From NCBI GenBank assembly GCA_014860225.1, contig JACZKE010000011.1:1-64000 (forward strand): a stretch of 64,000 nt of DNA. The letters run 5' to 3'. Shown here in pieces: positions 1-64,000 of this stretch (position 1 is its first letter; each line of letters starts with the position of its first letter). The translations under genes and the position numbers were made by a program. Source of the stretch: Desulfuromonadales bacterium (GTDB taxonomy: Bacteria > Desulfobacterota > Desulfuromonadia > Desulfuromonadales > BM103). Under the pieces are notes generated by a model. The model did not search any database. It was not told where the DNA came from and saw only the letters and a program-made list of their open reading frames with translations.

Positions 1-141
1 CGATTCCGACAGCTCGGCAAAATTGGACGAATTGCCATCGGAATGGGTGGCCGAATTCAATCGGAATCAGTGGACGAATTGGATCGGAACGGGTGGACGA
101 TTTGCGTCGGAATCAGTGGCGGAATTGGCTCGGAATACGCA
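1..141. mobile_element. Terminal end of an IS21-family-like insertion sequence
   Basis: A 23-bp unit of the form TCGGAATCAGTGGACGAATT plus three bases repeats in tandem from about base 14 (units near 14, 38, 61, 84 and 107). It stops in a partial unit ending TCGGAATACGCA at 141. Several terminal repeats followed by an end in CA are characteristic of IS21-family elements, where they bind the IstA transposase. The rest of the element would lie to the left, outside the window, so transposase genes cannot be checked. The family assignment is from memory of such termini; the repeat itself is plainly visible. Confidence 0.6.
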
Positions 142-678
142 ACTTGCTGAAGAATACTTCGCTCTGGAGTACATTGACCTAGATAAATAAAAGTCGGCGT
201 CATAGTATCGAATCGTTTAGCAATAAACCAGCCACAGCAGCGAAGCGATCTCATTAATGGGGAGGAAGATCTTGACAGGATTACCATGGGAGGGTTCACT
301 GCACAGGCAAAGGAAAATTTTATCTTCTCAGGGCTCTAATATAGCACAAATAATGAAAAGATAGCGTGGATCATTTTCTGATGCGTGAAGCTGAAAAGCT
401 TGAAGTCATCATAAGATCAAAGCTCAGAGTGTCTCATATATTGTTCTAGTAACTCTGGCAGGTCGAAATCAGCTGAAAATGCCTCAGTCCTGAATACCCT
501 GCAATCTGAGAAAATGGATACCCACCGATACTGTCTTTAATCCGTCCTAGCAGTGGTGACTTGTAAGAGAATATTCTGACGATGAGTCGATCTGAAGTAT
601 CAGAAGCAATACAGCAACTGGATTAATTGCGAACGTATGCTAGCATTTGTCTGATCACAGCTTAAAAAGAGGCGATTT
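142..678. other. Gene-poor stretch after the IS end
   Basis: This AT-richer DNA carries no convincing gene. One plus-strand frame stays open for about 50 codons and closes with TAA near base 339. It reads like the C-terminal tail of a protein but has no early start codon, so it could be a remnant cut off by the insertion sequence. The promoter of the response regulator at 679 should lie in the right part, but I see no convincing -35/-10 pair. Confidence 0.4.
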
Positions 679-1113
679 ATGCTGGTATCGAAAAAGCTAC
701 GCATTCTTCTGCTTGAAGATGAGAAAGCTATTTCTGACTTGCTCAGAAAGATAATACAGGGCTTCGGTCATGAAGTCTTAGCCTTCTCTGATCCCACCGC
801 TTGTCTTTTTTGCAAAAATCATGGGTCTAAATGTCCTCTGGAATATCCATGTGCCGATGTCATCTTGTCTGACAATATGATGCCAAACTTGAGCGGTATT
901 GATTATTTAAAACTTTTGAGAACAAGAGACTGCAAAATATTACATGAAAACCAAGCGCTTATGAGCGCCGCAATTTCAGCAGAGCATCAAGAAGACATAC
1001 ATGCACTTGGGTACCAATTCTTCCAAAAGCCATTCATGATTAATACATTGCAAAGCTGGCTTAATGAATGTGCAGGAAGAGTCTCTGAAGATCGACTCCT
1101 GGCTGATCTTTAG
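679..1113 (+). CDS. Single-domain response regulator (CheY-like receiver)
   Basis: This 144-residue protein is a stand-alone receiver domain. It has the acidic pair in LLLEDE near residue 14, a phospho-acceptor Asp in ILSDNMMPN near residue 64, and the conserved Lys in FFQKPF near residue 117. There is no DNA-binding or enzymatic output domain, so it probably acts by protein contact or in a phosphorelay. An insert with several Cys residues (CLFCKNHGSKC) after the second strand is unusual for a receiver and could bind metal or sense redox. An AAGAGG sequence lies just upstream of the ATG. It converges with the hybrid kinase at 1310-4042, a possible partner, though nothing proves this. Confidence 0.85.
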   Translation: MLVSKKLRILLLEDEKAISDLLRKIIQGFGHEVLAFSDPTACLFCKNHGSKCPLEYPCADVILSDNMMPNLSGIDYLKLLRTRDCKILHENQALMSAAISAEHQEDIHALGYQFFQKPFMINTLQSWLNECAGRVSEDRLLADL

Positions 1114-1309
1114 GGGCTGACTGTTTCAGAAAATGCACAATACCATGAAGAAAATGACGGTGTGATGTTTTACCGAATATCACCATATGTAATCTTAGAG
1201 GCATTGATAGTGTTCAATAGACCGTGTTTTCGACTCTGTCAGTCATGATTAAACAAACAATCCCTTGTCCTGCAAAAAACAGTCTGGTCTGTGTTGCTGT
1301 TATCTTTGT

Positions 1310-4042
1310 TTAAGCGTTAAAGCCAAGGGCTTTTCTGATATGGATACTGAAGTCGATTCGCGAGAAGGGCTTTTGAATGAAATGAATACCCTTATCCAGT
1401 ACGCCGTGGTGTGCAATAACGTTCGCCGTGTAGCCTGACATATACAGGCATTTGAGTTGAGGATGCTTTAGCTGCAATCGGCCTGCCAGCACCCGCCCGT
1501 TCATTTCGGGCATCACCACATCTGTGATAAGCAGATGAATTTCGCACTGATGAGCGCTGGCAAGGTCCAGAGCTTCAGAGGGTGAGTTTGCAGTCAGGAC
1601 CTTGTAACCAAAGTCACTAAGCATTTCTTCGATTAATGTCAGGATCGAGGCTTCATCCTCAACCACCAGAACCGTCTCACCCTGCCCCTTGAGAAGTTCC
1701 CCGCCGACAGCCTCGCACTCCTCGGCAATCTGGCCTGTATACCGGGGCAGGTAGATTCTAAAGGTCGTACCTTCACCCGGTTCGCTATAGACATTGATAA
1801 AGCCGTTGTGTTGTTTGACAACGCCATAAACCATCGACAGACCCAATCCGGTGCCATTGCCAAGCCCTTTGGTCGTAAAAAATGGCTCGAAAATCTTGTC
1901 CAGGGTCTTTTTGTCCATACCGCAGCCATTGTCGCTGACCGCGAGCATCACATAATCACCGGGAATAAAACCCGCGTGATCATGACAGTACGCCTGATCA
2001 AAGCTCACCCTATCGGTTTCGATAGTCATCTTGCCAATATCGGCAATCGCGTCACGAGCGTTGATGCACAGGTTAGCCAGAATCTGGTCCATTTGCGACG
2101 GATCCAATTCGACCGGCCACAAGCCTTTTTTGGGCTGCCAGACCAGATCGATATTTTCACCCAAAAGCTGCTTCAGCATCGTGAGCATGCTCTCCACGGT
2201 CTCGTTCAAGTCGAGTACTCTGGGGGCTATGATCTGCTTGCGGGCAAAGGCCAGCAACTGCTGGGTAATATTTCGTGAACGGATTGCTGCCTGAAGGATT
2301 TGATCAAGGTCATTATGCAGGGATTCGGGTTTATGGATTCTCATCTGGGCCAGTTCGGTGCGACCGATGATCACGCTGAGCATGTTGTTGTAGTCGTGGG
2401 CTATACCGCCCGCCAGCTGGCCGATCGATTCGATCTTCTGGGCCTGGTGAAGCTGTTCTTCAAGATGTTGTCGCCGTTTCTCTTCTTCGACCCGATCAGT
2501 GATATTACGCATAAATACCAGCGCACCTTCCACGCCCTGAAAGTTTATCGGAACTGCCGTTGACTCCACATCTATTTCGGTGCCATCCAATTGCAAACAA
2601 ACGGATTGAGTCAGTGGGGCCGCTTTACGTTCTTCATTAAGAAGGGTCATGCGTTTAAGGATTTCCCCCCGGGATTTTAGATGATAACGTTCGATGATTG
2701 GAGTGCCGAGAAGATCCTCTGCAGAGTTTGCTCCCAAAAGCGTTAATGCTGCATTATTGAGGAAAGTAAAACATTCCTTGTTCCGAACAAAAATTGCATC
2801 AGGGGCGTTTTCCACAAGAAGGCGAAAGCGCTCTTTACTTTCGATGGCTTCATCTTTGGTGCGCTGCAGTCGGCGATTCAAAAGCAACAGTGCAATTAAC
2901 AGAGCGGTCAGAAACAGAAAGGTTATCATTGCCACAATGATCGGGATTTTGTATTGTCCCCATAGGGTCTGGGGGCGGTTGATAATGATGCTGTCTTCAG
3001 GTCGCGGCAAATGATCGACCTTCCAGCGCGTTAGTTCGCGCCAGTCAAACGCTACCCAGTGAGAGGTTGCAAAGGTGGTCACCGGCTCTGTCAATTTGAG
3101 TTGTCCACTCAAATAATCAAGGGCGATCTTGACGGCATTTTCACCGACATCCTCGGTCCTCAGCAGTGAACCACCAACAATTCCGCTTCCCAGGTATTCC
3201 TCAAGGGTGGCAAAGACAGGACTGTTTGCCACTTTACAGACGTTGACGACCACCTCAGCGGGAACGAAAGTCCGCCCGGTCGAGTCGGAGAAAAAGGGTG
3301 AGTAGATGACGATGGTATTCTTCGGCAGCGAGGCGACCCGTTGCAGCATTTCCTCGTGGGTCATTTTGTTGCTGTACTCGAAATTAAGCTTCCCCTCCCT
3401 GCTGCCGAAAGCCTCTTTCGCTTCGTCCAGAAAGGGCAGAATGCGGTCATTCGCACCGGTCACCACAAACACCTGCCGCGTTTCAGGAAACAGATCAAGT
3501 GCAACGTCCAGAGTTCCGGCGGGATCAACCTGCCAGGGGATATTCATCACCCTGACATAGGCAGGGCTCAGGATCTGGTAGTTGGGAGAGATTAAGGCCA
3601 GGACCGTCGCGTCGGGAAAGAGGTCTTTCCCCTCCTTGGCCATAAATTCCGTGGCCAGAGCTCCATTGGTGATGACTATTTCGACCCGTTTGTCAGCCAG
3701 TTTATGACGGAGCAGATTGACGATGCTGATGCGATAATCGCTGGTGGGTGTCCGGGCCAAATCGAGGTTTTCTATAAAAACATCCGCCACGCTGAAGCCT
3801 TTTTCTTTCAGCGCTGCGAGAATCCCCCGATTGATGCCTTCCGGGATTGGCAGACCACGTGGGTAGGCATCGAGCACCAAAATCTTTGGCCGCTCCACGG
3901 GGGCTTTTGCACCTTCAGGCAGGCTGCGAGCCTGGCTGAGGGAGGGCATCAATAGCGAAAAGAAAAGAAAGAAACAGCAGATTAGACGGATCGTTTTCGT
4001 GACTGGGGCTCCCGTGTTGCATTTAGGTTGGGTTGCAAACAT
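1310..4042 (-). CDS. Hybrid sensor histidine kinase with periplasmic ABC-substrate-binding-like sensor
   Basis: This 910-residue inner-membrane kinase starts with a signal or anchor helix (about residues 17-38). A periplasmic region of about 300 residues follows that resembles the ABC_sub_bind family (PF04392), then one transmembrane helix (near 365-387) and a PAS domain. The HisKA domain has its His in GGIAHDYNN. The ATPase domain has its N box in [10 protein letters not shown] and glycine boxes in DNGCGMD and GTGLGLS. A C-terminal receiver has its Asp in [13 protein letters not shown] and Lys in QKPF. The layout implies that a small ligand bound in the periplasm drives phosphorylation, with internal relay to the receiver. 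No SD is obvious at the chosen ATG, so the start is uncertain by a few codons. The ligand is unknown. Confidence 0.88.
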
Positions 4043-4397
4043 TTCTTCATCCAGAATCGTCCGCCGTAAGCATCCCTAAAATGATACAGTTAAAAGAAAG
4101 AAAAGCCACCCGCTTCTTAAGGATGGCCTGTCGTCATCTTTCGTCGTACCCCCTGTATTCTCAAATAACTACATAAATAAGACATTTCCAACCTACATCA
4201 ATCGAAGGCTTGGGCAAAGAAATTTGTTTCTTATTTATACTCCGGCATTGGTTGACTGGCATGAAATTGGCAGAAATGTAAAATTATTGCTGACTCTGAC
4301 TTCTGAGATTCAACACTATCTTCCTATTTTGATTATGACTAACAAATCAGTGTTTGACCTGTTTTCAACACTAGATTCCAAATACCCAGATTAAATA
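4043..4397. other. Intergenic region without a gene
   Basis: About 355 bp between the divergent start of the histidine kinase and the end of the RND operon. No ORF is plausible. It should hold the kinase promoter on the minus strand, but no strong boxes stand out. A TGGCATGAAATTGGCA sequence near 4247 resembles a sigma-54 core but points away from any gene that could use it. Confidence 0.4.
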
Positions 4398-4415
4398 AAA
4401 AGCGGGGGCGCTTTT
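4398..4415 (-). terminator. Rho-independent terminator of the RND efflux operon
   Basis: A perfect 7-bp stem (AAAAGCG / CGCTTTT) with a four-base loop is followed on the minus strand by TATTT. It lies about 60 bp downstream of the DUF2892 stop codon, as expected for the end of the efflux operon. Confidence 0.65.
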
Positions 4416-4444
4416 GCAAGTACCCCCCTTCTCTAAATAGCCTC

Positions 4445-4471
4445 CATCCGAAATTCCAGATCGAAAACTGA
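4445..4471. repeat. Fragment of dispersed repeat R1
   Basis: The sequence CCATCCGAAATTCCAGATCG followed by AAAACTG matches the core of the R1 repeat seen at 28731-28897 and 56497-56542. It sits directly against the stop codon end of the DUF2892 gene. Confidence 0.5.
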
Positions 4472-4474
4472 AAC

Positions 4475-4666
4475 TCAGCCTTCTTTGACACCGAGCTTGC
4501 GCAGAATGGTGATCATCGGGCACCAGTTGCTGAAGGCACTCTGAAACAGGTTCAGGCCGACAAAGGCCGTGAAATACAGCCAGTAGGGAGAATGAAAATG
4601 GGCGAGGGCCACACTGAGCATCACGAAAAAGCCTGCGATCATGCGTAGATAGCGATTAACGGTCAT
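4475..4666 (-). CDS. DUF2892 (YgaP-like) small inner-membrane protein
   Basis: This 63-residue protein has two hydrophobic stretches (about residues 8-24 and 28-45) and an NWCPM motif near the C-terminus. That is the pattern of DUF2892 proteins, often found beside rhodaneses or transporters. Its ATG overlaps the stop of the RND pump by four bases, and AGGAGA lies at good spacing, so it is translationally coupled to the pump. The single conserved Cys might have a redox or sulfur-handling role, but the function is unknown. It is the last gene of the efflux operon. Confidence 0.8.
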   Translation of the reverse strand: MTVNRYLRMIAGFFVMLSVALAHFHSPYWLYFTAFVGLNLFQSAFSNWCPMITILRKLGVKEG

Positions 4667-7600
4667 GACTGAAATCTCCTTGCGTGGGTTTCCGGGTCAC
4701 GGCCGTAGATCAGCCAGTAGACCACGGGGATAACGATCAGGGTGAATGCGGTGGAGGCAAAGACGCCGAAGATGATCGACCAGGCCAGCCCGGAAAAGAT
4801 CGGATCAAGGGTAATGACCCAGTTGCCGAGCAGGGCCGCCCCGGCAGTCAACAGGATCGGTCGCAAACGGACAGCACCACTCTCAATCAGCGCATCGCGC
4901 AGCGGCACACCGCGTTTGAGGGCATGGTGGATGAAATCGATCAGGATGATCGAGTTGCGCACCACGATGCCGGACAGGGCAATCATGCCGATCATTGCGG
5001 TCGCCGTGAAGAAGATCGGTGTGTCATAGCCACCCACCGGATGGTCGAGCAGCAGATTGAGAAGCCAGAAGCCAGGCATGATGCCGATCATGGTTAACGG
5101 GATAGCGCCCATGATGATCAGCGGCATGGTATAGGAGCCGGTTTCCAGGATCAGCAGGATGTAAATCAGCACCATGGCAGCGGCAAAGGCAAGGCCCAGG
5201 TCACGGAAAACATCGATGGTGATGTTCCACTCCCCTTCACCACTCCAGACAACCCGGGTTCCCTCGGGTACCGGGTTGTCGTCGAAGTGCCCGCCGATAT
5301 TCAGGATCGCGTTGACCGGGCTGCGGCCGGCCATCTCGCCGAATACGTAGACCACCCGCTCGATGTTCTTATGATAAATGGTTGGCTCCAAAGTTTCGGG
5401 CCTGAACTCACCCAACTCCCCGAGCGGCACCAGCGTACCTCCCGCTCCACGCATCTGCAGGCTGGCCAGCGCCTCGAGGGATGAGCGCTCGGCGCGGTCC
5501 ATGCGCAGTTCGATATGCAGGGGATGACGTTCGCTTGGTACGTGCAGTGTCCCTGTCTGCTCGCCGCTCATGGCTATCCTGAGGGTCCTGATGATCTCGT
5601 CCACCGGAACCCCGGCCAGCGCCGTTTTGCTGTGATCGGGGACAAAGCGATAGCGAATCTGTGCATACTCCACCGTGTCATCCACATCGACCACCTTATC
5701 TTCGGTGGCCATGCGCTCAGCGATCAGTCTGGCCGTGGCAATCTGCTCGGCATAGGTGGTCCCCGGATCTCCGTAGACCTCGCCGACCAGGGTTGCAATG
5801 ACCGGCGGCCCCGGGGGCGCTTCGACGATTTTTAGCCGGGCTCCGTGCGTCGTGGCAATTCGCGTCAGTTCGTCACGCAGGCGCAGGGTGATGTCGTGAC
5901 TCTGCTGAGATCGCTTGCCCTTATCCACCAGGTTGATGCGCAGATCAGCGAGGTTGGCTGCCTGGCGCATATAGTAGTGACGGACCATGCCATTGAAATC
6001 CATGGCGCTGGCTGTACCGACATAGGAGGACACGTCCGTAACTTCATTAACCGTCACCAGGTAATCCTCAAGGGCCCGCACCGCCTGGTCGGTTTCTTCA
6101 AGCGTGCTTCCTTCCGGAAGGTCGACTACCAGCTGGAACTCGTTCTTGTTATCGAACGGCAGCATCTTCATCGGAACCAATCCCAGCACAGGCATCGCCA
6201 TTGAGCCGACCAGCAGGACAAGTACCACGCCGACCAGCAGCCAGGCTTTGCGACGACTGGCCAGAAAGGGGTCCAGCAGCTTGCGATAAATCTTGTAAGT
6301 GCGACTTTTCTCGAGGACGAATTCCTCGTGGCCACCCTTGCCGTATTGCACCTTCAGTATGTGGTAACTCATCCAGGGAGTGATGGTGAATGAGACCAGC
6401 AACGACATGATCATGGCCAGTGGCAGATTGATCGCCATCGGTCGCATGTAGGGACCCATCATGCCGGTGATAAACAACATCGGCAAAAACGACAGGATTA
6501 CGGCCATGGTGGCCAGGATCACCGGCGGGCGGACTTCATCGACCGCGCTCAAAACAGCATCGCGCGGTGGCTCCTTCTTCATCCTGAAGTGGCGATAGAT
6601 GTTCTCCACATCGACGATCGGATCATCGACCAGCAAACCCAGCGCCAGGACCAGGGCGAACAGGGTGACCCGGTTGATCGTATAGCCGAACATGTAATTC
6701 ACCAGCAGGGTCAGGGCATAGATGATCGGAATTGAGACGGCAACCACCAGCGCCTCGCGCCAGCCGAGAGCGAACAGCACCAGGGCCAGAACGGTCACCA
6801 CGGCGATCGTCAGGTGCATCATCAGTTCGTTGACCTTGTGGTTGGCGGTCTCACCGTAGTTGCGGGTCACGCGGACCTGAATCTCCGGTGGAATCACCAC
6901 GCCTTCCATGCTGCTTATCGCCGCGAGGACGTCCTCGGCCACCTCCACCGCATTGGTACCGCGCTGCTTGGCTACAGCAATATTCACTGCACTGTAGCCG
7001 GCCGTCGTCATCTCGTCACCACTGTCGGCCGGCCCAAAGCGCAGACGCGTATAGCTGGAGATTTCGGCAGAAGTGTCAGCAATATCGGCGACATCACGCA
7101 GGAAAACCGGCCGGTCACCATGAACGCCGACCACCAGATTGGCAACCTCGTCTGCCGAAGCAAAGAAGCTGCCTCCCTGGACCAGAATTTCTGCATTGTT
7201 CTGCTGAAAGCTGCCTGCAGGAAGTTCTATATTGGCGCCGGCCAGGGCGCGACTGATGGTCAGCAGGTCGAGTCCGCGAGCCGCAGCGGCAGAAGGATCG
7301 AAGTTCACCCTGAGTATTCTCGGCTGACCACCGATAATCGTTGTCACCGATGTGTTCTTGACAGCCTGCAGGCGATCGACGACTTCCTCGGCGACCCGGC
7401 GCAGCTCGTGCCCGGATGATTGGTGTGAATAAAGTGACAGGTTGACAATAGGTACGTCGTCAACTTCAACAGGCTTGATCACCCATCCTGAGACCCCGGG
7501 CGGAACGATGTCGCTGTTCGTGGTGATCTTGTTGTGCAGTTTGACCAAAGATTGAATGCGGTCCTCGCCAACGAAGAAGCGGGCCGTGACAATTGCCTGT

Positions 7601-7884
7601 CCCGGACTGGACATGGAATAGACATACTCGACGCCGTCGACCTGCCAGAGCAGCTTTTCCAGGCGGGTGGCAACCTGTTTTTCAACTTCGGCAGCACTTG
7701 CGCCTGGCATGTGCACGTACACGTCGGCAAGCGGCACTACGATCTGCGGTTCCTCTTCCCGGGGGGTCAGAATCAGGGAGGCGATCCCGGCAATCAGCGA
7801 GAGGACGATCAGGATGGTCGCCAGATTACCTTCAAGGAAATGGGCGACGATGCGGGTCGGCAGCGAATGTTTCTCTGCTTTCAT
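4663..7884 (-). CDS. RND family efflux pump inner-membrane subunit (AcrB-like)
   Basis: At 1073 residues this has the usual length of an RND proton-driven drug or solvent pump. It shows a first membrane helix near residues 20-40, two large periplasmic porter regions and helix groups around 360-500 and 880-1050. The motif GLLVDDPIVDVENIYRHF in helix 4 carries the paired Asp residues that relay protons. It overlaps the adaptor gene upstream by four bases and the DUF2892 gene downstream by four. With the adaptor and the outer-membrane factor it would form a tripartite export system across both membranes. The substrate cannot be read from the sequence; the hydrophobe/amphiphile (HAE) group fits better than the heavy-metal group. 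Confidence 0.92.
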   Translation of the reverse strand: MKAEKHSLPTRIVAHFLEGNLATILIVLSLIAGIASLILTPREEEPQIVVPLADVYVHMPGASAAEVEKQVATRLEKLLWQVDGVEYVYSMSSPGQAIVTARFFVGEDRIQSLVKLHNKITTNSDIVPPGVSGWVIKPVEVDDVPIVNLSLYSHQSSGHELRRVAEEVVDRLQAVKNTSVTTIIGGQPRILRVNFDPSAAAARGLDLLTISRALAGANIELPAGSFQQNNAEILVQGGSFFASADEVANLVVGVHGDRPVFLRDVADIADTSAEISSYTRLRFGPADSGDEMTTAGYSAVNIAVAKQRGTNAVEVAEDVLAAISSMEGVVIPPEIQVRVTRNYGETANHKVNELMMHLTIAVVTVLALVLFALGWREALVVAVSIPIIYALTLLVNYMFGYTINRVTLFALVLALGLLVDDPIVDVENIYRHFRMKKEPPRDAVLSAVDEVRPPVILATMAVILSFLPMLFITGMMGPYMRPMAINLPLAMIMSLLVSFTITPWMSYHILKVQYGKGGHEEFVLEKSRTYKIYRKLLDPFLASRRKAWLLVGVVLVLLVGSMAMPVLGLVPMKMLPFDNKNEFQLVVDLPEGSTLEETDQAVRALEDYLVTVNEVTDVSSYVGTASAMDFNGMVRHYYMRQAANLADLRINLVDKGKRSQQSHDITLRLRDELTRIATTHGARLKIVEAPPGPPVIATLVGEVYGDPGTTYAEQIATARLIAERMATEDKVVDVDDTVEYAQIRYRFVPDHSKTALAGVPVDEIIRTLRIAMSGEQTGTLHVPSERHPLHIELRMDRAERSSLEALASLQMRGAGGTLVPLGELGEFRPETLEPTIYHKNIERVVYVFGEMAGRSPVNAILNIGGHFDDNPVPEGTRVVWSGEGEWNITIDVFRDLGLAFAAAMVLIYILLILETGSYTMPLIIMGAIPLTMIGIMPGFWLLNLLLDHPVGGYDTPIFFTATAMIGMIALSGIVVRNSIILIDFIHHALKRGVPLRDALIESGAVRLRPILLTAGAALLGNWVITLDPIFSGLAWSIIFGVFASTAFTLIVIPVVYWLIYGRDPETHARRFQS

Positions 7885-8990
7885 CGGCTGCGCTCCAGGC
7901 GAGCGCCATGGCGGGCCTTGGCCAGGTCCGCGACTATGATCTCTTCACCGGCGCGAAGTCCGGAAATGATCTCGATCTGCTCAGCATGCACGGTGCCGGT
8001 TCGCACCAGGCGGAAATGCAGGATGCTATCCTCGACCACATAGACTCCCGTTAATTGCCCCCGAGTAACGACGGCGCTCGACGGGACCATCAGAGTCATC
8101 ATGTCGGCATCCTCTGGCATGAGAACCCTGGCAAAGAGCCCGCTTTGCAAAGAAGCGTCTTCCGGCAAGGTCAACCACGCTGTAATGGTGCGCGAGCCTG
8201 GATCGGCGGTCGGCAGAAGTTCCGTCAGACGGCCGGTCAACTCCTTTTTCAGGGTCGGAATTTCAACCCGGAAACTGTCGCCAGGCTTGTGCCCGGAAGC
8301 AAGGCTTTCTGGGAGCGCCACCCGTACCTGCCAGGGGCCGCTGCGATCGAGATGGAACAACGGCGTTCCCGGCAAAACTGTGCTTCCAGCATCGACAAGG
8401 ACTTCTGCGACTGTGGCGTCATAGGGAGCCTTGACTGTCGCCTGATTCGCCATGACCCGGGCTGTATCGCGCTGTGCCCGGCTGACAGCCAGGGCGGCCC
8501 TGGTCGCAGCATGTCGTTGTAAGGCAGCATCTCGGTCGGCCAGGACCTTGTCGAATTCGTGGGGTGTAACCGCTTGGGCGTCACGCAGCATGAGATAACG
8601 CGAGTAAGTCGCCTCTGCCAGCTTCTGATAGGTTTCAGCCTCATCCAGCTGGCGTTCCGCAGCAGTCATCATGCCTTCAGCAGATTTCAATTCACTGGTC
8701 GCCGTTTCCCCCTCCAGAACCAGCATGGTGGTTCCGGACTGCACAACCTGCCCTTCACTCACCAGAATGCGTGCCACCTGTCCGGAAAGTCTGGCTGTCA
8801 ACAGGCCCCGATCAGAGCTCTCGACGGTGGCGGGCAGAACATAGCGCGACTGAACCGCAGACGGTTCAACCACTGTGGTCGTCAACCCGCTTACAACAAC
8901 CGGTTCCACAGAAGTCTGACCTGGTTCGATGCGCTCTCCGCAAGCGTTTATGGTCAACAACATGATTAAAAGCACAAAAAATCTGGTCAT
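7881..8990 (-). CDS. RND efflux periplasmic adaptor (membrane fusion protein), lipoprotein
   Basis: This 369-residue adaptor begins with a lipoprotein signal peptide whose lipobox is LTINACGE, so it should be lipid-anchored facing the periplasm. A biotinyl-lipoyl-like half motif (about residues 64-100), a helical hairpin (100-165) and a beta-barrel region (205-290) follow in the order typical of HlyD/AcrA-type proteins. It overlaps both neighbours by four bases (stop of the outer-membrane factor, start of the pump). Its role is to bridge the pump at 4663-7884 and the TolC-like channel at 8987-10339. Confidence 0.9.
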   Translation of the reverse strand: MTRFFVLLIMLLTINACGERIEPGQTSVEPVVVSGLTTTVVEPSAVQSRYVLPATVESSDRGLLTARLSGQVARILVSEGQVVQSGTTMLVLEGETATSELKSAEGMMTAAERQLDEAETYQKLAEATYSRYLMLRDAQAVTPHEFDKVLADRDAALQRHAATRAALAVSRAQRDTARVMANQATVKAPYDATVAEVLVDAGSTVLPGTPLFHLDRSGPWQVRVALPESLASGHKPGDSFRVEIPTLKKELTGRLTELLPTADPGSRTITAWLTLPEDASLQSGLFARVLMPEDADMMTLMVPSSAVVTRGQLTGVYVVEDSILHFRLVRTGTVHAEQIEIISGLRAGEEIIVADLAKARHGARLERSR

Positions 8991-10339
8991 GGGTGAATCT
9001 CGCTTTCCGGCAGCAGGGCCTGCAACAAGGTTCCCTGCGCATAATAGACATTAGCTCGCGTGCTAAGCAGGTTGGTTTCAGCTGCTGCCAGTTCGTTGCG
9101 TACACGGGCCAGTTCGGTCTGCACGGCGAGCAGGTCCGATAGAGACGCCAACCCGGCGGCATAACGAGGGGAGGTGAGATCACGTCCAGCTTCGGCCGCT
9201 GCCAGAGAACTTCTGGCCAACTCCAACTGTGCAACCGCCTCGGCGGACTGCTGTAGAGCCTCGGCGACGGCAAAGCGCGCCTGACGATTTTCTTCACTCC
9301 GATGAAACTCAAGGGCGCGTTGCCGGGCACGCGCACCGGCCAGCGCACTTGACCGTTGGCCGGCATCGAAGAGCAGCCATTCCAGCCCTGCACTGACGCT
9401 CCAGGCCTCGTTATTTTCGCTAAAGGACAGGTCCTGCTCATGTCTGACGTACGATGCCTGCAAACCAACGCGTGGCAAGTAAGCGGCCTTTACTTGATGG
9501 GCGGCGATTTCAGCACCGGCTACAGCCTTGGTCAGGGCAGTAAGATCGCCACGCTGCAGGGAGGCTCCTGCATCAGGCAAAGGAAGCCCGTCAACCAGGG
9601 CTGGTTCGGCAATATCAACCTCGCCATCGGCTCTGCCAATCGCCAGGGCCAGTCGCCGCTGTGCACTGAGAAGGGCATTCCTGGCGATCAGCAACTGTCT
9701 GCGGGCATCGTTGCGCAAGACTTCGCTGCGCAGGGTGTCGGCACGCAAGCCAGTTCCTGCTTTTTCACGCTCGCGTGCCATGGCAACCAACTCTTCAGTT
9801 TCTTCTAGAGACTGCTCAGCCCACCCTAAGCGGGCGTGGCCCTGCTGTACGGCGAGATACGCCTGCAGAGTGGCCAGAACGGCATCTTCCTGACGCCGTT
9901 CGTCCAGGGCGCTGGCTGCAGCCCATTTGAGTTTTGCACGCTCCCGGTCAAACTTCAGGTCGGGATCGAAGAGTGGCTGGCTGAGGGTCAGGCGGGTTTC
10001 AAAGTCACTGCGTGCCGGTGGATCGTTGTAATCATCGGCATCCTGAGTCAGCTTTAAACGCTTCTGATTCAGGCTGATAAACAGACTGCCGCCGGGCTCG
10101 TCGGTGCGCACAAACCGCTCACTGAGGGTCAGGCGTGGCAGATACCGGCTGCTCTGCTCTTGCAACCCGGCTGCCGCGGCAGCCACATCTGCTGCGCTGG
10201 CCTGTACCATGGGGCGCTCCAGCAGAGTCGCGGAGAGCGCCTCGTAGAGGGTTACCTGCCGGGCCGCCCACACCGGGGTTGTTGACATAAGCCACAGAAA
10301 AGCGATGATCAATAGGGATGTTGGTCGTTTCATATTCAT
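8987..10339 (-). CDS. TolC-like outer-membrane efflux protein
   Basis: The protein has a signal peptide ending near AWA-ARQ and two repeated helical OEP domains rich in Ala, Leu, Glu and Arg, as in TolC/OprM trimeric channels. I chose the ATG at 10339 (450 residues), with an in-frame ATG at 10333 as alternative. Further upstream only a TTG is available, and it lies inside a palindrome more likely to be an operator. No strong SD precedes either ATG. It is the first gene of the efflux operon and overlaps the adaptor by four bases. Confidence 0.88.
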   Translation of the reverse strand: MNMKRPTSLLIIAFLWLMSTTPVWAARQVTLYEALSATLLERPMVQASAADVAAAAAGLQEQSSRYLPRLTLSERFVRTDEPGGSLFISLNQKRLKLTQDADDYNDPPARSDFETRLTLSQPLFDPDLKFDRERAKLKWAAASALDERRQEDAVLATLQAYLAVQQGHARLGWAEQSLEETEELVAMAREREKAGTGLRADTLRSEVLRNDARRQLLIARNALLSAQRRLALAIGRADGEVDIAEPALVDGLPLPDAGASLQRGDLTALTKAVAGAEIAAHQVKAAYLPRVGLQASYVRHEQDLSFSENNEAWSVSAGLEWLLFDAGQRSSALAGARARQRALEFHRSEENRQARFAVAEALQQSAEAVAQLELARSSLAAAEAGRDLTSPRYAAGLASLSDLLAVQTELARVRNELAAAETNLLSTRANVYYAQGTLLQALLPESEIHP

Positions 10340-10350
10340 GGCCAATAATA

Positions 10351-10372
10351 TATTTATATGAATGTATAAATA
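10351..10372 (-). promoter_or_regulatory. Palindromic operator candidate of the efflux operon
   Basis: TATTTATA-TGAATG-TATAAATA is a perfect 8-bp inverted repeat with a six-base spacer, 12 bp upstream of the outer-membrane factor start. Such palindromes are typical binding sites of TetR- or MarR-type repressors that control RND operons. No regulator gene lies next to it, so the protein would be encoded elsewhere. Confidence 0.45.
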
Positions 10373-10573
10373 CAAGGGTTAAATTCACAATGGACTTTAT
10401 GCATATTAAATACTTATCATACCTTAATAAAAAGGTAAGACGCATAGACACAAAGAAATGCCTTTTATGGATCAAAACAGCCATTCCCTCCTTGATGACC
10501 TGGTGGCTAACCTTAACTATAATGATAAACTGTCCAACAAGACTCTTTAACCTTCAGCCCACTTAAGTGACCA

Positions 10574-12103
10574 ATGAACTTTTCTGCAGACGATCTGAAA
10601 CAACTTAAAGCCCTTCATATCGAGCCGTCGCAAGCAGCGCGACAGCTTGCCCGGCTGCGTACCGGCCAGATCGATATCACACTGGAGCGACCTTGTACTC
10701 CCGGGGACGGTATCGTACAGATTTCTTCGGACTCTCACGATTCTCTGAATAAATCTTTCGCCAAAGCCGTAGCTGCCGGGAGACTGTTGCGGTTTGTCCC
10801 GGCATCGGGTGCCGCATCACGCATGTTCAGTCAACTCCATGCTGACGCAGCGACGTTGGCAGCCTGCCGCACAGCGCAAGCCGACCCTCCGCTCAGCCCG
10901 GCAGAGCGAAACCTGCGCCGCTTCTTCGACGAACTGACCTCTTTTGCTTTTTACCAGGACCTGGAAAGTGCCATGGCAGAAGACGGCTACGACTTGCATC
11001 AAGCTGTGGCCGAACGCGATTTGGCGCTTATCATCCGCTATCTGCTGGAACCGTGTGGTCTCAGCTACTCCCGGTTGCCCAAGGGCCTGCTGGCCTTTCA
11101 TCGCGTCGCTGACGGTGCACGGACACCCTTTGTCGAGCACCTGGCCGAAGCCGCTCTCCTCAAAGGTCTGAACGGTGTTGTTGCTTTGCACTTTACCGTC
11201 TCTGCAGAGCACCTGCCTCTCTTCAAGGCACAATTTGTCGCCTGGCGCGAGACCCTTGAGAACTCTTATGAATGTCATTTTGAAGTGTCCTACTCGACGC
11301 AAAACCCATCAACCGACACACTCGCTCTGGACGCAAACGGACAGCCTCTGCGGGATAAAAAAGGCAAACTGGTGTTGCGGCCTGGCGGGCATGGCGCCCT
11401 GATCGAGAATCTCAACGCCCTGAGTGGTGACATCATCATGGTGCGCAATATTGACAACGTTGTGCCCGATGCGCGCAAGGAGACCAACCTTTTCTGCAGC
11501 AGGCTGCTTACCGGTTATCTGCTTGAAACGCAAAAAGAACAACATGCTTTGCTTAAAGCACTGCATGAGCAGCCGAACGACCCGCTGGTTCACGAACGGG
11601 TCGTCGGTTTTCTTGCCGATCGCCTGCAGACCGAAATCGCTTTGACAGATGACAGCAAAGCCCTGCTTGATCTGCTGGATCGTCCCTTGCGTGTCTGCGG
11701 CATGGTGCCCATAAGCGGCGAACCCGGTGGCGGACCCTTCTGGGTGCGCGATGCAAGGGGGCAACTAACAAAACAGATTGTTGAGGGATCACAGATAGAC
11801 AAGACAAATGCCGGGCAAGCTGACATCCTTGCCCGTTCGACTCACTTCAATCCGGTTGACATGGTTTGCGGAGTCAGTAACTGGCGCGGCCGACCTTACG
11901 ATTTGAGCCGTTTTGTTGATGAAGATGCAGTAATCGTTGCATCCAAGGTCCAGGATGGCCAGAAAATCAGAGTTCTGGAACTGCCGGGATTATGGAATGG
12001 CGGCATGGCCAAGTGGCACACCATTTTCGTCGAGATCCCGTCTGAAGCGTTCAATCCGGTGAAAACCGTTTTTGATCTGCTTCGCCCGGCTCATCAGCCA
12101 TAA
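10574..12103 (+). CDS. DUF4301 family protein
   Basis: This 509-residue protein matches what I remember of the DUF4301 family (PF14134). The N-terminal half holds RFVPASGAASRMF (near residue 76), which resembles the glycine-rich nucleotide loop of sugar nucleotidyltransferases. Other conserved-looking stretches are RPGGHGALIENLN, MVRNIDNVVPD and GEPGGGPFWV. These resemble UDP-sugar pyrophosphorylase motifs (GHGD-like and N-x-D metal site), so a nucleotidyltransferase-like role is a reasonable inference, but the family is not characterised to my knowledge. It is monocistronic, with no strong SD and no signal peptide, so it should be cytoplasmic. Confidence 0.75.
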   Translation: MNFSADDLKQLKALHIEPSQAARQLARLRTGQIDITLERPCTPGDGIVQISSDSHDSLNKSFAKAVAAGRLLRFVPASGAASRMFSQLHADAATLAACRTAQADPPLSPAERNLRRFFDELTSFAFYQDLESAMAEDGYDLHQAVAERDLALIIRYLLEPCGLSYSRLPKGLLAFHRVADGARTPFVEHLAEAALLKGLNGVVALHFTVSAEHLPLFKAQFVAWRETLENSYECHFEVSYSTQNPSTDTLALDANGQPLRDKKGKLVLRPGGHGALIENLNALSGDIIMVRNIDNVVPDARKETNLFCSRLLTGYLLETQKEQHALLKALHEQPNDPLVHERVVGFLADRLQTEIALTDDSKALLDLLDRPLRVCGMVPISGEPGGGPFWVRDARGQLTKQIVEGSQIDKTNAGQADILARSTHFNPVDMVCGVSNWRGRPYDLSRFVDEDAVIVASKVQDGQKIRVLELPGLWNGGMAKWHTIFVEIPSEAFNPVKTVFDLLRPAHQP

Positions 12104-12168
12104 GCCAGGACATTCCTGAGCGGGACTGTGTTACGAAATGATAAAAAATGGATCGATAACTCAGTCGT

Positions 12169-12408
12169 TCAATAGGCAGCTCTACGGTCAAGACCGTAGT
12201 AGTTGTGAGAGTCCTCACGCCTGCATTTGACTCGAACAGGATCAACACCAATAGTCACCCAACCGCTCGACCGCCTGAATCTCGCAACGCGATTGTTTGC
12301 GAGCATCACATCAAGGACCTGGGAGGTAAACAAGTGAAACGTCCCGTCATTCAAAATGGCCTCAATAGAATATGATCCTTCTCTTCTCAGACCCCTTCGA
12401 TCAGTCAT
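12169..12408 (-). CDS. Small conserved-looking hypothetical protein
   Basis: This 79-residue protein has a perfect AGGAGG ribosome binding site five bases before its ATG, good evidence that it is translated. It contains RSSGWVTIGVDPVR in the middle and ends with YYGLDRRAAY. A C-terminal Y-x-G-P-E/D-R-R-like motif after a W-V-x-x-G-x-D-P-x-R segment recurs, to my memory, in small unannotated proteins of Geobacter relatives. It is basic, soluble and without Cys. The function is unknown. It points away from the SYLF gene and converges with the DUF4301 gene. Confidence 0.7.
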   Translation of the reverse strand: MTDRRGLRREGSYSIEAILNDGTFHLFTSQVLDVMLANNRVARFRRSSGWVTIGVDPVRVKCRREDSHNYYGLDRRAAY

Positions 12409-12823
12409 CTATGCCTCCTGTATGGTAAAGCAGTCCCTCGAAATCGTGCCAGTCAGCAATTTACACATGTAGACAAGCAGTCAACGCCGGAAAAAGAAAG
12501 ACCGCTGGTCAGCATAAGCTGACAAAGCGGTCCGGTATTGCCTATAGTTGTCGAGTAAATCTACTGACATTTCCATCTCCATGGAACACATCGCAGACAA
12601 GACGCCATCAATCTACGCTAGAATGACTGTCAGGTAAAGATCTCTGTTGTTCCTTATCGTTTTTACAGTTTAAAAATTGCTAAAGCGTTATGAATATTAA
12701 GTTTATACAATCCTGGTCTTTGGAAAACGTATTTTAACCATGAACTCAGCAGCTTGCTTCTTGTTTGTTTAACGATAAAATAGACGAAATATCTTAAGTG
12801 GCACAAAGCCAAAGGAGAGTGAC
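12409..12823. other. Intergenic region with a strong hairpin
   Basis: No gene is visible here. A two-part stem-loop at 12500-12532 (GACCGCT and GTCAGC pairing with GCTGAC and AGCGGTC) reads on the minus strand into a T-rich tract, as a terminator would. No minus-strand gene lies immediately upstream of it, so its role is unclear. The promoter of the SYLF gene lies at the right end. Confidence 0.45.
12754..12781 (+). promoter_or_regulatory. Sigma-70-like promoter of the SYLF gene
   Basis: TTGCTT and TAAAAT are separated by 16 bases, about 42 bp upstream of the start codon. The match to the consensus is moderate. Confidence 0.4.
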
Positions 12824-13390
12824 ATGAGATTGTTGAGCAATAAAGTGGTTCTAATCATTGCATCCCTTACTCTCGTCTTTTCTTCTTCATTGTTCAACCC
12901 GGATCAAGTCCTAGCCGCTTCGGCAGAAGAAATCGATATTAAGGTTGATGCAACCCTCAAACAATTTGCCAGTGAAGTCAATGGTGGCGCTGAGTTTTTA
13001 GAAGCGTCCAAAGGTGTTCTGGTTTTTCCAAATGTCATAAAGGCAGGCATTGGTGTCGGTGGGGAATACGGAGAAGGGGCCCTCCGAATAAACGGCAAAA
13101 CAGTTGATTACTACAGTACCGCTGCGGCTTCGATTGGTTTTCAACTGGGTGCACAGTCAAAATCGATCGTCATCGTTTTCCTGCAGAGTAAAGCCCTTGA
13201 AGATTTCCGCAACAGTTCAGGATGGAAGGCAGGTGTCGATGGTTCGGTTGCCCTGGTTAAATGGGGTGCTGGTGAAGATATCAACAGTATCGACATCAAA
13301 GATCCGATTGTTGGTTTTGTCTTCAGTAATAAAGGCCTGATGTATAATCTGACGATAGAAGGTTCAAAATTTACGAAAATCAAGCCATGA
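12824..13390 (+). CDS. SYLF/YSC84 (DUF500) lipid-binding domain protein
   Basis: This 188-residue protein has an N-terminal signal peptide (about residues 1-31, ending VLAASA) and then a single SYLF domain. The domain shows ASKGVLVFPNVIKAGIGVGGEYGEG, VDYYSTAAASIGFQLGAQSK and a final FSNKGLMYNLTIEGSKF. Bacterial SYLF proteins are secreted or periplasmic and thought to bind phospholipid. An AAGGAGA sequence precedes the ATG. It stands alone between its own promoter and a terminator hairpin. The fold assignment is secure; the physiological role is not known. Confidence 0.88.
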   Translation: MRLLSNKVVLIIASLTLVFSSSLFNPDQVLAASAEEIDIKVDATLKQFASEVNGGAEFLEASKGVLVFPNVIKAGIGVGGEYGEGALRINGKTVDYYSTAAASIGFQLGAQSKSIVIVFLQSKALEDFRNSSGWKAGVDGSVALVKWGAGEDINSIDIKDPIVGFVFSNKGLMYNLTIEGSKFTKIKP

Positions 13391-13508
13391 AATGAAATTG
13401 TGTCAGCACCTTTCAGCCCAACGGTATACATATAAACTCAAAGACATTTTGTCTCTGGATGTAATCCCGGCCTTTCATTGAACCACACCGCATAAATAGA
13501 AAAACGAC

Positions 13509-13541
13509 AGGCCATCCGAGAGCGATCTCAGGTGGCCTTTG
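13509..13541 (+). terminator. Probable terminator after the SYLF gene
   Basis: An 8-bp stem (AGGCCATC / GGTGGCCT, one G-U pair) with an inner GAG/CTC pairing is followed by TTTGGTT. It lies about 120 bp after the stop codon. Confidence 0.5.
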
Positions 13542-13597
13542 GTTCAGTTCAAAGGCGCCCGGAATAGGTCTTGACGTCCTCACTTTTTGACGAAGAG

Positions 13598-13918
13598 CTA
13601 ATTCTTCTTGTCAGCGTTCAGGTGCAACCCGCAATGAACGCATCGGCGAACCGGCAGAAAGGTCGGGCCATTGGTATGGTAGGTGTTGCCACATCCGGGA
13701 CACTTGACGACTGTTGCCAGGCCGACAGCGACACAGAGCAGAATAATCCAGATGGCGAACAACTTGCCCAGAGTGCCGCTCGAAGCCTCCATTTCAAGCG
13801 CAATGATCAGGCCTGGCACATAGATCAGGATGGTTGCCCATAGTATCCAGCGTCGCTTGCGGATCTTTGTGAGCCCCTGCCGCAGGATGTCCGGGTCTAT
13901 GTCTACTTCTACGGTCAA
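13598..13918 (-). CDS. Small membrane protein with C-terminal zinc ribbon
   Basis: The 106-residue protein has two adjacent hydrophobic helices (about residues 25-43 and 50-68) followed by KCPGCGNTYHTNG and RCVHCGLHLN, a four-Cys zinc ribbon. The start is a TTG, chosen because AGGAGG lies five bases ahead of it; no ATG is available near that site. The ribbon would face the cytoplasm if both helices cross the membrane and the N-terminus is inside. No named family is recognised. It lies upstream of, and in the same direction as, nothing obvious; the MgtC-like gene to its right is on the same strand 113 bp away, so they may be cotranscribed. Confidence 0.72.
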   Translation of the reverse strand: MTVEVDIDPDILRQGLTKIRKRRWILWATILIYVPGLIIALEMEASSGTLGKLFAIWIILLCVAVGLATVVKCPGCGNTYHTNGPTFLPVRRCVHCGLHLNADKKN

Positions 13919-14031
13919 GAATGCCTCCTGGCAGCTTGTCGGACTGCTAAAGCTGAAGCGGGAATCTGGTTGTTTGAGAACAGGTTTAATTCAATTGAAG
14001 GTTCAAAGCCGTAGCACTGGAGCGAATGATC

Positions 14032-14733
14032 TTAGTGATAGTGAATCTTCTTGATACCTTCAAGCTGTTTTATCACTATGGTCAGCTCATGGCCGATTCG
14101 CTTCTGCTGCTGGGTGATTATCATCTGGTAGAAGAGTTCGCCTGTGACCAGATCTACATGGGAACTGATGTCTGAGACCTGAAGCTTGCGTGCGGCAAAA
14201 ATTTCCTGCAGCTCATCGAGCAGCCCCTCGCGATTGACTGCTGTCACCGCCAGGGTGAGAAAACGATCCTTTTTAATCATCGGGTCGAGTTTCTTCAGGA
14301 AATTCAGGCTGACCAGCACCAGCAGGGTAGCGATGGTCCCGAGACTGTAGAAGCCCATGCCGAAGGCCATTCCCAGCCCGGCAACCGTCCAGAGGCTGGC
14401 GGCCGTGGTCAAGCCGCGTACCGAAGCACCTTCCTTGAGAATAACACCGGCACCAATAAAGCCGATGCCGGTTACAATCTGTGCGGCAACCCGGGAAGGA
14501 TCGAGGCGCAGTGCGGAATCAACACCGAACATGGCGTACTTGAGATGAAATGTTTCTGAGATAATCACCATGACGCAGGAACCGACAGCAACCAGCAGAT
14601 TGGTCCTTAGTCCTGCCGGTCGGCCGTGACTCTCGCGTTCAAGCCCGATCAGACCACCGGCCAGGGCGGCCAAAAGCAGTTTGACTGTAATGTCCAGCTC
14701 TACGCTACCCAGCAGTGTCGTCCCGAAAAACAT
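14032..14733 (-). CDS. MgtC/SapB family membrane protein
   Basis: The 233-residue protein carries the family hallmarks: GGLIGLERESHGRPAGLRTN after the first helix, TGIGFIGAGVILKEG and RGLTTAASLWTVAGLGMAFG. About five membrane helices occupy residues 15-150, and an ACT-like cytoplasmic tail follows (about 160-233). MgtC proteins modulate magnesium-limited growth and ATP synthase or membrane-potential homeostasis in other bacteria; the role here is only inferred. AGGA lies about seven bases before the ATG. A second protein with an MgtC-like N-terminus lies at 42603-43850. Confidence 0.88.
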   Translation of the reverse strand: MFFGTTLLGSVELDITVKLLLAALAGGLIGLERESHGRPAGLRTNLLVAVGSCVMVIISETFHLKYAMFGVDSALRLDPSRVAAQIVTGIGFIGAGVILKEGASVRGLTTAASLWTVAGLGMAFGMGFYSLGTIATLLVLVSLNFLKKLDPMIKKDRFLTLAVTAVNREGLLDELQEIFAARKLQVSDISSHVDLVTGELFYQMIITQQQKRIGHELTIVIKQLEGIKKIHYH

Positions 14734-14975
14734 GATAAATCCTCAAATTGCCCAAATTAAATACAGTACACCCTGTTTTTAATTTACAGTATAACAAGCA
14801 AACGGCCAATCCACGAGAAGGAATCAACAGAAGGAATTAACGCTGACCACTGCAATGAATGAGCTGACAGCCGCAATCTCCCTGCCAAAGTCAACGCAAA
14901 GTGATAAATCAGCAGTGATTGCGGGTTCAGACTCTGATACACTTGGCCTGTATTTATCTTCAACCATGCTTCGGA

Positions 14976-17087
14976 ATGAACAATATGACCAGCAACGATC
15001 ATCATAAACGTCTGCTTGATGCCGTGACTACAGACTTCGCTGTGCTGCGTGGCCACCCTCTTCCCTTTGGTGTTAATATCCTGGCCGGTGGTGTCAATTT
15101 TGCCGTCTTTTCCCGTCACGCTACGGCGATCAACATCGTGTTCTTCCGACCGGGAGATCTTGACCCGTTGATGGAATTTCCCCTCGACCCGAAGATCAAT
15201 CGCACCGGGGATGTATGGCATGTCTGCATCCAGGGGTTGGTTCCCGGATTTGAATACGGCTACCGGGTTGCACGAGACGCAGGCAATGATGCCCCTGTGC
15301 ACCGCTTTGATGATAAACAAGTGTTGCTTGATCCTTACGCCAAAGCTGTCTCCGGCCCTTCCCTGTGGCGGGAAGCAACCCGCAAGGCCTCTCGAACGGG
15401 TAGCTGGCGAGGTTTGCTGGTTGAGGACACCTTTGACTGGGAGTTCGACCAGCCGCTCAACTATCACCTGGCCGATTCGGTGATCTACGAAATGCATGTG
15501 CGTGGCTTCACCCGTCATGATTCGGCAAACGTCTCCCATCCGGGCACCTATCATGGTGTTATGGAAAAGATCCCCTATCTGCAGGAGTTGGGAGTTACCG
15601 CCGTCGAACTTTTACCGGTCACCGAATTCGACGAAGCCGACAATTATCGCAAGAATCCTCTCACCGGCGAAACATTGCATAATTTCTGGGGTTATCACCC
15701 TCTGAGCTTCTTTGCCCCAAAGGCTGCCTACACGGTAGCAATGACTGCCGACGCCCAGGTTAATGAATTCAAGGAGATGGTCAAGGCACTGCATGCAGCA
15801 GGCATAGAGGTGATTCTCGACATGGTCTTCAACCACACCGGCGAAGGCAATGAGCAAGGACGCACCATCTCCCTGAGGGGTTTCGACAACAGCGTCTATT
15901 ACATCGTTGATCCGGAGAGCGGCGCGTATGCGAACTATTCCGGTTGCGGCAACACCGTCAACTGCAATCATCCGGTGGTTCGCGACCTGATTATCGATGC
16001 CCTCTGTTACTGGGTCACCGAGATGCATGTCGATGGCTTTCGTTTCGATCTGGCCTCGATCCTCGGTCGCGGCTCCGATGGTGAAGTGCTGGCCAACCCG
16101 CCGCTACTGGAACGAATAGCCGGCAATCCGGTTCTGGCCAATACCAAGCTGATCGCCGAGGCCTGGGACGCTGCCGGTCTTTATCAAGTCGGCACCTTCC
16201 CCAATTTCGGTCGCTGGGCGGAATGGAACGGTAAATTTCGCGATGACATCCGCCGTTTCGTTCGCGGTGACAAGGGCATGGTGCCGGTGCTGGCTACTCG
16301 TCTGGCTGGCAGTTCCGACCTTTACCAGAGTGACGGCCGCGCCCCCTATCACAGCATCAACTTCGTCACCAGTCACGACGGCTTCACCCTTGCCGACCTG
16401 GTCAGCTATCAGCACAAGCACAACGAAGCCAATGGCGAATACAATGCCGATGGCGACGACCACAATTTCAGTGCCAATTATGGTTTTGAAGGGCCAACTG
16501 ACGATGCGGCCATCCGCACTCTGCGTGATCAGCAGACACGTAATTTTGCCGCCCTGCTGATTCTCGCCCACGGTGTACCAATGCTGCTGTCCGGTGACGA
16601 AATGGGACGCAGCCAGGGCGGCAACAACAACGCCTGGTGCCAGGATAACGCAATCAGCTGGCTCGACTGGAGCAATCTCGAGAGCAATCATGAGCTGTTT
16701 CGATTCTTCTGTAACCTGATCGCCTTCCGTAAGCAACATTCCCTGTTGCGAGCCCGTCATTTCGAAGGGGAGGAAAGTGGGGAGCGGCAGCTGACCTGGC
16801 ATGGCTGTACGCTGAATCGAGTGGACTGGTCCAAGTCTTCCCATTCTCTGGGCATGCACCTGCAGGGCCGACCGGATGAGGCAGAAATCTACCTGATTTC
16901 TCATGCTGCTGTAGCGGCCAAGGGTTTTTCCCTGCCGCGCTCAAACAAGCAGAAGCCCTGGCGACGCTTTATTGACACCGCCCTGGAGGCCGGGCAGGCA
17001 AGCTGTGTTCCGGGAGATGAACCGGCAATCGCAGATCAATTGAATTATCAAGTACAGGGGCATTCAGTCGTTGTACTGGTGAAATGA
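14976..17087 (+). CDS. glgX: Glycogen debranching enzyme (GlgX/isoamylase type, GH13)
   Basis: This protein of about 703 residues hydrolyses alpha-1,6 branches of glycogen or limit dextrin. It has an N-terminal CBM48-like domain (from FGVNILAGGVNFAVFSRHA) and a GH13 barrel. The catalytic motifs are DMVFNHTGEGN, DGFRFDLASILGR (nucleophile Asp), LIAEAWDAAGLYQ (acid Glu) and NFVTSHDGFTLADLVSY. The length fits the GlgX/TreX group. I start it at the ATG at 14976, with 14985 as alternative; the frame stays open upstream only to a TTG. No other glycogen gene is adjacent, but a trehalose/GH65 operon lies at 56.7-60.6 kb. Confidence 0.9.
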   Translation: MNNMTSNDHHKRLLDAVTTDFAVLRGHPLPFGVNILAGGVNFAVFSRHATAINIVFFRPGDLDPLMEFPLDPKINRTGDVWHVCIQGLVPGFEYGYRVARDAGNDAPVHRFDDKQVLLDPYAKAVSGPSLWREATRKASRTGSWRGLLVEDTFDWEFDQPLNYHLADSVIYEMHVRGFTRHDSANVSHPGTYHGVMEKIPYLQELGVTAVELLPVTEFDEADNYRKNPLTGETLHNFWGYHPLSFFAPKAAYTVAMTADAQVNEFKEMVKALHAAGIEVILDMVFNHTGEGNEQGRTISLRGFDNSVYYIVDPESGAYANYSGCGNTVNCNHPVVRDLIIDALCYWVTEMHVDGFRFDLASILGRGSDGEVLANPPLLERIAGNPVLANTKLIAEAWDAAGLYQVGTFPNFGRWAEWNGKFRDDIRRFVRGDKGMVPVLATRLAGSSDLYQSDGRAPYHSINFVTSHDGFTLADLVSYQHKHNEANGEYNADGDDHNFSANYGFEGPTDDAAIRTLRDQQTRNFAALLILAHGVPMLLSGDEMGRSQGGNNNAWCQDNAISWLDWSNLESNHELFRFFCNLIAFRKQHSLLRARHFEGEESGERQLTWHGCTLNRVDWSKSSHSLGMHLQGRPDEAEIYLISHAAVAAKGFSLPRSNKQKPWRRFIDTALEAGQASCVPGDEPAIADQLNYQVQGHSVVVLVK

Positions 17088-17230
17088 AGGCAGGTGCTTT
17101 GCTGTCTCAATTTCATTCAGCGGCTATCAGGGATAGGACAAGCTGCATCACCAGGACGATTGTAAGCAGCACGCTAAAACCGCCAAAGAGAAACAACAGG
17201 ATTATGGCGAGAGTCTTTTTGATAGCAGAC

Positions 17231-17569
17231 TTATTTCAACCAGTCTTCATAAAGCTCAGCATTGAAACCGATGATGAAGCGGTCCTCGACACGACAGGTC
17301 GGGGCACGCAGATTGCCGCTCGGTCCCATCGCATGTTGCAAAATGGTATCCTTCGCGTCGGTCGCCGGGACAAAATGCAGTACCTTTTTGCCCTTGGCAA
17401 CGCTAATGCCGCTGGCCGTCTTTAATAGTCTCCAGGCAGCATCTTCGTCAAAACGGGATGTCTTCGCATCGACAACTTCCTCGATACTCACCTGCTTTTT
17501 CTCAAGAAACTCTTGAGCATTTTTACAGGACGTTCAGCCTTTACGCAGATATGCCCAGTCGATTTTCAT
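17231..17569 (-). CDS. ArsC-like (Spx/ArsC family) selenoprotein with in-frame UGA
   Basis: Read from the ATG at 17569 (GGAGG five bases upstream), the frame runs through a TGA at 17536-17534 to a TAA at 17231, giving 112 residues with selenocysteine at position 12. The context is LRKG-U-TSCKNAQEFLEK, a thioredoxin-fold UxxC redox motif at the place where relatives have CxxC. The rest (VAKGKKVLHFVP, MGPSGNLRAPTCRVEDRFIIGFN) matches the family annotated as ArsC-family (seleno)proteins. A SECIS-like hairpin follows the UGA. Ordinary gene calling would start at the GTG at 17491 and lose the active site. It is probably a thiol/selenol oxidoreductase; arsenate reduction is not implied. The Sec machinery is not in this window. 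Confidence 0.85.
17501..17536 (-). promoter_or_regulatory. SECIS-like element after the UGA selenocysteine codon
   Basis: On the minus strand, 16 bases after the UGA, a perfect 6-bp stem CTCAAG/CTTGAG encloses the loop AGTTT, which has a G near its 5' side. CCTG and CAGG can pair outside it. Position, size and the loop G and U agree with bacterial SECIS elements that recruit SelB. Confidence 0.7.
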
Positions 17570-17653
17570 GCCATCCTCCCGTACGTCTGTGGTCATCAAC
17601 AATATGTGAAAGTATACATCTTTGCAAAGAGTGTGCACCATGCACCCGGAGGT

Positions 17654-20092
17654 TCACCCCAACGTCAATATCTGGTCCGTTACCTCGGTAAAAGCCACAT
17701 CATGGCTGATCAAAAAGAGTTGATCGTACCAATGCTCGGTGACTTCTTCCTTGCCGACATCGATGGCGCGGAAAGCATGGGCCAGGTTTTCGCGACGGCT
17801 GGCGTCGAGATTCGAGGTCGGTTCGTCGAAGAAGGCGATGCGGGCATTGATGGTTTGCAACATCGCCAGGCGCAGCGCGACCACTGCACTCATGATCTGG
17901 CCACCCGAGAGTTGGTCATCGACCCGTTCGCGCAGCTCACCGTCGACCATATCGCGCAACACAATGCGGTAATCATCTCCCCACGCCAGTTCTTCGTCGA
18001 CCTCGGCAATGATGCGATAGATACGATTAGCCCGCTGGCTGATCTCCTCACGGAAGCGCTCCGAGAGATAGGCGGAGACGTTGCGGAAGACCCGGTTGCG
18101 CAGAAACTTGATCAGCTCATCCTTCTCTTTGTATGACTTGACCTGATTCTGTTTGGCCGCAATGTCTTTCTCGATCTGTTTGAGTTTATCGATCTCGGTG
18201 GCAAGGCGGGCAACATCAGCGGTCAACCCTTTAACCTTTTCCCCTGATGCTCCCATCGCTAGCCCCAGTTCGTCCTTCTGCTTGCGTAATGTTTCATGCT
18301 CTGCGGCGCTATACTCATTGGCCGCTTTGCTGTACGCCTCATTTTTGACAATCAACTCATCCTGCAACTGCTTGAAGAGTTTTTCGAAATTCTCAAGATC
18401 GGCCCGGCGTTGTGCCAACTCAGTGGCCTGCTTCTGGTTAGCAACATAAAGGTCCCTCTCTTTCTGATATTTAGTCTTGTCCTTGTCCGCCCCTTCAATA
18501 TCAGCTTGTAAGCGGCTGTAGGTCGCCAGAACCTTCTGTTTATCTGTGAACTGTTGCTGTACTGAGGCCTCTTCCTTTTGCAATACAACAAGGCTTTCAG
18601 CTTTTACCTCGTTGGCGATACGACGTTGTGAGAGTTTCTCAACCTGGACGTCCAGGCCTTTGAGCTTGACCGCAACTTCTTTGAGCTGATCGTTCGCATG
18701 GCTGGCTGCCATCTCTTCCTTTTCGAGCTTTTCTAAACCGCTGGTCTGGTGCTGACGTTCCTTATCCAGTGCTGAGAATTTAGTGGAGAAGACATCACCC
18801 GGCGGTTTTTCGGCTATATTGAGACAAGGCTCCTGAAAGAACGGGCAGATCCCTTCGGCGAGTTTCTCGCTCCCCTCTTCAAGTCCTGCACGACGCCCTT
18901 CGAGCTCCCCGAGTTGTTTGCGCACCCGATCAATGGCAGAGCGAATTTTCGGCAGACGCCCTGCTAACTCTTGCTGTTTTTCATCAATGTCCAGAGCTTT
19001 CCGGCTTTCGACAAGAGTTTGCTCTTCGGCGGCGATCTCTTCCCGTGCTTTTTCGATAGCTTGCGATTCGACTTTAAAGCGCTCACCAAGCCTGCCAACC
19101 TGGTTATTCAGGCCAGCGATCTCCTGCTCAAGCTGGCGCTGAATCTTGACCTGCTCATGCAACGCTATTAGCCGAGCTTCTGCCTGCTCGAAGGCTGTCT
19201 TTCCGAAGGCTGTCTCTAACGTAACCTTGTATGCCTGGTCCGCCTCGCTTACCAGTAGCTTCTGATTACTGATCTTCTCTTTGCCGTTATCAATACGCGC
19301 CTTGAGCGTGCCGATCTCGACTTCAAGGGCTTTGTAGTCCTGTTCGCGTTTATTGATATCGAACAACAGGGTTTCCAGCTCCTTGAGCTTCTGCTGCTGC
19401 ACCTTCAGCTCAGCTTCAGTCTCTTCAAGATTCTGTCTGGCTATCTTGTGTTCATCCTTTTTCGTCGGGAGTTCTGCCACTTGATCCTTAAGAGGTTCGA
19501 TCGCGCTTTCCAACGCGTCAACCTTCGCTTTGATGGCACTGGCCAAAATCTTGGTCTCATTGTAGGTCTTGCGCCAGGTATCGATGCCGAGAATCTCGTC
19601 AAACTTGTCACGGCGCCTGGCCGGTTGTTTGATCACAAAGGGGCCCAGAAATTCGTTCTGGAACGGGCCGATCACCAGTTCGAACTGCTCGGCAAGCGAG
19701 CGCCCGCTCTTAAGTCCAAGAAGTTCCTTCAGGCGCGCCTCGGTCTCCTTGCTGTCTTTGTGTTCCTCGACCTCGAAATAACCACCGACCTCTTTGGCCA
19801 GAAGCCACTTTGAGGGTGTGCCGACAGTTCGGCTGACACGATAACACTCATCATCCGTCAGTTGGAACACGACTGTAATTTCGCCTCTCTTCTCGCCGAT
19901 AGTGACAAAGCGGTCGACATTGCCGACAAAGCTCTGCGCATCGACCCCGAACAGGGCATATCCAATCGCCTCAAAAATGGTGCTTTTGCCGACACCGTTC
20001 GGGCCTGAGAGAACGTTGATGCCCGTCGAAAAGGTGAGTTCGGTATCCCTGTGCGACTTGATGTTCTTCAGATGTATGGAGAGGATCTGCAT
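17654..20092 (-). CDS. sbcC: SbcC/Rad50-like DNA repair ATPase
   Basis: The 812-residue ATPase has Walker A in SGPNGVGKSTIFEA near residue 33, a long two-armed coiled coil (about 190-700), signature LSGGQIMSAVVALRLAM and Walker B in IAFFDEPTSNLDASRREN. With SbcD it forms a nuclease that trims DNA ends and hairpins. The hook between the coils reads CPFFQEPC, with six residues between the Cys pair, whereas the Rad50 zinc hook is CxxC. Its ATG shares a base with the stop of sbcD (TGATG), so the two are coupled. It is shorter than enterobacterial SbcC (about 1050 residues) and closer to archaeal Rad50 in size. Confidence 0.9.
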   Translation of the reverse strand: MQILSIHLKNIKSHRDTELTFSTGINVLSGPNGVGKSTIFEAIGYALFGVDAQSFVGNVDRFVTIGEKRGEITVVFQLTDDECYRVSRTVGTPSKWLLAKEVGGYFEVEEHKDSKETEARLKELLGLKSGRSLAEQFELVIGPFQNEFLGPFVIKQPARRRDKFDEILGIDTWRKTYNETKILASAIKAKVDALESAIEPLKDQVAELPTKKDEHKIARQNLEETEAELKVQQQKLKELETLLFDINKREQDYKALEVEIGTLKARIDNGKEKISNQKLLVSEADQAYKVTLETAFGKTAFEQAEARLIALHEQVKIQRQLEQEIAGLNNQVGRLGERFKVESQAIEKAREEIAAEEQTLVESRKALDIDEKQQELAGRLPKIRSAIDRVRKQLGELEGRRAGLEEGSEKLAEGICPFFQEPCLNIAEKPPGDVFSTKFSALDKERQHQTSGLEKLEKEEMAASHANDQLKEVAVKLKGLDVQVEKLSQRRIANEVKAESLVVLQKEEASVQQQFTDKQKVLATYSRLQADIEGADKDKTKYQKERDLYVANQKQATELAQRRADLENFEKLFKQLQDELIVKNEAYSKAANEYSAAEHETLRKQKDELGLAMGASGEKVKGLTADVARLATEIDKLKQIEKDIAAKQNQVKSYKEKDELIKFLRNRVFRNVSAYLSERFREEISQRANRIYRIIAEVDEELAWGDDYRIVLRDMVDGELRERVDDQLSGGQIMSAVVALRLAMLQTINARIAFFDEPTSNLDASRRENLAHAFRAIDVGKEEVTEHWYDQLFLISHDVAFTEVTDQILTLG

Positions 20093-21339
20093 CAGTGCCT
20101 CTCCACATCAAGCAATGCCAGCAGCTCATCGCCATCAACGTCGCCTTTTTGCACGGCATCACGCAGCGAGATTGAAAGCTGGATCAGTTCATCCTCACGG
20201 CCCTGGTAATCACTGCCGGCCTTGATCAGATCATGTAGAACTTCATGCTCTATCTCTTCCAGGCTCTTCTTGGAGGACTCCCCCTCTCCAGCGCTGCTGA
20301 CTAATGACAGATGGTTCTTGATCTCGACATGCAGCGGCTCGATCAGTTCTTCCACGGCCAGTTTCAGCCGTTCACGACCCAGCTCAAAGGGATGGAAGCC
20401 AATCCGGCCAGTTAGTTTCAGCTCCAGCAACGGCTTGCGCTCATCACCAGAGCTATCGATCCTGGTCGTCACCTGGTTGCGGAACATGTCGAGGGCCTGC
20501 TCGGCATTCTCAGCCCCTTCGAGTTCGATGGTCTCGACGAACATCGGACGGGGAGAAGTGCTTCTGAATTCGGGGATGAACTCGCCGTTCTCAAAAGTTA
20601 CGAAATAATAGCCCTTGTCGTATTTCTCTTCACCAAAGTTGACCCGCTCCGGCGAACCGGGGTTGTAAGCATAGAGTTTCTTTGCCGGTGTTGCGATCAC
20701 ATAGGGTTTGTGACCATGACCGAGGGCAACGTAGCCAAATTTATCAGCCAGAGGATGGGCCTCTTCCAGCTTCATGTTGCCGATTTCAACCGGCGAATAG
20801 TGCCAGATGCCAACATGGAAAAGCAGCAGGTTGTGCTCGGTGGTGACGGCTTCACAGATACGTTCGACGTGACTGCCTGCCTGGGCACCGATGTAGCCGA
20901 GGCCGTAGATATTGAGACCGTCAATCTCGACATGTCCACCTATACCGGTTTCATCATCGAAGGGGTCAAAGCGATAGTCGTTTCCTTCGGTTCGTGATGG
21001 GCGCAGCAGTTTGATGTAACCCATTTGTGACAGCGCCTCCATCCACGAGATGCTGTCTCGGCGGTGGATCCAGTCGTGGTTGCCTTCGATGGCGAGGCAG
21101 GGGATGCCTGCATCTTTCAGAGGTTGCAGGGTTTCTATGGTTTTGGCGAAAGTTTTCGGCAGGATCTGGCCGACGTGGAACAGATCGCCGCCGATCAGCA
21201 CGAAGTCGACCTTCGCTGCGATGGCATCGTTGACGATCCCGGCCAGGCAGCGGAAGAAATCGTTGTAACGTTGCGCTTCTCCGTCGGAGGTGCGGTAGGT
21301 TTTGCCGAGATGAATGTCAGAGGTGTGGATGAAGCGCAT
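20092..21339 (-). CDS. sbcD: SbcD/Mre11-like exonuclease subunit
   Basis: Starting at MRFIHTSDIHLGK (ATG at 21339; 415 residues), the protein has the metallophosphoesterase motifs D-x-H in SDIHLG, GGDLFH, EGNHDWIHRR, LLLFHVGIWH and ALGHGHKPY, which bind two Mn ions. The C-terminal capping region and a helical tail (about 330-415) should contact SbcC. An ORF extension of 20 residues upstream exists, but the family begins at this Met. It precedes sbcC in a two-gene operon. Confidence 0.92.
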   Translation of the reverse strand: MRFIHTSDIHLGKTYRTSDGEAQRYNDFFRCLAGIVNDAIAAKVDFVLIGGDLFHVGQILPKTFAKTIETLQPLKDAGIPCLAIEGNHDWIHRRDSISWMEALSQMGYIKLLRPSRTEGNDYRFDPFDDETGIGGHVEIDGLNIYGLGYIGAQAGSHVERICEAVTTEHNLLLFHVGIWHYSPVEIGNMKLEEAHPLADKFGYVALGHGHKPYVIATPAKKLYAYNPGSPERVNFGEEKYDKGYYFVTFENGEFIPEFRSTSPRPMFVETIELEGAENAEQALDMFRNQVTTRIDSSGDERKPLLELKLTGRIGFHPFELGRERLKLAVEELIEPLHVEIKNHLSLVSSAGEGESSKKSLEEIEHEVLHDLIKAGSDYQGREDELIQLSISLRDAVQKGDVDGDELLALLDVERH

Positions 21340-21537
21340 CGTTTGACTCGCTGGGTTCTGGATTTGGCTGAGTCTACAGGATCGCTCGCAGTTGTTCAAG
21401 ACTGACTGGCGGATGGAATGTCAGGAGGGGATGATTAATACGTCATTCCTGTCAGGGTCAGCAATTTCTGAAAGAAATTGCCGACATCGGATAACCCAGG
21501 AGAGCAAGCTTGCAGCGCTGCACGCACGTTTCCGATC

Positions 21538-21735
21538 TTAAACAACGTCTCCGCCGGCCTGGTCGTCGGGCCAGGCCGGGAGATAGTGCACGCGCTGGAC
21601 GATGTAGCAAGGCCCATCACAGGGCCCGCAGCACTTTCCGTAGGCTTTATAAACTCGGCCACAGGCAGGATTGGACTCCGGGTTGTAAAAGGGCGTGGGA
21701 TACTGAGATTGCAGTCCTTCGTGGTTCGCGACCAT
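21538..21735 (-). CDS. Cys-rich miniprotein, unknown function
   Basis: This 65-residue ORF is preceded by GGAGG with five-base spacing to the ATG, which supports translation over the longer overlapping frame on the same strand. The centre reads ACGRVYKAYGKCCGPCDGPC, giving five Cys in a C-x9-C-C-x2-C-x3-C pattern. Several Pro, Tyr and Trp residues flank it (YPTPFYNPESNP, HYLPAWPDD). There is no signal peptide. A small metal-binding or redox-structured protein is plausible, but I recognise no family. It lies alone between sbcD and aconitase. Confidence 0.6.
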   Translation of the reverse strand: MVANHEGLQSQYPTPFYNPESNPACGRVYKAYGKCCGPCDGPCYIVQRVHYLPAWPDDQAGGDVV

Positions 21736-22091
21736 AGCACCCTCCGATTTTGATCAGCGTTCATTTAGATACAGTATTGTTCTTTCGACTTCAAACTTTC
21801 TCACTTAAGCCATGGTTATTTCCGGCACTCCGGTATCAGGCCCGTCACTGACAAAAGTCCATATTTTATGACGTGTGTAATTGTAGTTTATCTTGCCGAT
21901 AAGTTAATGCAAGCGGGTTTATATGCAATCCTTTAAATGGTATTAAAACTGCTCATCGGTGCAATCCCGGCAAGGACTTTCGGATGAGCACAAGTTGGAT
22001 ATAATGTAAAAAGACAATTTTCCCGGACATCGCTGATCTAGGAGTCTGTCGGCCGCCGCTGAAAGAGCTGGCCGTAGAGGAGTGTGCTGAG
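21736..22091. other. Aconitase upstream region
   Basis: About 356 bp without a gene. It holds a TATAAT at 22000-22005, with a poor -35 region, that could be the acn -10 box. A stem (GCTCATC at 21951-21957 with GATGAGC at 21983-21989) lies just upstream of it. AGGAGTCTGTCGG at 22040-22052 is a terminus-like piece of repeat R2. Confidence 0.4.
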
Positions 22092-24029
22092 ATGGCAAAA
22101 AATTTGACCGAAAAAATCATTGAGCAGCATCTGGTCGAAGGTCGCATGTCTGCCGGCGAGGAGATCGCCATGCACATCGATCATACCCTGCTGCAGGATG
22201 CGACCGGTACTATGGCGATGCTCGAATTTGAAGCCCTGGGCATCGACCGGGTCAAAGTAGAACTGGCGGCCCAGTACGTCGACCATAATCTGCTGCAGAC
22301 CGATTTCAAAAACGCCGATGATCACAAATATCTGCGCTCAGCCTGTGCTCATTACGGCATTCACTATTCGGAACCGGGCAACGGCATTTCACACATCGTG
22401 CATATGGAACGCTTTGGTCGTCCAGGCCTGACCATGCTCGGGGCCGACAGCCATACCCCCGGCGCGGCTGCGGTTTCAATGCTGGCTATTGGCGCCGGCG
22501 GCATGGATGTCGCGCTGGCAATGGCCGGATACCCCTATCATCTCCCTTACCCTAAAGTGCTCGGCGTCAAGTTGACCGGTGCTCTGCCCGACTGGGTCAG
22601 CGCCAAGGACCTGATTCTTGAAATGCTCAGACGTTATGATGTCAAAGGCTGTGTCGGTAAGGTTATTGAGTATTATGGCCCGGGAGTGAAGACTCTTTCG
22701 GCCACTGACCGGATGACCATCGGCAATATGGGCACGGAGCTGGGGGCGACTTCGACAATTTTCCCTTCGGACGAGTTGACGCGTCAGTGGTTTCAGGCTC
22801 AGGGGCGCCCCGGGGATTGGCAGGTTTTACACGCCGATCCAGGCTGCAGCTACGACGAGTACGCCGAGATCGATTTGTCCGGCGTTGCGCCACTGATCGC
22901 CTGTCCGACATCACCCGGCAATGTTAAACCAATCAGCGAGGTGGCCGGAACCAAGGTCGATCAAGTCATTGTCGGCTCCAGTGTCAATGGCACCTACCGT
23001 GACCTGATGGTGGCCGTGCGCATTGTTGAAGGTCGGCATGCGGCGCCCGAGCTGTCGTTTCATGTCAACCCGGGCAGCCGCCAGGTGCTGGAGAATATCG
23101 CTGAAAGCGGTGGAGTCATGCCTCTGCTGCTGGCTGGTGCGCGTATCCACCAGTCCGGTTGTCTGGGGTGTATCGGTATGGGCCAGGCCCCGGGGACCGG
23201 TCAGGTCAGCCTGCGGACCTTCCCGCGCAACTTCCCCGGCCGTTCCGGCACCAAAGGGGACCAGGTCTATCTCTGCTCGCCGGAAACCGCCGCCGCTTCG
23301 GCTCTCAAGGGCGTGATCACCGATCCACGCGAGCTCGCTTCCGAGATGGACTACCCCAGAATTCCTCCCCTCGAAAAGTACATCGTCGACACCTCATCAC
23401 TGGTGTTTCCGACTGCGGAAAGGTTGCAGACAGAAGTGGTGCGCGGGCCGAATATCAAGCCGTTTCCTGAATTTGAGCCGCTTCCGGAAACCCTTGAAGC
23501 CAGAGTCGCACTCAAGGTTGAAGATAATGTTTCGACCGACGAAATCATGCCGGCGGGAAGCAAGGTCCTCCCCCTGCGTTCGAATATCGAGGCGATCAGT
23601 GAATATGTTTTTTATCAGCTCGATCCCGATTTCCATCGCCGCTGCAAGCAGCTTGGTCAGTCAGTGGTGGTCGGCGGTGACAACTACGGCCAGGGGTCAA
23701 GTCGTGAACATGCGGCACTGGCTCCTCGCTTCCTCGGCGTGCGGGCCAAGATCGTCAAGAGTTTCGCCCGGATCCATAAGGCCAATCTGTGCAACTTCGG
23801 GATCTTGCCGCTGACCTTCAAAAATCCCGGGGATTACGCTGCAATCAAAGCGGATGATACCGTTTTGATCGCCGCTGTTCGCCAACAGCTTGAAGCCGGA
23901 GCGACTGAGCTTGCCGTCAAGATCGGCAACCGCGAAATTATGACACTGCTTGAGGTCTCGGCGCGCCAGCGTCAGCATCTGCTTGCAGGAGGAACGCTGA
24001 ACTTTGTCAAACAGGTCATCAAGAAATGA
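22092..24029 (+). CDS. Aconitate hydratase, Aquifex-type
   Basis: The 645-residue enzyme interconverts citrate and isocitrate. It is much shorter than AcnA (about 890) and resembles the Aquifex-type group. Recognisable motifs are GADSHTPGAAAVSMLAIGAGG, VIEYYGPGVKTLS and LGATSTIFPSD, the pair of cluster Cys in GCLGCIGMG, and the swivel-domain GGDNYGQGSSREHAALAPR. The segment that is GSCTN in classical aconitases reads GSSVN here, so one usual [4Fe-4S] ligand is missing; this may be normal for the group. GAGGAG precedes the ATG. It is monocistronic, with mtgA converging from the other side. Confidence 0.88.
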   Translation: MAKNLTEKIIEQHLVEGRMSAGEEIAMHIDHTLLQDATGTMAMLEFEALGIDRVKVELAAQYVDHNLLQTDFKNADDHKYLRSACAHYGIHYSEPGNGISHIVHMERFGRPGLTMLGADSHTPGAAAVSMLAIGAGGMDVALAMAGYPYHLPYPKVLGVKLTGALPDWVSAKDLILEMLRRYDVKGCVGKVIEYYGPGVKTLSATDRMTIGNMGTELGATSTIFPSDELTRQWFQAQGRPGDWQVLHADPGCSYDEYAEIDLSGVAPLIACPTSPGNVKPISEVAGTKVDQVIVGSSVNGTYRDLMVAVRIVEGRHAAPELSFHVNPGSRQVLENIAESGGVMPLLLAGARIHQSGCLGCIGMGQAPGTGQVSLRTFPRNFPGRSGTKGDQVYLCSPETAAASALKGVITDPRELASEMDYPRIPPLEKYIVDTSSLVFPTAERLQTEVVRGPNIKPFPEFEPLPETLEARVALKVEDNVSTDEIMPAGSKVLPLRSNIEAISEYVFYQLDPDFHRRCKQLGQSVVVGGDNYGQGSSREHAALAPRFLGVRAKIVKSFARIHKANLCNFGILPLTFKNPGDYAAIKADDTVLIAAVRQQLEAGATELAVKIGNREIMTLLEVSARQRQHLLAGGTLNFVKQVIKK

Positions 24030-24116
24030 GGCTTGGTCCGATTCCGGAGTCAACCATCGATGACCACTTACATGTCGGCAGTGAGGGACGAATCATCAGT
24101 CGTTGCCCCTTGTCCG

Positions 24117-24914
24117 TCACCCACCAAGCTGATCAAGTTGAGCCAGGGCATCGGCGATCTCGTCTTCGGTAATGATCTGACGAAGCTCGAGCAGCTTGAG
24201 CAGTCGCGCAGCCCGCTGGCGAACCTTGACGGCTTTGGTCTCAGGGTTGTAAGCAACGCGCGGCCCGGGCAGCATGGCTGCGAGAAAGGCTGCTTCGGCC
24301 GGGGTCAGCATATGAACCGGTTTGTCGAAATGGTAGCGGGCGCCGTGCCCCATGCCGTAGACCAACGGGCCGAGCTCGACCACGTTCAGGTAGAGCTCAA
24401 GGATTCGGCCCTTGGTCAGTTCCCTCTCCAGACGCACCGCGATCACCATCTCCCGCAGTTTGCGCCGGATTGCTTTGTCACGGGACAAAAACAGGTTCTT
24501 GGCCAGCTGCTGAGTGATGGTTGAGGCACCATGGGCCAGGCGCTTGCGCTTCAGGTCATACTTGATCGCCTCCTTCAACGCCGGCACATCAATGCCGCCG
24601 TGCTCGTAGAAGTTGGCGTCCTCGGCGACGATCACCGCCCACTTCAGCTCGACGGGCATGGAGTCCAGCGGAGTCCAACGCGGATTTTTCGGTCCGACCA
24701 TGAATGGATGCATGGCGCCCTGCCAATCGGGGACCTCGATGGTCAGTGAGGTGCTGCGGTTTTCGAGTGACGCGACGTCGGGCAGGTCCCAGAGAATCCA
24801 GGTCGCGAGAGCCCCGGCAGTCAGAGCCAGGGCGGCCAGCAGCAGGAGAGAATATCTCAGCAGCCTCCCCGGCCGACGCAACCTCTGCAAGTATGACGTG
24901 AAGGTCAGTTTCAT
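24117..24914 (-). CDS. mtgA: Monofunctional biosynthetic peptidoglycan transglycosylase
   Basis: The 265-residue protein has one N-terminal membrane anchor (about residues 16-36) and a GT51 domain. Motifs are IVAEDANFYEHGGID with the catalytic Glu, GASTITQQLAKNLFLSR, and KGRILELYLNVVELGP. It polymerises lipid II into glycan strands in the periplasm and lacks a transpeptidase domain. I start at the ATG at 24914: the frame stays open for 38 more codons upstream, but that DNA is the R1 repeat. AGGGA lies about nine bases ahead of the chosen ATG. Confidence 0.9.
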   Translation of the reverse strand: MKLTFTSYLQRLRRPGRLLRYSLLLLAALALTAGALATWILWDLPDVASLENRSTSLTIEVPDWQGAMHPFMVGPKNPRWTPLDSMPVELKWAVIVAEDANFYEHGGIDVPALKEAIKYDLKRKRLAHGASTITQQLAKNLFLSRDKAIRRKLREMVIAVRLERELTKGRILELYLNVVELGPLVYGMGHGARYHFDKPVHMLTPAEAAFLAAMLPGPRVAYNPETKAVKVRQRAARLLKLLELRQIITEDEIADALAQLDQLGG

Positions 24915-24963
24915 TCCTGTTTTTCCCTGTGAAAAAGTGATGAGGCGGACAGGCTGATGCGTT

Positions 24964-25104
24964 TCCATCCGGAAACTCCCGAAAACACAGGCACCGTTTT
25001 CGATCTGGGAACGAGCAATTTTTCGCAAGGCCAGGGAAGTCCAGGATTTGAGCGGAGGCGCAGCGCTTTACGCCGCACAATCACATCCGTTGGTTGATGC
25101 AGAG
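24964..25104 (-). repeat. Dispersed repeat R1, near-complete copy
   Basis: From TCCATCCGGAAACTCC through GTTTTCGATCTGG, ATTTGAGCGGAGGCG and ACGCCGCACAATCA this region matches the reverse complement of 28731-28897 over about 140 bases, with scattered differences. It sits between mtgA and the first sigma-54 regulatory region, and the mtgA frame runs open into it. Confidence 0.75.
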
Positions 25105-25150
25105 ATGCTATCAAAAACAACGGAAGGTTTGCAATATCGCCATCCGCGCC

Positions 25151-25294
25151 GTCATATATGGCAGGCATGTCATATATGACGGATGACACAAGCGGTCTGC
25201 CATTCACACGATTTTTTCTCATTCAGCTTTTCCCCGTTATACCAGCCCCTTGCGCTCGCAGCATGCATAGCTAATCTTCGGCACGCTTGTTGCT
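25151..25294 (+). promoter_or_regulatory. Sigma-54 promoter with paired activator sites and IHF-like site (lipoprotein operon)
   Basis: CGGCACGCTTGTTGCT at 25279-25294 matches the sigma-54 -24/-12 consensus (GG and GC 12 bp apart). Two GTCATATATG sites start at 25151 and 25169, 18 bp apart, the second extended to the palindrome GTCATATATGAC. TACCAGCCCCTTG at 25240-25252 resembles an IHF site. The same arrangement with the same distances occurs at 28193-28336. Confidence 0.7.
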
Positions 25295-25376
25295 CTTATA
25301 CACATACTAGCACTATTGGTAGATTACGGGCTCAGTCAATTCACCTTCAACTCATCCATAGAAACAAGGAGGAAAG

Positions 25377-25754
25377 ATGCGCACATTATCCCTGCTCAAC
25401 TTGCTGTTATTGCTTCTGGTCGCCGGATCACTGGTCGGCTGTTCGTCCAAGGTCCCACCACCTACCCAAAAGCTGGCCCTTTCGGAGGCGGCCATCAATC
25501 AGGCGGAAGCTGCCGGTGCCGTTGAGTTTGCGCCGTTGGAAATGCGCTCTTCCCGGGAAAAGCTGGAGCAGGCCCGGGAGGCCATGACCAAGGAAGAGAA
25601 CAAAAAAGCCTTATATTTAGCTGAACAGGCTGAAGTCGACGCCCGATTGGCCGAAGCCAAAGCGCGGACAGCCAAAGCACAGAAGACAGTTGATGTCCTT
25701 CAGGAGAGTATTCAGACCCTGAAAAAGGAAATCGAACGTAAGGCCAATCCTTGA
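25377..25754 (+). CDS. DUF4398 domain lipoprotein
   Basis: The 125-residue protein has a lipoprotein signal peptide with lipobox LVGCSS (Cys near residue 22). An Ala- and Glu-rich helical domain of the DUF4398 type follows, with repeated AEQAEVDARLAEAKA-like heptads predicting a coiled coil (about 45-120). It should be anchored to the inner leaflet of the outer membrane. AAGGAGG precedes the ATG. It is the first gene after the sigma-54 promoter and is followed 33 bp later by an OmpA-type lipoprotein with a related N-terminal domain. The two probably act together on the cell envelope. Confidence 0.85.
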   Translation: MRTLSLLNLLLLLLVAGSLVGCSSKVPPPTQKLALSEAAINQAEAAGAVEFAPLEMRSSREKLEQAREAMTKEENKKALYLAEQAEVDARLAEAKARTAKAQKTVDVLQESIQTLKKEIERKANP

Positions 25755-25787
25755 GTCTAACCCTGACCCTTACCTGGAGGTTTTTTC

Positions 25788-26711
25788 ATGAATCGCAATA
25801 ACCGATTTGTTTGCTCTTTTGCTCTTGTTGTACTTACCAGCTTTCTGCTGGCAAGTTGTGGGCCACCGATAAAGAACGTTGATCTGGAGAAAGCCCAGGC
25901 TTCCTTCGCTGCAGCAAAAATGGATCCGGTCGTGGTAAAAAACGCCCCCTTGGAATTACAGACGGCTGAAACATCTTTGCAGACGGCCGAACGTCTGTGG
26001 AAAGCCGACGCCAAACCGGAAGAGATCAGCCACCAAGCTTATCTTTCGCTGCAACGCACGGCCATCGCCAAGGAGATTGCCAATCAAAAAGTAGCTGAAG
26101 AAAGTGTCGAGGCAGCCAACAGCGCTCGCGCCAAGGTTCTGCTTGAAGCTCGAACCTACGAGGCCGATGAGGCGAACAAGTCCGCAGAATTGTCGCGTCG
26201 CCAGGCTCAGGAACAGGCCACTCTTCTCGCAGTCAAGACAGTTGAGGGTCAGCAGTCCGCAGAAGCGGCCTCGGCTGCTGAAGCGCGCGCTAAACAGCTT
26301 GAAGCCGAAGTCGCCCAGTTGCAGGCGATCAAATCCGAGCGCGGCCTGGTCATCACCCTCGGGGATGTGCTCTTTGATACAGGGCGGGCTGAACTTAAAG
26401 GGAGTGCGATGGTGACGATCAGCAAGATCGCCAACTTCATGAGAACCTACCCGACACGGACATTGCTGGTGGAAGGCTTTACTGACAGTCGTGGCTCCGA
26501 GACTTACAACCTTGACCTGTCGGAGCGGCGGGCCAATGCCGTGCGTTCGGCCTTGACCGCCAGCGGCGTTGAAGATGCACGGATAGCGGTGCGCGGTTAC
26601 GGCGAGTCCTACCCTGTTGCCAGCAACGAAACTCCGGTGGGACGCCAGTTGAATCGTCGGGTTGAAGTCATTATCTCCGATGAAGAAGGACGTATCGTAG
26701 AGCGTCGCTAA
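25788..26711 (+). CDS. OmpA-family peptidoglycan-binding lipoprotein with DUF4398 domain
   Basis: This 307-residue lipoprotein has lipobox LLASCGPP, a DUF4398-like helical region (about residues 35-200) and a C-terminal OmpA domain (about 205-300). The OmpA domain shows DVLFDTGRAELK, VEGFTDSRGSETYNLDLSERRA and GRQLNRRVEV, including the Asp and Arg that hold diaminopimelate. It should tether the outer membrane to peptidoglycan. GGAGG precedes the ATG. It is cotranscribed with the small DUF4398 lipoprotein, and a strong terminator closes the operon 73 bp downstream. Confidence 0.9.
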   Translation: MNRNNRFVCSFALVVLTSFLLASCGPPIKNVDLEKAQASFAAAKMDPVVVKNAPLELQTAETSLQTAERLWKADAKPEEISHQAYLSLQRTAIAKEIANQKVAEESVEAANSARAKVLLEARTYEADEANKSAELSRRQAQEQATLLAVKTVEGQQSAEAASAAEARAKQLEAEVAQLQAIKSERGLVITLGDVLFDTGRAELKGSAMVTISKIANFMRTYPTRTLLVEGFTDSRGSETYNLDLSERRANAVRSALTASGVEDARIAVRGYGESYPVASNETPVGRQLNRRVEVIISDEEGRIVERR

Positions 26712-26783
26712 AACGCGTGATTGCCCTCTGCAGGTTCCGGCCGAATTAGTAACCGGTCCGACCGGAAGCAGAGAAACAAATGG

Positions 26784-26822
26784 AAAGCGGCAGGCTGCTC
26801 CTAGTGGGTAGCCTGCCGCTTT
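26784..26822 (+). terminator. Rho-independent terminator of the OmpA lipoprotein operon
   Basis: A perfect 13-bp stem (AAAGCGGCAGGCT / AGCCTGCCGCTTT) with a 13-base loop is followed by ATTGATTG. It is symmetrical enough to work in both directions. Confidence 0.8.
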
Positions 26823-26932
26823 ATTGATTGAGACAGTGGTCATCAGCTCCTTAAATGCAACAGCCCAGGATTTCTGAACAGTCAAGGGGGGATATGCAAA
26901 CTTAACTGTGCTCTTTGCATGTTCCTGGTGCT

Positions 26933-28168
26933 ATGCTCAAACTAATGACTTCCTCGGCCATCTTCACAACCTCGGCGTCCAAGCTCTCTACCCGGTTGGT
27001 TCTGTTCAGCGTCCTCGCAACCGGTATTGGCCAGTCGATGACCTTTACCCTGTTGGCACCTCTGGGCCGTGAAGTCGGCCTGGGGGAAGTACAGATCGGC
27101 CTGATCATCAGCTGCTCTGCTCTGGCCTTCACCTTGACCAGCCCGGTCTGGGGCCGTGCCAGTGATCGCTGGGGGCGAAAGCCTGTGCTGCTTCTGGGCC
27201 TGTCCGGTTACGCTTTCGGCTGCATCCTGTTTGCCTCGGTTTTCTTCTTCGGACTCAAGGGTCTCCTTTCAGGGATAACCCTCTATCTTTTGGTCATTTC
27301 ATCGCGGGTACTGATGGCTGCCCTGATGTCGGCAGCTCCCAGCGCCGCCTCGGCCTATATTGCCGACACCACCAGCGCTGGACAACGGGTCGCAGGCATG
27401 GGACGTCTGGGGGCGGCCAGGACTCTGGGTGCCATCCTCGGCCCGGCAATGTGCGGTTTGCTCGCCGTCATCGGTCTGCTGGCACCGTTGTATATCGCCG
27501 CAGGCATCACCCTGCTCAGCACGATTCTGATTGCAATCGTGTTGCGAGAACCTCCTCGAACAGTTCCGCGAATCACGACAAAACCGAAGCTGAAGCTACT
27601 TGATAAACGCTACTTTCCATACATTTTGACCGGATTTCTGACCTTTTTTGCTTTCTCGATGACAAGCCAAACCATCGGATTCTACATTCAGGATCGCTTC
27701 GTCCTAGACGGCAAGGCCACAGCCCAGGCCCTCGGCACGGGTATGATGGTCGCGGCAGCTACATCATTCTTTTCGCAGGCTTATCTCGCAGGACGGGTGA
27801 AGATGAAGCCTGTCCGCATGATGACCCTGGGACTGCCGGTGTTGATGATCGGCTATGGCGCTCTGCTGTTTGCCGGCAGTATTGCGCTACTGGTGATCTT
27901 TCTGGGAATTTTGGGTTTTGGCCTGGGCATGGTTTCGCCAGGATTCACCGCCGGTGCTTCTTTGGCGGTCGGTCCTGAAGAACAAGGCGCCGTCAGCGGC
28001 ATGGTCTCCGCTTGTCCGTCGGCGGGATTTGTGCTGGGGCCGATTATCGGTACCAGCCTGTACCAGATTGATCACGCTCTGCCCTACCTCTGCGCCTGTG
28101 TGCTGATGTTGCCGCTGACGATCTATGTATGGCGATTCGGTAAAATTGAGCGGCGTGAGACTCTTTGA
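26933..28168 (+). CDS. MFS transporter
   Basis: The 411-residue protein has about twelve hydrophobic helices and the MFS motif A between helices 2 and 3 (GRASDRWGRKPVLL). A central cytoplasmic loop lies near residues 195-220 (REPPRTVPRITTKPKLK). It resembles multidrug or metabolite exporters of the DHA1 type; the substrate is not evident. I prefer the ATG at 26933 over the TTG at 26915; neither has a good SD. It lies between the two sigma-54-controlled lipoprotein units but is separated from the first by a terminator. Confidence 0.85.
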   Translation: MLKLMTSSAIFTTSASKLSTRLVLFSVLATGIGQSMTFTLLAPLGREVGLGEVQIGLIISCSALAFTLTSPVWGRASDRWGRKPVLLLGLSGYAFGCILFASVFFFGLKGLLSGITLYLLVISSRVLMAALMSAAPSAASAYIADTTSAGQRVAGMGRLGAARTLGAILGPAMCGLLAVIGLLAPLYIAAGITLLSTILIAIVLREPPRTVPRITTKPKLKLLDKRYFPYILTGFLTFFAFSMTSQTIGFYIQDRFVLDGKATAQALGTGMMVAAATSFFSQAYLAGRVKMKPVRMMTLGLPVLMIGYGALLFAGSIALLVIFLGILGFGLGMVSPGFTAGASLAVGPEEQGAVSGMVSACPSAGFVLGPIIGTSLYQIDHALPYLCACVLMLPLTIYVWRFGKIERRETL

Positions 28169-28192
28169 GGTCTTGTCGTGTCAGCTGTATCC

Positions 28193-28336
28193 GTCATATG
28201 TAGTAGTAAGGTCATATGTAACAGCTACGGCTGGAAGGTTATCCTTTGGACTTTCATTAGGATCTCAGCTTTCCTCTTGAATATCAGATCCTTACGCGTG
28301 CTGCATCCACAACTCGTCTCCGGCACGCTTGTTGCT
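28193..28336 (+). promoter_or_regulatory. Sigma-54 promoter with paired activator sites and IHF-like site (glycine-zipper gene)
   Basis: CGGCACGCTTGTTGCT at 28321-28336 is identical to the core at 25279-25294. GTCATATG sites start at 28193 and 28211, again 18 bp apart and again 129 bp before the promoter GG. TATCAGATCCTTA at 28282-28294 fits the IHF consensus well and lies 40 bp before the GG, as in the other copy. AGCTGT and ACAGCT flank the two sites symmetrically. Confidence 0.72.
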
Positions 28337-28498
28337 TTTCATATATATGGAAGGACGGAGCCACAGTTGAGTTAATTTGAAATTCGAATCCAGTTCTGGA
28401 AAGATGATAACCATAAAAGGCAGCAAGTTACACACAGGACAAATTAGTCCAAATCGATAAGATACACAAACGAGCACAACTTCTAAATTGAGGAAAAT

Positions 28499-28720
28499 AT
28501 GAAAAGCATGGTGATCGTGATTACGATTCTTAGTCTTACCTTTATTGTTGGATGTACGGGCATGAACTCAAGACAGCAGTCGACGCTGAGTGGGGCAGGG
28601 ATTGGCGCTGTTGGTGGCGGTGTAATTGGAGCGGCGACCGGAGGGAGTCCTGTGACGGGTGCAGTGATCGGCGCTGGCGTCGGCGGGGCGTCCGGCTACG
28701 TTCTTGATAAGAACAAGTAA
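28499..28720 (+). CDS. Glycine-zipper lipoprotein
   Basis: The 73-residue protein has a lipoprotein signal with lipobox FIVGCTG (Cys near residue 19). A Gly-rich segment of GxxxG and GGG repeats (GAGIGAVGGGVIGAATGG, GAVIGAGVGGASGY) follows, matching glycine-zipper families such as SlyB-like and osmotic-stress lipoproteins. It should sit in the outer membrane. GAGGA precedes the ATG. The transcript from the sigma-54 promoter would have a leader of about 150 bases. Shared control with the operon at 25377-26711 suggests an envelope stress or differentiation response. Confidence 0.82.
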   Translation: MKSMVIVITILSLTFIVGCTGMNSRQQSTLSGAGIGAVGGGVIGAATGGSPVTGAVIGAGVGGASGYVLDKNK

Positions 28721-28730
28721 GTAATTTTTG

Positions 28731-28897
28731 TCCGGAAACGGCCCTTTTCCGCAATCTCTGCGTCAATCGGCGGATTTGATTGTGCGGCGTAAGGAACTAC
28801 GCCTCCGCTCAAATCCTTGATTTCCCTGACCTTGCGAAAGATTGCTCGTTTCCAGATCGAAAACTGCGGTCGTGCCATCCGGAGTTTCCGGATGGGC
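28731..28897 (+). repeat. Dispersed repeat R1, most complete copy
   Basis: The element runs from GTCCGGAAACGG to CATCCGGAGTTTCCGGATGG, so both ends carry a TCCGGA-centred motif. The interior matches 24964-25104 in the opposite orientation. It starts 11 bp after the glycine-zipper stop codon. Confidence 0.75.
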
Positions 28898-28972
28898 ACT
28901 AAGTAAGCGCGCGTCTGCAACAACCCTTTGCGCAGGCGAGCTCACCCGAAAAAAAAGACTGGGAAAAATAGC

Positions 28973-29004
28973 AAAAGGGGCACTCAAAACAGAGTGCCCC
29001 TTTT
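28973..29004 (+). terminator. Strong bidirectional terminator
   Basis: A perfect 13-bp stem AAAAGGGGCACTC / GAGTGCCCCTTTT with loop AAAACA. T-rich sequence follows in both directions (TTTTG on plus, CTATTTTT on minus). On the plus strand it would end the glycine-zipper transcript. Confidence 0.8.
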
Positions 29005-29147
29005 GTCCGGGTTAATAGTCCCGACGCAGCGAGCCCCCCTGTTTTGAGTGCCAGCGACTTCAATCACGACAGCATAGAAACTATCCGCTTCATCAGTGTC
29101 GTCTCCCCCGGCAGAGTGCTGCAAAATAAACGCCGTCAAAATAGTTA

Positions 29148-29231
29148 GTTCCGGATGGCAACGAGCTAAATCTTTTCTCAAACCTCCAAATTTTCGCTTC
29201 GGCCCGTATCGTTTGTGTCCATCCGGAAACT
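29148..29231. repeat. Composite of repeats R1 and R2
   Basis: AGTTCCGGATGGCAA (29148-29162) and GTCCATCCGGAAACT (29217-29231) are R1-type ends in inverted orientation. Between them, GAGCTAAATCTTTTCTCAAA and the following CCTCCAAATTTTCGCTTCGG (29163-29209) match the right half of R2 at 36868-36906. Confidence 0.65.
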
Positions 29232-29283
29232 ACACCTGGAAAGAGCATAAAGAAAGCAGCAAATGGGGGCGGTATTTTTTTAA

Positions 29284-29318
29284 TTGACATTAAATAGGTA
29301 TTGAGGTACCTTTATACC
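29284..29318 (+). promoter_or_regulatory. Promoter/operator candidate of the aryl-CoA reductase operon
   Basis: TTGACA at 29284-29289 is a consensus -35 box. Just downstream is a symmetrical palindrome, GGTAT-TG-AGGTACCT-TT-ATACC (29297-29318), covering the expected -10 region; TACCTT at 29307 is the best -10 match and is weak. A regulator bound there would block or reshape the promoter. The leader to the first gene is about 150 bp. Confidence 0.4.
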
Positions 29319-29473
29319 ATAAGCTTGGAATGGTGAGATAAATTCGTAAAGCTGGACCAGGATTAGTATCGTGGTATGCTTTTTGTTAAAGTATTAATCG
29401 AGAATTTGATGCCGTTCCTTATGAGCTGAAAAACACCGTTGTTAGATCGTTTTGTTCCGGTCAGGAGAATTTT

Positions 29474-30649
29474 ATGAGTGCAAAACCTGTTGAAAAGATA
29501 GTCGATTTCTGCCAGGGCATCTTCGAGGACATTACCTTCGCCAAAGCGCGGCAATGGAAAGATGCCCAGCCGGGTCGCAAGGTGATCGGCTACATGCCGG
29601 TCTATGTCCCGCGCGAAATCATCCATGCCGCCGGCATGCTGCCGCTGGGGATCCTCGGTGGCGGCGCCGACATGGAAGTTATCCACGGTGACGCCTATTA
29701 TCAGAGCTACATCTGCCGCATCCCCCGTTCAACCATCGAGCTGGCAATCACCGGCAAGCTCGATTTCGTCGACGGTATGATGTTCCCTTCAATCTGTGAT
29801 GTCATCCGCAACCTGTCAGGCATCTGGCAGATTATGTTCAAGGACAAGTATGTCCGCTATTTCGATGCGCCGCAGAACTTCAAGGACGAGATCGGCGGGG
29901 TGTTCTACTCCAATGAGTTACGCGAGCTCAAGGAAGGACTCGAAAAACTGGGCGGACGTGAAATCACCGATGCGCAGATCAACAATTCCATCGCCGTTTA
30001 TAATGAAAATCGCGACTGGGTCAATCGGGTCTATGATTTCCGTGCAGCAACCCCCTGGAACGCTCCGGCTGCAGAAGTCTACCTGCTGATGCGTGCCGGT
30101 ATGGTGCTGCCGGTGGAGGAACACACCCAGCTGATGAAGGATTATCTGGAGGCTGCTGCTGCCGAACCCCGACCGATGCGTGACAATTGCCGGGTCACCC
30201 TGATCGGCACCTTCTGCGAGCAGCCTCCCCTCAACCTGATCAAGTCGCTGGAAATGGCCGGCTGTTATATCGTCGACGACGACACCATGCTGGTCACCCG
30301 TTGGCTGCTCGAAGCGGTGCCGACAGACGGCGATCCGATCGATAACCTGTCCAAAGCTTTTTTGCACCACAGCGCGGAAACCGCGGCCAAATACGAAGTG
30401 AATCTGGAAGAGAAGGGCAGCTACATGCTCGAGTCGATACGCAAGCGGGGTGCCGACGGAGTTATCTTTGCCGCGCCGAGTTTCTGCGATCCGGCCCTTC
30501 TGGATCAACCGATGATGGTTCACCGTCTGGAAGCCCTGGGAATCCCCTACATCACCATGCAGTATGCCGAGAATTCCGGACAGATGCAGCCGATCCGCGA
30601 GCAGGCGGGGACCTTTGCCGATTCGATCAAATTATGGAGTTCCTCATGA
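29474..30649 (+). CDS. bcrC: ATP-dependent (class I) benzoyl-CoA reductase-type subunit C
   Basis: The 391-residue protein belongs to the 2-hydroxyacyl-CoA dehydratase HgdB/BcrC family. Diagnostic segments are KVIGYMPVYVPREIIHAAGM, DAYYQSYICRIPRSTIELA and DGMMFPSICDVIRNLSGIW, which carry Cys ligands of an iron-sulfur cluster in the catalytic half. With BcrB it would form the site that reduces an aromatic acyl-CoA to a dienoyl-CoA. AGGAG precedes the ATG. It is the first gene of a bcrC-bcrB-bcrA-bcrD series in the Thauera/Rhodopseudomonas order. The aromatic substrate is inferred from gene order and subunit sizes; a relative acting on another aryl-CoA is possible. Confidence 0.82.
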   Translation: MSAKPVEKIVDFCQGIFEDITFAKARQWKDAQPGRKVIGYMPVYVPREIIHAAGMLPLGILGGGADMEVIHGDAYYQSYICRIPRSTIELAITGKLDFVDGMMFPSICDVIRNLSGIWQIMFKDKYVRYFDAPQNFKDEIGGVFYSNELRELKEGLEKLGGREITDAQINNSIAVYNENRDWVNRVYDFRAATPWNAPAAEVYLLMRAGMVLPVEEHTQLMKDYLEAAAAEPRPMRDNCRVTLIGTFCEQPPLNLIKSLEMAGCYIVDDDTMLVTRWLLEAVPTDGDPIDNLSKAFLHHSAETAAKYEVNLEEKGSYMLESIRKRGADGVIFAAPSFCDPALLDQPMMVHRLEALGIPYITMQYAENSGQMQPIREQAGTFADSIKLWSSS

Positions 30650-31941
30650 ACAATAGTAACCAAGACGTTATCAAGTCAAATTCGCAATTACTGCAGAAAG
30701 AGATGATCAGCCGCAATTATGACCGGATCACCAGTGGCCAGTTCAAGGTGTCCTCGACCTTCGTTCCGGGTAATCTGAACGAGCTGTTGATGTGCTTCGA
30801 CATCGCCAACAATCTGCCTGAGATCAACGCCATCCAGAACGCCATGCGCAAGAAATCGGGCGATTTTATCACCGAAGCCGAGCGCTCCGGACATTCGGAG
30901 GATGTCTGCACTTACGTTAAAGCGGACATCGGCATGATGGAGAAGGGCAACATCGCCCCCAACGGCAAGCCCTTTCCCGATCCGGATATGCTGCTGCTCT
31001 CCTACACCGGCTGTTTCACTTTTTTGAAGTGGTTCGAGTTGCTGCGCGAACAGTACAAATGTCCGACGGTGATGCTGCATGTGCCTTACGCTGCCGACGG
31101 CAAGGTGACCAAAAACATGCGTGATTACATTGTGACGCAGCTCAAGGAAGAAGTCATCCCGACCATGGAAAAAATCTCCGGGATCAAATTCGACATTGAC
31201 CGGCTGCGCGAATATCTGCGCAAGTCGGCACAGGCCGAAAACGATCTGGTCTGGATGCTCGAGCAGTCGAAGCACAAGCCTTCACCGATTGACTGCTACT
31301 TCGGTGGCGTCTACTACATGGGGCCGATCTTTACCGCCTTTCGCGGCACAGATGAAGCTATCGTTTACTATAAGCTGCTGCGTGAAGAGATCCAGCAACG
31401 GATTGACCTGGGTCTCTGCGCCCAGACACCGGAAGGTGACATGTCCGAAGAAAAATACCGACTGGTGGTCGAAGGCCCACCCAACTGGACCTCGTTCCGC
31501 GAATTCTGGAAGATGTTTTACGAGATGGGCGCGGTGGTCGTTGCCAGCTCTTACACCAAGGTCGGCGGCGTCTACGACTACGACAACTTCCGGCACGACC
31601 CGGATCATCCACTGGAATCGCTGGCCGATTACTGTCTGGGGGTCTACACCAACCGCAACCTGCCGACCCGGGTCGATATGCTCGCCCGCAACGTCAAGGA
31701 GTACGAGGCCGATGGCCTGCTGATCAACTCGATCAAGAGTTGCAACAGCTTCTCTGCCGGACAACTGGTGATGATGCGCGAAATCGAAAAACTGACCGGC
31801 AAGCCCGGCGCGTTCATTGAAACCGATCTGGTCGATCCACGTTATTTCTCGGCCGCTAATGTCAAAAACAGGCTGGAAAGTTACTTCCAGATGATTGATC
31901 AGAAGCGCCGGGCCGGTGGTTCTGCCACAGTCGCCGTGTAA
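30646..31941 (+). CDS. bcrB: ATP-dependent (class I) benzoyl-CoA reductase-type subunit B
   Basis: This subunit of about 431 residues, also HgdB-like, has Cys-bearing segments [30 protein letters not shown] and [15 protein letters not shown] start at the ATG at 30646, which overlaps the bcrC stop (ATGA) and has TGGAG ahead; an ATG four codons upstream is the alternative. It pairs with BcrC to bind the aryl-CoA and two iron-sulfur clusters. Its length fits Thauera BcrB (about 435). Confidence 0.82.
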
Positions 31942-31954
31942 GGGAGATTATCTA

Positions 31955-33256
31955 ATGCGCACTTTTATCGGAATTGATTTAGGCTCCACGACCACCAAGG
32001 CCGTGCTAATGGATGAGAACCGTCAAGTTCTGGGGCGTGGCATCACAAACTCCCGCTCCAACTATGACGTTGCCGCCAAAGTTTCCAAGCAGGAGTCAAA
32101 GATCGCAGCGCGATTCACCCTGTTCAAAAATGCTCTGGGCAGTGGTGGCGGTGCCGAACTCCTGTTGGCTGATCTGGAGCGTAATTTCCGCCTTGAACAG
32201 TTCCTTTCCGAACTGAACCAGCTCGAGGCAACCTGTTACCGCTATCTTGACCACGAGCGCTTCAAGGATCTGAAAGGGCCGCTGCGGGAAGCGTTGGAAA
32301 CTGTGTTCAAGACCATCACAGTTGAAGCGCCAACAATCTACGCTCCCGGAGCTGAACGTAAGTCCGATTTTTTCCGTGATATCGCCGGGTCGCGCTTTAT
32401 GAACCTTGCCGAGAGCGTTGGCAAGCAAGCGGGACTCAGCTTCGATGTGTTGCTCAATGTTTACGACAAATCAATCATCGATATCGAAAGCCAGGTGTCG
32501 AGTGACGAGACTGTTTCTGCGCAGCTCCTGAATGGACTGGCGCGGGCCATGGGCGAAGTTGCCGGGCTCGACATCAGCAAAGCCGACGCCCAGAAGGCGC
32601 TGGAATCAGTGCTGGGTCAGGAACTGGAAGAGACTTACGTGGTCGGAACCGGCTATGGCCGGGTGCGACTGCCTTTCCCGAAAGAGCATATCCGCTCGGA
32701 GATTCTTTGCCATGGGCTCGGAGCGCACATGATGTTTCCCCGGACCCGCACCGTGCTCGATATCGGTGGTCAGGACACCAAAGGGATCCAGGTGGATGAA
32801 AACGGCATCGTGGTTAATTTCCAGATGAACGACCGCTGTGCTGCCGGCTGCGGCCGTTACCTGGGTTACATCGCCGATGAAATGAATATCGGACTGCATG
32901 AACTCGGACCCATCGCCATGAAAGCAACCAAGGCGACGCGAATCAATTCGACCTGTACCGTTTTCGCCGGTGCCGAATTGCGCGACAGGATGGCCATGGG
33001 TGAAAACCGCGCCGACATTCTGGCCGGACTGCACCGGGCGATCATGCTGCGGGCGATGTCGATTATTTCCCGTTCCGGCGGGGTGACCGAAGAGTTTACC
33101 TTTACCGGCGGAGTGGCCAAGAACGAGGCTGCGGTCAAGGAGTTGCGACAACTGATCTTCGAAAACTACGGAGAGAAGACCATCAACATCAGCGCCGAAT
33201 CCATTTATACCGGCGCTCTTGGCGGGGCGAGCTTCGCCCATAGTGCAGGCAATTAG
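31955..33256 (+). CDS. bcrA: ATP-dependent (class I) benzoyl-CoA reductase-type ATPase subunit A
   Basis: The 433-residue protein starts at [20 protein letters not shown], an ASKHA-type phosphate loop of the BadF/BcrA ATPase family. GGGAG lies ahead of this ATG; the frame extends 20 codons upstream into bcrB. Further motifs are [28 protein letters not shown] with a cluster-binding Cys, [13 protein letters not shown] and [10 protein letters not shown]. BcrA and BcrD share a [4Fe-4S] cluster and couple ATP hydrolysis to low-potential electron transfer into BcrBC. The large size of this A subunit matches the Thauera type rather than the Azoarcus Bzd type. Confidence 0.82.
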
Positions 33257-33317
33257 CGCTCATCTCGAAACAAACGGCAGATCCGTCGTGGCTCTGCAGG
33301 ATTAAAAGGAGAATATC

Positions 33318-34160
33318 ATGGCTACTGCCATTGGCATTGACGTCGGCTCCGGCGTAATTAAAACCGCACTGTTTCGGGTCGACGGTGATAAAACCGAATG
33401 GCTATCCCGCTGGGATGCGCGGATCCGTCAGCGCGACGCGCATACACTTGTCGAGGAATCGATCGAGTCGGTTCTGAAAGACGCAGGCCTGCAGCGGCAG
33501 CAGATCAACTACATCGCCAGTACCGGTGAAGGAGAGACCCTGAAAGGAACCACCGGACATTTCTATTCGATGACCACCCACGCCCGTGGCGCTATCTACC
33601 TTAACCCCGAGGCCCGGGCGGTGCTGGATATCGGCGCTCTGAACGGCCGCGCCATCAGCATCGACGCGCAAAGCAAGGTGCTGACCTATCGAATGACCAG
33701 TCAGTGCGCTTCAGGATCCGGCCAGTTCCTGGAGAACATTGCCCGCTACCTGGGGATCGGCCAGGACGAGATCGGCAGTCTGTCTCTGCAGTCCACCAAC
33801 CCGGAGAAGGTCAGCGGCATCTGTGCCGTGCTGGCCGAGACCGATGTCATCAACATGGTCTCCCGCTCGATCGCACCCAGCGATATCCTGCGCGGTATCC
33901 ATGAATCGATGGCCGATCGCCTGCTCAAGCTGCTCAAAGCGATCGGTGTCAAACAGGGTGTCGTGATGATGACCGGTGGCCTGGCCCTCGATATTGGTCT
34001 GGTCAAAGCAATTCAGGACGGTATGGACAAACAGCATATGAACACCCGTGTTGCTGCTCATCCTGATTCGATGTTTGCCGGTGCCATCGGTGCAGCTTTG
34101 TGGGGCGCCTTCCGCTATCAGAAACTCAAGTCGCGTGGTCAATTGCCGATAGCTTCTTGA
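33318..34160 (+). CDS. bcrD: ATP-dependent (class I) benzoyl-CoA reductase-type ATPase subunit D
   Basis: At 280 residues this is the small BadF/BcrA-type ATPase. It has GIDVGSGVIKTALFR at the N-terminus, DIGALNGRAISID, TSQCASGSGQFLENIARYLG, SGICAVLAETDVINM and MTGGLALDIGLVKA. It supplies the second Cys pair for the cluster shared with BcrA. AAAGGAG precedes the ATG. It completes a four-subunit reductase set. No ferredoxin, CoA ligase or ring-opening gene is found in the 12 kb on either side, so those functions would be elsewhere. Confidence 0.82.
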   Translation: MATAIGIDVGSGVIKTALFRVDGDKTEWLSRWDARIRQRDAHTLVEESIESVLKDAGLQRQQINYIASTGEGETLKGTTGHFYSMTTHARGAIYLNPEARAVLDIGALNGRAISIDAQSKVLTYRMTSQCASGSGQFLENIARYLGIGQDEIGSLSLQSTNPEKVSGICAVLAETDVINMVSRSIAPSDILRGIHESMADRLLKLLKAIGVKQGVVMMTGGLALDIGLVKAIQDGMDKQHMNTRVAAHPDSMFAGAIGAALWGAFRYQKLKSRGQLPIAS

Positions 34161-34199
34161 CATGAAAGATAGTTTCCCAACGACAGGAGAGTCACGACA

Positions 34200-35189
34200 A
34201 TGAGTCATTTAACCTTTAGATCACTTTGTCCCGAAGATTTAGAGCAGGTCTCGGCCATCGACAGTCGTAGTGTCGGCCAGCCACGCAGAGAATTTTTTAA
34301 AAAGCGCCTGACGGTCGCCATGGCCGCTCCCGAAGCGTTTATCACCTGCGCAGCCTGCGCTGACGAAATAGTCAAAGGCTATGCGTTTGCCCGAGTGCAG
34401 GATGGCGACTTCGGCTCAACCCGGACAGTAGCCGTCCTGGATGTCCTCGGGGTTGATCCTGAAGCCCGTGGACAAGGACTCGGCAAGGCGCTGCTGAACG
34501 GAATTGAACAACGGATGGACAAGAAAAATATCGCCACGATGCGCACTGAGATCGACTGGACAAACCACGACATGATCCGGTTTTTCTCCGCCAATGATTT
34601 TACCCTGGCGCCAATCCAGATTGTTGGCAGGGATACCTCTGCGCTGCCGGAAAATGTTGAAGAGATCTCAACGGTGAAGATGGATGGCTATTGGCAGGTT
34701 CACGGAGCGGGTGGCAATGATTACGATACCCTCAGTCGCGACCGGGTACTGATCCGTTCGCTCAGTGAAGACGATCTTCTCGATATCGTCCGCATCGACC
34801 GAAAACTCTCCGGCCGGGACCGTACCGCCTACTACCGCGGCAAATTCCAGGAAATGCTGATTGAGTCGGGGATTCGGGTGTCGCTGGTCGCGCAAAAAAA
34901 GGACCTGGTTGCCGGTTTCATCATGGCCCGACTCGATTATGGCGAATTCGGCAAGCCGATCCAGACCGCAGTAATCGACACCATTGGTGTCCATCCGGCG
35001 GAACAGGGAACCGGCGTCGGCCAGGCGCTGCTGGCGCAGTTGCTGATCAATCTTTCCACCTTGCAGGTCGAATCGCTGCGTACGCAGATCCAGTGGAATC
35101 AGGCAGGACTCCACAAGTTTTTGCAGGGCTGCGGCTTTACGCCATCCCAGCGACTGGTGCTGAACAAAAATATTCAGGAGTCCGCTTGA
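34200..35189 (+). CDS. Tandem GNAT acetyltransferase-like protein
   Basis: The 329-residue protein consists of two GNAT domains. The first (about residues 4-150) has the acetyl-CoA loop in LDVLGVDPEARGQGLGKALL; the second (about 185-322) in IDTIGVHPAEQGTGVGQALL. Each ends with a helix containing an N-x-x-x-x-x-F-F/L pattern. AGGAGA precedes the ATG, and the gap to bcrD is 39 bp, so it belongs to the reductase operon. The photosynthetic benzoate degrader Rhodopseudomonas palustris also carries an acetyltransferase-like gene (badL, as I recall) in its benzoate cluster. A role in lysine acetylation of a pathway enzyme is an inference. Confidence 0.8.
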   Translation: MSHLTFRSLCPEDLEQVSAIDSRSVGQPRREFFKKRLTVAMAAPEAFITCAACADEIVKGYAFARVQDGDFGSTRTVAVLDVLGVDPEARGQGLGKALLNGIEQRMDKKNIATMRTEIDWTNHDMIRFFSANDFTLAPIQIVGRDTSALPENVEEISTVKMDGYWQVHGAGGNDYDTLSRDRVLIRSLSEDDLLDIVRIDRKLSGRDRTAYYRGKFQEMLIESGIRVSLVAQKKDLVAGFIMARLDYGEFGKPIQTAVIDTIGVHPAEQGTGVGQALLAQLLINLSTLQVESLRTQIQWNQAGLHKFLQGCGFTPSQRLVLNKNIQESA

Positions 35190-35245
35190 CACTGTGAACG
35201 TGCAACAAAGTCCATACAGCCATGGCCGGGATGGAGAATGAAAGT

Positions 35246-35334
35246 CCGGAGTCTGTCGGGCTATACGGGCCGCTGGGAAATGTCAGGCCAAAGCCGGAGT
35301 CGCAGCCGGCTCATGGACAGTCCAACAGCCTCCT
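35246..35334 (-). repeat. Dispersed repeat R2, short copy
   Basis: On the minus strand it starts AGGAGGCTGTTGGACTG and ends TATAGCCCGACAGACTCCGG, so its ends are inverted repeats matching those of 36760-36923. CCGGCTGC in the left arm is also shared. The element overlaps the stop codon of the DoxX gene by two bases. Confidence 0.7.
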
Positions 35335-35740
35335 AACTCTTTTGTTTGAAGAGCAACCGGTCCAGGCCCCACGGACCACCGCCTGCCGCTGCCAGGTAAA
35401 GAAATATAAAGCAGTACAGAACGGCCAACTCTCCCTGATTTGCAATCGGCCACAATCCCCTGGGGGCATGCACCATGAAATAGGCTACGGCCATCTGGCC
35501 CGACAGCACAAAGGCGACGGGCCGGGTGAACAGCCCCAAAAGCACGAGCAACCCGCCGAAAAATTCCAGCACACCGGCCAGACCCATGAGCGAGAACAGT
35601 TCGAGTGGAGGATTAGACATAGCGATGGGAAAGCCGAAGAGCTTCTGACCGCCGTGCTGCATGAACAGAAAAGCAACGATGATCCGCATGACACTTAACA
35701 GGTGCGGTGACCATGTTGCGCAAAATGAAGTGTTGATCAT
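35333..35740 (-). CDS. DoxX family membrane protein
   Basis: This 135-residue protein starts at an ATG (35740) with AGGAG seven bases upstream; a longer frame of 47 extra codons lacks support. It has four hydrophobic helices and the DoxX-type opening VMRIIVAFLFMQHGGQKLFGFP. DoxX proteins of this kind are linked to thiosulfate or quinone redox chemistry, or to membrane oxidoreductase complexes, in other organisms; the role here is unknown. The stop codon lies within the R2 repeat. No partner gene is adjacent. Confidence 0.8.
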   Translation of the reverse strand: MINTSFCATWSPHLLSVMRIIVAFLFMQHGGQKLFGFPIAMSNPPLELFSLMGLAGVLEFFGGLLVLLGLFTRPVAFVLSGQMAVAYFMVHAPRGLWPIANQGELAVLYCFIFLYLAAAGGGPWGLDRLLFKQKS

Positions 35741-36023
35741 GGCGTGTCTCCTTATTGATGGCCGCTGCTGGTGGAGCCAGGGCTGCATAAATGGATTCTC
35801 GAAAATATTATAGCGGTCTCTGTTAATTATGCCAGCGGGTGATCTTGCTTTACGGATTCGACCACTTCGGGCCATAGTCAAATTCGATAATCCGGGGGGA
35901 TGTACTGCTCACCTCTGACTCAGCCTGATGATAGAGAGGACTGTCTGCAGAAATTCGCCTACGCAAATGTCGTCATGTTGAAAAAAGCACGGTAAGCCGC
36001 AGGGTGGTCTTTTTGCGACGTCA

Positions 36024-36590
36024 TCATGGTTCGAAGCGATAGAATATTTCCTTCGGCGCAAACAGCAGGGTCAATCCACCGAACAGCATCTCAACCCCCA
36101 CCAGAAGACCGATTACCCAGGTCCCGGTTTCCGGCCATCCGGTGAGAACCAGCGCAGCCAAGCCAAGATTCAGGAGCCCCCCCGTGAAATGCCAACCGCC
36201 CGAAACTCCGAGCCGCTTTATCTTTGCGGCCATGGCAAGTCGCAGAACTCCCCCGGCAAGAAACAAGATGACGATCAGGAGCGTGATGCTGATGGCACCG
36301 CCGACCGGGTTCATGATCAACGCAGCTCCGACTACGATGTATAACCCCCCGCTCAGAAACCGCCAAACCAGATTTGATGATCGATCGGCAAACACGTGTA
36401 CGAATTGCGCGAGGCCGGCCAGCAGAAGGAGTACACCGATCAGCAACACGGTTGCCATTGTTGCGGAAAAAGCAGAAATGATGGCAACGATTCCTGTCAC
36501 TGACCAGAAGATACCGAGTATCCGCAGCCAGTTGACAGGCATACTGCGCTGCATTTCGATTTCATGTTTTGTCGAATGGGTCTGCTTCAT
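36024..36590 (-). CDS. HdeD family (DUF308) membrane protein
   Basis: The 188-residue protein has six hydrophobic helices arranged as pairs, with the repeated pattern of HdeD/DUF308 proteins (GIFWSVTGIVAIISAF, LLLLAGLAQFVHVF, SGGLYIVVGAALIMNPVGG, FTGGLLNLGLAALVLTGWPE). HdeD of E. coli is an acid-resistance membrane protein; most homologues are uncharacterised. AGGGA precedes the ATG. It is monocistronic. Confidence 0.85.
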   Translation of the reverse strand: MKQTHSTKHEIEMQRSMPVNWLRILGIFWSVTGIVAIISAFSATMATVLLIGVLLLLAGLAQFVHVFADRSSNLVWRFLSGGLYIVVGAALIMNPVGGAISITLLIVILFLAGGVLRLAMAAKIKRLGVSGGWHFTGGLLNLGLAALVLTGWPETGTWVIGLLVGVEMLFGGLTLLFAPKEIFYRFEP

Positions 36591-36759
36591 CGATCCCTAT
36601 GCTCCCAGTTCATGAAGTTTACATACATTCGGGATAATGGCGCAGAATGCGCGATGTGTTCGATACTGCTGCCGATGGAGACAGGCAACTCCGTCAGGAA
36701 AAAATCCGGGTTGCAGCTCCGGATTGACAACCGGGAGCGCCGTTGTTCGACAGGCTGCT

Positions 36760-36923
36760 AGGAGGCTGTCGGACTAACATGAACCGGCTGCAAATTCGGC
36801 TGTTCGGTCCATATCTCAGCTCCTTTTTGCTCTATAGCTACGGCTATGGAGCTGCAAACGAGCTAAAATCTGTTCTCAAACATCCAAATTTTCGCTTCGG
36901 TCCGTATAGTCCGACAGTCTCCT
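36760..36923 (+). repeat. Dispersed repeat R2, long copy
   Basis: The ends AGGAGGCTGTCGGACTA and TAGTCCGACAGTCTCCT are imperfect inverted repeats of 17 bp. The interior contains AGCTCCTTTTTGCTCTATAG opposite CTATGGAGCT, and a right arm found again at 29163-29209. It ends eight bases from the stop codon of lpd. Confidence 0.75.
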
Positions 36924-36930
36924 GAGACGT

Positions 36931-38337
36931 TTAGTCCTTGAACAGCATCTGCGCCGCTTCATAAATCGTCTCCGAAAGCGTCGGATGGGGATGGATCGAC
37001 TTGCGCAGATCTTCGCCAACGGCAGCCATCTCAATGGCGACGACACCCTCGGCGATCAGTTCGCCGGCCCCTGGCCCGGCCACTGCTACACCGAGTACGC
37101 GTTCGGTCTGCGGGTCGACAATCAGCTTGGTCATGCCGTCGTCGCGACCTAGAGTCAGCGTGCGGCCGTTACTTCGCCAAGGCATTTTGACGGTTTTGAC
37201 CTTGACCTTCTGCTCGCGGGCCGCGGTTTCGGTCAGGCCGCACCAGGCGATTTCCGGATCGGTAAAGACGACGGCAGGAATCGCCCTCGGGTCGAACACC
37301 TCCTTGCGGCCGGCGGCGGCTCCCGCTGCGACCTGGGCTTCGCCGTAGGCCTTGTGGGCCAGCATCGGTTCACCGGCGATATCACCGATAGCGAAAATAT
37401 GTGGTTCGGCGGTGCGCTGCTGCCCGTCCACCTCGACAAAACCCTTGTCATCGAGCCTGATGGAGGTCGTCTCCAGTCCCAGGCTTTCCGTGTTGGGCTG
37501 CCGGCCGATCGCCACCAGGACCTTCTCGAAGCGCTTTGTACTCTGCTGACCCTGCTTGTCCTCAAGGGTCACCCGCACCCCGTTTTTCTGCTCCTTCAAT
37601 TCGGCGACCCGGGTGTTCAGCATGATGGCCTCGAACTTCGTGTCGAGCCGCCTCTTGAGCACGGAGACCAGATCCCGATCGCAACCGGGCAGCAAGCCTT
37701 CGGTCATCTCCACTACCGACACCTTGCTCCCCAGGGCTGCGTAGACTGACCCAAGCTCCAGCCCGATATAGCCGCCGCCGATCACCAGCAGACTTTTTGG
37801 TACATCGGCAACTTCAAGCGCCCCTGTCGAATCAATAATCCTTTTGCTTGCGGCATCGATACCCGGCAACAGGATCGGTCGGGAACCGGTGGCGACGATG
37901 GCCTGTTCGAAACCCATATCTGCTTCGGTTCCGTCTGCAGTCGTGATACACAGAGTGTTTTTACCCTTGAACCGGGCCTTGCCGCGGACGTAGTCGATCT
38001 TCAGTTTGTCGACCTTCGAGCCCAGTCCGCCGGTGAGCTTGTCGATGACCTCGTTTTTCCATTCCCGCACTCGTTCAACATCGATTTTCGGTTTGCCGAA
38101 GGTTATGCCGACAATAGCTGATTCCTCGGATTCGGATATCAGTCTGGCGACATGCAACAGGGCCTTCGATGGAATGCAACCACGATAGAGACAGACGCCA
38201 CCGGGATTGACTCCCGGGTCGACGATCGTCACGGAGAGTCCCAGTTCGGCAGCCCTGAAGGCTGCCGAATAACCGCCGGGGCCGGCACCGATGACGACCA
38301 ATTGCGCTTTAGCCGGGATCGTATCTGACGTGCTCAT
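36931..38337 (-). CDS. lpdA: Dihydrolipoyl dehydrogenase (E3)
   Basis: The 468-residue flavoprotein reoxidises dihydrolipoamide with NAD+. It has the FAD fingerprint VVIGAGPGGYSAAFRAAELG, the redox disulfide in GGVCLYRGCIPSKALLH, the NAD-binding GGGYIGLELGSVYAALGS, the second FAD motif FAIGDIAGEPMLAHKAYGE and the catalytic His in SIHPHPTLSE. It lies four bases after the E2 stop, with AAAGGATG as ribosome binding site. It is the last gene of the pyruvate dehydrogenase operon. Confidence 0.95.
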   Translation of the reverse strand: MSTSDTIPAKAQLVVIGAGPGGYSAAFRAAELGLSVTIVDPGVNPGGVCLYRGCIPSKALLHVARLISESEESAIVGITFGKPKIDVERVREWKNEVIDKLTGGLGSKVDKLKIDYVRGKARFKGKNTLCITTADGTEADMGFEQAIVATGSRPILLPGIDAASKRIIDSTGALEVADVPKSLLVIGGGYIGLELGSVYAALGSKVSVVEMTEGLLPGCDRDLVSVLKRRLDTKFEAIMLNTRVAELKEQKNGVRVTLEDKQGQQSTKRFEKVLVAIGRQPNTESLGLETTSIRLDDKGFVEVDGQQRTAEPHIFAIGDIAGEPMLAHKAYGEAQVAAGAAAGRKEVFDPRAIPAVVFTDPEIAWCGLTETAAREQKVKVKTVKMPWRSNGRTLTLGRDDGMTKLIVDPQTERVLGVAVAGPGAGELIAEGVVAIEMAAVGEDLRKSIHPHPTLSETIYEAAQMLFKD

Positions 38338-38341
38338 CGGC

Positions 38342-39616
38342 TCATCCTTTCATCACCAGCTGAAGAGGATTCTCGATCGTCCTGCAGATCCAGCGCATGA
38401 AGCGGGCGCCATCGGCACCGTCGATGACCCGGTGGTCGTATGTCAAAGACAGGGGCAGGATCAGCTCAGGTACAAATTCCCGGCCATCCCAGACCGGCTG
38501 CATCTCAGACCTGGAAACACCCAGAATCGCTACCTGAGGTGCATAAACGAGCGGGGTAAAAGCGGTACCGCCGATACCGCCGAGATTGCTGATGGTGAAA
38601 GTCCCACCCTCCATATCGGCAGGGCTGATCTTGCGATCCCGGGTTTTCGCAGCGATTTCATTCAGCTCGAGAGCCAGTTTTTCGACTCCTTTCCGGTCAG
38701 CTTCGCGAAGCACCGGGACCAGCAGACCGCCGGGAGTGTCAACGGCCACGCCTATATGCACGGACTGCTTGAGAATCAGTTCCCTGCTTGCCAGATCAAG
38801 GCTGCTGTTGAACTGCGGAAAGACCTTCAGGGCCGCCGCACAGATTTTGACCAGGATTGCAGTCATGGTCAGCTTGGCTTCTTCCGCGGCTTGTTGATTG
38901 AATTCATTGCGGTATTTTTCGATCGAAGTGATCCGGGCCTTGTCGTACTGGGTAACCATCGGAATCGTCGACCAGGCATAGCTCATTGCATCGGCGGTCA
39001 GTTCCCTGATCCGCGACAGCGGTTCGCGGCTGACTTCGCCCCAGCGGGTAAAATCGGGCAGCGGTCGCTGCGCGTGGAGCCCCGGGAATTCTCCGATCGA
39101 TTTGGGTGCAGGTCCGCCGCCGGTAATGCGCTGCATGGTGTCACGGACAAAATGGCGCACGTCGGTTTCGCTGATCCGGCCGCCGGGCCCCGTGCCCTGT
39201 ACCTGGTAAATATCGACGCCCAGGTCGCGGGCCAACCGGCGCACAGATGGCGCTGCCGGGGCGACCATATCGCCGCGTCGCACAGTGTTCAGATCAGGCA
39301 AAGTTTTCTTGTGGGAAACTTCCTCCGGCTTTTCTTCCGGCTCTGCTTCCTCTTCCGGCTCTGCTTTCGCGGTTTCTCCATCGGTGTCCATCAGCATGAC
39401 GACTGAGCCGACGTCGACCTGGTCACCTTCGCTGACCTTGATCTCGGTGATTTTGCCTGCCTGTGGCGAAGGGATGGCCACTACAGCTTTGTCGGTTTCC
39501 AGCTCCAGAAGAGTCTGGTCGATTTCCACCTGGTCACCAACGGCAACTGTAATCGTGACAACAGTCCCTGACTCGATGCCCTCGGACACCTCGGGAACAG
39601 TAATTTCCAGTGACAT
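38342..39616 (-). CDS. aceF: Dihydrolipoamide acetyltransferase (pyruvate dehydrogenase E2)
   Basis: The 424-residue core enzyme has one lipoyl domain (about residues 3-78, Lys in LETDKAVVAIPS), an acidic Glu/Pro linker and a peripheral subunit-binding domain (about 118-155, APSVRRLARDLGVDIYQ). The acyltransferase domain ends with LSLTYDHRVIDGADGARFMR, which holds the catalytic His and Asp. E. coli AceF has three lipoyl domains, so this is the compact form. GGGAG precedes the ATG, nine bases after the aceE stop. Confidence 0.93.
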   Translation of the reverse strand: MSLEITVPEVSEGIESGTVVTITVAVGDQVEIDQTLLELETDKAVVAIPSPQAGKITEIKVSEGDQVDVGSVVMLMDTDGETAKAEPEEEAEPEEKPEEVSHKKTLPDLNTVRRGDMVAPAAPSVRRLARDLGVDIYQVQGTGPGGRISETDVRHFVRDTMQRITGGGPAPKSIGEFPGLHAQRPLPDFTRWGEVSREPLSRIRELTADAMSYAWSTIPMVTQYDKARITSIEKYRNEFNQQAAEEAKLTMTAILVKICAAALKVFPQFNSSLDLASRELILKQSVHIGVAVDTPGGLLVPVLREADRKGVEKLALELNEIAAKTRDRKISPADMEGGTFTISNLGGIGGTAFTPLVYAPQVAILGVSRSEMQPVWDGREFVPELILPLSLTYDHRVIDGADGARFMRWICRTIENPLQLVMKG

Positions 39617-39625
39617 AATTCTCCC

Positions 39626-42313
39626 TCAGTCGTTATGCGGGTTGAGCTTTTCCGGGTTGATATCAAAATCAGCGATCGCCTTGACGACGCTTGCATTGGT
39701 GACTTCATCGGTCAGAGACAGTTGTCTGAGGACCGCCACCACGATATAACGAGCATCGACCTCAAAGAAGTCACGCAGCCGTTCACGGCTGTCACTGCGA
39801 CCGAAGCCATCCGTACCAAGGCAATGCAGCGGACCGGGAATCCATTTGGCGATTGAAGCCGGTAGAACCTTCAGGTAATCAGATGCTGCGACATAAACGC
39901 CGCCTGTTTTAGCCAGCAATTGGCTGACAAAAGGCGTTCTGGCTTTTTTGCCGGGATGCAGAAGATTCCAGCGTTCGCATTCGATCGCATCATGGTAGAG
40001 CTCCTTGTAACTGGTGACGCTCCAGACATCTGTGGCTATCTGGTAATCTTTCTCAAGAATTTCCTGAGCCTTGATGACCTCATTGAGTATGGCTCCGCTG
40101 CCCATGAGATTCGCCTTGGCTTTTTTCCCTTTGAGGCCGGTCTTACGAAAACGATACATTCCCTTGAGTATGCCTTCACGGACCTCGCCCTCTTTCGGCA
40201 TGGGCGGCATGGGATAGGTCTCGTTCATGACCGTCAGGTAGTAGATCAGGTCTTCCTGATTGCAGTACATCCGCGTCAGACCGTCATGGATGATCACGGC
40301 CAGCTCGTAAGCAAAGGCAGGATCATATGCTTTGATCTTGGTTGGTGCCATAGCCAGCACATGGCTGTGACCATCCTGATGCTGCAGTCCTTCCCCGGCC
40401 AACGTGGTCCGCCCTGCGGTAGCGCCGACCAGGAACCCCCGCGCCCGGCTGTCGCAGGCCTGCCAGATCAGGTCGCCGACCCGCTGGAAGCCGAACATCG
40501 AATAGAAGGTGTAAAACGGCACCGTCTGCACGCCATTATTTGAATGGGCGGTTCCGGCAGCGATGAAGCTGGCCATAGCGCCCGCTTCGCTGAGCCCCTC
40601 TTCGAGGATCGCCCCTTCTTTTCTCTCGTTGTAGAAAAGCAGGTTGCGCTTATCGACCGGTTCATAAAGCTGGCCGACATGACTGTAGATACCGGCCTGG
40701 CGGAACAGCGACTCCATACCGAAAGTACGCGCCTCATCGGGAATGATCGGCACGATCAGCTTGCCGAACTCGGAGTCACGCAGCAGTTTGGAGAGCAGGT
40801 GCACATAGGCCATGGTGGTCGCCAGCGGCCGGTCACCCGATCCTTCGAAATATTCCCGGATAACCTCCTCGGTCTGACAGGCCATCGGGTAGCTGGGGTC
40901 ATGCCGCTGCGGCAGGCTGCCACCAAGCGCGGCGCGACGCTCCCGCAAATAGATCATCTCAGGGCTGTCGTCGGCCGGTTTGTAGAAGGGGGTTTCGGCA
41001 ATCTCCTTGTCGCCGACCGGTATATTGAACCGGGTGCGGAAAGCTTTGAGTTCCTCATCATTGAGCTTCTTCTGCGCATGGGTGATGTTCTTGCCTTCCC
41101 CGGCTTCGCCGAGGCCATACCCTTTGATGGTCTGGGCGAGAATCACCGTCGGTGTCCCCTGGTGTTCCACCGCGGCTTTGTAGGCGGCATGGACCTTGTC
41201 GGGATCATGCCCGCCCCGGGTCAGTTTGCCGAGCTGTTCATCACTGTAGCCCTTGACCAGTTCGAGCAGTTCCGGATACTTGCCGAAGAAGTGCTCACGG
41301 ACATAGGCTCCGCTACCAAGGGTGAAGCGCTGCATATCGCCATCGAGCACCTCGTCCATGCGCTGCACCAGCTTGCCCGAATTGTCAGCTTCGAGCAGGC
41401 GGTCCCAATCATTGCCCCAGATCACCTTGATGACATTCCAGCCGGCGCCGCGAAATGCCGCCTCGAGTTCCTGAATGATCTTTCCGTTGCCGCGCACCGG
41501 ACCGTCTAGACGCTGCAGATTGCAGTTGATGACAAAGATCAGATTGCCGAGATTCTCCCGTGCGGCGAGAGTGATCGCGCCGAGGGATTCGGGCTCGTCC
41601 ATCTCTCCATCACCAAGCATCGCCCAGACCTTGCGGCCGCTGCGCTTACGCAGGCCACGGTCGACCAGGTAATGATTGAAGCGTGCCTGGTAGATGGCGC
41701 ACAAGGACGTCAGTCCCATGGAGACGGTCGGGAACTCCCAGAAATCGGGCATCAGGAAAGGGTGCGGGTAGGAAGAGAGGCCTCCCTTACCGGGCCGCAA
41801 TTCACGGCGGAAGCCCTCCAGGTCGTCCTCGCTCAGACGTCCCTCGAGAAATGCCCGGGCATAGACTCCCGGCGAGGCATGCCCCTGGAAAAAGACCATG
41901 TCGCCGAGAAAATCTTCGGTCCTGCCACGCCAGAAATGGTTGAATCCGACTTCCCACAGGGTCGCAGCCGATGCGAAAGTGGAGATATGACCGCCGATAC
42001 CTGGCGACTCCTGATTGGCTCGCACCACCATCGCCATGGCGTTCCAGCGGATGATCGACTTGATTCGCCGTTCGATCTCGCGGTCACCCGGATAGACATT
42101 CTGCTGGCTGCGCGGGATTGTATTGATATAGGGGGTGTTGGCAGTAAACGGGATGCTGACGCCATGTTCCTGGGCGCTGATCTGCAGTAACCGCAGGATC
42201 TGACGGACTCTGTCCGGTCCCTGATTTTGCAAGACGTAATCAAGAGATTCTCGCCACTCGGCGTTCTCAATCTCCTGAAGTTTGTTGAGCTCCTGTTGAT
42301 GCTTGCTGGCCAT
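39626..42313 (-). CDS. aceE: Pyruvate dehydrogenase E1, homodimeric type
   Basis: The 895-residue thiamine-diphosphate enzyme decarboxylates pyruvate and acetylates E2. It shows the homodimeric AceE pattern: GHISTFASAATLWEVGFNHF and the ThDP motif GDGEMDEPESLGAITLAARENLGN...NCNLQRLDGPVRGNG. AGGAG lies nine bases ahead of the ATG. The operon order aceE-aceF-lpd is complete, so this organism has a full pyruvate dehydrogenase complex, in addition to whatever pyruvate:ferredoxin oxidoreductase an anaerobe would use. Confidence 0.95.
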   Translation of the reverse strand: MASKHQQELNKLQEIENAEWRESLDYVLQNQGPDRVRQILRLLQISAQEHGVSIPFTANTPYINTIPRSQQNVYPGDREIERRIKSIIRWNAMAMVVRANQESPGIGGHISTFASAATLWEVGFNHFWRGRTEDFLGDMVFFQGHASPGVYARAFLEGRLSEDDLEGFRRELRPGKGGLSSYPHPFLMPDFWEFPTVSMGLTSLCAIYQARFNHYLVDRGLRKRSGRKVWAMLGDGEMDEPESLGAITLAARENLGNLIFVINCNLQRLDGPVRGNGKIIQELEAAFRGAGWNVIKVIWGNDWDRLLEADNSGKLVQRMDEVLDGDMQRFTLGSGAYVREHFFGKYPELLELVKGYSDEQLGKLTRGGHDPDKVHAAYKAAVEHQGTPTVILAQTIKGYGLGEAGEGKNITHAQKKLNDEELKAFRTRFNIPVGDKEIAETPFYKPADDSPEMIYLRERRAALGGSLPQRHDPSYPMACQTEEVIREYFEGSGDRPLATTMAYVHLLSKLLRDSEFGKLIVPIIPDEARTFGMESLFRQAGIYSHVGQLYEPVDKRNLLFYNERKEGAILEEGLSEAGAMASFIAAGTAHSNNGVQTVPFYTFYSMFGFQRVGDLIWQACDSRARGFLVGATAGRTTLAGEGLQHQDGHSHVLAMAPTKIKAYDPAFAYELAVIIHDGLTRMYCNQEDLIYYLTVMNETYPMPPMPKEGEVREGILKGMYRFRKTGLKGKKAKANLMGSGAILNEVIKAQEILEKDYQIATDVWSVTSYKELYHDAIECERWNLLHPGKKARTPFVSQLLAKTGGVYVAASDYLKVLPASIAKWIPGPLHCLGTDGFGRSDSRERLRDFFEVDARYIVVAVLRQLSLTDEVTNASVVKAIADFDINPEKLNPHND

Positions 42314-42602
42314 ATACGGCGACTCCTTTTGACAATTGCTAATCCGTCCGTGCAGGGAAATAACTTTAATATTATCGCAGTTTCTGGAGATGACTAGCTG
42401 ACCGGCAAAAACAAATCTGGCCGGCTGGTTGGTTTGTAGATGCTCAGAATTGCAATGGTTGGTCTGCGTTTCCCCCTCTTTTGTATATACTTGTGACTAT
42501 AAGGCCTGGTCCCGAACGAAGGCCTTGAAAGGGCAGGTTGCAGAACTGGCCAGATTTCCTTATCAACCCGGAGAGTTGAACATCGCTCTTTCAGGAATGA
42601 GC

Positions 42603-43850
42603 ATGGATCCTGCGATAATTTATATCTTCAAATTCTATCTCCTGGCGATCCTGCTGGGAGCCCTTATGGGGCTAGAAAGGGAACGGGAAAAGGCCCGCTT
42701 GGCAGGATTGCGGACATTCATTCTGGTCACCCTGTTTGGCAGCATCTGCGGTCAGATTTCGCAGGTCGGCCCTGTTGACTGGATTGTTCCGGCAGGTATG
42801 GTCGCAATTACGGTCCAATCTGCGATATTGCATTTTCTCCGCATGAAGCAAGAATTCCCCGCCGGATTGACGACAGCAACAGCTCTGCTGGTCGCTTATG
42901 GCATCGGTGTCCTGGTGTCATTTGAACAGCTGGTCGCTGCAGTCTCCCTGAGCCTGGCGACAACGGCCATTCTCTATTTCAAGCCCCAGATGCATGAATT
43001 TTCGCATCGTCTCTCCAAGCGGGATCTGTATGCAATTTTTCAATTTGTTCTGGTCGCTTTTATCATCCTTCCGATACTGCCGGATCATGGCTACGGTCCA
43101 TTCAAGGCCCTGAACCCTTCCAATATCTGGTTTATGGTCGTGATGATCAGCGGCATAAATCTGATCGGCTATGTCATTTTAAAACTGGTTGGCCACCGCT
43201 GGGGCGGTCTCTTCCTGGGAGTTCTCGGCGGGCTCGTCTCAAGCACTGCCACAACCTTGTCGTTCGGCAGACATGCAAAGAAGGCTCCGGAGTTTTCACT
43301 GACTGGAGCTGTCATCGTCTCTCTGGCTTCTGCGGTCATGCTCATTCGCATGGCTTTTCTGATCGGCATCATTCATGTCGATCTTTTAGCTGAACTGGCA
43401 GTACCAATGACCGGCATGTTCATCTGCGGTCTGATCCCCACTTATTTCGTCTGGAGAAAATCCTCGAGGCTGGAGGTGCCACCACCGAATACCAGGAATC
43501 CTGCCGAGTTGCAGCAGGCCCTTGTGTTCGGTTTGCTTTACGCAATCATTTTTCTGGCCGTTTCGGCCGGCAAGGAATTTTTCGGCAACAAGGGCGTCTA
43601 CCTGGTTTCACTTGCCTCGGGTTTTTTCGATGTCGATGCTATAACCCTCTCCAACGCACGCATGGCTGAAACCGGTGTTCTGGCAGTGTCACAGGCCGGA
43701 ATCAGCATTCTCATTGCTATGGTTGCCAACCTCTGTTTCAAGCTTGTCTTGATCGGATTGATCGGCACCTGGCAGATGTTCCGCTGGGCCATGCTCTGTT
43801 TTATCTGTCTTGCGCTGCCGGCACTGCTGATGTTTGTCAAATATTTTTAA
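42603..43850 (+). CDS. MgtC/SapB plus DUF4010 membrane protein
   Basis: This membrane protein of about 415 residues has an MgtC-like N-terminal part (LLGALMGLEREREKARLAGLRTF) and a DUF4010 C-terminal part (about 200-410) with FLGVLGGLVSSTATTLSFGR and SLASGFFDVDAITLSNARM. I start at the ATG at 42603 because AGGA lies six bases before it; the open frame extends 58 codons upstream without a better signal. About eleven helices are predicted by eye. The function is unknown; ion homeostasis is a guess from the MgtC part. Confidence 0.82.
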   Translation: MDPAIIYIFKFYLLAILLGALMGLEREREKARLAGLRTFILVTLFGSICGQISQVGPVDWIVPAGMVAITVQSAILHFLRMKQEFPAGLTTATALLVAYGIGVLVSFEQLVAAVSLSLATTAILYFKPQMHEFSHRLSKRDLYAIFQFVLVAFIILPILPDHGYGPFKALNPSNIWFMVVMISGINLIGYVILKLVGHRWGGLFLGVLGGLVSSTATTLSFGRHAKKAPEFSLTGAVIVSLASAVMLIRMAFLIGIIHVDLLAELAVPMTGMFICGLIPTYFVWRKSSRLEVPPPNTRNPAELQQALVFGLLYAIIFLAVSAGKEFFGNKGVYLVSLASGFFDVDAITLSNARMAETGVLAVSQAGISILIAMVANLCFKLVLIGLIGTWQMFRWAMLCFICLALPALLMFVKYF

Positions 43851-43898
43851 GAACCATCTGCATCAATCCCAATATTCTTCGCTTCTATGCAGAAACTG

Positions 43899-44255
43899 TC
43901 AGTCCGCACCCAGCATCTTCAGGTATTGCTTCAAGACAACGGCATTGTTGTGATCTGTGTCGCTTGCGCTGTAAACCAGGGTCACGCGTTCTTTCTCTGC
44001 ACGTTGTACCAACGGTTTCAGCCTCTCCCTATGATTTTTCAACTCGGACAGGTACCCCTTGCGAAACGTATCCCAGTTTAATCGGCCTTCATGAAACGAT
44101 TTGCGCAGTTCCGGCGACGGGGCCACCTCCTTCATCCACTCATCAAGACTGGCGTCGACTCTGGAAAGTCCTCTCGGCCATAAACGATCTACAAGCACAC
44201 GGTAGCCATCATTCAAATCCGGCTTTTCATAAGCGCGCTTCAAAAAAATTGGCAT
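43899..44255 (-). CDS. DUF488 family protein
   Basis: This 118-residue soluble protein has the YeaO/DUF488 hallmarks YRVLVDRLWPRGLSR near the N-terminus, EWMKEVAPSPELRKSFH and VTLVYSASDTDHNNAVVL. It starts at the ATG at 44255 with GAGGAAGAGG ahead; a 12-codon extension is less likely. The function is unknown. It is divergent from ftsH. Confidence 0.85.
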   Translation of the reverse strand: MPIFLKRAYEKPDLNDGYRVLVDRLWPRGLSRVDASLDEWMKEVAPSPELRKSFHEGRLNWDTFRKGYLSELKNHRERLKPLVQRAEKERVTLVYSASDTDHNNAVVLKQYLKMLGAD

Positions 44256-44324
44256 GTCCTCTTCCTCCTGGCGTCGTATCCGGAATCGCAACGTAAAGCA
44301 GGTCTGAAGTTTTCTGCTAATCTA

Positions 44325-44330
44325 TATAAT
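44325..44330 (+). promoter_or_regulatory. Possible -10 box of ftsH
   Basis: A perfect TATAAT lies 59 bp before the ftsH start. The -35 region 16-17 bp upstream (TCTGAA) is poor. Confidence 0.35.
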
Positions 44331-44388
44331 AGCATTGTGACAAGAGGTTGACTTCAACCCGAACAAATTGGTACGACATATCCCCCTG

Positions 44389-46347
44389 ATGATAATTTCC
44401 TGGCAAAGAATCTTGTTGGTAATGGCCCTTCTTCTGGTCATTAATAGTGTCTACATCGCTATCTTCCCGCCACAGCCACTCGAACCGGTCGCCGAAATCG
44501 CCTACAGTCAGTTCAAGCAGGAGCTAAAAAATGGCCATGTCGCCGAAGTGACTTTGCAGGGCCAGAACCTCAACGGCATTTTTGCCACGGAAATCTCCCT
44601 GACCAGCGACCAGGTCATGAACGGCCAGTTTGAAGGTGAACGCACTTTTTCACGTTTTCATCTCACCCTGCCGCCGGTCGAAGACCCCGAACTGCTTCCT
44701 CAGCTGGAGCAGCATCAGGTCAAACTGCAGATCAAGCCGGAGGAAGATTCGTCTCTCTTGGTGAATATCCTGGTCAGCCTGTTGCCATGGGTTATCATCA
44801 TCGGCGTCTGGTGGTATTTTATCCAAAAAATGCGGCAGGGTGGGGGCATGCCTGGAAACCTGCTGGACAAGGTCGGCCAATCAGGGGCCCGACTCTATTC
44901 ACGTGAACATTCACGGGTGACTTTCGAGGATGTCGCCGGCTTGAGTGAAGCAAAACAGGAGCTTCAGGAGATTATCGCGTTTTTAAAAGATCCACAGAAG
45001 TTTGCCAGACTCGGCGGCAAAGTACCACGAGGGATACTTCTGACCGGCCCGCCCGGAACAGGCAAGACCCTCATGGCCAGGGCCGTAGCAGGGGAAGCAG
45101 AGGTCCCGTTTTTCAGTATTTCAGCTTCGCAGTTCATCGAGATGTTTGTTGGCGTCGGCGCCAGCCGGGTCCGGGATCTGTTCACCAGGGCCAAAAAGAG
45201 CGCACCGAGCATTATTTTTGTTGATGAACTGGACGCGGTCGGCCGAGCCAGGGGAACCGGTCTGGGTGGTGGACATGACGAACGTGAGCAGACCCTGAAC
45301 CAGCTTCTGTCCGAACTGGACGGTTTTGATCCTCACGATGAAGTCATCGTACTGGCAGCGACCAATCGTCCGGATGTTCTGGATGCAGCCTTGTTGAGGC
45401 CGGGCAGATTTGATCGGCAGGTGGTCGTCGAACGCCCGGACTGGCGCGACCGGGTCAAGATTCTCGAAGTGCATACCCGTGAAATACCCCTCGCCGAGGA
45501 TGTCGACCTTGAGCTGATCGCCAAAGGTACGCCCGGCATGGTGGGTGCCGACCTCCAGAGCCTGGCCAACGAGGCCGCGCTGATTGCCGCCAGGGAGGAT
45601 GTCGATCGCGTCGACATGAGCCATTTCGAACGCGCCAAAGACCGGCAGCTCATGGGTATGGAACGCAAGCTGTTCATGTCCGAGCAGGAAAAACGCATCA
45701 CAGCCATCCATGAATCCGGACACGCCCTGGTCGCCAGATGCCTGCCGCACAGTGACCCGGTTCACAAGATCACCATCATCCCCCGTGGCCAGGCGCTCGG
45801 AGTGACCCAACAGCTGCCGGAAGATGACCGCTACCATTTCCAGCGCAGTTATCTTCTTGGCAGGATGGCGGTGATGCTTGGTGGAAGGGCCGCGGAGAAA
45901 GAGTTCTTCGGTGAGTTATCGACCGGAGCGCAGAACGATCTCAAACAGGTCATGGACCTGGCTGAGAAGATGGTTTGTCAATGGGGTATGAGCGAACGTC
46001 TGGGGGCAGTCAGCTATCCGCGGGGTGAGGAGCATCCGTTTCTTGGTCGCAAATTGGCAACCGAAAAGACCTTCAGCGAAAAGACGGCCTGGATTATCGA
46101 TCAGGAGATTGAAAAGCTGGTGACTTCCTCCCAGCACTGTGCCGAAGCAATCATCGCCGGGAATCGTGCCGCCCTTGAAGCTCTCGCGCAAACACTGCTG
46201 GAAGAGGAGTCGCTCGACAGACAGCAGTTCGATGCATTCCTGTCAGAATTTTCTCTGGTGCTTCCCGAAGACTCCTGTGCAGACATGCTGAGAGTCTCTG
46301 CCGAAGAGCCGCTGTCACAGAAGGAAGATCCGCCCCGGGAAGACTGA
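44389..46347 (+). CDS. ftsH: ATP-dependent zinc metalloprotease FtsH
   Basis: This membrane-anchored AAA protease of about 652 residues degrades misfolded membrane proteins and regulators. It has two N-terminal membrane helices (about 5-25 and 125-145) around a short periplasmic domain. Walker A is [18 protein letters not shown], the pore loop [14 protein letters not shown], Walker [13 protein letters not shown] and the second region of homology [20 protein letters not shown]. The zinc site is HESGH, with a distal Asp in [11 protein letters not shown]. The start at 44389 (ATG) lacks a clear SD; a TTG at 44368 is possible. Confidence 0.93.
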
Positions 46348-46406
46348 CGGAGGTTGTCCGGAGGGCCCGGCAGCAGGTAATGGCTTGGCAAATCAACAGA
46401 TTACAG

Positions 46407-47126
46407 TCAGCTGACCGAGGTTCCTCCAAAAGATTCCGCCACGGACAATTCGTCTGCCACCCGCAAGCGGTTGCTGGCCAGATGCGCCTGACGGGTCGGC
46501 TCCGGCAGACGGTAGCCTCCGCCACATCGCAACACGATTTCGACAGCACGGTCGATGCTGACCAGGTGACCTGGGGATATATACATAGGGCGAACCCCCT
46601 GGCGTGTCCGCACAACCGCACCGACCGCCTTGCCGTCACAGGACAGGGATGTCCATGACCCTCTTTCCCTTGCCGGCTCCGCCGCCTCTCCGCACAACCG
46701 GCTTTTGGCACAACCGATGGTCGGCAGATCGAGCCACAGGCCGAGATGGCTGGCCAATCCGAAGCGGCGCGGATGAGCGATCCCCTGACCATCCACCAGG
46801 ACGACTTCCGGGACTGTCTGCAGCTTCCGGAAAGCTTGTAGCAGGACCGGCAGTTCGCGAAACGAAAGCAGCCCCGGGATATAGGGGAAGTCGCACTCAG
46901 CGGAAGCTGTAGCCGTTTCGATGATGCTTGCCGTCTCCAGTTCCATCAAAACCACCGCAGCATGAAAACGCTCTGCACGACGTTGATAGGAAACGTCAAC
47001 TCCGGCGACCAGGATAATTTCTTTTGGCAGCATGTCCCGCAGTACGATCCGGTCCGCAAGCTTCGTCTGAATGGCGACAGCTTGTTTAGGGGGAAGATCC
47101 CAGGTATGAAGGTCAGCAAATTGCAT
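46407..47126 (-). CDS. nfi: Endonuclease V
   Basis: The 239-residue enzyme nicks DNA near deoxyinosine and other deaminated bases. It has the metal-binding Asp in LVAGVDVSYQRR, DGQGIAHPRRFGLASHLGLWL with the second Asp, and GCAKSRL. The ATG at 47126 lies inside the end of the dehydrogenase gene upstream, a 14-bp overlap, and has no good SD, so translation is probably coupled. A DNA repair enzyme at the tail of a transport/oxidoreductase operon is an unusual partner and may only reflect gene packing. Confidence 0.9.
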   Translation of the reverse strand: MQFADLHTWDLPPKQAVAIQTKLADRIVLRDMLPKEIILVAGVDVSYQRRAERFHAAVVLMELETASIIETATASAECDFPYIPGLLSFRELPVLLQAFRKLQTVPEVVLVDGQGIAHPRRFGLASHLGLWLDLPTIGCAKSRLCGEAAEPARERGSWTSLSCDGKAVGAVVRTRQGVRPMYISPGHLVSIDRAVEIVLRCGGGYRLPEPTRQAHLASNRLRVADELSVAESFGGTSVS

Positions 47127-48180
47127 GGGTGAATTTTTTGATGTCCAGGCCCACACTGAGAGCGGCCTCGACGATCTCGTCCCAGGTCACTTCTTCGATC
47201 AGTATCCCCGACGTCAGCCTTTCTTGTCTGCGCTTACGTTCAGGATCGCCCGGTACCATGACCGGGCAATCGGCCTGGACGGGCGGGGTTGCGCGGAGAT
47301 AATCGATCAGGGCGGCTATCTCCCTGCGGATGGCGTTTTGCTCACCGTACAGCTCCGGGTCGATGAGTATCGTCAGCATGTGGTTGATGATGCCTCCGCA
47401 ACGGGCATTGTCCGGGTGAATGGATGCGCCGCCGGTCAATGCCACCGCGAGAACTTCACACAGAAGACCCAGGCCATAGCCTTTGTGCTCCCCGAAAGGC
47501 AAAATAGCGCCTTGCGGCTGAGTAAACAAGACCTCCGGGTTTTCTGTCGGTCGCCCCTGGCTGTCGATGAGGGCGCAATCCGAAACCTGCTGCCCCTTGT
47601 TGAGAGCCACCCGGGCCTTGCCGACGGCAATTTTACTGGTTGCCATGTCCAGCAGCAGGTGGTCTTCATCATTCAACGAGGGCACGGCGATGCACAAGGG
47701 GTTAGTGCCGTAGCGACCCTGCTTGCCGCCGAAGGGCGCCACCATGGGGGCATGGCCGACGACGCTGACAAAGTGCAAGGAGATCAACCCTGCTTCCATG
47801 CTCTGCTCGCCATAGGCTCCCACGCGGCCGATATGGTGAGCATTGCGAAGCCCCACCAGGGCCATGCCTGTCTCTTTGCAGCGGGCGATGCCTTGTTCCA
47901 TTGCCATCTTGGCGGCCACCTGACCGTAGCCGCGATGGCCATCGAAGAGCAGAAAATTTCCCCGATCGCTGATCGTTTCAGGCAGGCGGTTCGGCTGGAG
48001 AAGGCCCTTGGCGATGTTTGCCACATAGGTGGGCAGCATCCCCACGCCATGACTGTCATGGCCACAGAGGTTGGCCTGCAACAGATGCGACGCCACGGTA
48101 CGGGCCTCAGGACGGGCGCTACCTGCGGCCTCGAGAATGGCTGCAGCCAGGTCCTCAAGCGTTTCATGACTCAGGTTCAT
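47113..48180 (-). CDS. Ldh_2 family NAD(P)-dependent oxidoreductase (malate/L-lactate dehydrogenase type)
   Basis: The 355-residue protein matches the family that includes malate, sulfolactate, ureidoglycolate and 2,3-diketogulonate dehydrogenases. Motifs are LLQANLCGHDSHGVGMLPTY, VGLRNAHHIGRVGAYGEQ, GGKQGRYGTNPLCIAVP, LLDMATSKIAVGK and FGEHKGYGLGLLCEVLA. I start at MNLSHETLED (48180) with GAGGAA upstream; the 46-codon extension overlaps livF. It follows a complete Liv-type transporter in the same direction, so its substrate may be what that transporter imports. The substrate cannot be chosen from sequence alone. Confidence 0.85.
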   Translation of the reverse strand: MNLSHETLEDLAAAILEAAGSARPEARTVASHLLQANLCGHDSHGVGMLPTYVANIAKGLLQPNRLPETISDRGNFLLFDGHRGYGQVAAKMAMEQGIARCKETGMALVGLRNAHHIGRVGAYGEQSMEAGLISLHFVSVVGHAPMVAPFGGKQGRYGTNPLCIAVPSLNDEDHLLLDMATSKIAVGKARVALNKGQQVSDCALIDSQGRPTENPEVLFTQPQGAILPFGEHKGYGLGLLCEVLAVALTGGASIHPDNARCGGIINHMLTILIDPELYGEQNAIRREIAALIDYLRATPPVQADCPVMVPGDPERKRRQERLTSGILIEEVTWDEIVEAALSVGLDIKKFTHAIC

Positions 48181-48220
48181 GGCCGTTTTTTCCTCACTCT
48201 GCAGATTCGTCTCAAAAACT

Positions 48221-48919
48221 TCAGACCAGGAGATACTTATGGCGGATGGCTTCATCACGGCGGAGGTCTTCAATGCTGCCATGGTAGCGGATATGCCCGT
48301 TGTCAATGATATAGGCACGGTCGCTCAGGCGCAACGCAACGTTCTGGTTCTGTTCGGCCAACAACACCGAAAGGCCACCGGCCTTGAGCTCCAGAATCTT
48401 CTCTTCGAGCATCTCGACGATGATCGGTGCCAGTCCCTCCGTAGGTTCATCAAGCAGCAGCAGGTCGGGATTGGTGATCAAGGCGCGGCCGATGGTGAGC
48501 ATCTGCTGTTCGCCTCCGCTGAGTACTCCTGCTCTGCGTCCTTCAAGGGCGCGCAGAGCCGGAAAGAAGTTGTAGACTCTTTCCTTGTCCCAGCCATCGA
48601 AGCCTTGGCGGGGCCTTGCCGATATTTCAAGATTCTCTCCTACAGTCAAATCCGCGAAGACCCTGCGATCGTCGGGAACAAACCCCACGCCCCTGCGACA
48701 AATCTGGTAGGCCGGTAGGCCGGTCACGCGGTCTCCCTTGAAGACGATTTCGCCCTGTTTCGGTGGTGTCAGTCCCATGATGGTTTTCATGGTAGTGCTC
48801 TTGCCGGCGCCGTTACGACCGAGAAGACAGACGATTTCTCCCGTGTGTACGCTGAGTGAGACGTCAAAGAGAATGTGACTCAGTCCGTAATAGGTATTGA
48901 TGGCTTTGACTTCCAGCAT
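48221..48919 (-). CDS. livF: Branched-chain amino acid/amide ABC transporter ATPase (LivF type)
   Basis: The 232-residue ATPase has Walker A in GRNGAGKSTTMK, signature LSGGEQQMLTIGRAL and Walker B in LLLLDEPTEGLAP. The length and the QNQNVALRLSDRAYIIDNG segment match LivF. Its ATG shares a base with the livG stop. It powers import together with LivG and the permeases LivH and LivM. Confidence 0.9.
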   Translation of the reverse strand: MLEVKAINTYYGLSHILFDVSLSVHTGEIVCLLGRNGAGKSTTMKTIMGLTPPKQGEIVFKGDRVTGLPAYQICRRGVGFVPDDRRVFADLTVGENLEISARPRQGFDGWDKERVYNFFPALRALEGRRAGVLSGGEQQMLTIGRALITNPDLLLLDEPTEGLAPIIVEMLEEKILELKAGGLSVLLAEQNQNVALRLSDRAYIIDNGHIRYHGSIEDLRRDEAIRHKYLLV

Positions 48920-49656
48920 CAGTCGTGGCTCCCCAGATAAGCCTTCTTGACCTGAGGATCGTTGCGCACCTGGTCCGGCGTCCCCTGGGTGATGGTGCTG
49001 CCCTGCTGCATGACCATGATCCGGTCGGCAAAGGAGAACACCAGCTCCACGTCATGTTCGCAGAAAAGGATGGTCAGGCCCCTCTGGCGCGACAAATGCT
49101 TCATCAGATCAATGGCCCTTGCCGTTTCCTCTCCGGACATGCCTGCTGTGGGTTCATCCAGGATCAAAAGTTGGGGATCGCTGCCCAGAGAGATGGCCAT
49201 CTCCAGGACCTTCTGGTCGCCGTGGGAGAGAAGTCCGCAGATGCTGTCACGCTTGTCGATGAGGCCCATGGCTTCGAGGATCGCCTCGGTTTCTTTTACC
49301 GCGATGTTGTGAGCCGGGATAAACAGGTTAGAGGTTTTTTTCATGCGGCTGATCACCGCCGTCTGCACATTTTCGAACACACTCATGCGGCTGAAGATCT
49401 TGACGATCTGAAAAGAGCGGCTCATTCCTTTGCGGCACAGCTGATGGGGACGCAGACCACAGATGTCCTCACCTTTGAAGCGGATGCTGCCAGCATCGGG
49501 ACGTATCTGACCGCTGACAAGGTTGAAGAGTGTCGTCTTGCCGGCGCCGTTGGGACCTATCACCGCCACCACCTCTCCCGGATTCACCGAGAGGTTGGCT
49601 TCCTTTACAGCCAGAAAGCCGTCAAAGGATTTTCGTAGTGACCTAATCTGCAACAT
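48919..49656 (-). CDS. livG: Branched-chain amino acid/amide ABC transporter ATPase (LivG type)
   Basis: The 245-residue ATPase has Walker A in GPNGAGKTTLFN, the LivG-type RSFQIVKIFSRMSVFENV, and Walker B in LLILDEPTAGMSGEE followed by FCEHDVELVFSFADRI. The signature reads LSHGDQKVLEMA rather than the LSYGxQR usual in LivG; an LSHG form is, as I recall, common in urea-type UrtD. That weakly favours an amide-like substrate. GGAG precedes the ATG, which overlaps livM by 14 bp. Confidence 0.88.
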   Translation of the reverse strand: MLQIRSLRKSFDGFLAVKEANLSVNPGEVVAVIGPNGAGKTTLFNLVSGQIRPDAGSIRFKGEDICGLRPHQLCRKGMSRSFQIVKIFSRMSVFENVQTAVISRMKKTSNLFIPAHNIAVKETEAILEAMGLIDKRDSICGLLSHGDQKVLEMAISLGSDPQLLILDEPTAGMSGEETARAIDLMKHLSRQRGLTILFCEHDVELVFSFADRIMVMQQGSTITQGTPDQVRNDPQVKKAYLGSHD

Positions 49657-50632
49657 GGCTGCTCTCCTCGAGCGGCAGGTCTGGCGCTTTCGAACTGAAA
49701 AGCTGATTAATGAAGCCGAAAACGCCCTTGGGAAGGAAAAATATTGTAAGCATCATCATCAGACCGAGGATGAGGGTCCAATACTCAGTATAGTTGCCCG
49801 CGAAGGTTCTCATGGAAATGATAAGGCAGGCCCCGAGCATGGGGCCGAAAAAAGTGAACCAACCTCCCAGCAGGCACATGATGAGGATTTCCAGAGACAG
49901 AGTCCAGGAAAGCAGCTCAGGGAAAACACTCCCCTCCAGGATGACGAACAGCGAACCGGCAGCGCCGGCAAACAGTGCCGCTATAACCATGGCGATGATA
50001 CGATGCCGCGTGATGTTAACGCCGATGGCTTCACAACGCTCCGGGTTGTCACGGAGAGCCTGAAGGATCCTGCCGAACGGAGATTTGATGATAATGAACA
50101 TCAGCAGCAGGCACAAGGTTGTGATGGCCAGGATGAAATAATAAGAAGATGTGGTTGCCGACATGGCTTCGGGCACGGGAATGCCGTGGATACCGTCGTC
50201 TCCGCCGGTGAAATCGTACCAGCGATAGACGATGGCCCATATCAGCGAGCCCAATGAGATCTGCAGCATACCAAAGTGCAGGCTGCTCAGGCGGGCACAG
50301 ATCAGACCGATCAGCAGGCCGAAAAAGGCCGCTGCCACCGGTGCCGAGGCGAAGGCGACCCAGGTCGGCAGACTGGTTTTGGTGAGCATCAAGGCTGTCG
50401 TGTAAGCGCCTATGCCGTAGAAGACAGCGTGATGGAACTGGTACAGCCCCCCGTAACCGAGAACCAGGTTGAGGCTGGTGGCCAATAGCCCGGTGACCAG
50501 AATGACGCTGGCCAGGTAGATGTAGAATCTGGGTGCCGCATAAGGAAGAAAAATTAGGCCAACCAGAAACAACACAACCAGAGGGAGAGATTTTTTGCCA
50601 AAAACGCCTGAGATCATTGAAAAATCTCTCAC
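49643..50632 (-). CDS. livM: Branched-chain amino acid/amide ABC transporter permease (LivM type)
   Basis: The 329-residue permease has about nine hydrophobic helices and the LivM-type NLVLGYGGLYQFHHAVFYGIGAY and IKSPFGRILQALRDNPERCEAIG (the cytoplasmic EAA-like loop). The first possible start is a GTG overlapping the livH stop; an ATG five codons later (50617) is the alternative. It forms the channel with LivH. Confidence 0.88.
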   Translation of the reverse strand: MRDFSMISGVFGKKSLPLVVLFLVGLIFLPYAAPRFYIYLASVILVTGLLATSLNLVLGYGGLYQFHHAVFYGIGAYTTALMLTKTSLPTWVAFASAPVAAAFFGLLIGLICARLSSLHFGMLQISLGSLIWAIVYRWYDFTGGDDGIHGIPVPEAMSATTSSYYFILAITTLCLLLMFIIIKSPFGRILQALRDNPERCEAIGVNITRHRIIAMVIAALFAGAAGSLFVILEGSVFPELLSWTLSLEILIMCLLGGWFTFFGPMLGACLIISMRTFAGNYTEYWTLILGLMMMLTIFFLPKGVFGFINQLFSSKAPDLPLEESSHVAD

Positions 50633-51525
50633 CAGATCGATTTCAAGAGCCCTTTAGGGCGGAATATGAGCACAGTGATCACGGCGAGATAGGGGAAGAT
50701 GATACCGAACTGGGGGGCCACCAGAATGCCGATGGCATCGGTGAGGCCAAAGATGACAGCTCCCAGCAGAGCCCCCCACACATTGCCGAGCCCGCCGATA
50801 ATGACAATAAGGAAGATCTCGATGATGATGGAGTGGTCCATCCCCTGGCTGATGTTCTGCGTCGGAGCCACCAGGGCTCCGCCAACACCCGCAAGATAAC
50901 AACCGAGGACGAATACGGCGGCATAGATACGGTTGACGTTGATACCCACCGCTCCCACCATTTCACGGTCCACGGCCGCTGCCCTGGAAATCTTGCCCAG
51001 AATGGTCCGGTTGGTCAGGAACCATAAACCTGCGGCGAAAACAGGCCCCAGAAGCAGCAGAAACAGGTTGTAGCGGGGAAAGGGCATCCCCAGCAGCGAG
51101 TAGGATCCCTGGAATATTTCGGGAACTGCCAAAGAACGGTAGTCCGAACCCCACAGGAGCTTGACCAGATCTCCGAAAACCAGTGTAAAGGAGAAAGTAA
51201 ATAGCAGCATCATTAGATGGTCGCGATTATAAAGAAAACGGAACAGACCCTGCTCCATGATCAGTCCAATCAGGGCCACGATTAAAGGTGCCAGCAAAAG
51301 CGCAATCCAGAAGCCCAGGCTGCTTTGAGAAAAAGCCGTGGCGATTGAGTAGGTCGTGAAGGCGCCGATCATGTACAGAGAGCCGTGGGCCAGATTCGGG
51401 ATGCGCAGAACCCCGAGGATCAAGGTGAGTCCCGAAGCGACAATAAACAGGATGGTCGCTTTACTCAGACCAACCAGAATCTGAATGCAGAGGACCGAAA
51501 AAGACAGACCAGTGAACAGTTCCAT
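50629..51525 (-). CDS. livH: Branched-chain amino acid/amide ABC transporter permease (LivH type)
   Basis: The 298-residue permease shows IVASGLTLILGVLRIPNLAHGSLYMIGAF at the N-terminus and SRAAAVDREMVGAVGINVNRIY as the coupling loop, with about eight helices. It follows the binding-protein gene after a 90-bp gap that contains a stable hairpin. No strong SD is seen. Confidence 0.88.
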   Translation of the reverse strand: MELFTGLSFSVLCIQILVGLSKATILFIVASGLTLILGVLRIPNLAHGSLYMIGAFTTYSIATAFSQSSLGFWIALLLAPLIVALIGLIMEQGLFRFLYNRDHLMMLLFTFSFTLVFGDLVKLLWGSDYRSLAVPEIFQGSYSLLGMPFPRYNLFLLLLGPVFAAGLWFLTNRTILGKISRAAAVDREMVGAVGINVNRIYAAVFVLGCYLAGVGGALVAPTQNISQGMDHSIIIEIFLIVIIGGLGNVWGALLGAVIFGLTDAIGILVAPQFGIIFPYLAVITVLIFRPKGLLKSIW

Positions 51526-51573
51526 GAGGCTTTCTTTGCTTGCAGGAGGATTAGAAAATCAGGCTATACGCTG

Positions 51574-51605
51574 AAGGGTGGGGGACCAACGTGGCCCCCA
51601 CCCTT
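51574..51605 (-). other. Intra-operon hairpin between livK and livH
   Basis: A perfect 11-bp GC-rich stem AAGGGTGGGGG / CCCCCACCCTT with a ten-base loop lies between the binding-protein and permease genes. On the minus strand no T-run follows, so an mRNA-stabilising structure that keeps binding-protein levels above those of the permease is more likely than a full terminator. Confidence 0.6.
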
Positions 51606-51614
51606 GCATGTACG

Positions 51615-52832
51615 TTAGAGCTGCCGGGCCTTGCGGATCTCATCCAGCGAAGGCATGGATTCCTCGGCAGGGATAGTGATAATCTCCGAAGCCACCAGGA
51701 ATTGCTTGCCCTCGACCTTGGTTGTCATACCCATGAACATCGGCAACATGACCTGATGATCTTCGGCGCGCATGGTCACTGTTCCCACAGGGGAGTCAAC
51801 GCTCAACCCCTCCAGTGCGTCGATGAACTTCTCCGTATTGACCTCTCCGGCTTTTGCATAAGCTTTGGAGATGAACTGGGCCGTGATGTAACCGTACAGG
51901 GCGCCCACCGCGGGAGTACGATCATAGGCCTTTTCGAACTCGGCCACAAAAGCTTTGTTTTCTTCGGTATCCGGGTAATAGCTGTGATAGTTGGCAGTAC
52001 CGATAACGCCCTCGGGGGCAGTGAGGCCGAGAGGTTTGAGTGTTGAAATCTCCGTGGCCGTATGCATGTAGAAAGGCACCAGTTTGTTGAAGCCCGTGGT
52101 CTGCGCAGCCTTGAGGAATGGCACACAGTCGCGTCCACCGGTAGCGATAATGACCGCGTCGGGTTCCTCAGCCAGCATTGCGGTGATGTAGGGCGTGAAG
52201 TCAGGTTCACCCACTTTCCACCAGGATTGGCCCAGCAGCCTGACCTCGGGTTTGAGTTTTTTGAGATTTTCCCAGACGCCGTCGGCGACAGCGTGTCCAT
52301 ACTCGTAATCATCCCCGGCGATCCAGTAGGTGGTGTAAGGCAGTTTGGCCAGACCCGCCGCCGCCGCTTTGCCGATCATGGCTGTATTCTCATTCATGGA
52401 GAATACATAGCGATGACCTTTCTCTCCGGTGATCTTTGCACTTTTGGCGAAAGTGGCCAGGAACGGAATTTTTTCCTGTTTGGCAAAGTCCGAGAGTGCC
52501 AGAGCCAGAGCGCTGTTGATCGTCCCCATGAGGATGTCGACCTCCTCGCGCATCACCAGCTCCTTGGCGGCGCTCAGGCCGAGATCCACCTTGAACTTAC
52601 TGTCGCGGGTGACAAACTCGACCTGCTGGCCAAAAATACCGCCCGCGGCGTTGATTTTGTTAACTGCCAGGGCAAAGGCGTCACGCACATCATTGGTGTA
52701 GGTGCTGGCGGGACCGCTGTAAGTGTCGACTATGCCGACTTTGATCGTCTTGGCCGCAAAAGCACTGGATGCAGCCAGCAGGCAGCAGCTGACAAAGGCC
52801 GCAAGGCAGAAGAATTTGAAAGTCGACTTCAT
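51615..52832 (-). CDS. Branched-chain amino acid/amide ABC transporter substrate-binding protein
   Basis: The 405-residue periplasmic protein has a signal peptide ending at AFA-AKTIK (about residue 27) and a Peripla_BP_6-type body: VGIVDTYSGPASTYTNDVRDAFALAVNKINAAGGIFG near the N-terminus and the hinge around DAVIIATGGRDCVPFLKAAQ. AGGAGG precedes the ATG by ten bases. It is the first gene of a livK-H-M-G-F-type operon. The ligand may be an amino acid, amide, urea or a carboxylate. Confidence 0.9.
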   Translation of the reverse strand: MKSTFKFFCLAAFVSCCLLAASSAFAAKTIKVGIVDTYSGPASTYTNDVRDAFALAVNKINAAGGIFGQQVEFVTRDSKFKVDLGLSAAKELVMREEVDILMGTINSALALALSDFAKQEKIPFLATFAKSAKITGEKGHRYVFSMNENTAMIGKAAAAGLAKLPYTTYWIAGDDYEYGHAVADGVWENLKKLKPEVRLLGQSWWKVGEPDFTPYITAMLAEEPDAVIIATGGRDCVPFLKAAQTTGFNKLVPFYMHTATEISTLKPLGLTAPEGVIGTANYHSYYPDTEENKAFVAEFEKAYDRTPAVGALYGYITAQFISKAYAKAGEVNTEKFIDALEGLSVDSPVGTVTMRAEDHQVMLPMFMGMTTKVEGKQFLVASEIITIPAEESMPSLDEIRKARQL

Positions 52833-53010
52833 GGGTTTGTGCCTCCTGTTTACTTGGCAAGTGAAAGAAATTCGTGTTCAGCGGGTTTAAACCATCAGTG
52901 CCTGACTTTTTGTCGCGCTGATGAATATGTTGAAACGATGTTTTACAGTACTATAATGCGATTGTTTTACGCAACCGTCTTTACTGGCTCCCGAAGAGAT
53001 GAGTTTCCTT

Positions 53011-55398
53011 TCAGGAGACCCTGCTCTCAACTTCAGCCACCCGGCGGATGATACCAATCACGCTGTCGGGATTGAGTGACATCGAATCGATGCCTTCCTC
53101 CACCAAAAAGGCTGCAAAGTCGGGATAATCACTTGGTGCCTGGCCGCAGATACCGATCTTGGTTCCGGTTTTATTGGCGGCACTGATTGCCTGGCGGATC
53201 ATGGCCATCACTGCCGCGTCGCGTTCGTCGAAGAGCTCCTTGAGGATCGCCGAATCACGGTCGACGCCGAGAGTGAGCTGAGTCAGGTCGTTGGAGCCGA
53301 TGGAGAATCCGTCAAAACGTTCAGCGAACTGTTCGGCGAGTATCACGTTGGAGGGGATTTCCACCATCATGTAGATTTCGAGCCCCAGCTTGCCCCGCAC
53401 CAGGCCTTCATCCGCCATCACTTCAAGGACCCGGTCGGCTTCCTTGAGGGTGCGGCAGAAGGGGATCATCACCACCAGGTTGTCAAGCCCGACCTGTTCG
53501 CGAACCCGCCGGATCGCCGCACATTCCAGTGCGAACCCTGCTCGGTAGTGATCGCTGTAATAACGTGAGGCGCCACGGAAACCGAGCATCGGGTTCTCTT
53601 CGCTGAACTCGAACTGACGGCCACCGATCAGTTCGGCGTACTCGTTGGTCTTGAAGTCGCTCGTGCGCACGATGACCGGATCTGGATGCTGGCTGGCTGC
53701 GATGGTTGCGATGCCCTGTGCCAGCTGGTCAACGAAGTACTCGCTCTTGTCTTTATAGTTGCGGGTCAGCTCGCGGATCCGGTGTTTGGCGTCCTTGTCT
53801 TCGAGTTTTTCATAATTGATCAGCGCCATCGGATGGGCCTCGATGATGTTGTTGATGATGAATTCCATGCGTGCCAGGCCGATCCCCCGGCAAGGCAGCT
53901 GCCACCAGCGAAAAGCCGCCGCCGGGCTGGCGATGTTCATCATGATCTGGGTTTTTACCGCGGGCAGATCCTGGAGATTGACCTCGGCCGCTTCGAAAGC
54001 GAGGATGCCGGAGTATATCTTGCCTTGATCCCCTTCGGCGCATGAGAGCGTCACCTCCTGGCCGTCCTTGAGTTCGCTGGTGCCATGATTGGTGCCGATC
54101 ACGGCGGCGATACCGAGTTCACGACTGACGATGGCTGCATGGGAGGTGCGACCGCCATGGTCCGTGATGATGCCGGCGGCTTTCTTCATGATCGGCACCC
54201 AGTCGGGGTCGGTCATGCCGGTGACCAGGATGCTGCCTTCCTCGAAACGCTCAATTTCGCTCGCGCTCTTGATGACCTGGATCTTGCCCGCTGCGATCGC
54301 CTCGCCGATGGCGAGGCCGGTCAGTAGCACCTCGCCCTGCTGTTTGATGGCATAGGTCTTGAGCATCCCCGCATGTTTGCGTGACTGTACTGTTTCGGGT
54401 CGGGCCTGCACAATGAAGAGTTCGCCGCTGTCACCGTCTTTGGCCCACTCCATGTCCATCGGCTTGCCATAGTGCTTTTCGATGATCACCGCCCAGCGTG
54501 CAAGCTGTAAAATCTCTTCATCCTCAAGGACGAAGGCATGGCGTTCCTTCGCCGAAGTGTCGGTGTTGCGTGTCGGCTGTCCGGCACTGCGGGAGTAGAT
54601 CATCTTCTTTTCCTTACCGCCGAGTTTTTTTTGTAGAATGGGTTTCAGTTTGCGGTTTTCCAGCAGTGGTTTGAACACGGTATAGTTGTCCGGAGTCACC
54701 GTCCCCTGCACCACGTTTTCTCCAAGACCCCAGGCGGCATCGATGACCACCACTTCGGGAAAGCCGGTTTCAGTATCGATGGAGAACATGACACCGGCGC
54801 CCGCCTTGTCGGAGCGCACCATCTTCTGCACCCCGACCGAAAGCGCCACCTGCATGTGATCGAAACCTTTGTTCTCGCGATAGCTGATTGCCCGGTCAGT
54901 AAACAGCGAGGCGTAGCATTTACGGCACGCATCGAGGAGTTCTTCCTCACCGGTAATGTTGAGGAAGGTTTCCTGCTGGCCGGCGAAGCTGGCGTCGGGC
55001 AGGTCTTCGGCGGTAGCGCTGCTGCGCACGGCCACGTCGACTTCCTCTGCCCCGCTGCGGCGACAGAGCTCACGGTAGGCGTCGCTTATCGCCATTGCGG
55101 TCTCCCCGGGCCACTGGCCGCGGCGAATCGAGCGGCGAATGGCTTCACCGGTCTGATGCAGAGACTGCTCTCCCTTGCGGTAACCCTCCAGTCGTTCACG
55201 GATTTTATCCTCCAGGTCGTTTTCGGCGAGATAGTGACGGTAGGTCGCCGAAGTGGTGGCGAAACCGGCGGGCACGCGGATGCCTTCGGCCTTGAGAGTG
55301 GCGATCATCTCGCCCAGCGAGGCGTTTTTGCCGCCGACCAGGGCCACGTCCTGGTTAGTGAGTTGTTCGAACCAGCGAATTGAATCAATTTGCGTCAT
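53011..55398 (-). CDS. ppsA: Phosphoenolpyruvate synthase
   Basis: The 795-residue enzyme converts pyruvate and ATP to PEP, AMP and phosphate. It has an N-terminal ATP-grasp domain (GGKNASLGEMIATL near residue 22, RSSATAEDLPDASFAGQQET), the swivelling phospho-His domain with GGRTSHAAIVSRELG, and the C-terminal PEP barrel with GFSIGSNDLTQLTLGVDRDS and GICGQAPSDYP. AGGAGG lies ahead of the ATG at 55398; the extra ten codons upstream are not needed. It enables gluconeogenesis from acetate or pyruvate, complementing pyruvate dehydrogenase. Confidence 0.94.
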   Translation of the reverse strand: MTQIDSIRWFEQLTNQDVALVGGKNASLGEMIATLKAEGIRVPAGFATTSATYRHYLAENDLEDKIRERLEGYRKGEQSLHQTGEAIRRSIRRGQWPGETAMAISDAYRELCRRSGAEEVDVAVRSSATAEDLPDASFAGQQETFLNITGEEELLDACRKCYASLFTDRAISYRENKGFDHMQVALSVGVQKMVRSDKAGAGVMFSIDTETGFPEVVVIDAAWGLGENVVQGTVTPDNYTVFKPLLENRKLKPILQKKLGGKEKKMIYSRSAGQPTRNTDTSAKERHAFVLEDEEILQLARWAVIIEKHYGKPMDMEWAKDGDSGELFIVQARPETVQSRKHAGMLKTYAIKQQGEVLLTGLAIGEAIAAGKIQVIKSASEIERFEEGSILVTGMTDPDWVPIMKKAAGIITDHGGRTSHAAIVSRELGIAAVIGTNHGTSELKDGQEVTLSCAEGDQGKIYSGILAFEAAEVNLQDLPAVKTQIMMNIASPAAAFRWWQLPCRGIGLARMEFIINNIIEAHPMALINYEKLEDKDAKHRIRELTRNYKDKSEYFVDQLAQGIATIAASQHPDPVIVRTSDFKTNEYAELIGGRQFEFSEENPMLGFRGASRYYSDHYRAGFALECAAIRRVREQVGLDNLVVMIPFCRTLKEADRVLEVMADEGLVRGKLGLEIYMMVEIPSNVILAEQFAERFDGFSIGSNDLTQLTLGVDRDSAILKELFDERDAAVMAMIRQAISAANKTGTKIGICGQAPSDYPDFAAFLVEEGIDSMSLNPDSVIGIIRRVAEVESRVS

Positions 55399-55611
55399 GG
55401 TGAATCGCCTCCTCATTTGTCTGAACATTCCTGAAACAGTTCCGGGCGGGTTCTGTGCAAAAGCCTTTACGACGGTGCCTGTGCTACGCTTTCGATCAAT
55501 TCTAACAGGACACGGGAAAGTTTCAGCTTCATGCTGTCAACTTGACGGACAGTCAGGGGTTGTTATCCTCAAGGCAGGTTGAAGGTGATAACCGGCAACG
55601 CTGGTTGGTTG

Positions 55612-55680
55612 CCATCCGGAAACTCCGGATAGCACATGCACAGTTTTCGTCCGGAAAAGGCTCTTTTCCGGACGAAAACT
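55612..55680 (+). repeat. R1-related repeat with a perfect 18-bp hairpin
   Basis: GCCATCCGGAAACTCCGGAT (R1 end) is followed by AGTTTTCGTCCGGAAAAG (55642-55659), a three-base loop GCT, and its exact complement CTTTTCCGGACGAAAACT (55663-55680). The hairpin halves resemble the other end of R1, so the copy looks like an internally deleted R1. Confidence 0.65.
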
Positions 55681-55744
55681 GGTAGGCGTGAGCAAGATCC
55701 ACAAGGATCCTGGATGAACGTTTTTGCTGCCATGGTGGCCAGAC

Positions 55745-56494
55745 ATGTTCGATGACCGCATTACACTCTTCACGTTGTTCGGTTTCAAGGTGCAGCTCGA
55801 CGCCAGCTGGATCGTTATCGCCCTGCTGGTCACCTGGTCGCTTGCCACCGGTTATTTCCCCAGTAACTACGAGAACCTCTCCACTGGCGGTTACTGGCTG
55901 ATGGGCCTGTTTGCCGCAGCGGGTCTGTTTGCGTCCATTATCTTTCATGAATTCTGGCATTCGGCTGTTGCCCGCCATTATGGACTGCCAATGAAGGGAA
56001 TCACGCTCTTCATCTTCGGCGGCATCGCCGAAATGACCCAGGAACCGGACCGGCCGAAGACTGAATTCCTGATGGCGGCGGCCGGACCGTTGTCGAGCGT
56101 CATCCTCGGTTTTGGTTTCTATGGTCTCGAACTGGTCGTCGACTCCGGGAGCAGTCCGACAGTCCCGGGTGTGATCTTTGGCTACCTGGCATTCATCAAC
56201 TGGCTGCTGGCCGGCTTCAACATGCTGCCGGCCTTTCCCCTCGATGGCGGACGCATTCTGCGCTCAGCTCTGTGGGCGATGAAAGACGACCTTGTCTGGG
56301 CCACCCGCATTGTCTGCCGGCTCGGTTCCGGGTTCGGCGTTGGCCTGATTGCCATCGGTGTCATCTCTTTCCTGCAGGGCTATGCCGTAAGCGGTCTCTG
56401 GTATGTGGTTATCGGCATGTTTCTGCGTGGCGCCGCTCAAGCCTCTGCCGAGCGGGTCAGGCAGCGTCTGGTGGACTCAAACCGGGGGGAATAG
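55745..56494 (+). CDS. M50 family (site-2 protease-like) membrane metalloprotease
   Basis: The 249-residue protein has about six helices, the zinc motif HEFWH in ASIIFHEFWHSAVARHYGLP and the distal ligand Asp in FPLDGGRILRSALW. The FGGIAEMTQEP segment between them is typical of the SpoIVFB-like group. It lacks the C-terminal CBS domains many relatives carry. Starts at 55745 and 55724 are both possible; I choose the former because the protein family begins near MFDDRITLF. It probably cleaves membrane-embedded regulators. Confidence 0.85.
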   Translation: MFDDRITLFTLFGFKVQLDASWIVIALLVTWSLATGYFPSNYENLSTGGYWLMGLFAAAGLFASIIFHEFWHSAVARHYGLPMKGITLFIFGGIAEMTQEPDRPKTEFLMAAAGPLSSVILGFGFYGLELVVDSGSSPTVPGVIFGYLAFINWLLAGFNMLPAFPLDGGRILRSALWAMKDDLVWATRIVCRLGSGFGVGLIAIGVISFLQGYAVSGLWYVVIGMFLRGAAQASAERVRQRLVDSNRGE

Positions 56495-56496
56495 AT

Positions 56497-56542
56497 CGTT
56501 TCCAGATCGAAAACTGCGGTCGTGTACCCGGAGTTTCCGGGA
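56497..56542 (+). repeat. R1 repeat fragment
   Basis: CGTTTCCAGATCGAAAACTG, then CGGTCGTG and CCCGGAGTTTCCGGGA, matches the right end of the R1 copy at 28731-28897. It begins two bases after the M50 protease stop codon. Confidence 0.65.
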
Positions 56543-56657
56543 TCATGAAAGTCCACACAACCACTTGAGGCACATCTTTTTCACGGCCAACTACGGTTTT
56601 CAGGAGAATCTGATAATATTAAAAAATGAACATCTCTCTGACATCAGGAAGGAAAAC

Positions 56658-58232
56658 ATGAATCTCGATCGCCGCATTATCTCCCCGGAGCAGTTCGATG
56701 CCGTTATTTTTGACATGGACGGAGTCGTCACCAGAACCGCCCATGTGCATGCCACAGCCTGGAAGAAGATGTTCGACAATTATCTTGCGGAAAGGGCGAA
56801 ACGTACAGGGGAGGACTATCAACCCTTCAGTGTCGATAAAGACTACAACCGCTATGTTGACGGCAAGCCGCGTTACGACGGGGTACGCGATTTTCTTGAA
56901 TCCCGCGGAATCATGCTGCCGGAGGGAACTTCTGATGATGATCCCGCCCATGAGACGATTCGCGGCCTGGGCAATCGTAAAAACGATTATTTTCAGCAGG
57001 CACTCGAGGAGAAGGGGGCGAAGCGTTACGAAACGACCGCAGATTTGATCGCTCAGTTGCGTAAAGCCGGCATCAAGACCGCCATAATTTCGGCAAGTAA
57101 AAATGCACGTGCGGTGCTCGCCTCGGCTGCTGCCGCAGACCTGTTTGACGCCAGGGTCGACGGACTCGACGCAGAGGAGTTGGGAATCCCCGGCAAACCG
57201 GCGCCCGATGTGTTTCTCGCGGCGGCAAGGAAACTGGGCGCGACGCCCCGGCGCTCGGTGGTGGTAGAGGATGCCCAGTCAGGCGTACAGGCCGGCAGAG
57301 CGGGCGACTTCGGTCTCGTGATCGGTGTCGATCGTGTCAACCAGGCTGAGGAGCTGGCGAAATATGCCGACGTCGTCGTCAAGGACCTCGCTGAAATCAC
57401 GGTCGCCATAAACGGCTGCAAAAAAAGCACCGACAACCTGCCTTCGATCCTTGATCGCTTCAACGATTTAACCTGTCAGCTCAAGCATAAGCAGGCCGCA
57501 GTGTTCCTCGATTATGACGGAACGCTCACTCCCATTGTCGATCGCCCGGAGCAGGCGACCATTTCCGAAGAGATGCGCCAGACTGTCCGGGACCTGGCCG
57601 GACACTGCACGGTTGCCATCGTCAGCGGCCGCGACCGCAGAGATGTCGAGAAACTCGCCGGTATCGAAGGTATCTACTATGCCGGCAGTCACGGTTTTGA
57701 TATTGCCGGGCCGGCCGGCAAAAAAATCGAGTTTCAACAGGGCAACGATTTCCTGCCAGCTCTCGATCAGGCTGAACAGGCTCTGCATGAGCGGCTTGAC
57801 CAGATCGAAGGTGCGCAGGTGGAACGCAAGAAATTCGCCATCGCCATCCACTTTCGGCGAGTGGCAGAGGAACGTTGCCCCGAGGTTGAAACTGCCGTCG
57901 ATGAGGTCCTTGCCGGAAGTAAAGACCTGCGTAAAACCGGCGGCAAGATGATCTTCGAACTGCGCCCCGATATTGACTGGGATAAGGGCAAGGCCCTCTC
58001 CTGGCTGCTGCAGAAGCTCGAGCTCAACCGGCGCGATGTCCTGCCGATTTACATCGGCGATGATCTTACCGATGAAGATGCGTTGCGGGAAATCCAAAAT
58101 CGCGGCATCGGCATCCTGGTGCGCGACGAAGAGCGTGCGACTCATGCCCGCTATGTTCTTGAAGATACTTCTGACGTAAGGCTGTTTTTGCAAACTCTGG
58201 GCAACTACCTGGAGGAGCTGAACGATTTATGA
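56658..58232 (+). CDS. Fusion of beta-phosphoglucomutase-like HAD and trehalose-6-phosphate phosphatase
   Basis: This 524-residue protein joins two HAD phosphatase-fold enzymes. The N-terminal part (about residues 1-245) has the beta-phosphoglucomutase nucleophile motif FDMDGVVTRTAHVH, the cap, ISASKNA and VVEDAQSGVQAG. The C-terminal part (about 270-520) is OtsB-like with FLDYDGTLTPIVDRPEQA, IVSGRDRRDVEKL, GSHGFDIAGP and IGDDLTDEDAL. GGAAGGA precedes the ATG at 56658, and the long frame upstream is non-family sequence. The stop overlaps the GH65 gene by four bases. The two domains act on the products and precursor of a trehalose phosphorylase. Confidence 0.88.
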   Translation: MNLDRRIISPEQFDAVIFDMDGVVTRTAHVHATAWKKMFDNYLAERAKRTGEDYQPFSVDKDYNRYVDGKPRYDGVRDFLESRGIMLPEGTSDDDPAHETIRGLGNRKNDYFQQALEEKGAKRYETTADLIAQLRKAGIKTAIISASKNARAVLASAAAADLFDARVDGLDAEELGIPGKPAPDVFLAAARKLGATPRRSVVVEDAQSGVQAGRAGDFGLVIGVDRVNQAEELAKYADVVVKDLAEITVAINGCKKSTDNLPSILDRFNDLTCQLKHKQAAVFLDYDGTLTPIVDRPEQATISEEMRQTVRDLAGHCTVAIVSGRDRRDVEKLAGIEGIYYAGSHGFDIAGPAGKKIEFQQGNDFLPALDQAEQALHERLDQIEGAQVERKKFAIAIHFRRVAEERCPEVETAVDEVLAGSKDLRKTGGKMIFELRPDIDWDKGKALSWLLQKLELNRRDVLPIYIGDDLTDEDALREIQNRGIGILVRDEERATHARYVLEDTSDVRLFLQTLGNYLEELNDL

Positions 58233-60631
58233 ACAGCTGGCTACTGCATTACGATGATTTCGACCCAGAGCAGCAAAATCAACGCGAGGCCTTGTGCACC
58301 GTTGGCAATGGCTATTTCTGCACCCGTGGTGCCGCGCCGGAGGCCGCAGCTGATGATGTCCACTATCCTGGCACCTATCTGGCCGGTGGCTACAACAGGC
58401 TTGAAACCACGATTGCCGGCCGTACCATTGAAAACGAGGACCTGGTCAATTTTCCCAATTGGCTGCCTCTGAGCTTTCGCATCGAAGGCGGGGCATGGTT
58501 TGATCTCGCTGCTGTGGACATCCTCGATTATCGTCAAGAGCTCGATCTCAAATGTGGAGTGCTGCGACGCATGGTACGTTTCATGGATTCCGGAGAACGA
58601 GTCAGCAAGCTGCAGCAGCGCTGTCTGGTGCATATGTCCTGTCGGCACCTTGCCGCGCTTGACACCACCCTGACCGCTGAAAACTGGTCGGGACAGGTGG
58701 AGTTTTGCTGTGCTCTCGATGGCCGGGTGAAGAATGATAATGTCGAACGCTACCGGGACCTGGCCAGTGAGCATCTGGAGCCGCAGGTTACCTGCCAGCC
58801 AAATCCGGAGACCATTTTTCTCAAGGTCCGAACCAGCCAGTCGCGGCTCGAGATGGCCCAGGCAGCGCGCAGCCGCATCTTTATCGACGACAGGCCGCAA
58901 TCGCCTGAACGTCGGCTCGTCGAACAGGACGGATACGTGGCCCAATGCTTCGAGTTGCAGCTGCAGGAATCCGGTCAAGTGCGTATCGAAAAGGTAGTCG
59001 CCTTGTTCACCAGTCGCGACGAAGCAATTTCCGAATGCGGCCTCGAAGCCCGCAAGGAACTTGAACGTGCCCCGGGCTTTGAAACGTTGCTGGAGAGTCA
59101 CAGTCAGACTTGGCGCCATCTCTGGTATCATTTCGGCCTTGACCTGGCGGGGGATGATGACATGCAGAAGGTGCAAATGATATTACAACTGCATATCTTT
59201 CACCTGCTGCAGTCCGTCTCGCTGCACACCATCGAGCTCGATGTCGGCGTCCCTTCCCGCGGCTGGCACGGCGAAGCTTACCGGGGCCACGTCTTCTGGG
59301 ACGAGCTCTTTATCTTTCCGCTGTTGAACCTGCGCCTCCCCGAAATCACCCGCGCATTGCTCAAATACCGCTATCGGCGCATGCGCGAGGCCCGGGTCGC
59401 CGCACAGGCCGCAGGCTGTCGCGGTGCCATGTATCCCTGGCAGAGCGGCAGCAACGGTCGGGAGGAGAGCCAAAAAGTGCATCTCAACCCCCGCTCCGGC
59501 AACTGGATTCCCGACAACTCGCGGCTTCAGCGCCATGTCAACGCAGCCATCGCCTGGAATGTCTGGCAATATTTTCAGGTGACCGGGGATATTGAATTTC
59601 TCTGCTTTTACGGAGCCGAGATGATTCTGGAGATCGCCCGCTTCTGGGACTGCATGGCATCCTGGAATGAAGAGCTCGAGCGTTATGAAATTCTGGGTGT
59701 CATGGGTCCCGACGAGTACCATGACGCTTACCATGATGCCGAGCGGCCGGGTCTCGACAATAACGCCTACACCAATGTGATGGCTGTATGGAGTTTGACC
59801 TGCGCCCTCAAGGTTCTGGACGTGCTGCCCGACGAGCGGCGACGAGAGTTGTGTGAAACCCTGGCGTTGCAAAATGTGGAAATTGAGCATTGGGAAGACG
59901 TCAGCCGCAAGATGCGGCTCGTCTTCCACGGCGACGATATCCTCAGCCAGTTCGAAGGCTACGACCAGCTGCAGGAATTCGACTGGGATCGCTACCATGC
60001 CAAATATGGCAAGGTGATGCGGCTCGATCGTATTCTCGAAGCAGAAGGCGATACTCCCAACCGTTACAAATGTGCGAAGCAGGCCGATGTGCTGATGCTG
60101 TTTTACCTGTTCTCTGCCGAAGAGCTGGGCGACATTTTTGAACGGCTCGGCTACCCTTTCAAGCACGAAACAATCCCCAAGAATATCGAATACTATATCG
60201 CGCGCACCTCTCACGGTTCGACCCTCAGCCAGGTCGTGCATTCCTGGGTGCTGTCGCGATCCGATCGCGAGGGTTCCTGGCAGCTGTTCAACCAGGCGTT
60301 GCTTTCGGACATCAACGATATCCAGGGGGGAACGACTCCCGAAGGCATTCACCTCGGCGCCATGGCCGGCACTGTCGATATGCTGCAGCGCGGCTATACC
60401 GGCATTGAGGCCCGCGGCGAGATCTTGCGCTTCAACCCCTGTCTGCCGCACGAACTTGATTGCCTGAAACTGAAGCTGCGCTACCGTGGTCAGTCACTGG
60501 AGGTGGAGATTACCGCCAGTCAATTGTTGGTAACCTGTCTCAGGTGTGGTGCCGAACCGGTTAAAATCAGCTGTCGCGACAAAGAGGCAACCGTCGAGGG
60601 CGGCCAGACTTTTAGCTGGGATCTGCAATAG
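58229..60631 (+). CDS. Glycoside hydrolase family 65 disaccharide phosphorylase (trehalose/maltose/kojibiose type)
   Basis: The 800-residue protein has the GH65 layout: an N-terminal beta-sandwich domain (LCTVGNGYFCTRGAAPEA), an alpha/alpha barrel (about 300-690) with the catalytic Glu in VMGPDEYHDAYHD, RGWHGEAYRGHVFWDELF and the phosphate-binding SHGSTLSQVVHSWVLSR. It cleaves an alpha-linked glucose disaccharide with phosphate to give beta-glucose-1-phosphate and glucose. Operon context with a beta-phosphoglucomutase and a trehalose-6-phosphate phosphatase favours trehalose as substrate, but kojibiose or maltose cannot be excluded. Confidence 0.88.
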   Translation: MNSWLLHYDDFDPEQQNQREALCTVGNGYFCTRGAAPEAAADDVHYPGTYLAGGYNRLETTIAGRTIENEDLVNFPNWLPLSFRIEGGAWFDLAAVDILDYRQELDLKCGVLRRMVRFMDSGERVSKLQQRCLVHMSCRHLAALDTTLTAENWSGQVEFCCALDGRVKNDNVERYRDLASEHLEPQVTCQPNPETIFLKVRTSQSRLEMAQAARSRIFIDDRPQSPERRLVEQDGYVAQCFELQLQESGQVRIEKVVALFTSRDEAISECGLEARKELERAPGFETLLESHSQTWRHLWYHFGLDLAGDDDMQKVQMILQLHIFHLLQSVSLHTIELDVGVPSRGWHGEAYRGHVFWDELFIFPLLNLRLPEITRALLKYRYRRMREARVAAQAAGCRGAMYPWQSGSNGREESQKVHLNPRSGNWIPDNSRLQRHVNAAIAWNVWQYFQVTGDIEFLCFYGAEMILEIARFWDCMASWNEELERYEILGVMGPDEYHDAYHDAERPGLDNNAYTNVMAVWSLTCALKVLDVLPDERRRELCETLALQNVEIEHWEDVSRKMRLVFHGDDILSQFEGYDQLQEFDWDRYHAKYGKVMRLDRILEAEGDTPNRYKCAKQADVLMLFYLFSAEELGDIFERLGYPFKHETIPKNIEYYIARTSHGSTLSQVVHSWVLSRSDREGSWQLFNQALLSDINDIQGGTTPEGIHLGAMAGTVDMLQRGYTGIEARGEILRFNPCLPHELDCLKLKLRYRGQSLEVEITASQLLVTCLRCGAEPVKISCRDKEATVEGGQTFSWDLQ

Positions 60632-60658
60632 TGCGCAAATTGATCGGGAGGACAGCCC

Positions 60659-60775
60659 ATGCATCCCTGGCATGACATCGAGGTTGTTAAGGACCAGGTC
60701 GCTGTACCGCAGCGAGATCGCAGCGGAGATTTTTTGACCTCCGGTTCATTTGTTGAATCCAGGGGCCTGTCGTAG
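60659..60775 (+). pseudogene. 38-codon ORF, possible remnant of an inorganic pyrophosphatase
   Basis: GGGAGG lies eight bases before an ATG that opens a 38-residue frame beginning MHPWHDIEV and ending at TAG. M-H/N-P-W-H-D-I/V is, as I recall, the N-terminus of family I inorganic pyrophosphatases, but the sequence after about residue 10 no longer resembles that family. It could be a decayed 5' end or an independent small gene. It lies 27 bp after the GH65 stop. Confidence 0.3.
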
Positions 60776-60823
60776 CTATGGTCCAAAACTGCCAGAAACC
60801 ACCAGAAAGAAAGGACAACCAAG

Positions 60824-61039
60824 ATGAAAAAAGAACGCTTCGAGTATGTTTGTGTGCAGAGTGAACAGGGCCGGGACGTGTTTGTCAGACATCCAGCCAG
60901 TGGCGAGGAAGGACAGGTTGTAAGCTGTTCCGATGAAAAGGTGGTGGTCAGAAACACCGGTGGAGAGCAGCGTACATGGGATTATCGCGAGCTTGAAGAA
61001 ATCACCCGGAGCAAAGAAGAATGGCCCCGCCGTGACTAA
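60824..61039 (+). CDS. Small hypothetical protein
   Basis: The 71-residue protein is charged and soluble, with a beta-rich central part (EYVCVQSEQGRDVFVRHPAS, GQVVSCSDEKVVVRN) that could form a small SH3-like barrel. AAAGGA lies upstream at acceptable spacing. Two Cys residues are present (in YVCVQ and VVSCS). No family is recognised. It follows the trehalose operon by about 190 bp and may be a separate unit. Confidence 0.6.
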   Translation: MKKERFEYVCVQSEQGRDVFVRHPASGEEGQVVSCSDEKVVVRNTGGEQRTWDYRELEEITRSKEEWPRRD

Positions 61040-61160
61040 GAGAACATAATCTCCAGGAGTCTGTCGAGGAGAGCGTGTAATCCTCTATGGATCGCGATTA
61101 AACCTGTTTTCACCATTCGTCCGTTTTTTGTACGGATTGTCCGGTGTCTTTAAAAAACCA

Positions 61161-61733
61161 TCAAGCCTCCAGGATTCCTGCTCCTGCCCGGCGCATTTTC
61201 TCAATGGCTGAACGACCATCGACCGCATTCACCGGCCGGGTTGCACTCGCTATCAGCTGCATATCGAATCCCGCATTCTGACCATCAAGCACAGTAGCCA
61301 GCACGCAGACATCCAGGGCCAGCCCGCCGACGAAAATGCGCTTGATCTTCTGTTGATGCAGCCAGTCGGCAAGACCGGTCTGGTCGAAAGCCGAATTCTG
61401 ATCCTGATCGAAACGGGTTCCCTTGGTTACGATCACTGCATCGAGCGGGACTTCGAGATCGGCATGAAACCGGGCGCCGTCGGTATCCTGAATGCAGTGC
61501 GGCGGCCATTTACCGCCGGACTCTTCGAAGCTCGGATGATGCTTCGGGTGCCAGTCGCGTGACAGGTAGCGTGGCACGCCTTTATCCCGGGCCGTAGCCA
61601 GCCAGGTGTTAAGAACCGGCACCACTTCGTCGCCGCCGGCGATAGCCAAGGCGCCGCCGGGGCAGAAATCCTTCTGGACGTCGATCACCAGCAGCAGGTC
61701 GCCGGATTTGAACTTTGCAATATTCTCGGCCAT
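61161..61733 (-). CDS. pncA: Nicotinamidase/isochorismatase family hydrolase
   Basis: The 190-residue enzyme probably converts nicotinamide to nicotinate for NAD salvage. It has the catalytic Asp in LLLVIDVQKDFCPGGAL, the metal-binding set in SRDWHPKHHPSF, HCIQDTDGA, Lys in VIVTKGT and the nucleophile Cys in VGGLALDVCVLATVLD. The DVCV sequence replaces the usual DYCV, a conservative change. GGAGG precedes the ATG. It is monocistronic and divergent from prs. Confidence 0.87.
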   Translation of the reverse strand: MAENIAKFKSGDLLLVIDVQKDFCPGGALAIAGGDEVVPVLNTWLATARDKGVPRYLSRDWHPKHHPSFEESGGKWPPHCIQDTDGARFHADLEVPLDAVIVTKGTRFDQDQNSAFDQTGLADWLHQQKIKRIFVGGLALDVCVLATVLDGQNAGFDMQLIASATRPVNAVDGRSAIEKMRRAGAGILEA

Positions 61734-61943
61734 GTCTACCTCCGTTGAGCGGGGCTTAGAGTCGTTGATTGTCCTAACACTTTAACTATGAAGGCGCGGC
61801 TGTCCAGCCCTGACCGCTTGATTCGGCGAAGAGAGAGCCTCTCATTGAAAATGTTTCAGGCTTTTGTAGAGTTAAAAATAACCGCTTCGATGTCTTGTTT
61901 TTCTGCGCGTGCATCAAAAGTAAGCCAAAGGCAAGGAGACCTT

Positions 61944-62849
61944 ATGGATACGGTATTGCTCAGCGGTCGCTCAAATCCGGTCCTCGGCGGGAAATTGGCT
62001 GCGGCGCTCGGCCTTAAAGAAGGTCGTTGCCTGATCAAGGACTTTGCCGATGGAGAAATCAAGGTCGAGGTAAAGCAGGAAGTGGCTGGCTGTCATGTCT
62101 TCATTCTACAGTCGACCGCTTCGCCAACCGGTCAAAACCTGCTTGAATTGCTGCTGCTCGCTGATGCCGCCCGTCGGCGTGGAGCACGGACGATTACACT
62201 GGTAATCCCCTATTTTGGCTATGCCCGTCAGGATCGGCGCGTCAGTGGTGAAGAGCCGGTCGGCGCTCGACTCATGACCGACCTGCTGGGCACACGCTGC
62301 GACCGGATCGTTGCAATTGACCTGCACAATGAGGCGGTTGAGGGCTTTGCCAGTGTCCCGCTGCTGCATCTTTCGGCCGTTCCGCTGCTGGCTGAAGCCT
62401 ATCGCCGCTACCGTTCAAACGACAATGTGCTGGTTGCACCAGATTCGGGCGCTGTGAAGCTGGTACAGCGCTACGCCGCGCTGCTGAAGCTGCCCGTGGC
62501 CACTATCGAAAAAATACGCAAGAGCGATATCGACGTTGCTGTGCAGGCGGTGACCGGCGAAGTGAAAGATAAAGCCGTGGTACTGGTGGATGACATGATA
62601 AGCACCGGCGGCACCATGGTTGCCGCCATCAAAGCTCTGCATGAGGCTGGCGCCCGCAAAGAAATCTCGATCATCACCAGCCATTGCCTGATGGCAGGTC
62701 AGGCGTCGGCCAGGCTTGAGCAGCAGCCGATACAGAGGGTCATCACCTCGGATAGCGTCATTCCGCAAAAAACCGGCTCCTTACCCATCGAAATCAGTTC
62801 GCTCGCAGATGGTATCGCTGATGCGTTACAAGGATTATTGCGCCTGTGA
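61944..62849 (+). CDS. prs: Ribose-phosphate pyrophosphokinase (PRPP synthetase)
   Basis: The 301-residue enzyme transfers pyrophosphate from ATP to ribose-5-phosphate. It has FADGEIKVEVKQEVAG, IPYFGYARQDR, IDLHNEAVEGFASVPLLHL and the PRPP loop VVLVDDMISTGGTM. It is shorter and more divergent than E. coli Prs (315 residues), nearer to archaeal forms, and may be a second copy in the genome. AAGGAG lies five bases before the ATG at 61944; the longer frame upstream is not supported. It is followed 10 bp later by polX. Confidence 0.87.
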   Translation: MDTVLLSGRSNPVLGGKLAAALGLKEGRCLIKDFADGEIKVEVKQEVAGCHVFILQSTASPTGQNLLELLLLADAARRRGARTITLVIPYFGYARQDRRVSGEEPVGARLMTDLLGTRCDRIVAIDLHNEAVEGFASVPLLHLSAVPLLAEAYRRYRSNDNVLVAPDSGAVKLVQRYAALLKLPVATIEKIRKSDIDVAVQAVTGEVKDKAVVLVDDMISTGGTMVAAIKALHEAGARKEISIITSHCLMAGQASARLEQQPIQRVITSDSVIPQKTGSLPIEISSLADGIADALQGLLRL

Positions 62850-62859
62850 GGTGACGAAC

Positions 62860-64000
62860 ATGCCGAATCACAACGCGGAAATCTCCCGTATTTTCAACCA
62901 GGTCGCCGATCTGCTCGAAATCAGCGATGCCAACCCGTTTCGCGTGCGCGCCTATCGCAAAGCCGCCCGCATCGTCGATGACCAATCGAAGAGCATGGCA
63001 GACATACTCGAAGATGGCGAAAATCTTACCAGGCTGCCCGGCATCGGGGATGACCTAGCGGAAAAGATCGCGGAAATTGTCGAGACTGGCGGTCTCAAGC
63101 TGCTGGAGGAGCTCAAGAAGAAGGTTCCGGGTGATTTGTCCAATCTTTTGAAAATAGCCCAGCTCGGCCCTAAGCGGGTTGCGATTCTGCACAAGGAACT
63201 CGACATCGACAACCTCGACGATCTGGCCGAGGCGGCCAGGCAGAAGCGGATCCGTGATCTTAAAGGGTTCGGAGAAAAGCTTGAAAAGAAAATCCTGGAA
63301 GATCTCAAACGGCAAGCAGAGGCCGAAACGCGTGTCAAACTTGCTGATGTCGAACAGATCGTTGATTCGCTGCAGAAATACCTAGAGGGTATTGAAGGGG
63401 TCAAACAGGTGGCAGTGGCCGGCAGTTACCGGCGATGCAAAGAGACCGTAGGCGATCTCGACATCCTGGTCACAGCCCGGCAGGGTTGCGCGGTGATGGA
63501 TTACTTTACCGGCTACGCAGATGTCGACACGGTGCTGAACAAAGGCAGGACCAAGTCGTCGATACGGCTGCGTGACGGACTGCAGGTCGACCTGCGGGTG
63601 GTGCCCGAGGCCAGCTACGGGGCCGCCCTCTATTATTTCACGGGTTCGAAGGAACACAACATCGCCGTTCGTAAAATTGCAATCGGAAAAGGTCTCAAGA
63701 TCAATGAGTATGGTGTCTTTCGCGGAAAAGGAGATGACGCAGAGCGCGTCGCCGGCGCCAGCGAACAGGAAGTCTTTGAGGCGGTCGGCCTGGCTTACAT
63801 CGAACCGGAGCTGCGCGAAAACCGCGGCGAGATTGAGGCGGCGCAAAAAGGCCGCTTGCCGGAACTCATCGTCCGCGATGACCTTCGCGGTGATCTGCAC
63901 GCCCACACCAAAGCCACCGACGGCCACGCGTCTTTGCCGGAGATGGTCGAAGCGGCACGCAGCCTTGGCTACAGCTATCTGGCGATTACCGAGCACAGCC
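62860..64000 (+). CDS. polX: PolX-type DNA polymerase/3'-5' exonuclease, partial
   Basis: The frame runs off the window end after about 380 codons. The N-terminus has a helix-hairpin-helix 8-kDa domain (FRVRAYRKAARIVDD, RLPGIGDDLAEKIAEIVETG) and a Pol-beta-type nucleotidyltransferase core (GSYRRCKETVGDLDILVTA, QVDLRVVPEASYGAALYYFTGS). The PHP exonuclease domain then begins (RGDLHAHTKATDGHASLPEM, AITEHS). Such proteins act in base excision repair. GAGG precedes the ATG at 62860; a GTG at 62851 is in frame. Confidence 0.93.
   Translation, partial: MPNHNAEISRIFNQVADLLEISDANPFRVRAYRKAARIVDDQSKSMADILEDGENLTRLPGIGDDLAEKIAEIVETGGLKLLEELKKKVPGDLSNLLKIAQLGPKRVAILHKELDIDNLDDLAEAARQKRIRDLKGFGEKLEKKILEDLKRQAEAETRVKLADVEQIVDSLQKYLEGIEGVKQVAVAGSYRRCKETVGDLDILVTARQGCAVMDYFTGYADVDTVLNKGRTKSSIRLRDGLQVDLRVVPEASYGAALYYFTGSKEHNIAVRKIAIGKGLKINEYGVFRGKGDDAERVAGASEQEVFEAVGLAYIEPELRENRGEIEAAQKGRLPELIVRDDLRGDLHAHTKATDGHASLPEMVEAARSLGYSYLAITEHS

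Follow-up and report, generated by a model that had tools for sequence, protein, structure and literature searches.

Selenoproteins related to arsenate reductase

Proteins that resemble arsenate reductases and carry selenocysteine (Sec) have been listed in several surveys of bacterial selenoproteins. In the available part of PMC13188914, the family NF041106 is listed as "Arsenate reductase-like protein", a UxxC selenoprotein, and the functions of most such proteins are described there as largely uncharacterised. The entry "Arsenate reductase-like protein, UxxC" is also found in the accessible text of PMC9312934. ArsC-like selenoproteins are named in Desulfotalea and Desulfuromonas in the accessible part of PMC1794560, and ArsC families of the UxxS and UxxC kinds are reported from ocean data in that of PMC2398784. 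Planctomycete selenoproteins are treated in PMC4807772, the available text of which does not name an NF041106-type protein. The literature search returned no paper with fixed phrases such as "ArsC-like selenoprotein", and no paper joining Spx, ArsC, selenoprotein and selenocysteine.

A frame that runs through a TGA codon

The window is the whole stretch of DNA that was analyzed, 64,000 nucleotides from the start of contig JACZKE010000011.1 of a Desulfuromonadales bacterium. The sequence-only reading of this stretch had claimed that the frame of a short ORF continues upstream through a single TGA to an ATG with a good Shine-Dalgarno sequence, that the TGA falls on the first active-site residue of a UxxC motif (KG-U-TSC), and that both sides of it are in frame and family-like. 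The features concerned are the following.

17231..17569, minus strand: complete coding sequence of an ArsC family (seleno)protein, 112 codons (TGA as Sec) plus stop, from the translation and the NF041106 match
17534..17536, minus strand: in-frame TGA (residue 12) that opens the UxxC motif, from the translation; homologues have Sec, Cys or Asp here
17525..17527, minus strand: codon of Cys15, probably the resolving residue of UxxC
17573..17580, minus strand: ribosome-binding site GGGAGGAT, read directly; it ends 3 bases, and its GGGAGG part 5 bases, before the ATG

This observation was confirmed. Translation of 17569-17231 on the minus strand with TGA as U gave 112 residues (MKIDWAYLRKGUTSCKN...) followed by a stop, with the TGA as residue 12, and direct reading of the sequence placed GGGAGGATGGC before the ATG of the 112-codon frame. 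The protein matched the NCBIfam model NF041106 (ArsC_rel_Se_1, "ArsC family (seleno)protein") at 125.4 bits against a cut-off of 85, residues 3-107 aligning with profile positions 1-107. Members of this family are expected to begin UxxC with Sec or Cys, and the window gene has its TGA there, at codon 12. All of the 72 distinct homologues aligned matched the same model; the alignment left out L049 (which is the window), L096 (which runs off its contig), L062 (whose frame is lost) and six duplicate proteins. On the window protein, the Pfam ArsC model PF03960 reached 12.5 bits, below its cut-off of 24, and TIGR00014 (ArsC) was absent among the profile matches up to E 1. No match to the family gene was found in the plasmid collection.

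Residue at the TGA position in relatives

In the class of the window, the family was present in 54 of 277 genomes with 56 matches, every one of which had TGA at this codon (one also contained a TAG). The codon was likewise TGA in all 81 rows made up of 43 loci from named genomes, the 37 loci L018-L054 and the window; repeats are included, since the window is among the 80 loci and is also counted in its own right. The 43 loci were found with back-translated patterns and include records titled Acidobacteria, Planctomycetales, Desulfuromonas and Desulfobulbaceae. One of the loci (L062) loses its frame seven residues after the TGA (19 residues in), and another (L096) stops at the contig end.

Two further phyla were searched. 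In that of L091 (titled Bryobacter; Acidobacteria), the 28 matches above the cut-off among 396 genomes had one TGA each, and so did the nine ranking directly beneath the cut-off (37 best matches in all). From E 8e-13 on the matches were mostly free of stops, with nine more carrying TGA and one TAG. Eleven low-scoring loci (L171-L181) comprised eight without stops, with Cys at the aligned place, and one with TGA (L178); two (L174 and L180) were not recovered by the profile. With their ArsC/Spx motifs, the low-scoring stop-free loci belong elsewhere in the wider superfamily. The phylum of L095 (titled Planctomycetales) gave 81 matches above the cut-off in 80 of 392 genomes, 70 with TGA and 11 without a stop. 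Ten of these 11 had TGC or TGT (Cys; TGC in L210) and one had GAC (Asp, L207), and the genome of the latter also holds a TGA copy of the family gene. When the three groups were pooled (56/56, 28/28 and 70/81), TGA occupied the position in 154 of the 165 matches above the cut-off.

The sequence-only reading had expected homologues to show Cys or Sec at this codon. Sec is present in most and Cys in ten, and the Asp of L207, a single row, formally departs from the expectation. Such an exchange of Sec for Cys at one codon is a hallmark of Sec residues with a redox role. On a quickly built tree of about 112 residues in 144 rows (133 with Sec, 10 with Cys and 1 with Asp), at least five switches between the two states, Sec and non-Sec, were needed; support for the smallest mixed groups was 64 to 86. 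Since the tree is unrooted, it is silent on whether Sec or non-Sec is older. L138 and L139 were left out of the tree and of the pair counts given below.

These data also bear on the reading of the TGA as a real stop, by which the locus would hold a pseudogene or a sequencing error, or a gene in two pieces that restarts at an internal GTG. With TGA as stop, the mechanical ORF listing indeed shows the downstream 86-codon frame alone (17491-17231), starting at a GTG inside the longer frame. Against this, many distant species have TGA at this codon, with both flanks conserved, and some relatives have Cys codons in its place, so that the probability of a real stop is practically negligible. Judged from these sequences, 17569-17231 on the minus strand is very probably one selenoprotein gene in which the UGA of codon 12 is read as selenocysteine, and another case of a gene truncated when TGA is read as a stop.

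Some members were observed to vary in other ways. Ser replaces the second Cys of UxxC in L077 and L113, giving UxxS. A genome of the window's genus (G016), which is in 640 contigs with 7% contamination, carries the family gene three times, each time with TGA. The TGA of L178 (genome G533) lies in a different UxxC frame, which keeps L-R-R-P and, with C for TGA, reaches 92.9 bits on the Spx/MgsR model against a cut-off of 75.05; L178 is a possible Spx-type selenoprotein.

According to the available part of PMC1794560, Cys forms dominate most selenoprotein families. NF041106 is unlike these in that most of its members in the sampled groups have Sec. This predominance is perhaps new, and is a point worth following.

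Selenocysteine machinery of the genome

The genome of the window (3.94 Mb, 68 contigs) contains the machinery for Sec, the absence of which would have spoken against the sequence-only reading. A tRNA-Sec was found at 74.9 bits with the anticodon tca (UCA), together with selA (617.7 bits), selB (394.4 bits) and selD (362.4 bits). The last three adjoin each other on one contig (C41:5788-10103; L009, L010 and L098). The selD gene has one in-frame TGA and is therefore probably itself a selenoprotein gene.

The co-occurrence of the family with SelA was also analyzed. In the window's class, a SelA match was obtained in 47 of the 54 family genomes (weak in one, G073, 1.4e-9), compared with 237 of 277 overall, and the seven family genomes without a match consist of 240 or more contigs each. 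Co-occurrence was rejected as uninformative in this class because 237 of 277 genomes have SelA anyway. In the phylum of L091, a SelA match was present in all 37 genomes with a TGA form of the family (the best match in one of them, G695, being 8e-65) versus 239 of 359 others (Fisher p 8.7e-7, not corrected for kinship). Among the genomes reached from the named loci carrying the family gene (27 of 43 loci tried), SelA was found in 26 of 27. Taken from sequence comparison, the predicted insertion of Sec at codon 12 is very well supported.

The hairpin downstream of the TGA

A SECIS-like hairpin with a GU loop, starting 16 bases past the TGA, had been part of the sequence-only reading, and it was found at that place.

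17501..17517, minus strand: SECIS-like hairpin with a 7-bp stem (17517-17511 with 17507-17501) and the loop GUU (17510-17508), from folding and pair counts

A bacterial SECIS hairpin follows the UGA closely and has a G near the start of its apical loop, a rule with which 17517-17501 and its GUU loop agree. By itself, the hairpin of the window is modest. The folding energy of the 60-nt region is -14.7 kcal/mol (z -1.90). Equal or better folding was obtained in 8 of 200 shuffles and, for the hairpin region, in 1.4% of 2000 synonymous recodings.

Pairing was then counted across the family at a fixed place, patterned after the hairpin of the window, with eight stem pairs formed by offsets 18-25 with 36-29 from the T of the TGA. 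The 123 distinct Sec rows averaged 5.89 of 8 pairs, compared with 4.89 (sd 0.083) when synonymous codons were redrawn from the family codon pool and 4.19 when they were redrawn uniformly. When one arm was slid by 1 to 3 bases, the Sec rows dropped to 2.42-4.43 pairs. Seven or eight pairs were formed in 71 of the 123 rows, and in all 71 the loop begins with G; the other 52 had fewer than seven. Several stem pairs vary on both sides among the Sec rows, and pair 20/34, for instance, is T-A in 52, G-C in 25 and C-G in 7 of the 123.

Nine Cys rows gave 2.44 pairs at the fixed place versus 5.89 for all Sec rows, a contrast that is overstated by the mixing of phyla. Since all of the Cys rows belong to the planctomycete phylum, the fair contrast is the one within it, where 25 Sec rows gave 4.12 pairs and 10 Cys rows 2.4 (p 0.035). 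When the position of the stem was left free, with loops of 3 to 6 and contiguous pairs counted, the values within this phylum were 6.04 and 3.6 for the same numbers of rows (p 0.0005). With this shifting stem, 129 Sec rows reached 6.74 contiguous pairs versus 4.6 (sd 0.093) in synonymous redraws, and the 3.6 of the Cys rows was not above their own redraws (3.95, sd 0.27). Within the planctomycete phylum, however placed, the stem is no longer than 3 or 4 pairs in five of the 25 Sec rows. The hairpin is thus a good candidate for the SECIS, the exact place or shape of which differs in some members.

Two other measures were discarded. Total folding energy gave no separation as a SECIS test, with a median z of -1.29 and -0.79 in two Sec sets versus -1.51 in the Cys set. 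The Rfam model SECIS_1 had no match in the window's genome; this search carries no weight because none of the 14 control genomes matched either. At the gathering score, no Rfam family was found in the whole window.

Fold, conserved residues and proposed activity

The AlphaFold2 model, built from the 72-row alignment, had a pLDDT of 95.8 and a pTM of 0.88. The best solved relative by sequence was Spx (3l78, 2e-05), and Spx was also at the top of the Foldseek list (6e-05) and of the VIA-align list (3ihq, Z 9.1, rmsd 2.6 over 88 residues), in which the first few entries are tied. These were followed in VIA-align by 2m46, deposited as a putative arsenate reductase (Z 8.5), YffB (8.2) and E. coli ArsC (6.4). 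A shared fold is no demonstration of function.

Twelve positions are invariant in the 72 rows (W5, Y7, R9, G11, U12, A35, G82, G85, L87, R88, P90 and G101), and Cys15 is present in 71. Pro90 is preceded by Ala89 in 71 of 72, and the later step is G101-F/Y102 in all 72. The aligned ArsC chains have one Arg immediately N-terminal to the conserved Pro and a second one further on, in an R-P step; we take these to be the catalytic Arg94 and Arg107. Cys92 of the window protein, conserved in 1 of 72, probably plays no part.

These positions weigh on the idea of a selenocysteine arsenate reductase of the glutaredoxin-coupled ArsC type, with Sec12 as the arsenate-binding nucleophile. The fold is the same (the E. 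coli ArsC chains at Z 6.4, and 2m46, at 8.5, tied with Spx), the nucleophile stands at the same place and NF041106 is named as ArsC-related. However, the first marker Arg is replaced by Ala (71/72) and the later R-P by G-F or G-Y (72/72), and the E. coli ArsC chains are absent from the sequence matches up to E 1, which makes this activity very unlikely. No ars gene was noticed in the neighbourhood either. Of the designation "ArsC-like" in the sequence-only reading, the fold stands and the function name does not, as the marker arginines of ArsC are not conserved; apart from that name, its interpretation is supported.

The similarity to Spx could instead point to a redox-controlled regulator of RNA polymerase with a selenium-sulfur bond as its switch. 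Besides the place of Spx at the top of the sequence and fold lists, both proteins have a redox pair near the N-terminus with two residues in between, and 56 of the 72 members match the Spx/MgsR model (TIGR01617) at E 0.001. Nevertheless, the window protein scores 21.8 bits on this model, below the cut-off of 75.05, the best of the 72 members reaches E 1.2e-07 (about 32 bits), and the middle part is a beta-hairpin in the AlphaFold2 model. A role as an Spx-like regulator is thus quite unlikely.

Since the fold is nearest to Spx and YffB and the marker arginines of ArsC are absent, the protein is probably a thiol/selenol redoxin and not an arsenate reductase. Sequence and model together make it likely that it works as a thiol/selenol oxidoreductase. 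The product would be a selenoprotein of 112 residues with the Spx/ArsC/glutaredoxin fold, probably cytosolic, in the synthesis of which SelB and tRNA-Sec would decode the UGA of codon 12 as selenocysteine, directed by the downstream hairpin. Thiol/selenol exchange through U12 and C15 may resemble that of glutaredoxin or YffB: Sec12 would attack a disulfide or another oxidised substrate, Cys15 of the same UxxC would resolve the bond, and a cellular thiol system would re-reduce the redoxin. Arg9, Arg88 and Pro90 may shape the pocket and help to activate Sec12.

Gene neighbourhood

The window gene lies between two genes, that on one side being presumably of the glycogen-debranching type and that on the other side the following.

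17654..20092, minus strand: upstream neighbour of the family gene, 812 codons, from the ORF listing; presumably an SbcC-like ATPase

No neighbour recurs family-wide, either in 80 loci plus the window, many with short flanks, or in another 40 loci for which the flanks were wider. The neighbourhood was rejected as a guide to function, as the recurring neighbours sit in closely related loci or belong, by their look, to large common families at varying distances.

Three smaller sets of loci have neighbours connected with iron-sulfur or thiol chemistry. Among 83 loci plus the window, six isc genes were found near the family gene in five (L189, L192, L198, L202 and L207), all of the planctomycete phylum, where the family gene is followed by a six-gene cluster that we take to be iscR, iscS, iscU, iscA, hscB and hscA. 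The residue at the Sec position in these loci is Cys in L189 and L198, Sec in L192 and L202, and Asp in L207. An IscA-like gene (31-33% identical), which keeps the conserved Cys-Gly-Cys-Gly end, lies some 330 to 520 bases downstream of the family gene, and facing it, in four loci with Proteobacteria titles (L066, L069, L072 and L097). A gene for a thiol-disulfide protein, presumably of the DCC type, adjoins the family gene in L057, L183 and L201. In the same search, no isc, IscA-like or DCC-type gene was found near the family gene of the window, and these neighbours were kept out of the best explanation because the loci are too few.

The iron-sulfur neighbours nevertheless arise in two unrelated groups, that with the planctomycete isc cluster and that with the facing IscA-like gene, which is perhaps new. 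No mention of the isc neighbourhood or of the Sec/Cys/Asp set was found in the accessible passages of the papers cited above. An extended proposal would be that the family arose as a Sec-first redoxin, its Cys forms being late and repeated replacements, and that it sustains iron-sulfur cluster assembly by using its selenol to reduce persulfides or disulfides for IscS, IscU or A-type carriers. As a whole this is unlikely; even so, the isc neighbourhood could serve as a first functional lead for an uncharacterised family and is, like the predominance of Sec, worth following. For the contribution of selenium, a natural comparison is offered by the planctomycete loci, where the gene in the same syntenic position beside the isc operon has Sec, Cys or Asp.

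Comparison with known systems

With Spx/MgsR (TIGR01617) and YffB, the family shares the fold, the N-terminal redox pair, the L-R-x-P motif and the G-F-N step, and differs in having R-A-P where those have R-R-P, and in its Sec. With ArsC (TIGR00014), it shares the fold and the place of the nucleophile; ArsC has Arg before the Pro and the Arg of the later R-P, whereas the family has Ala and lacks the later Arg. The selenoprotein form of ArsC is, moreover, UxxS and the family UxxC, as given in the accessible part of PMC13188914. The ArsC-like selenoprotein of Desulfotalea psychrophila and the "distant ArsC homolog" of Desulfuromonas acetoxidans, described in the available text of PMC1794560, come from the same broad bacterial group and are likened to the window protein by that description; they likely belong to the same family. 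The closest system is NF041106 itself. The window protein has the same UxxC place with TGA at the codon, and nothing of substance differs. The window gene is therefore a further member of this selenoprotein family, which, together with its Sec, is already in print.
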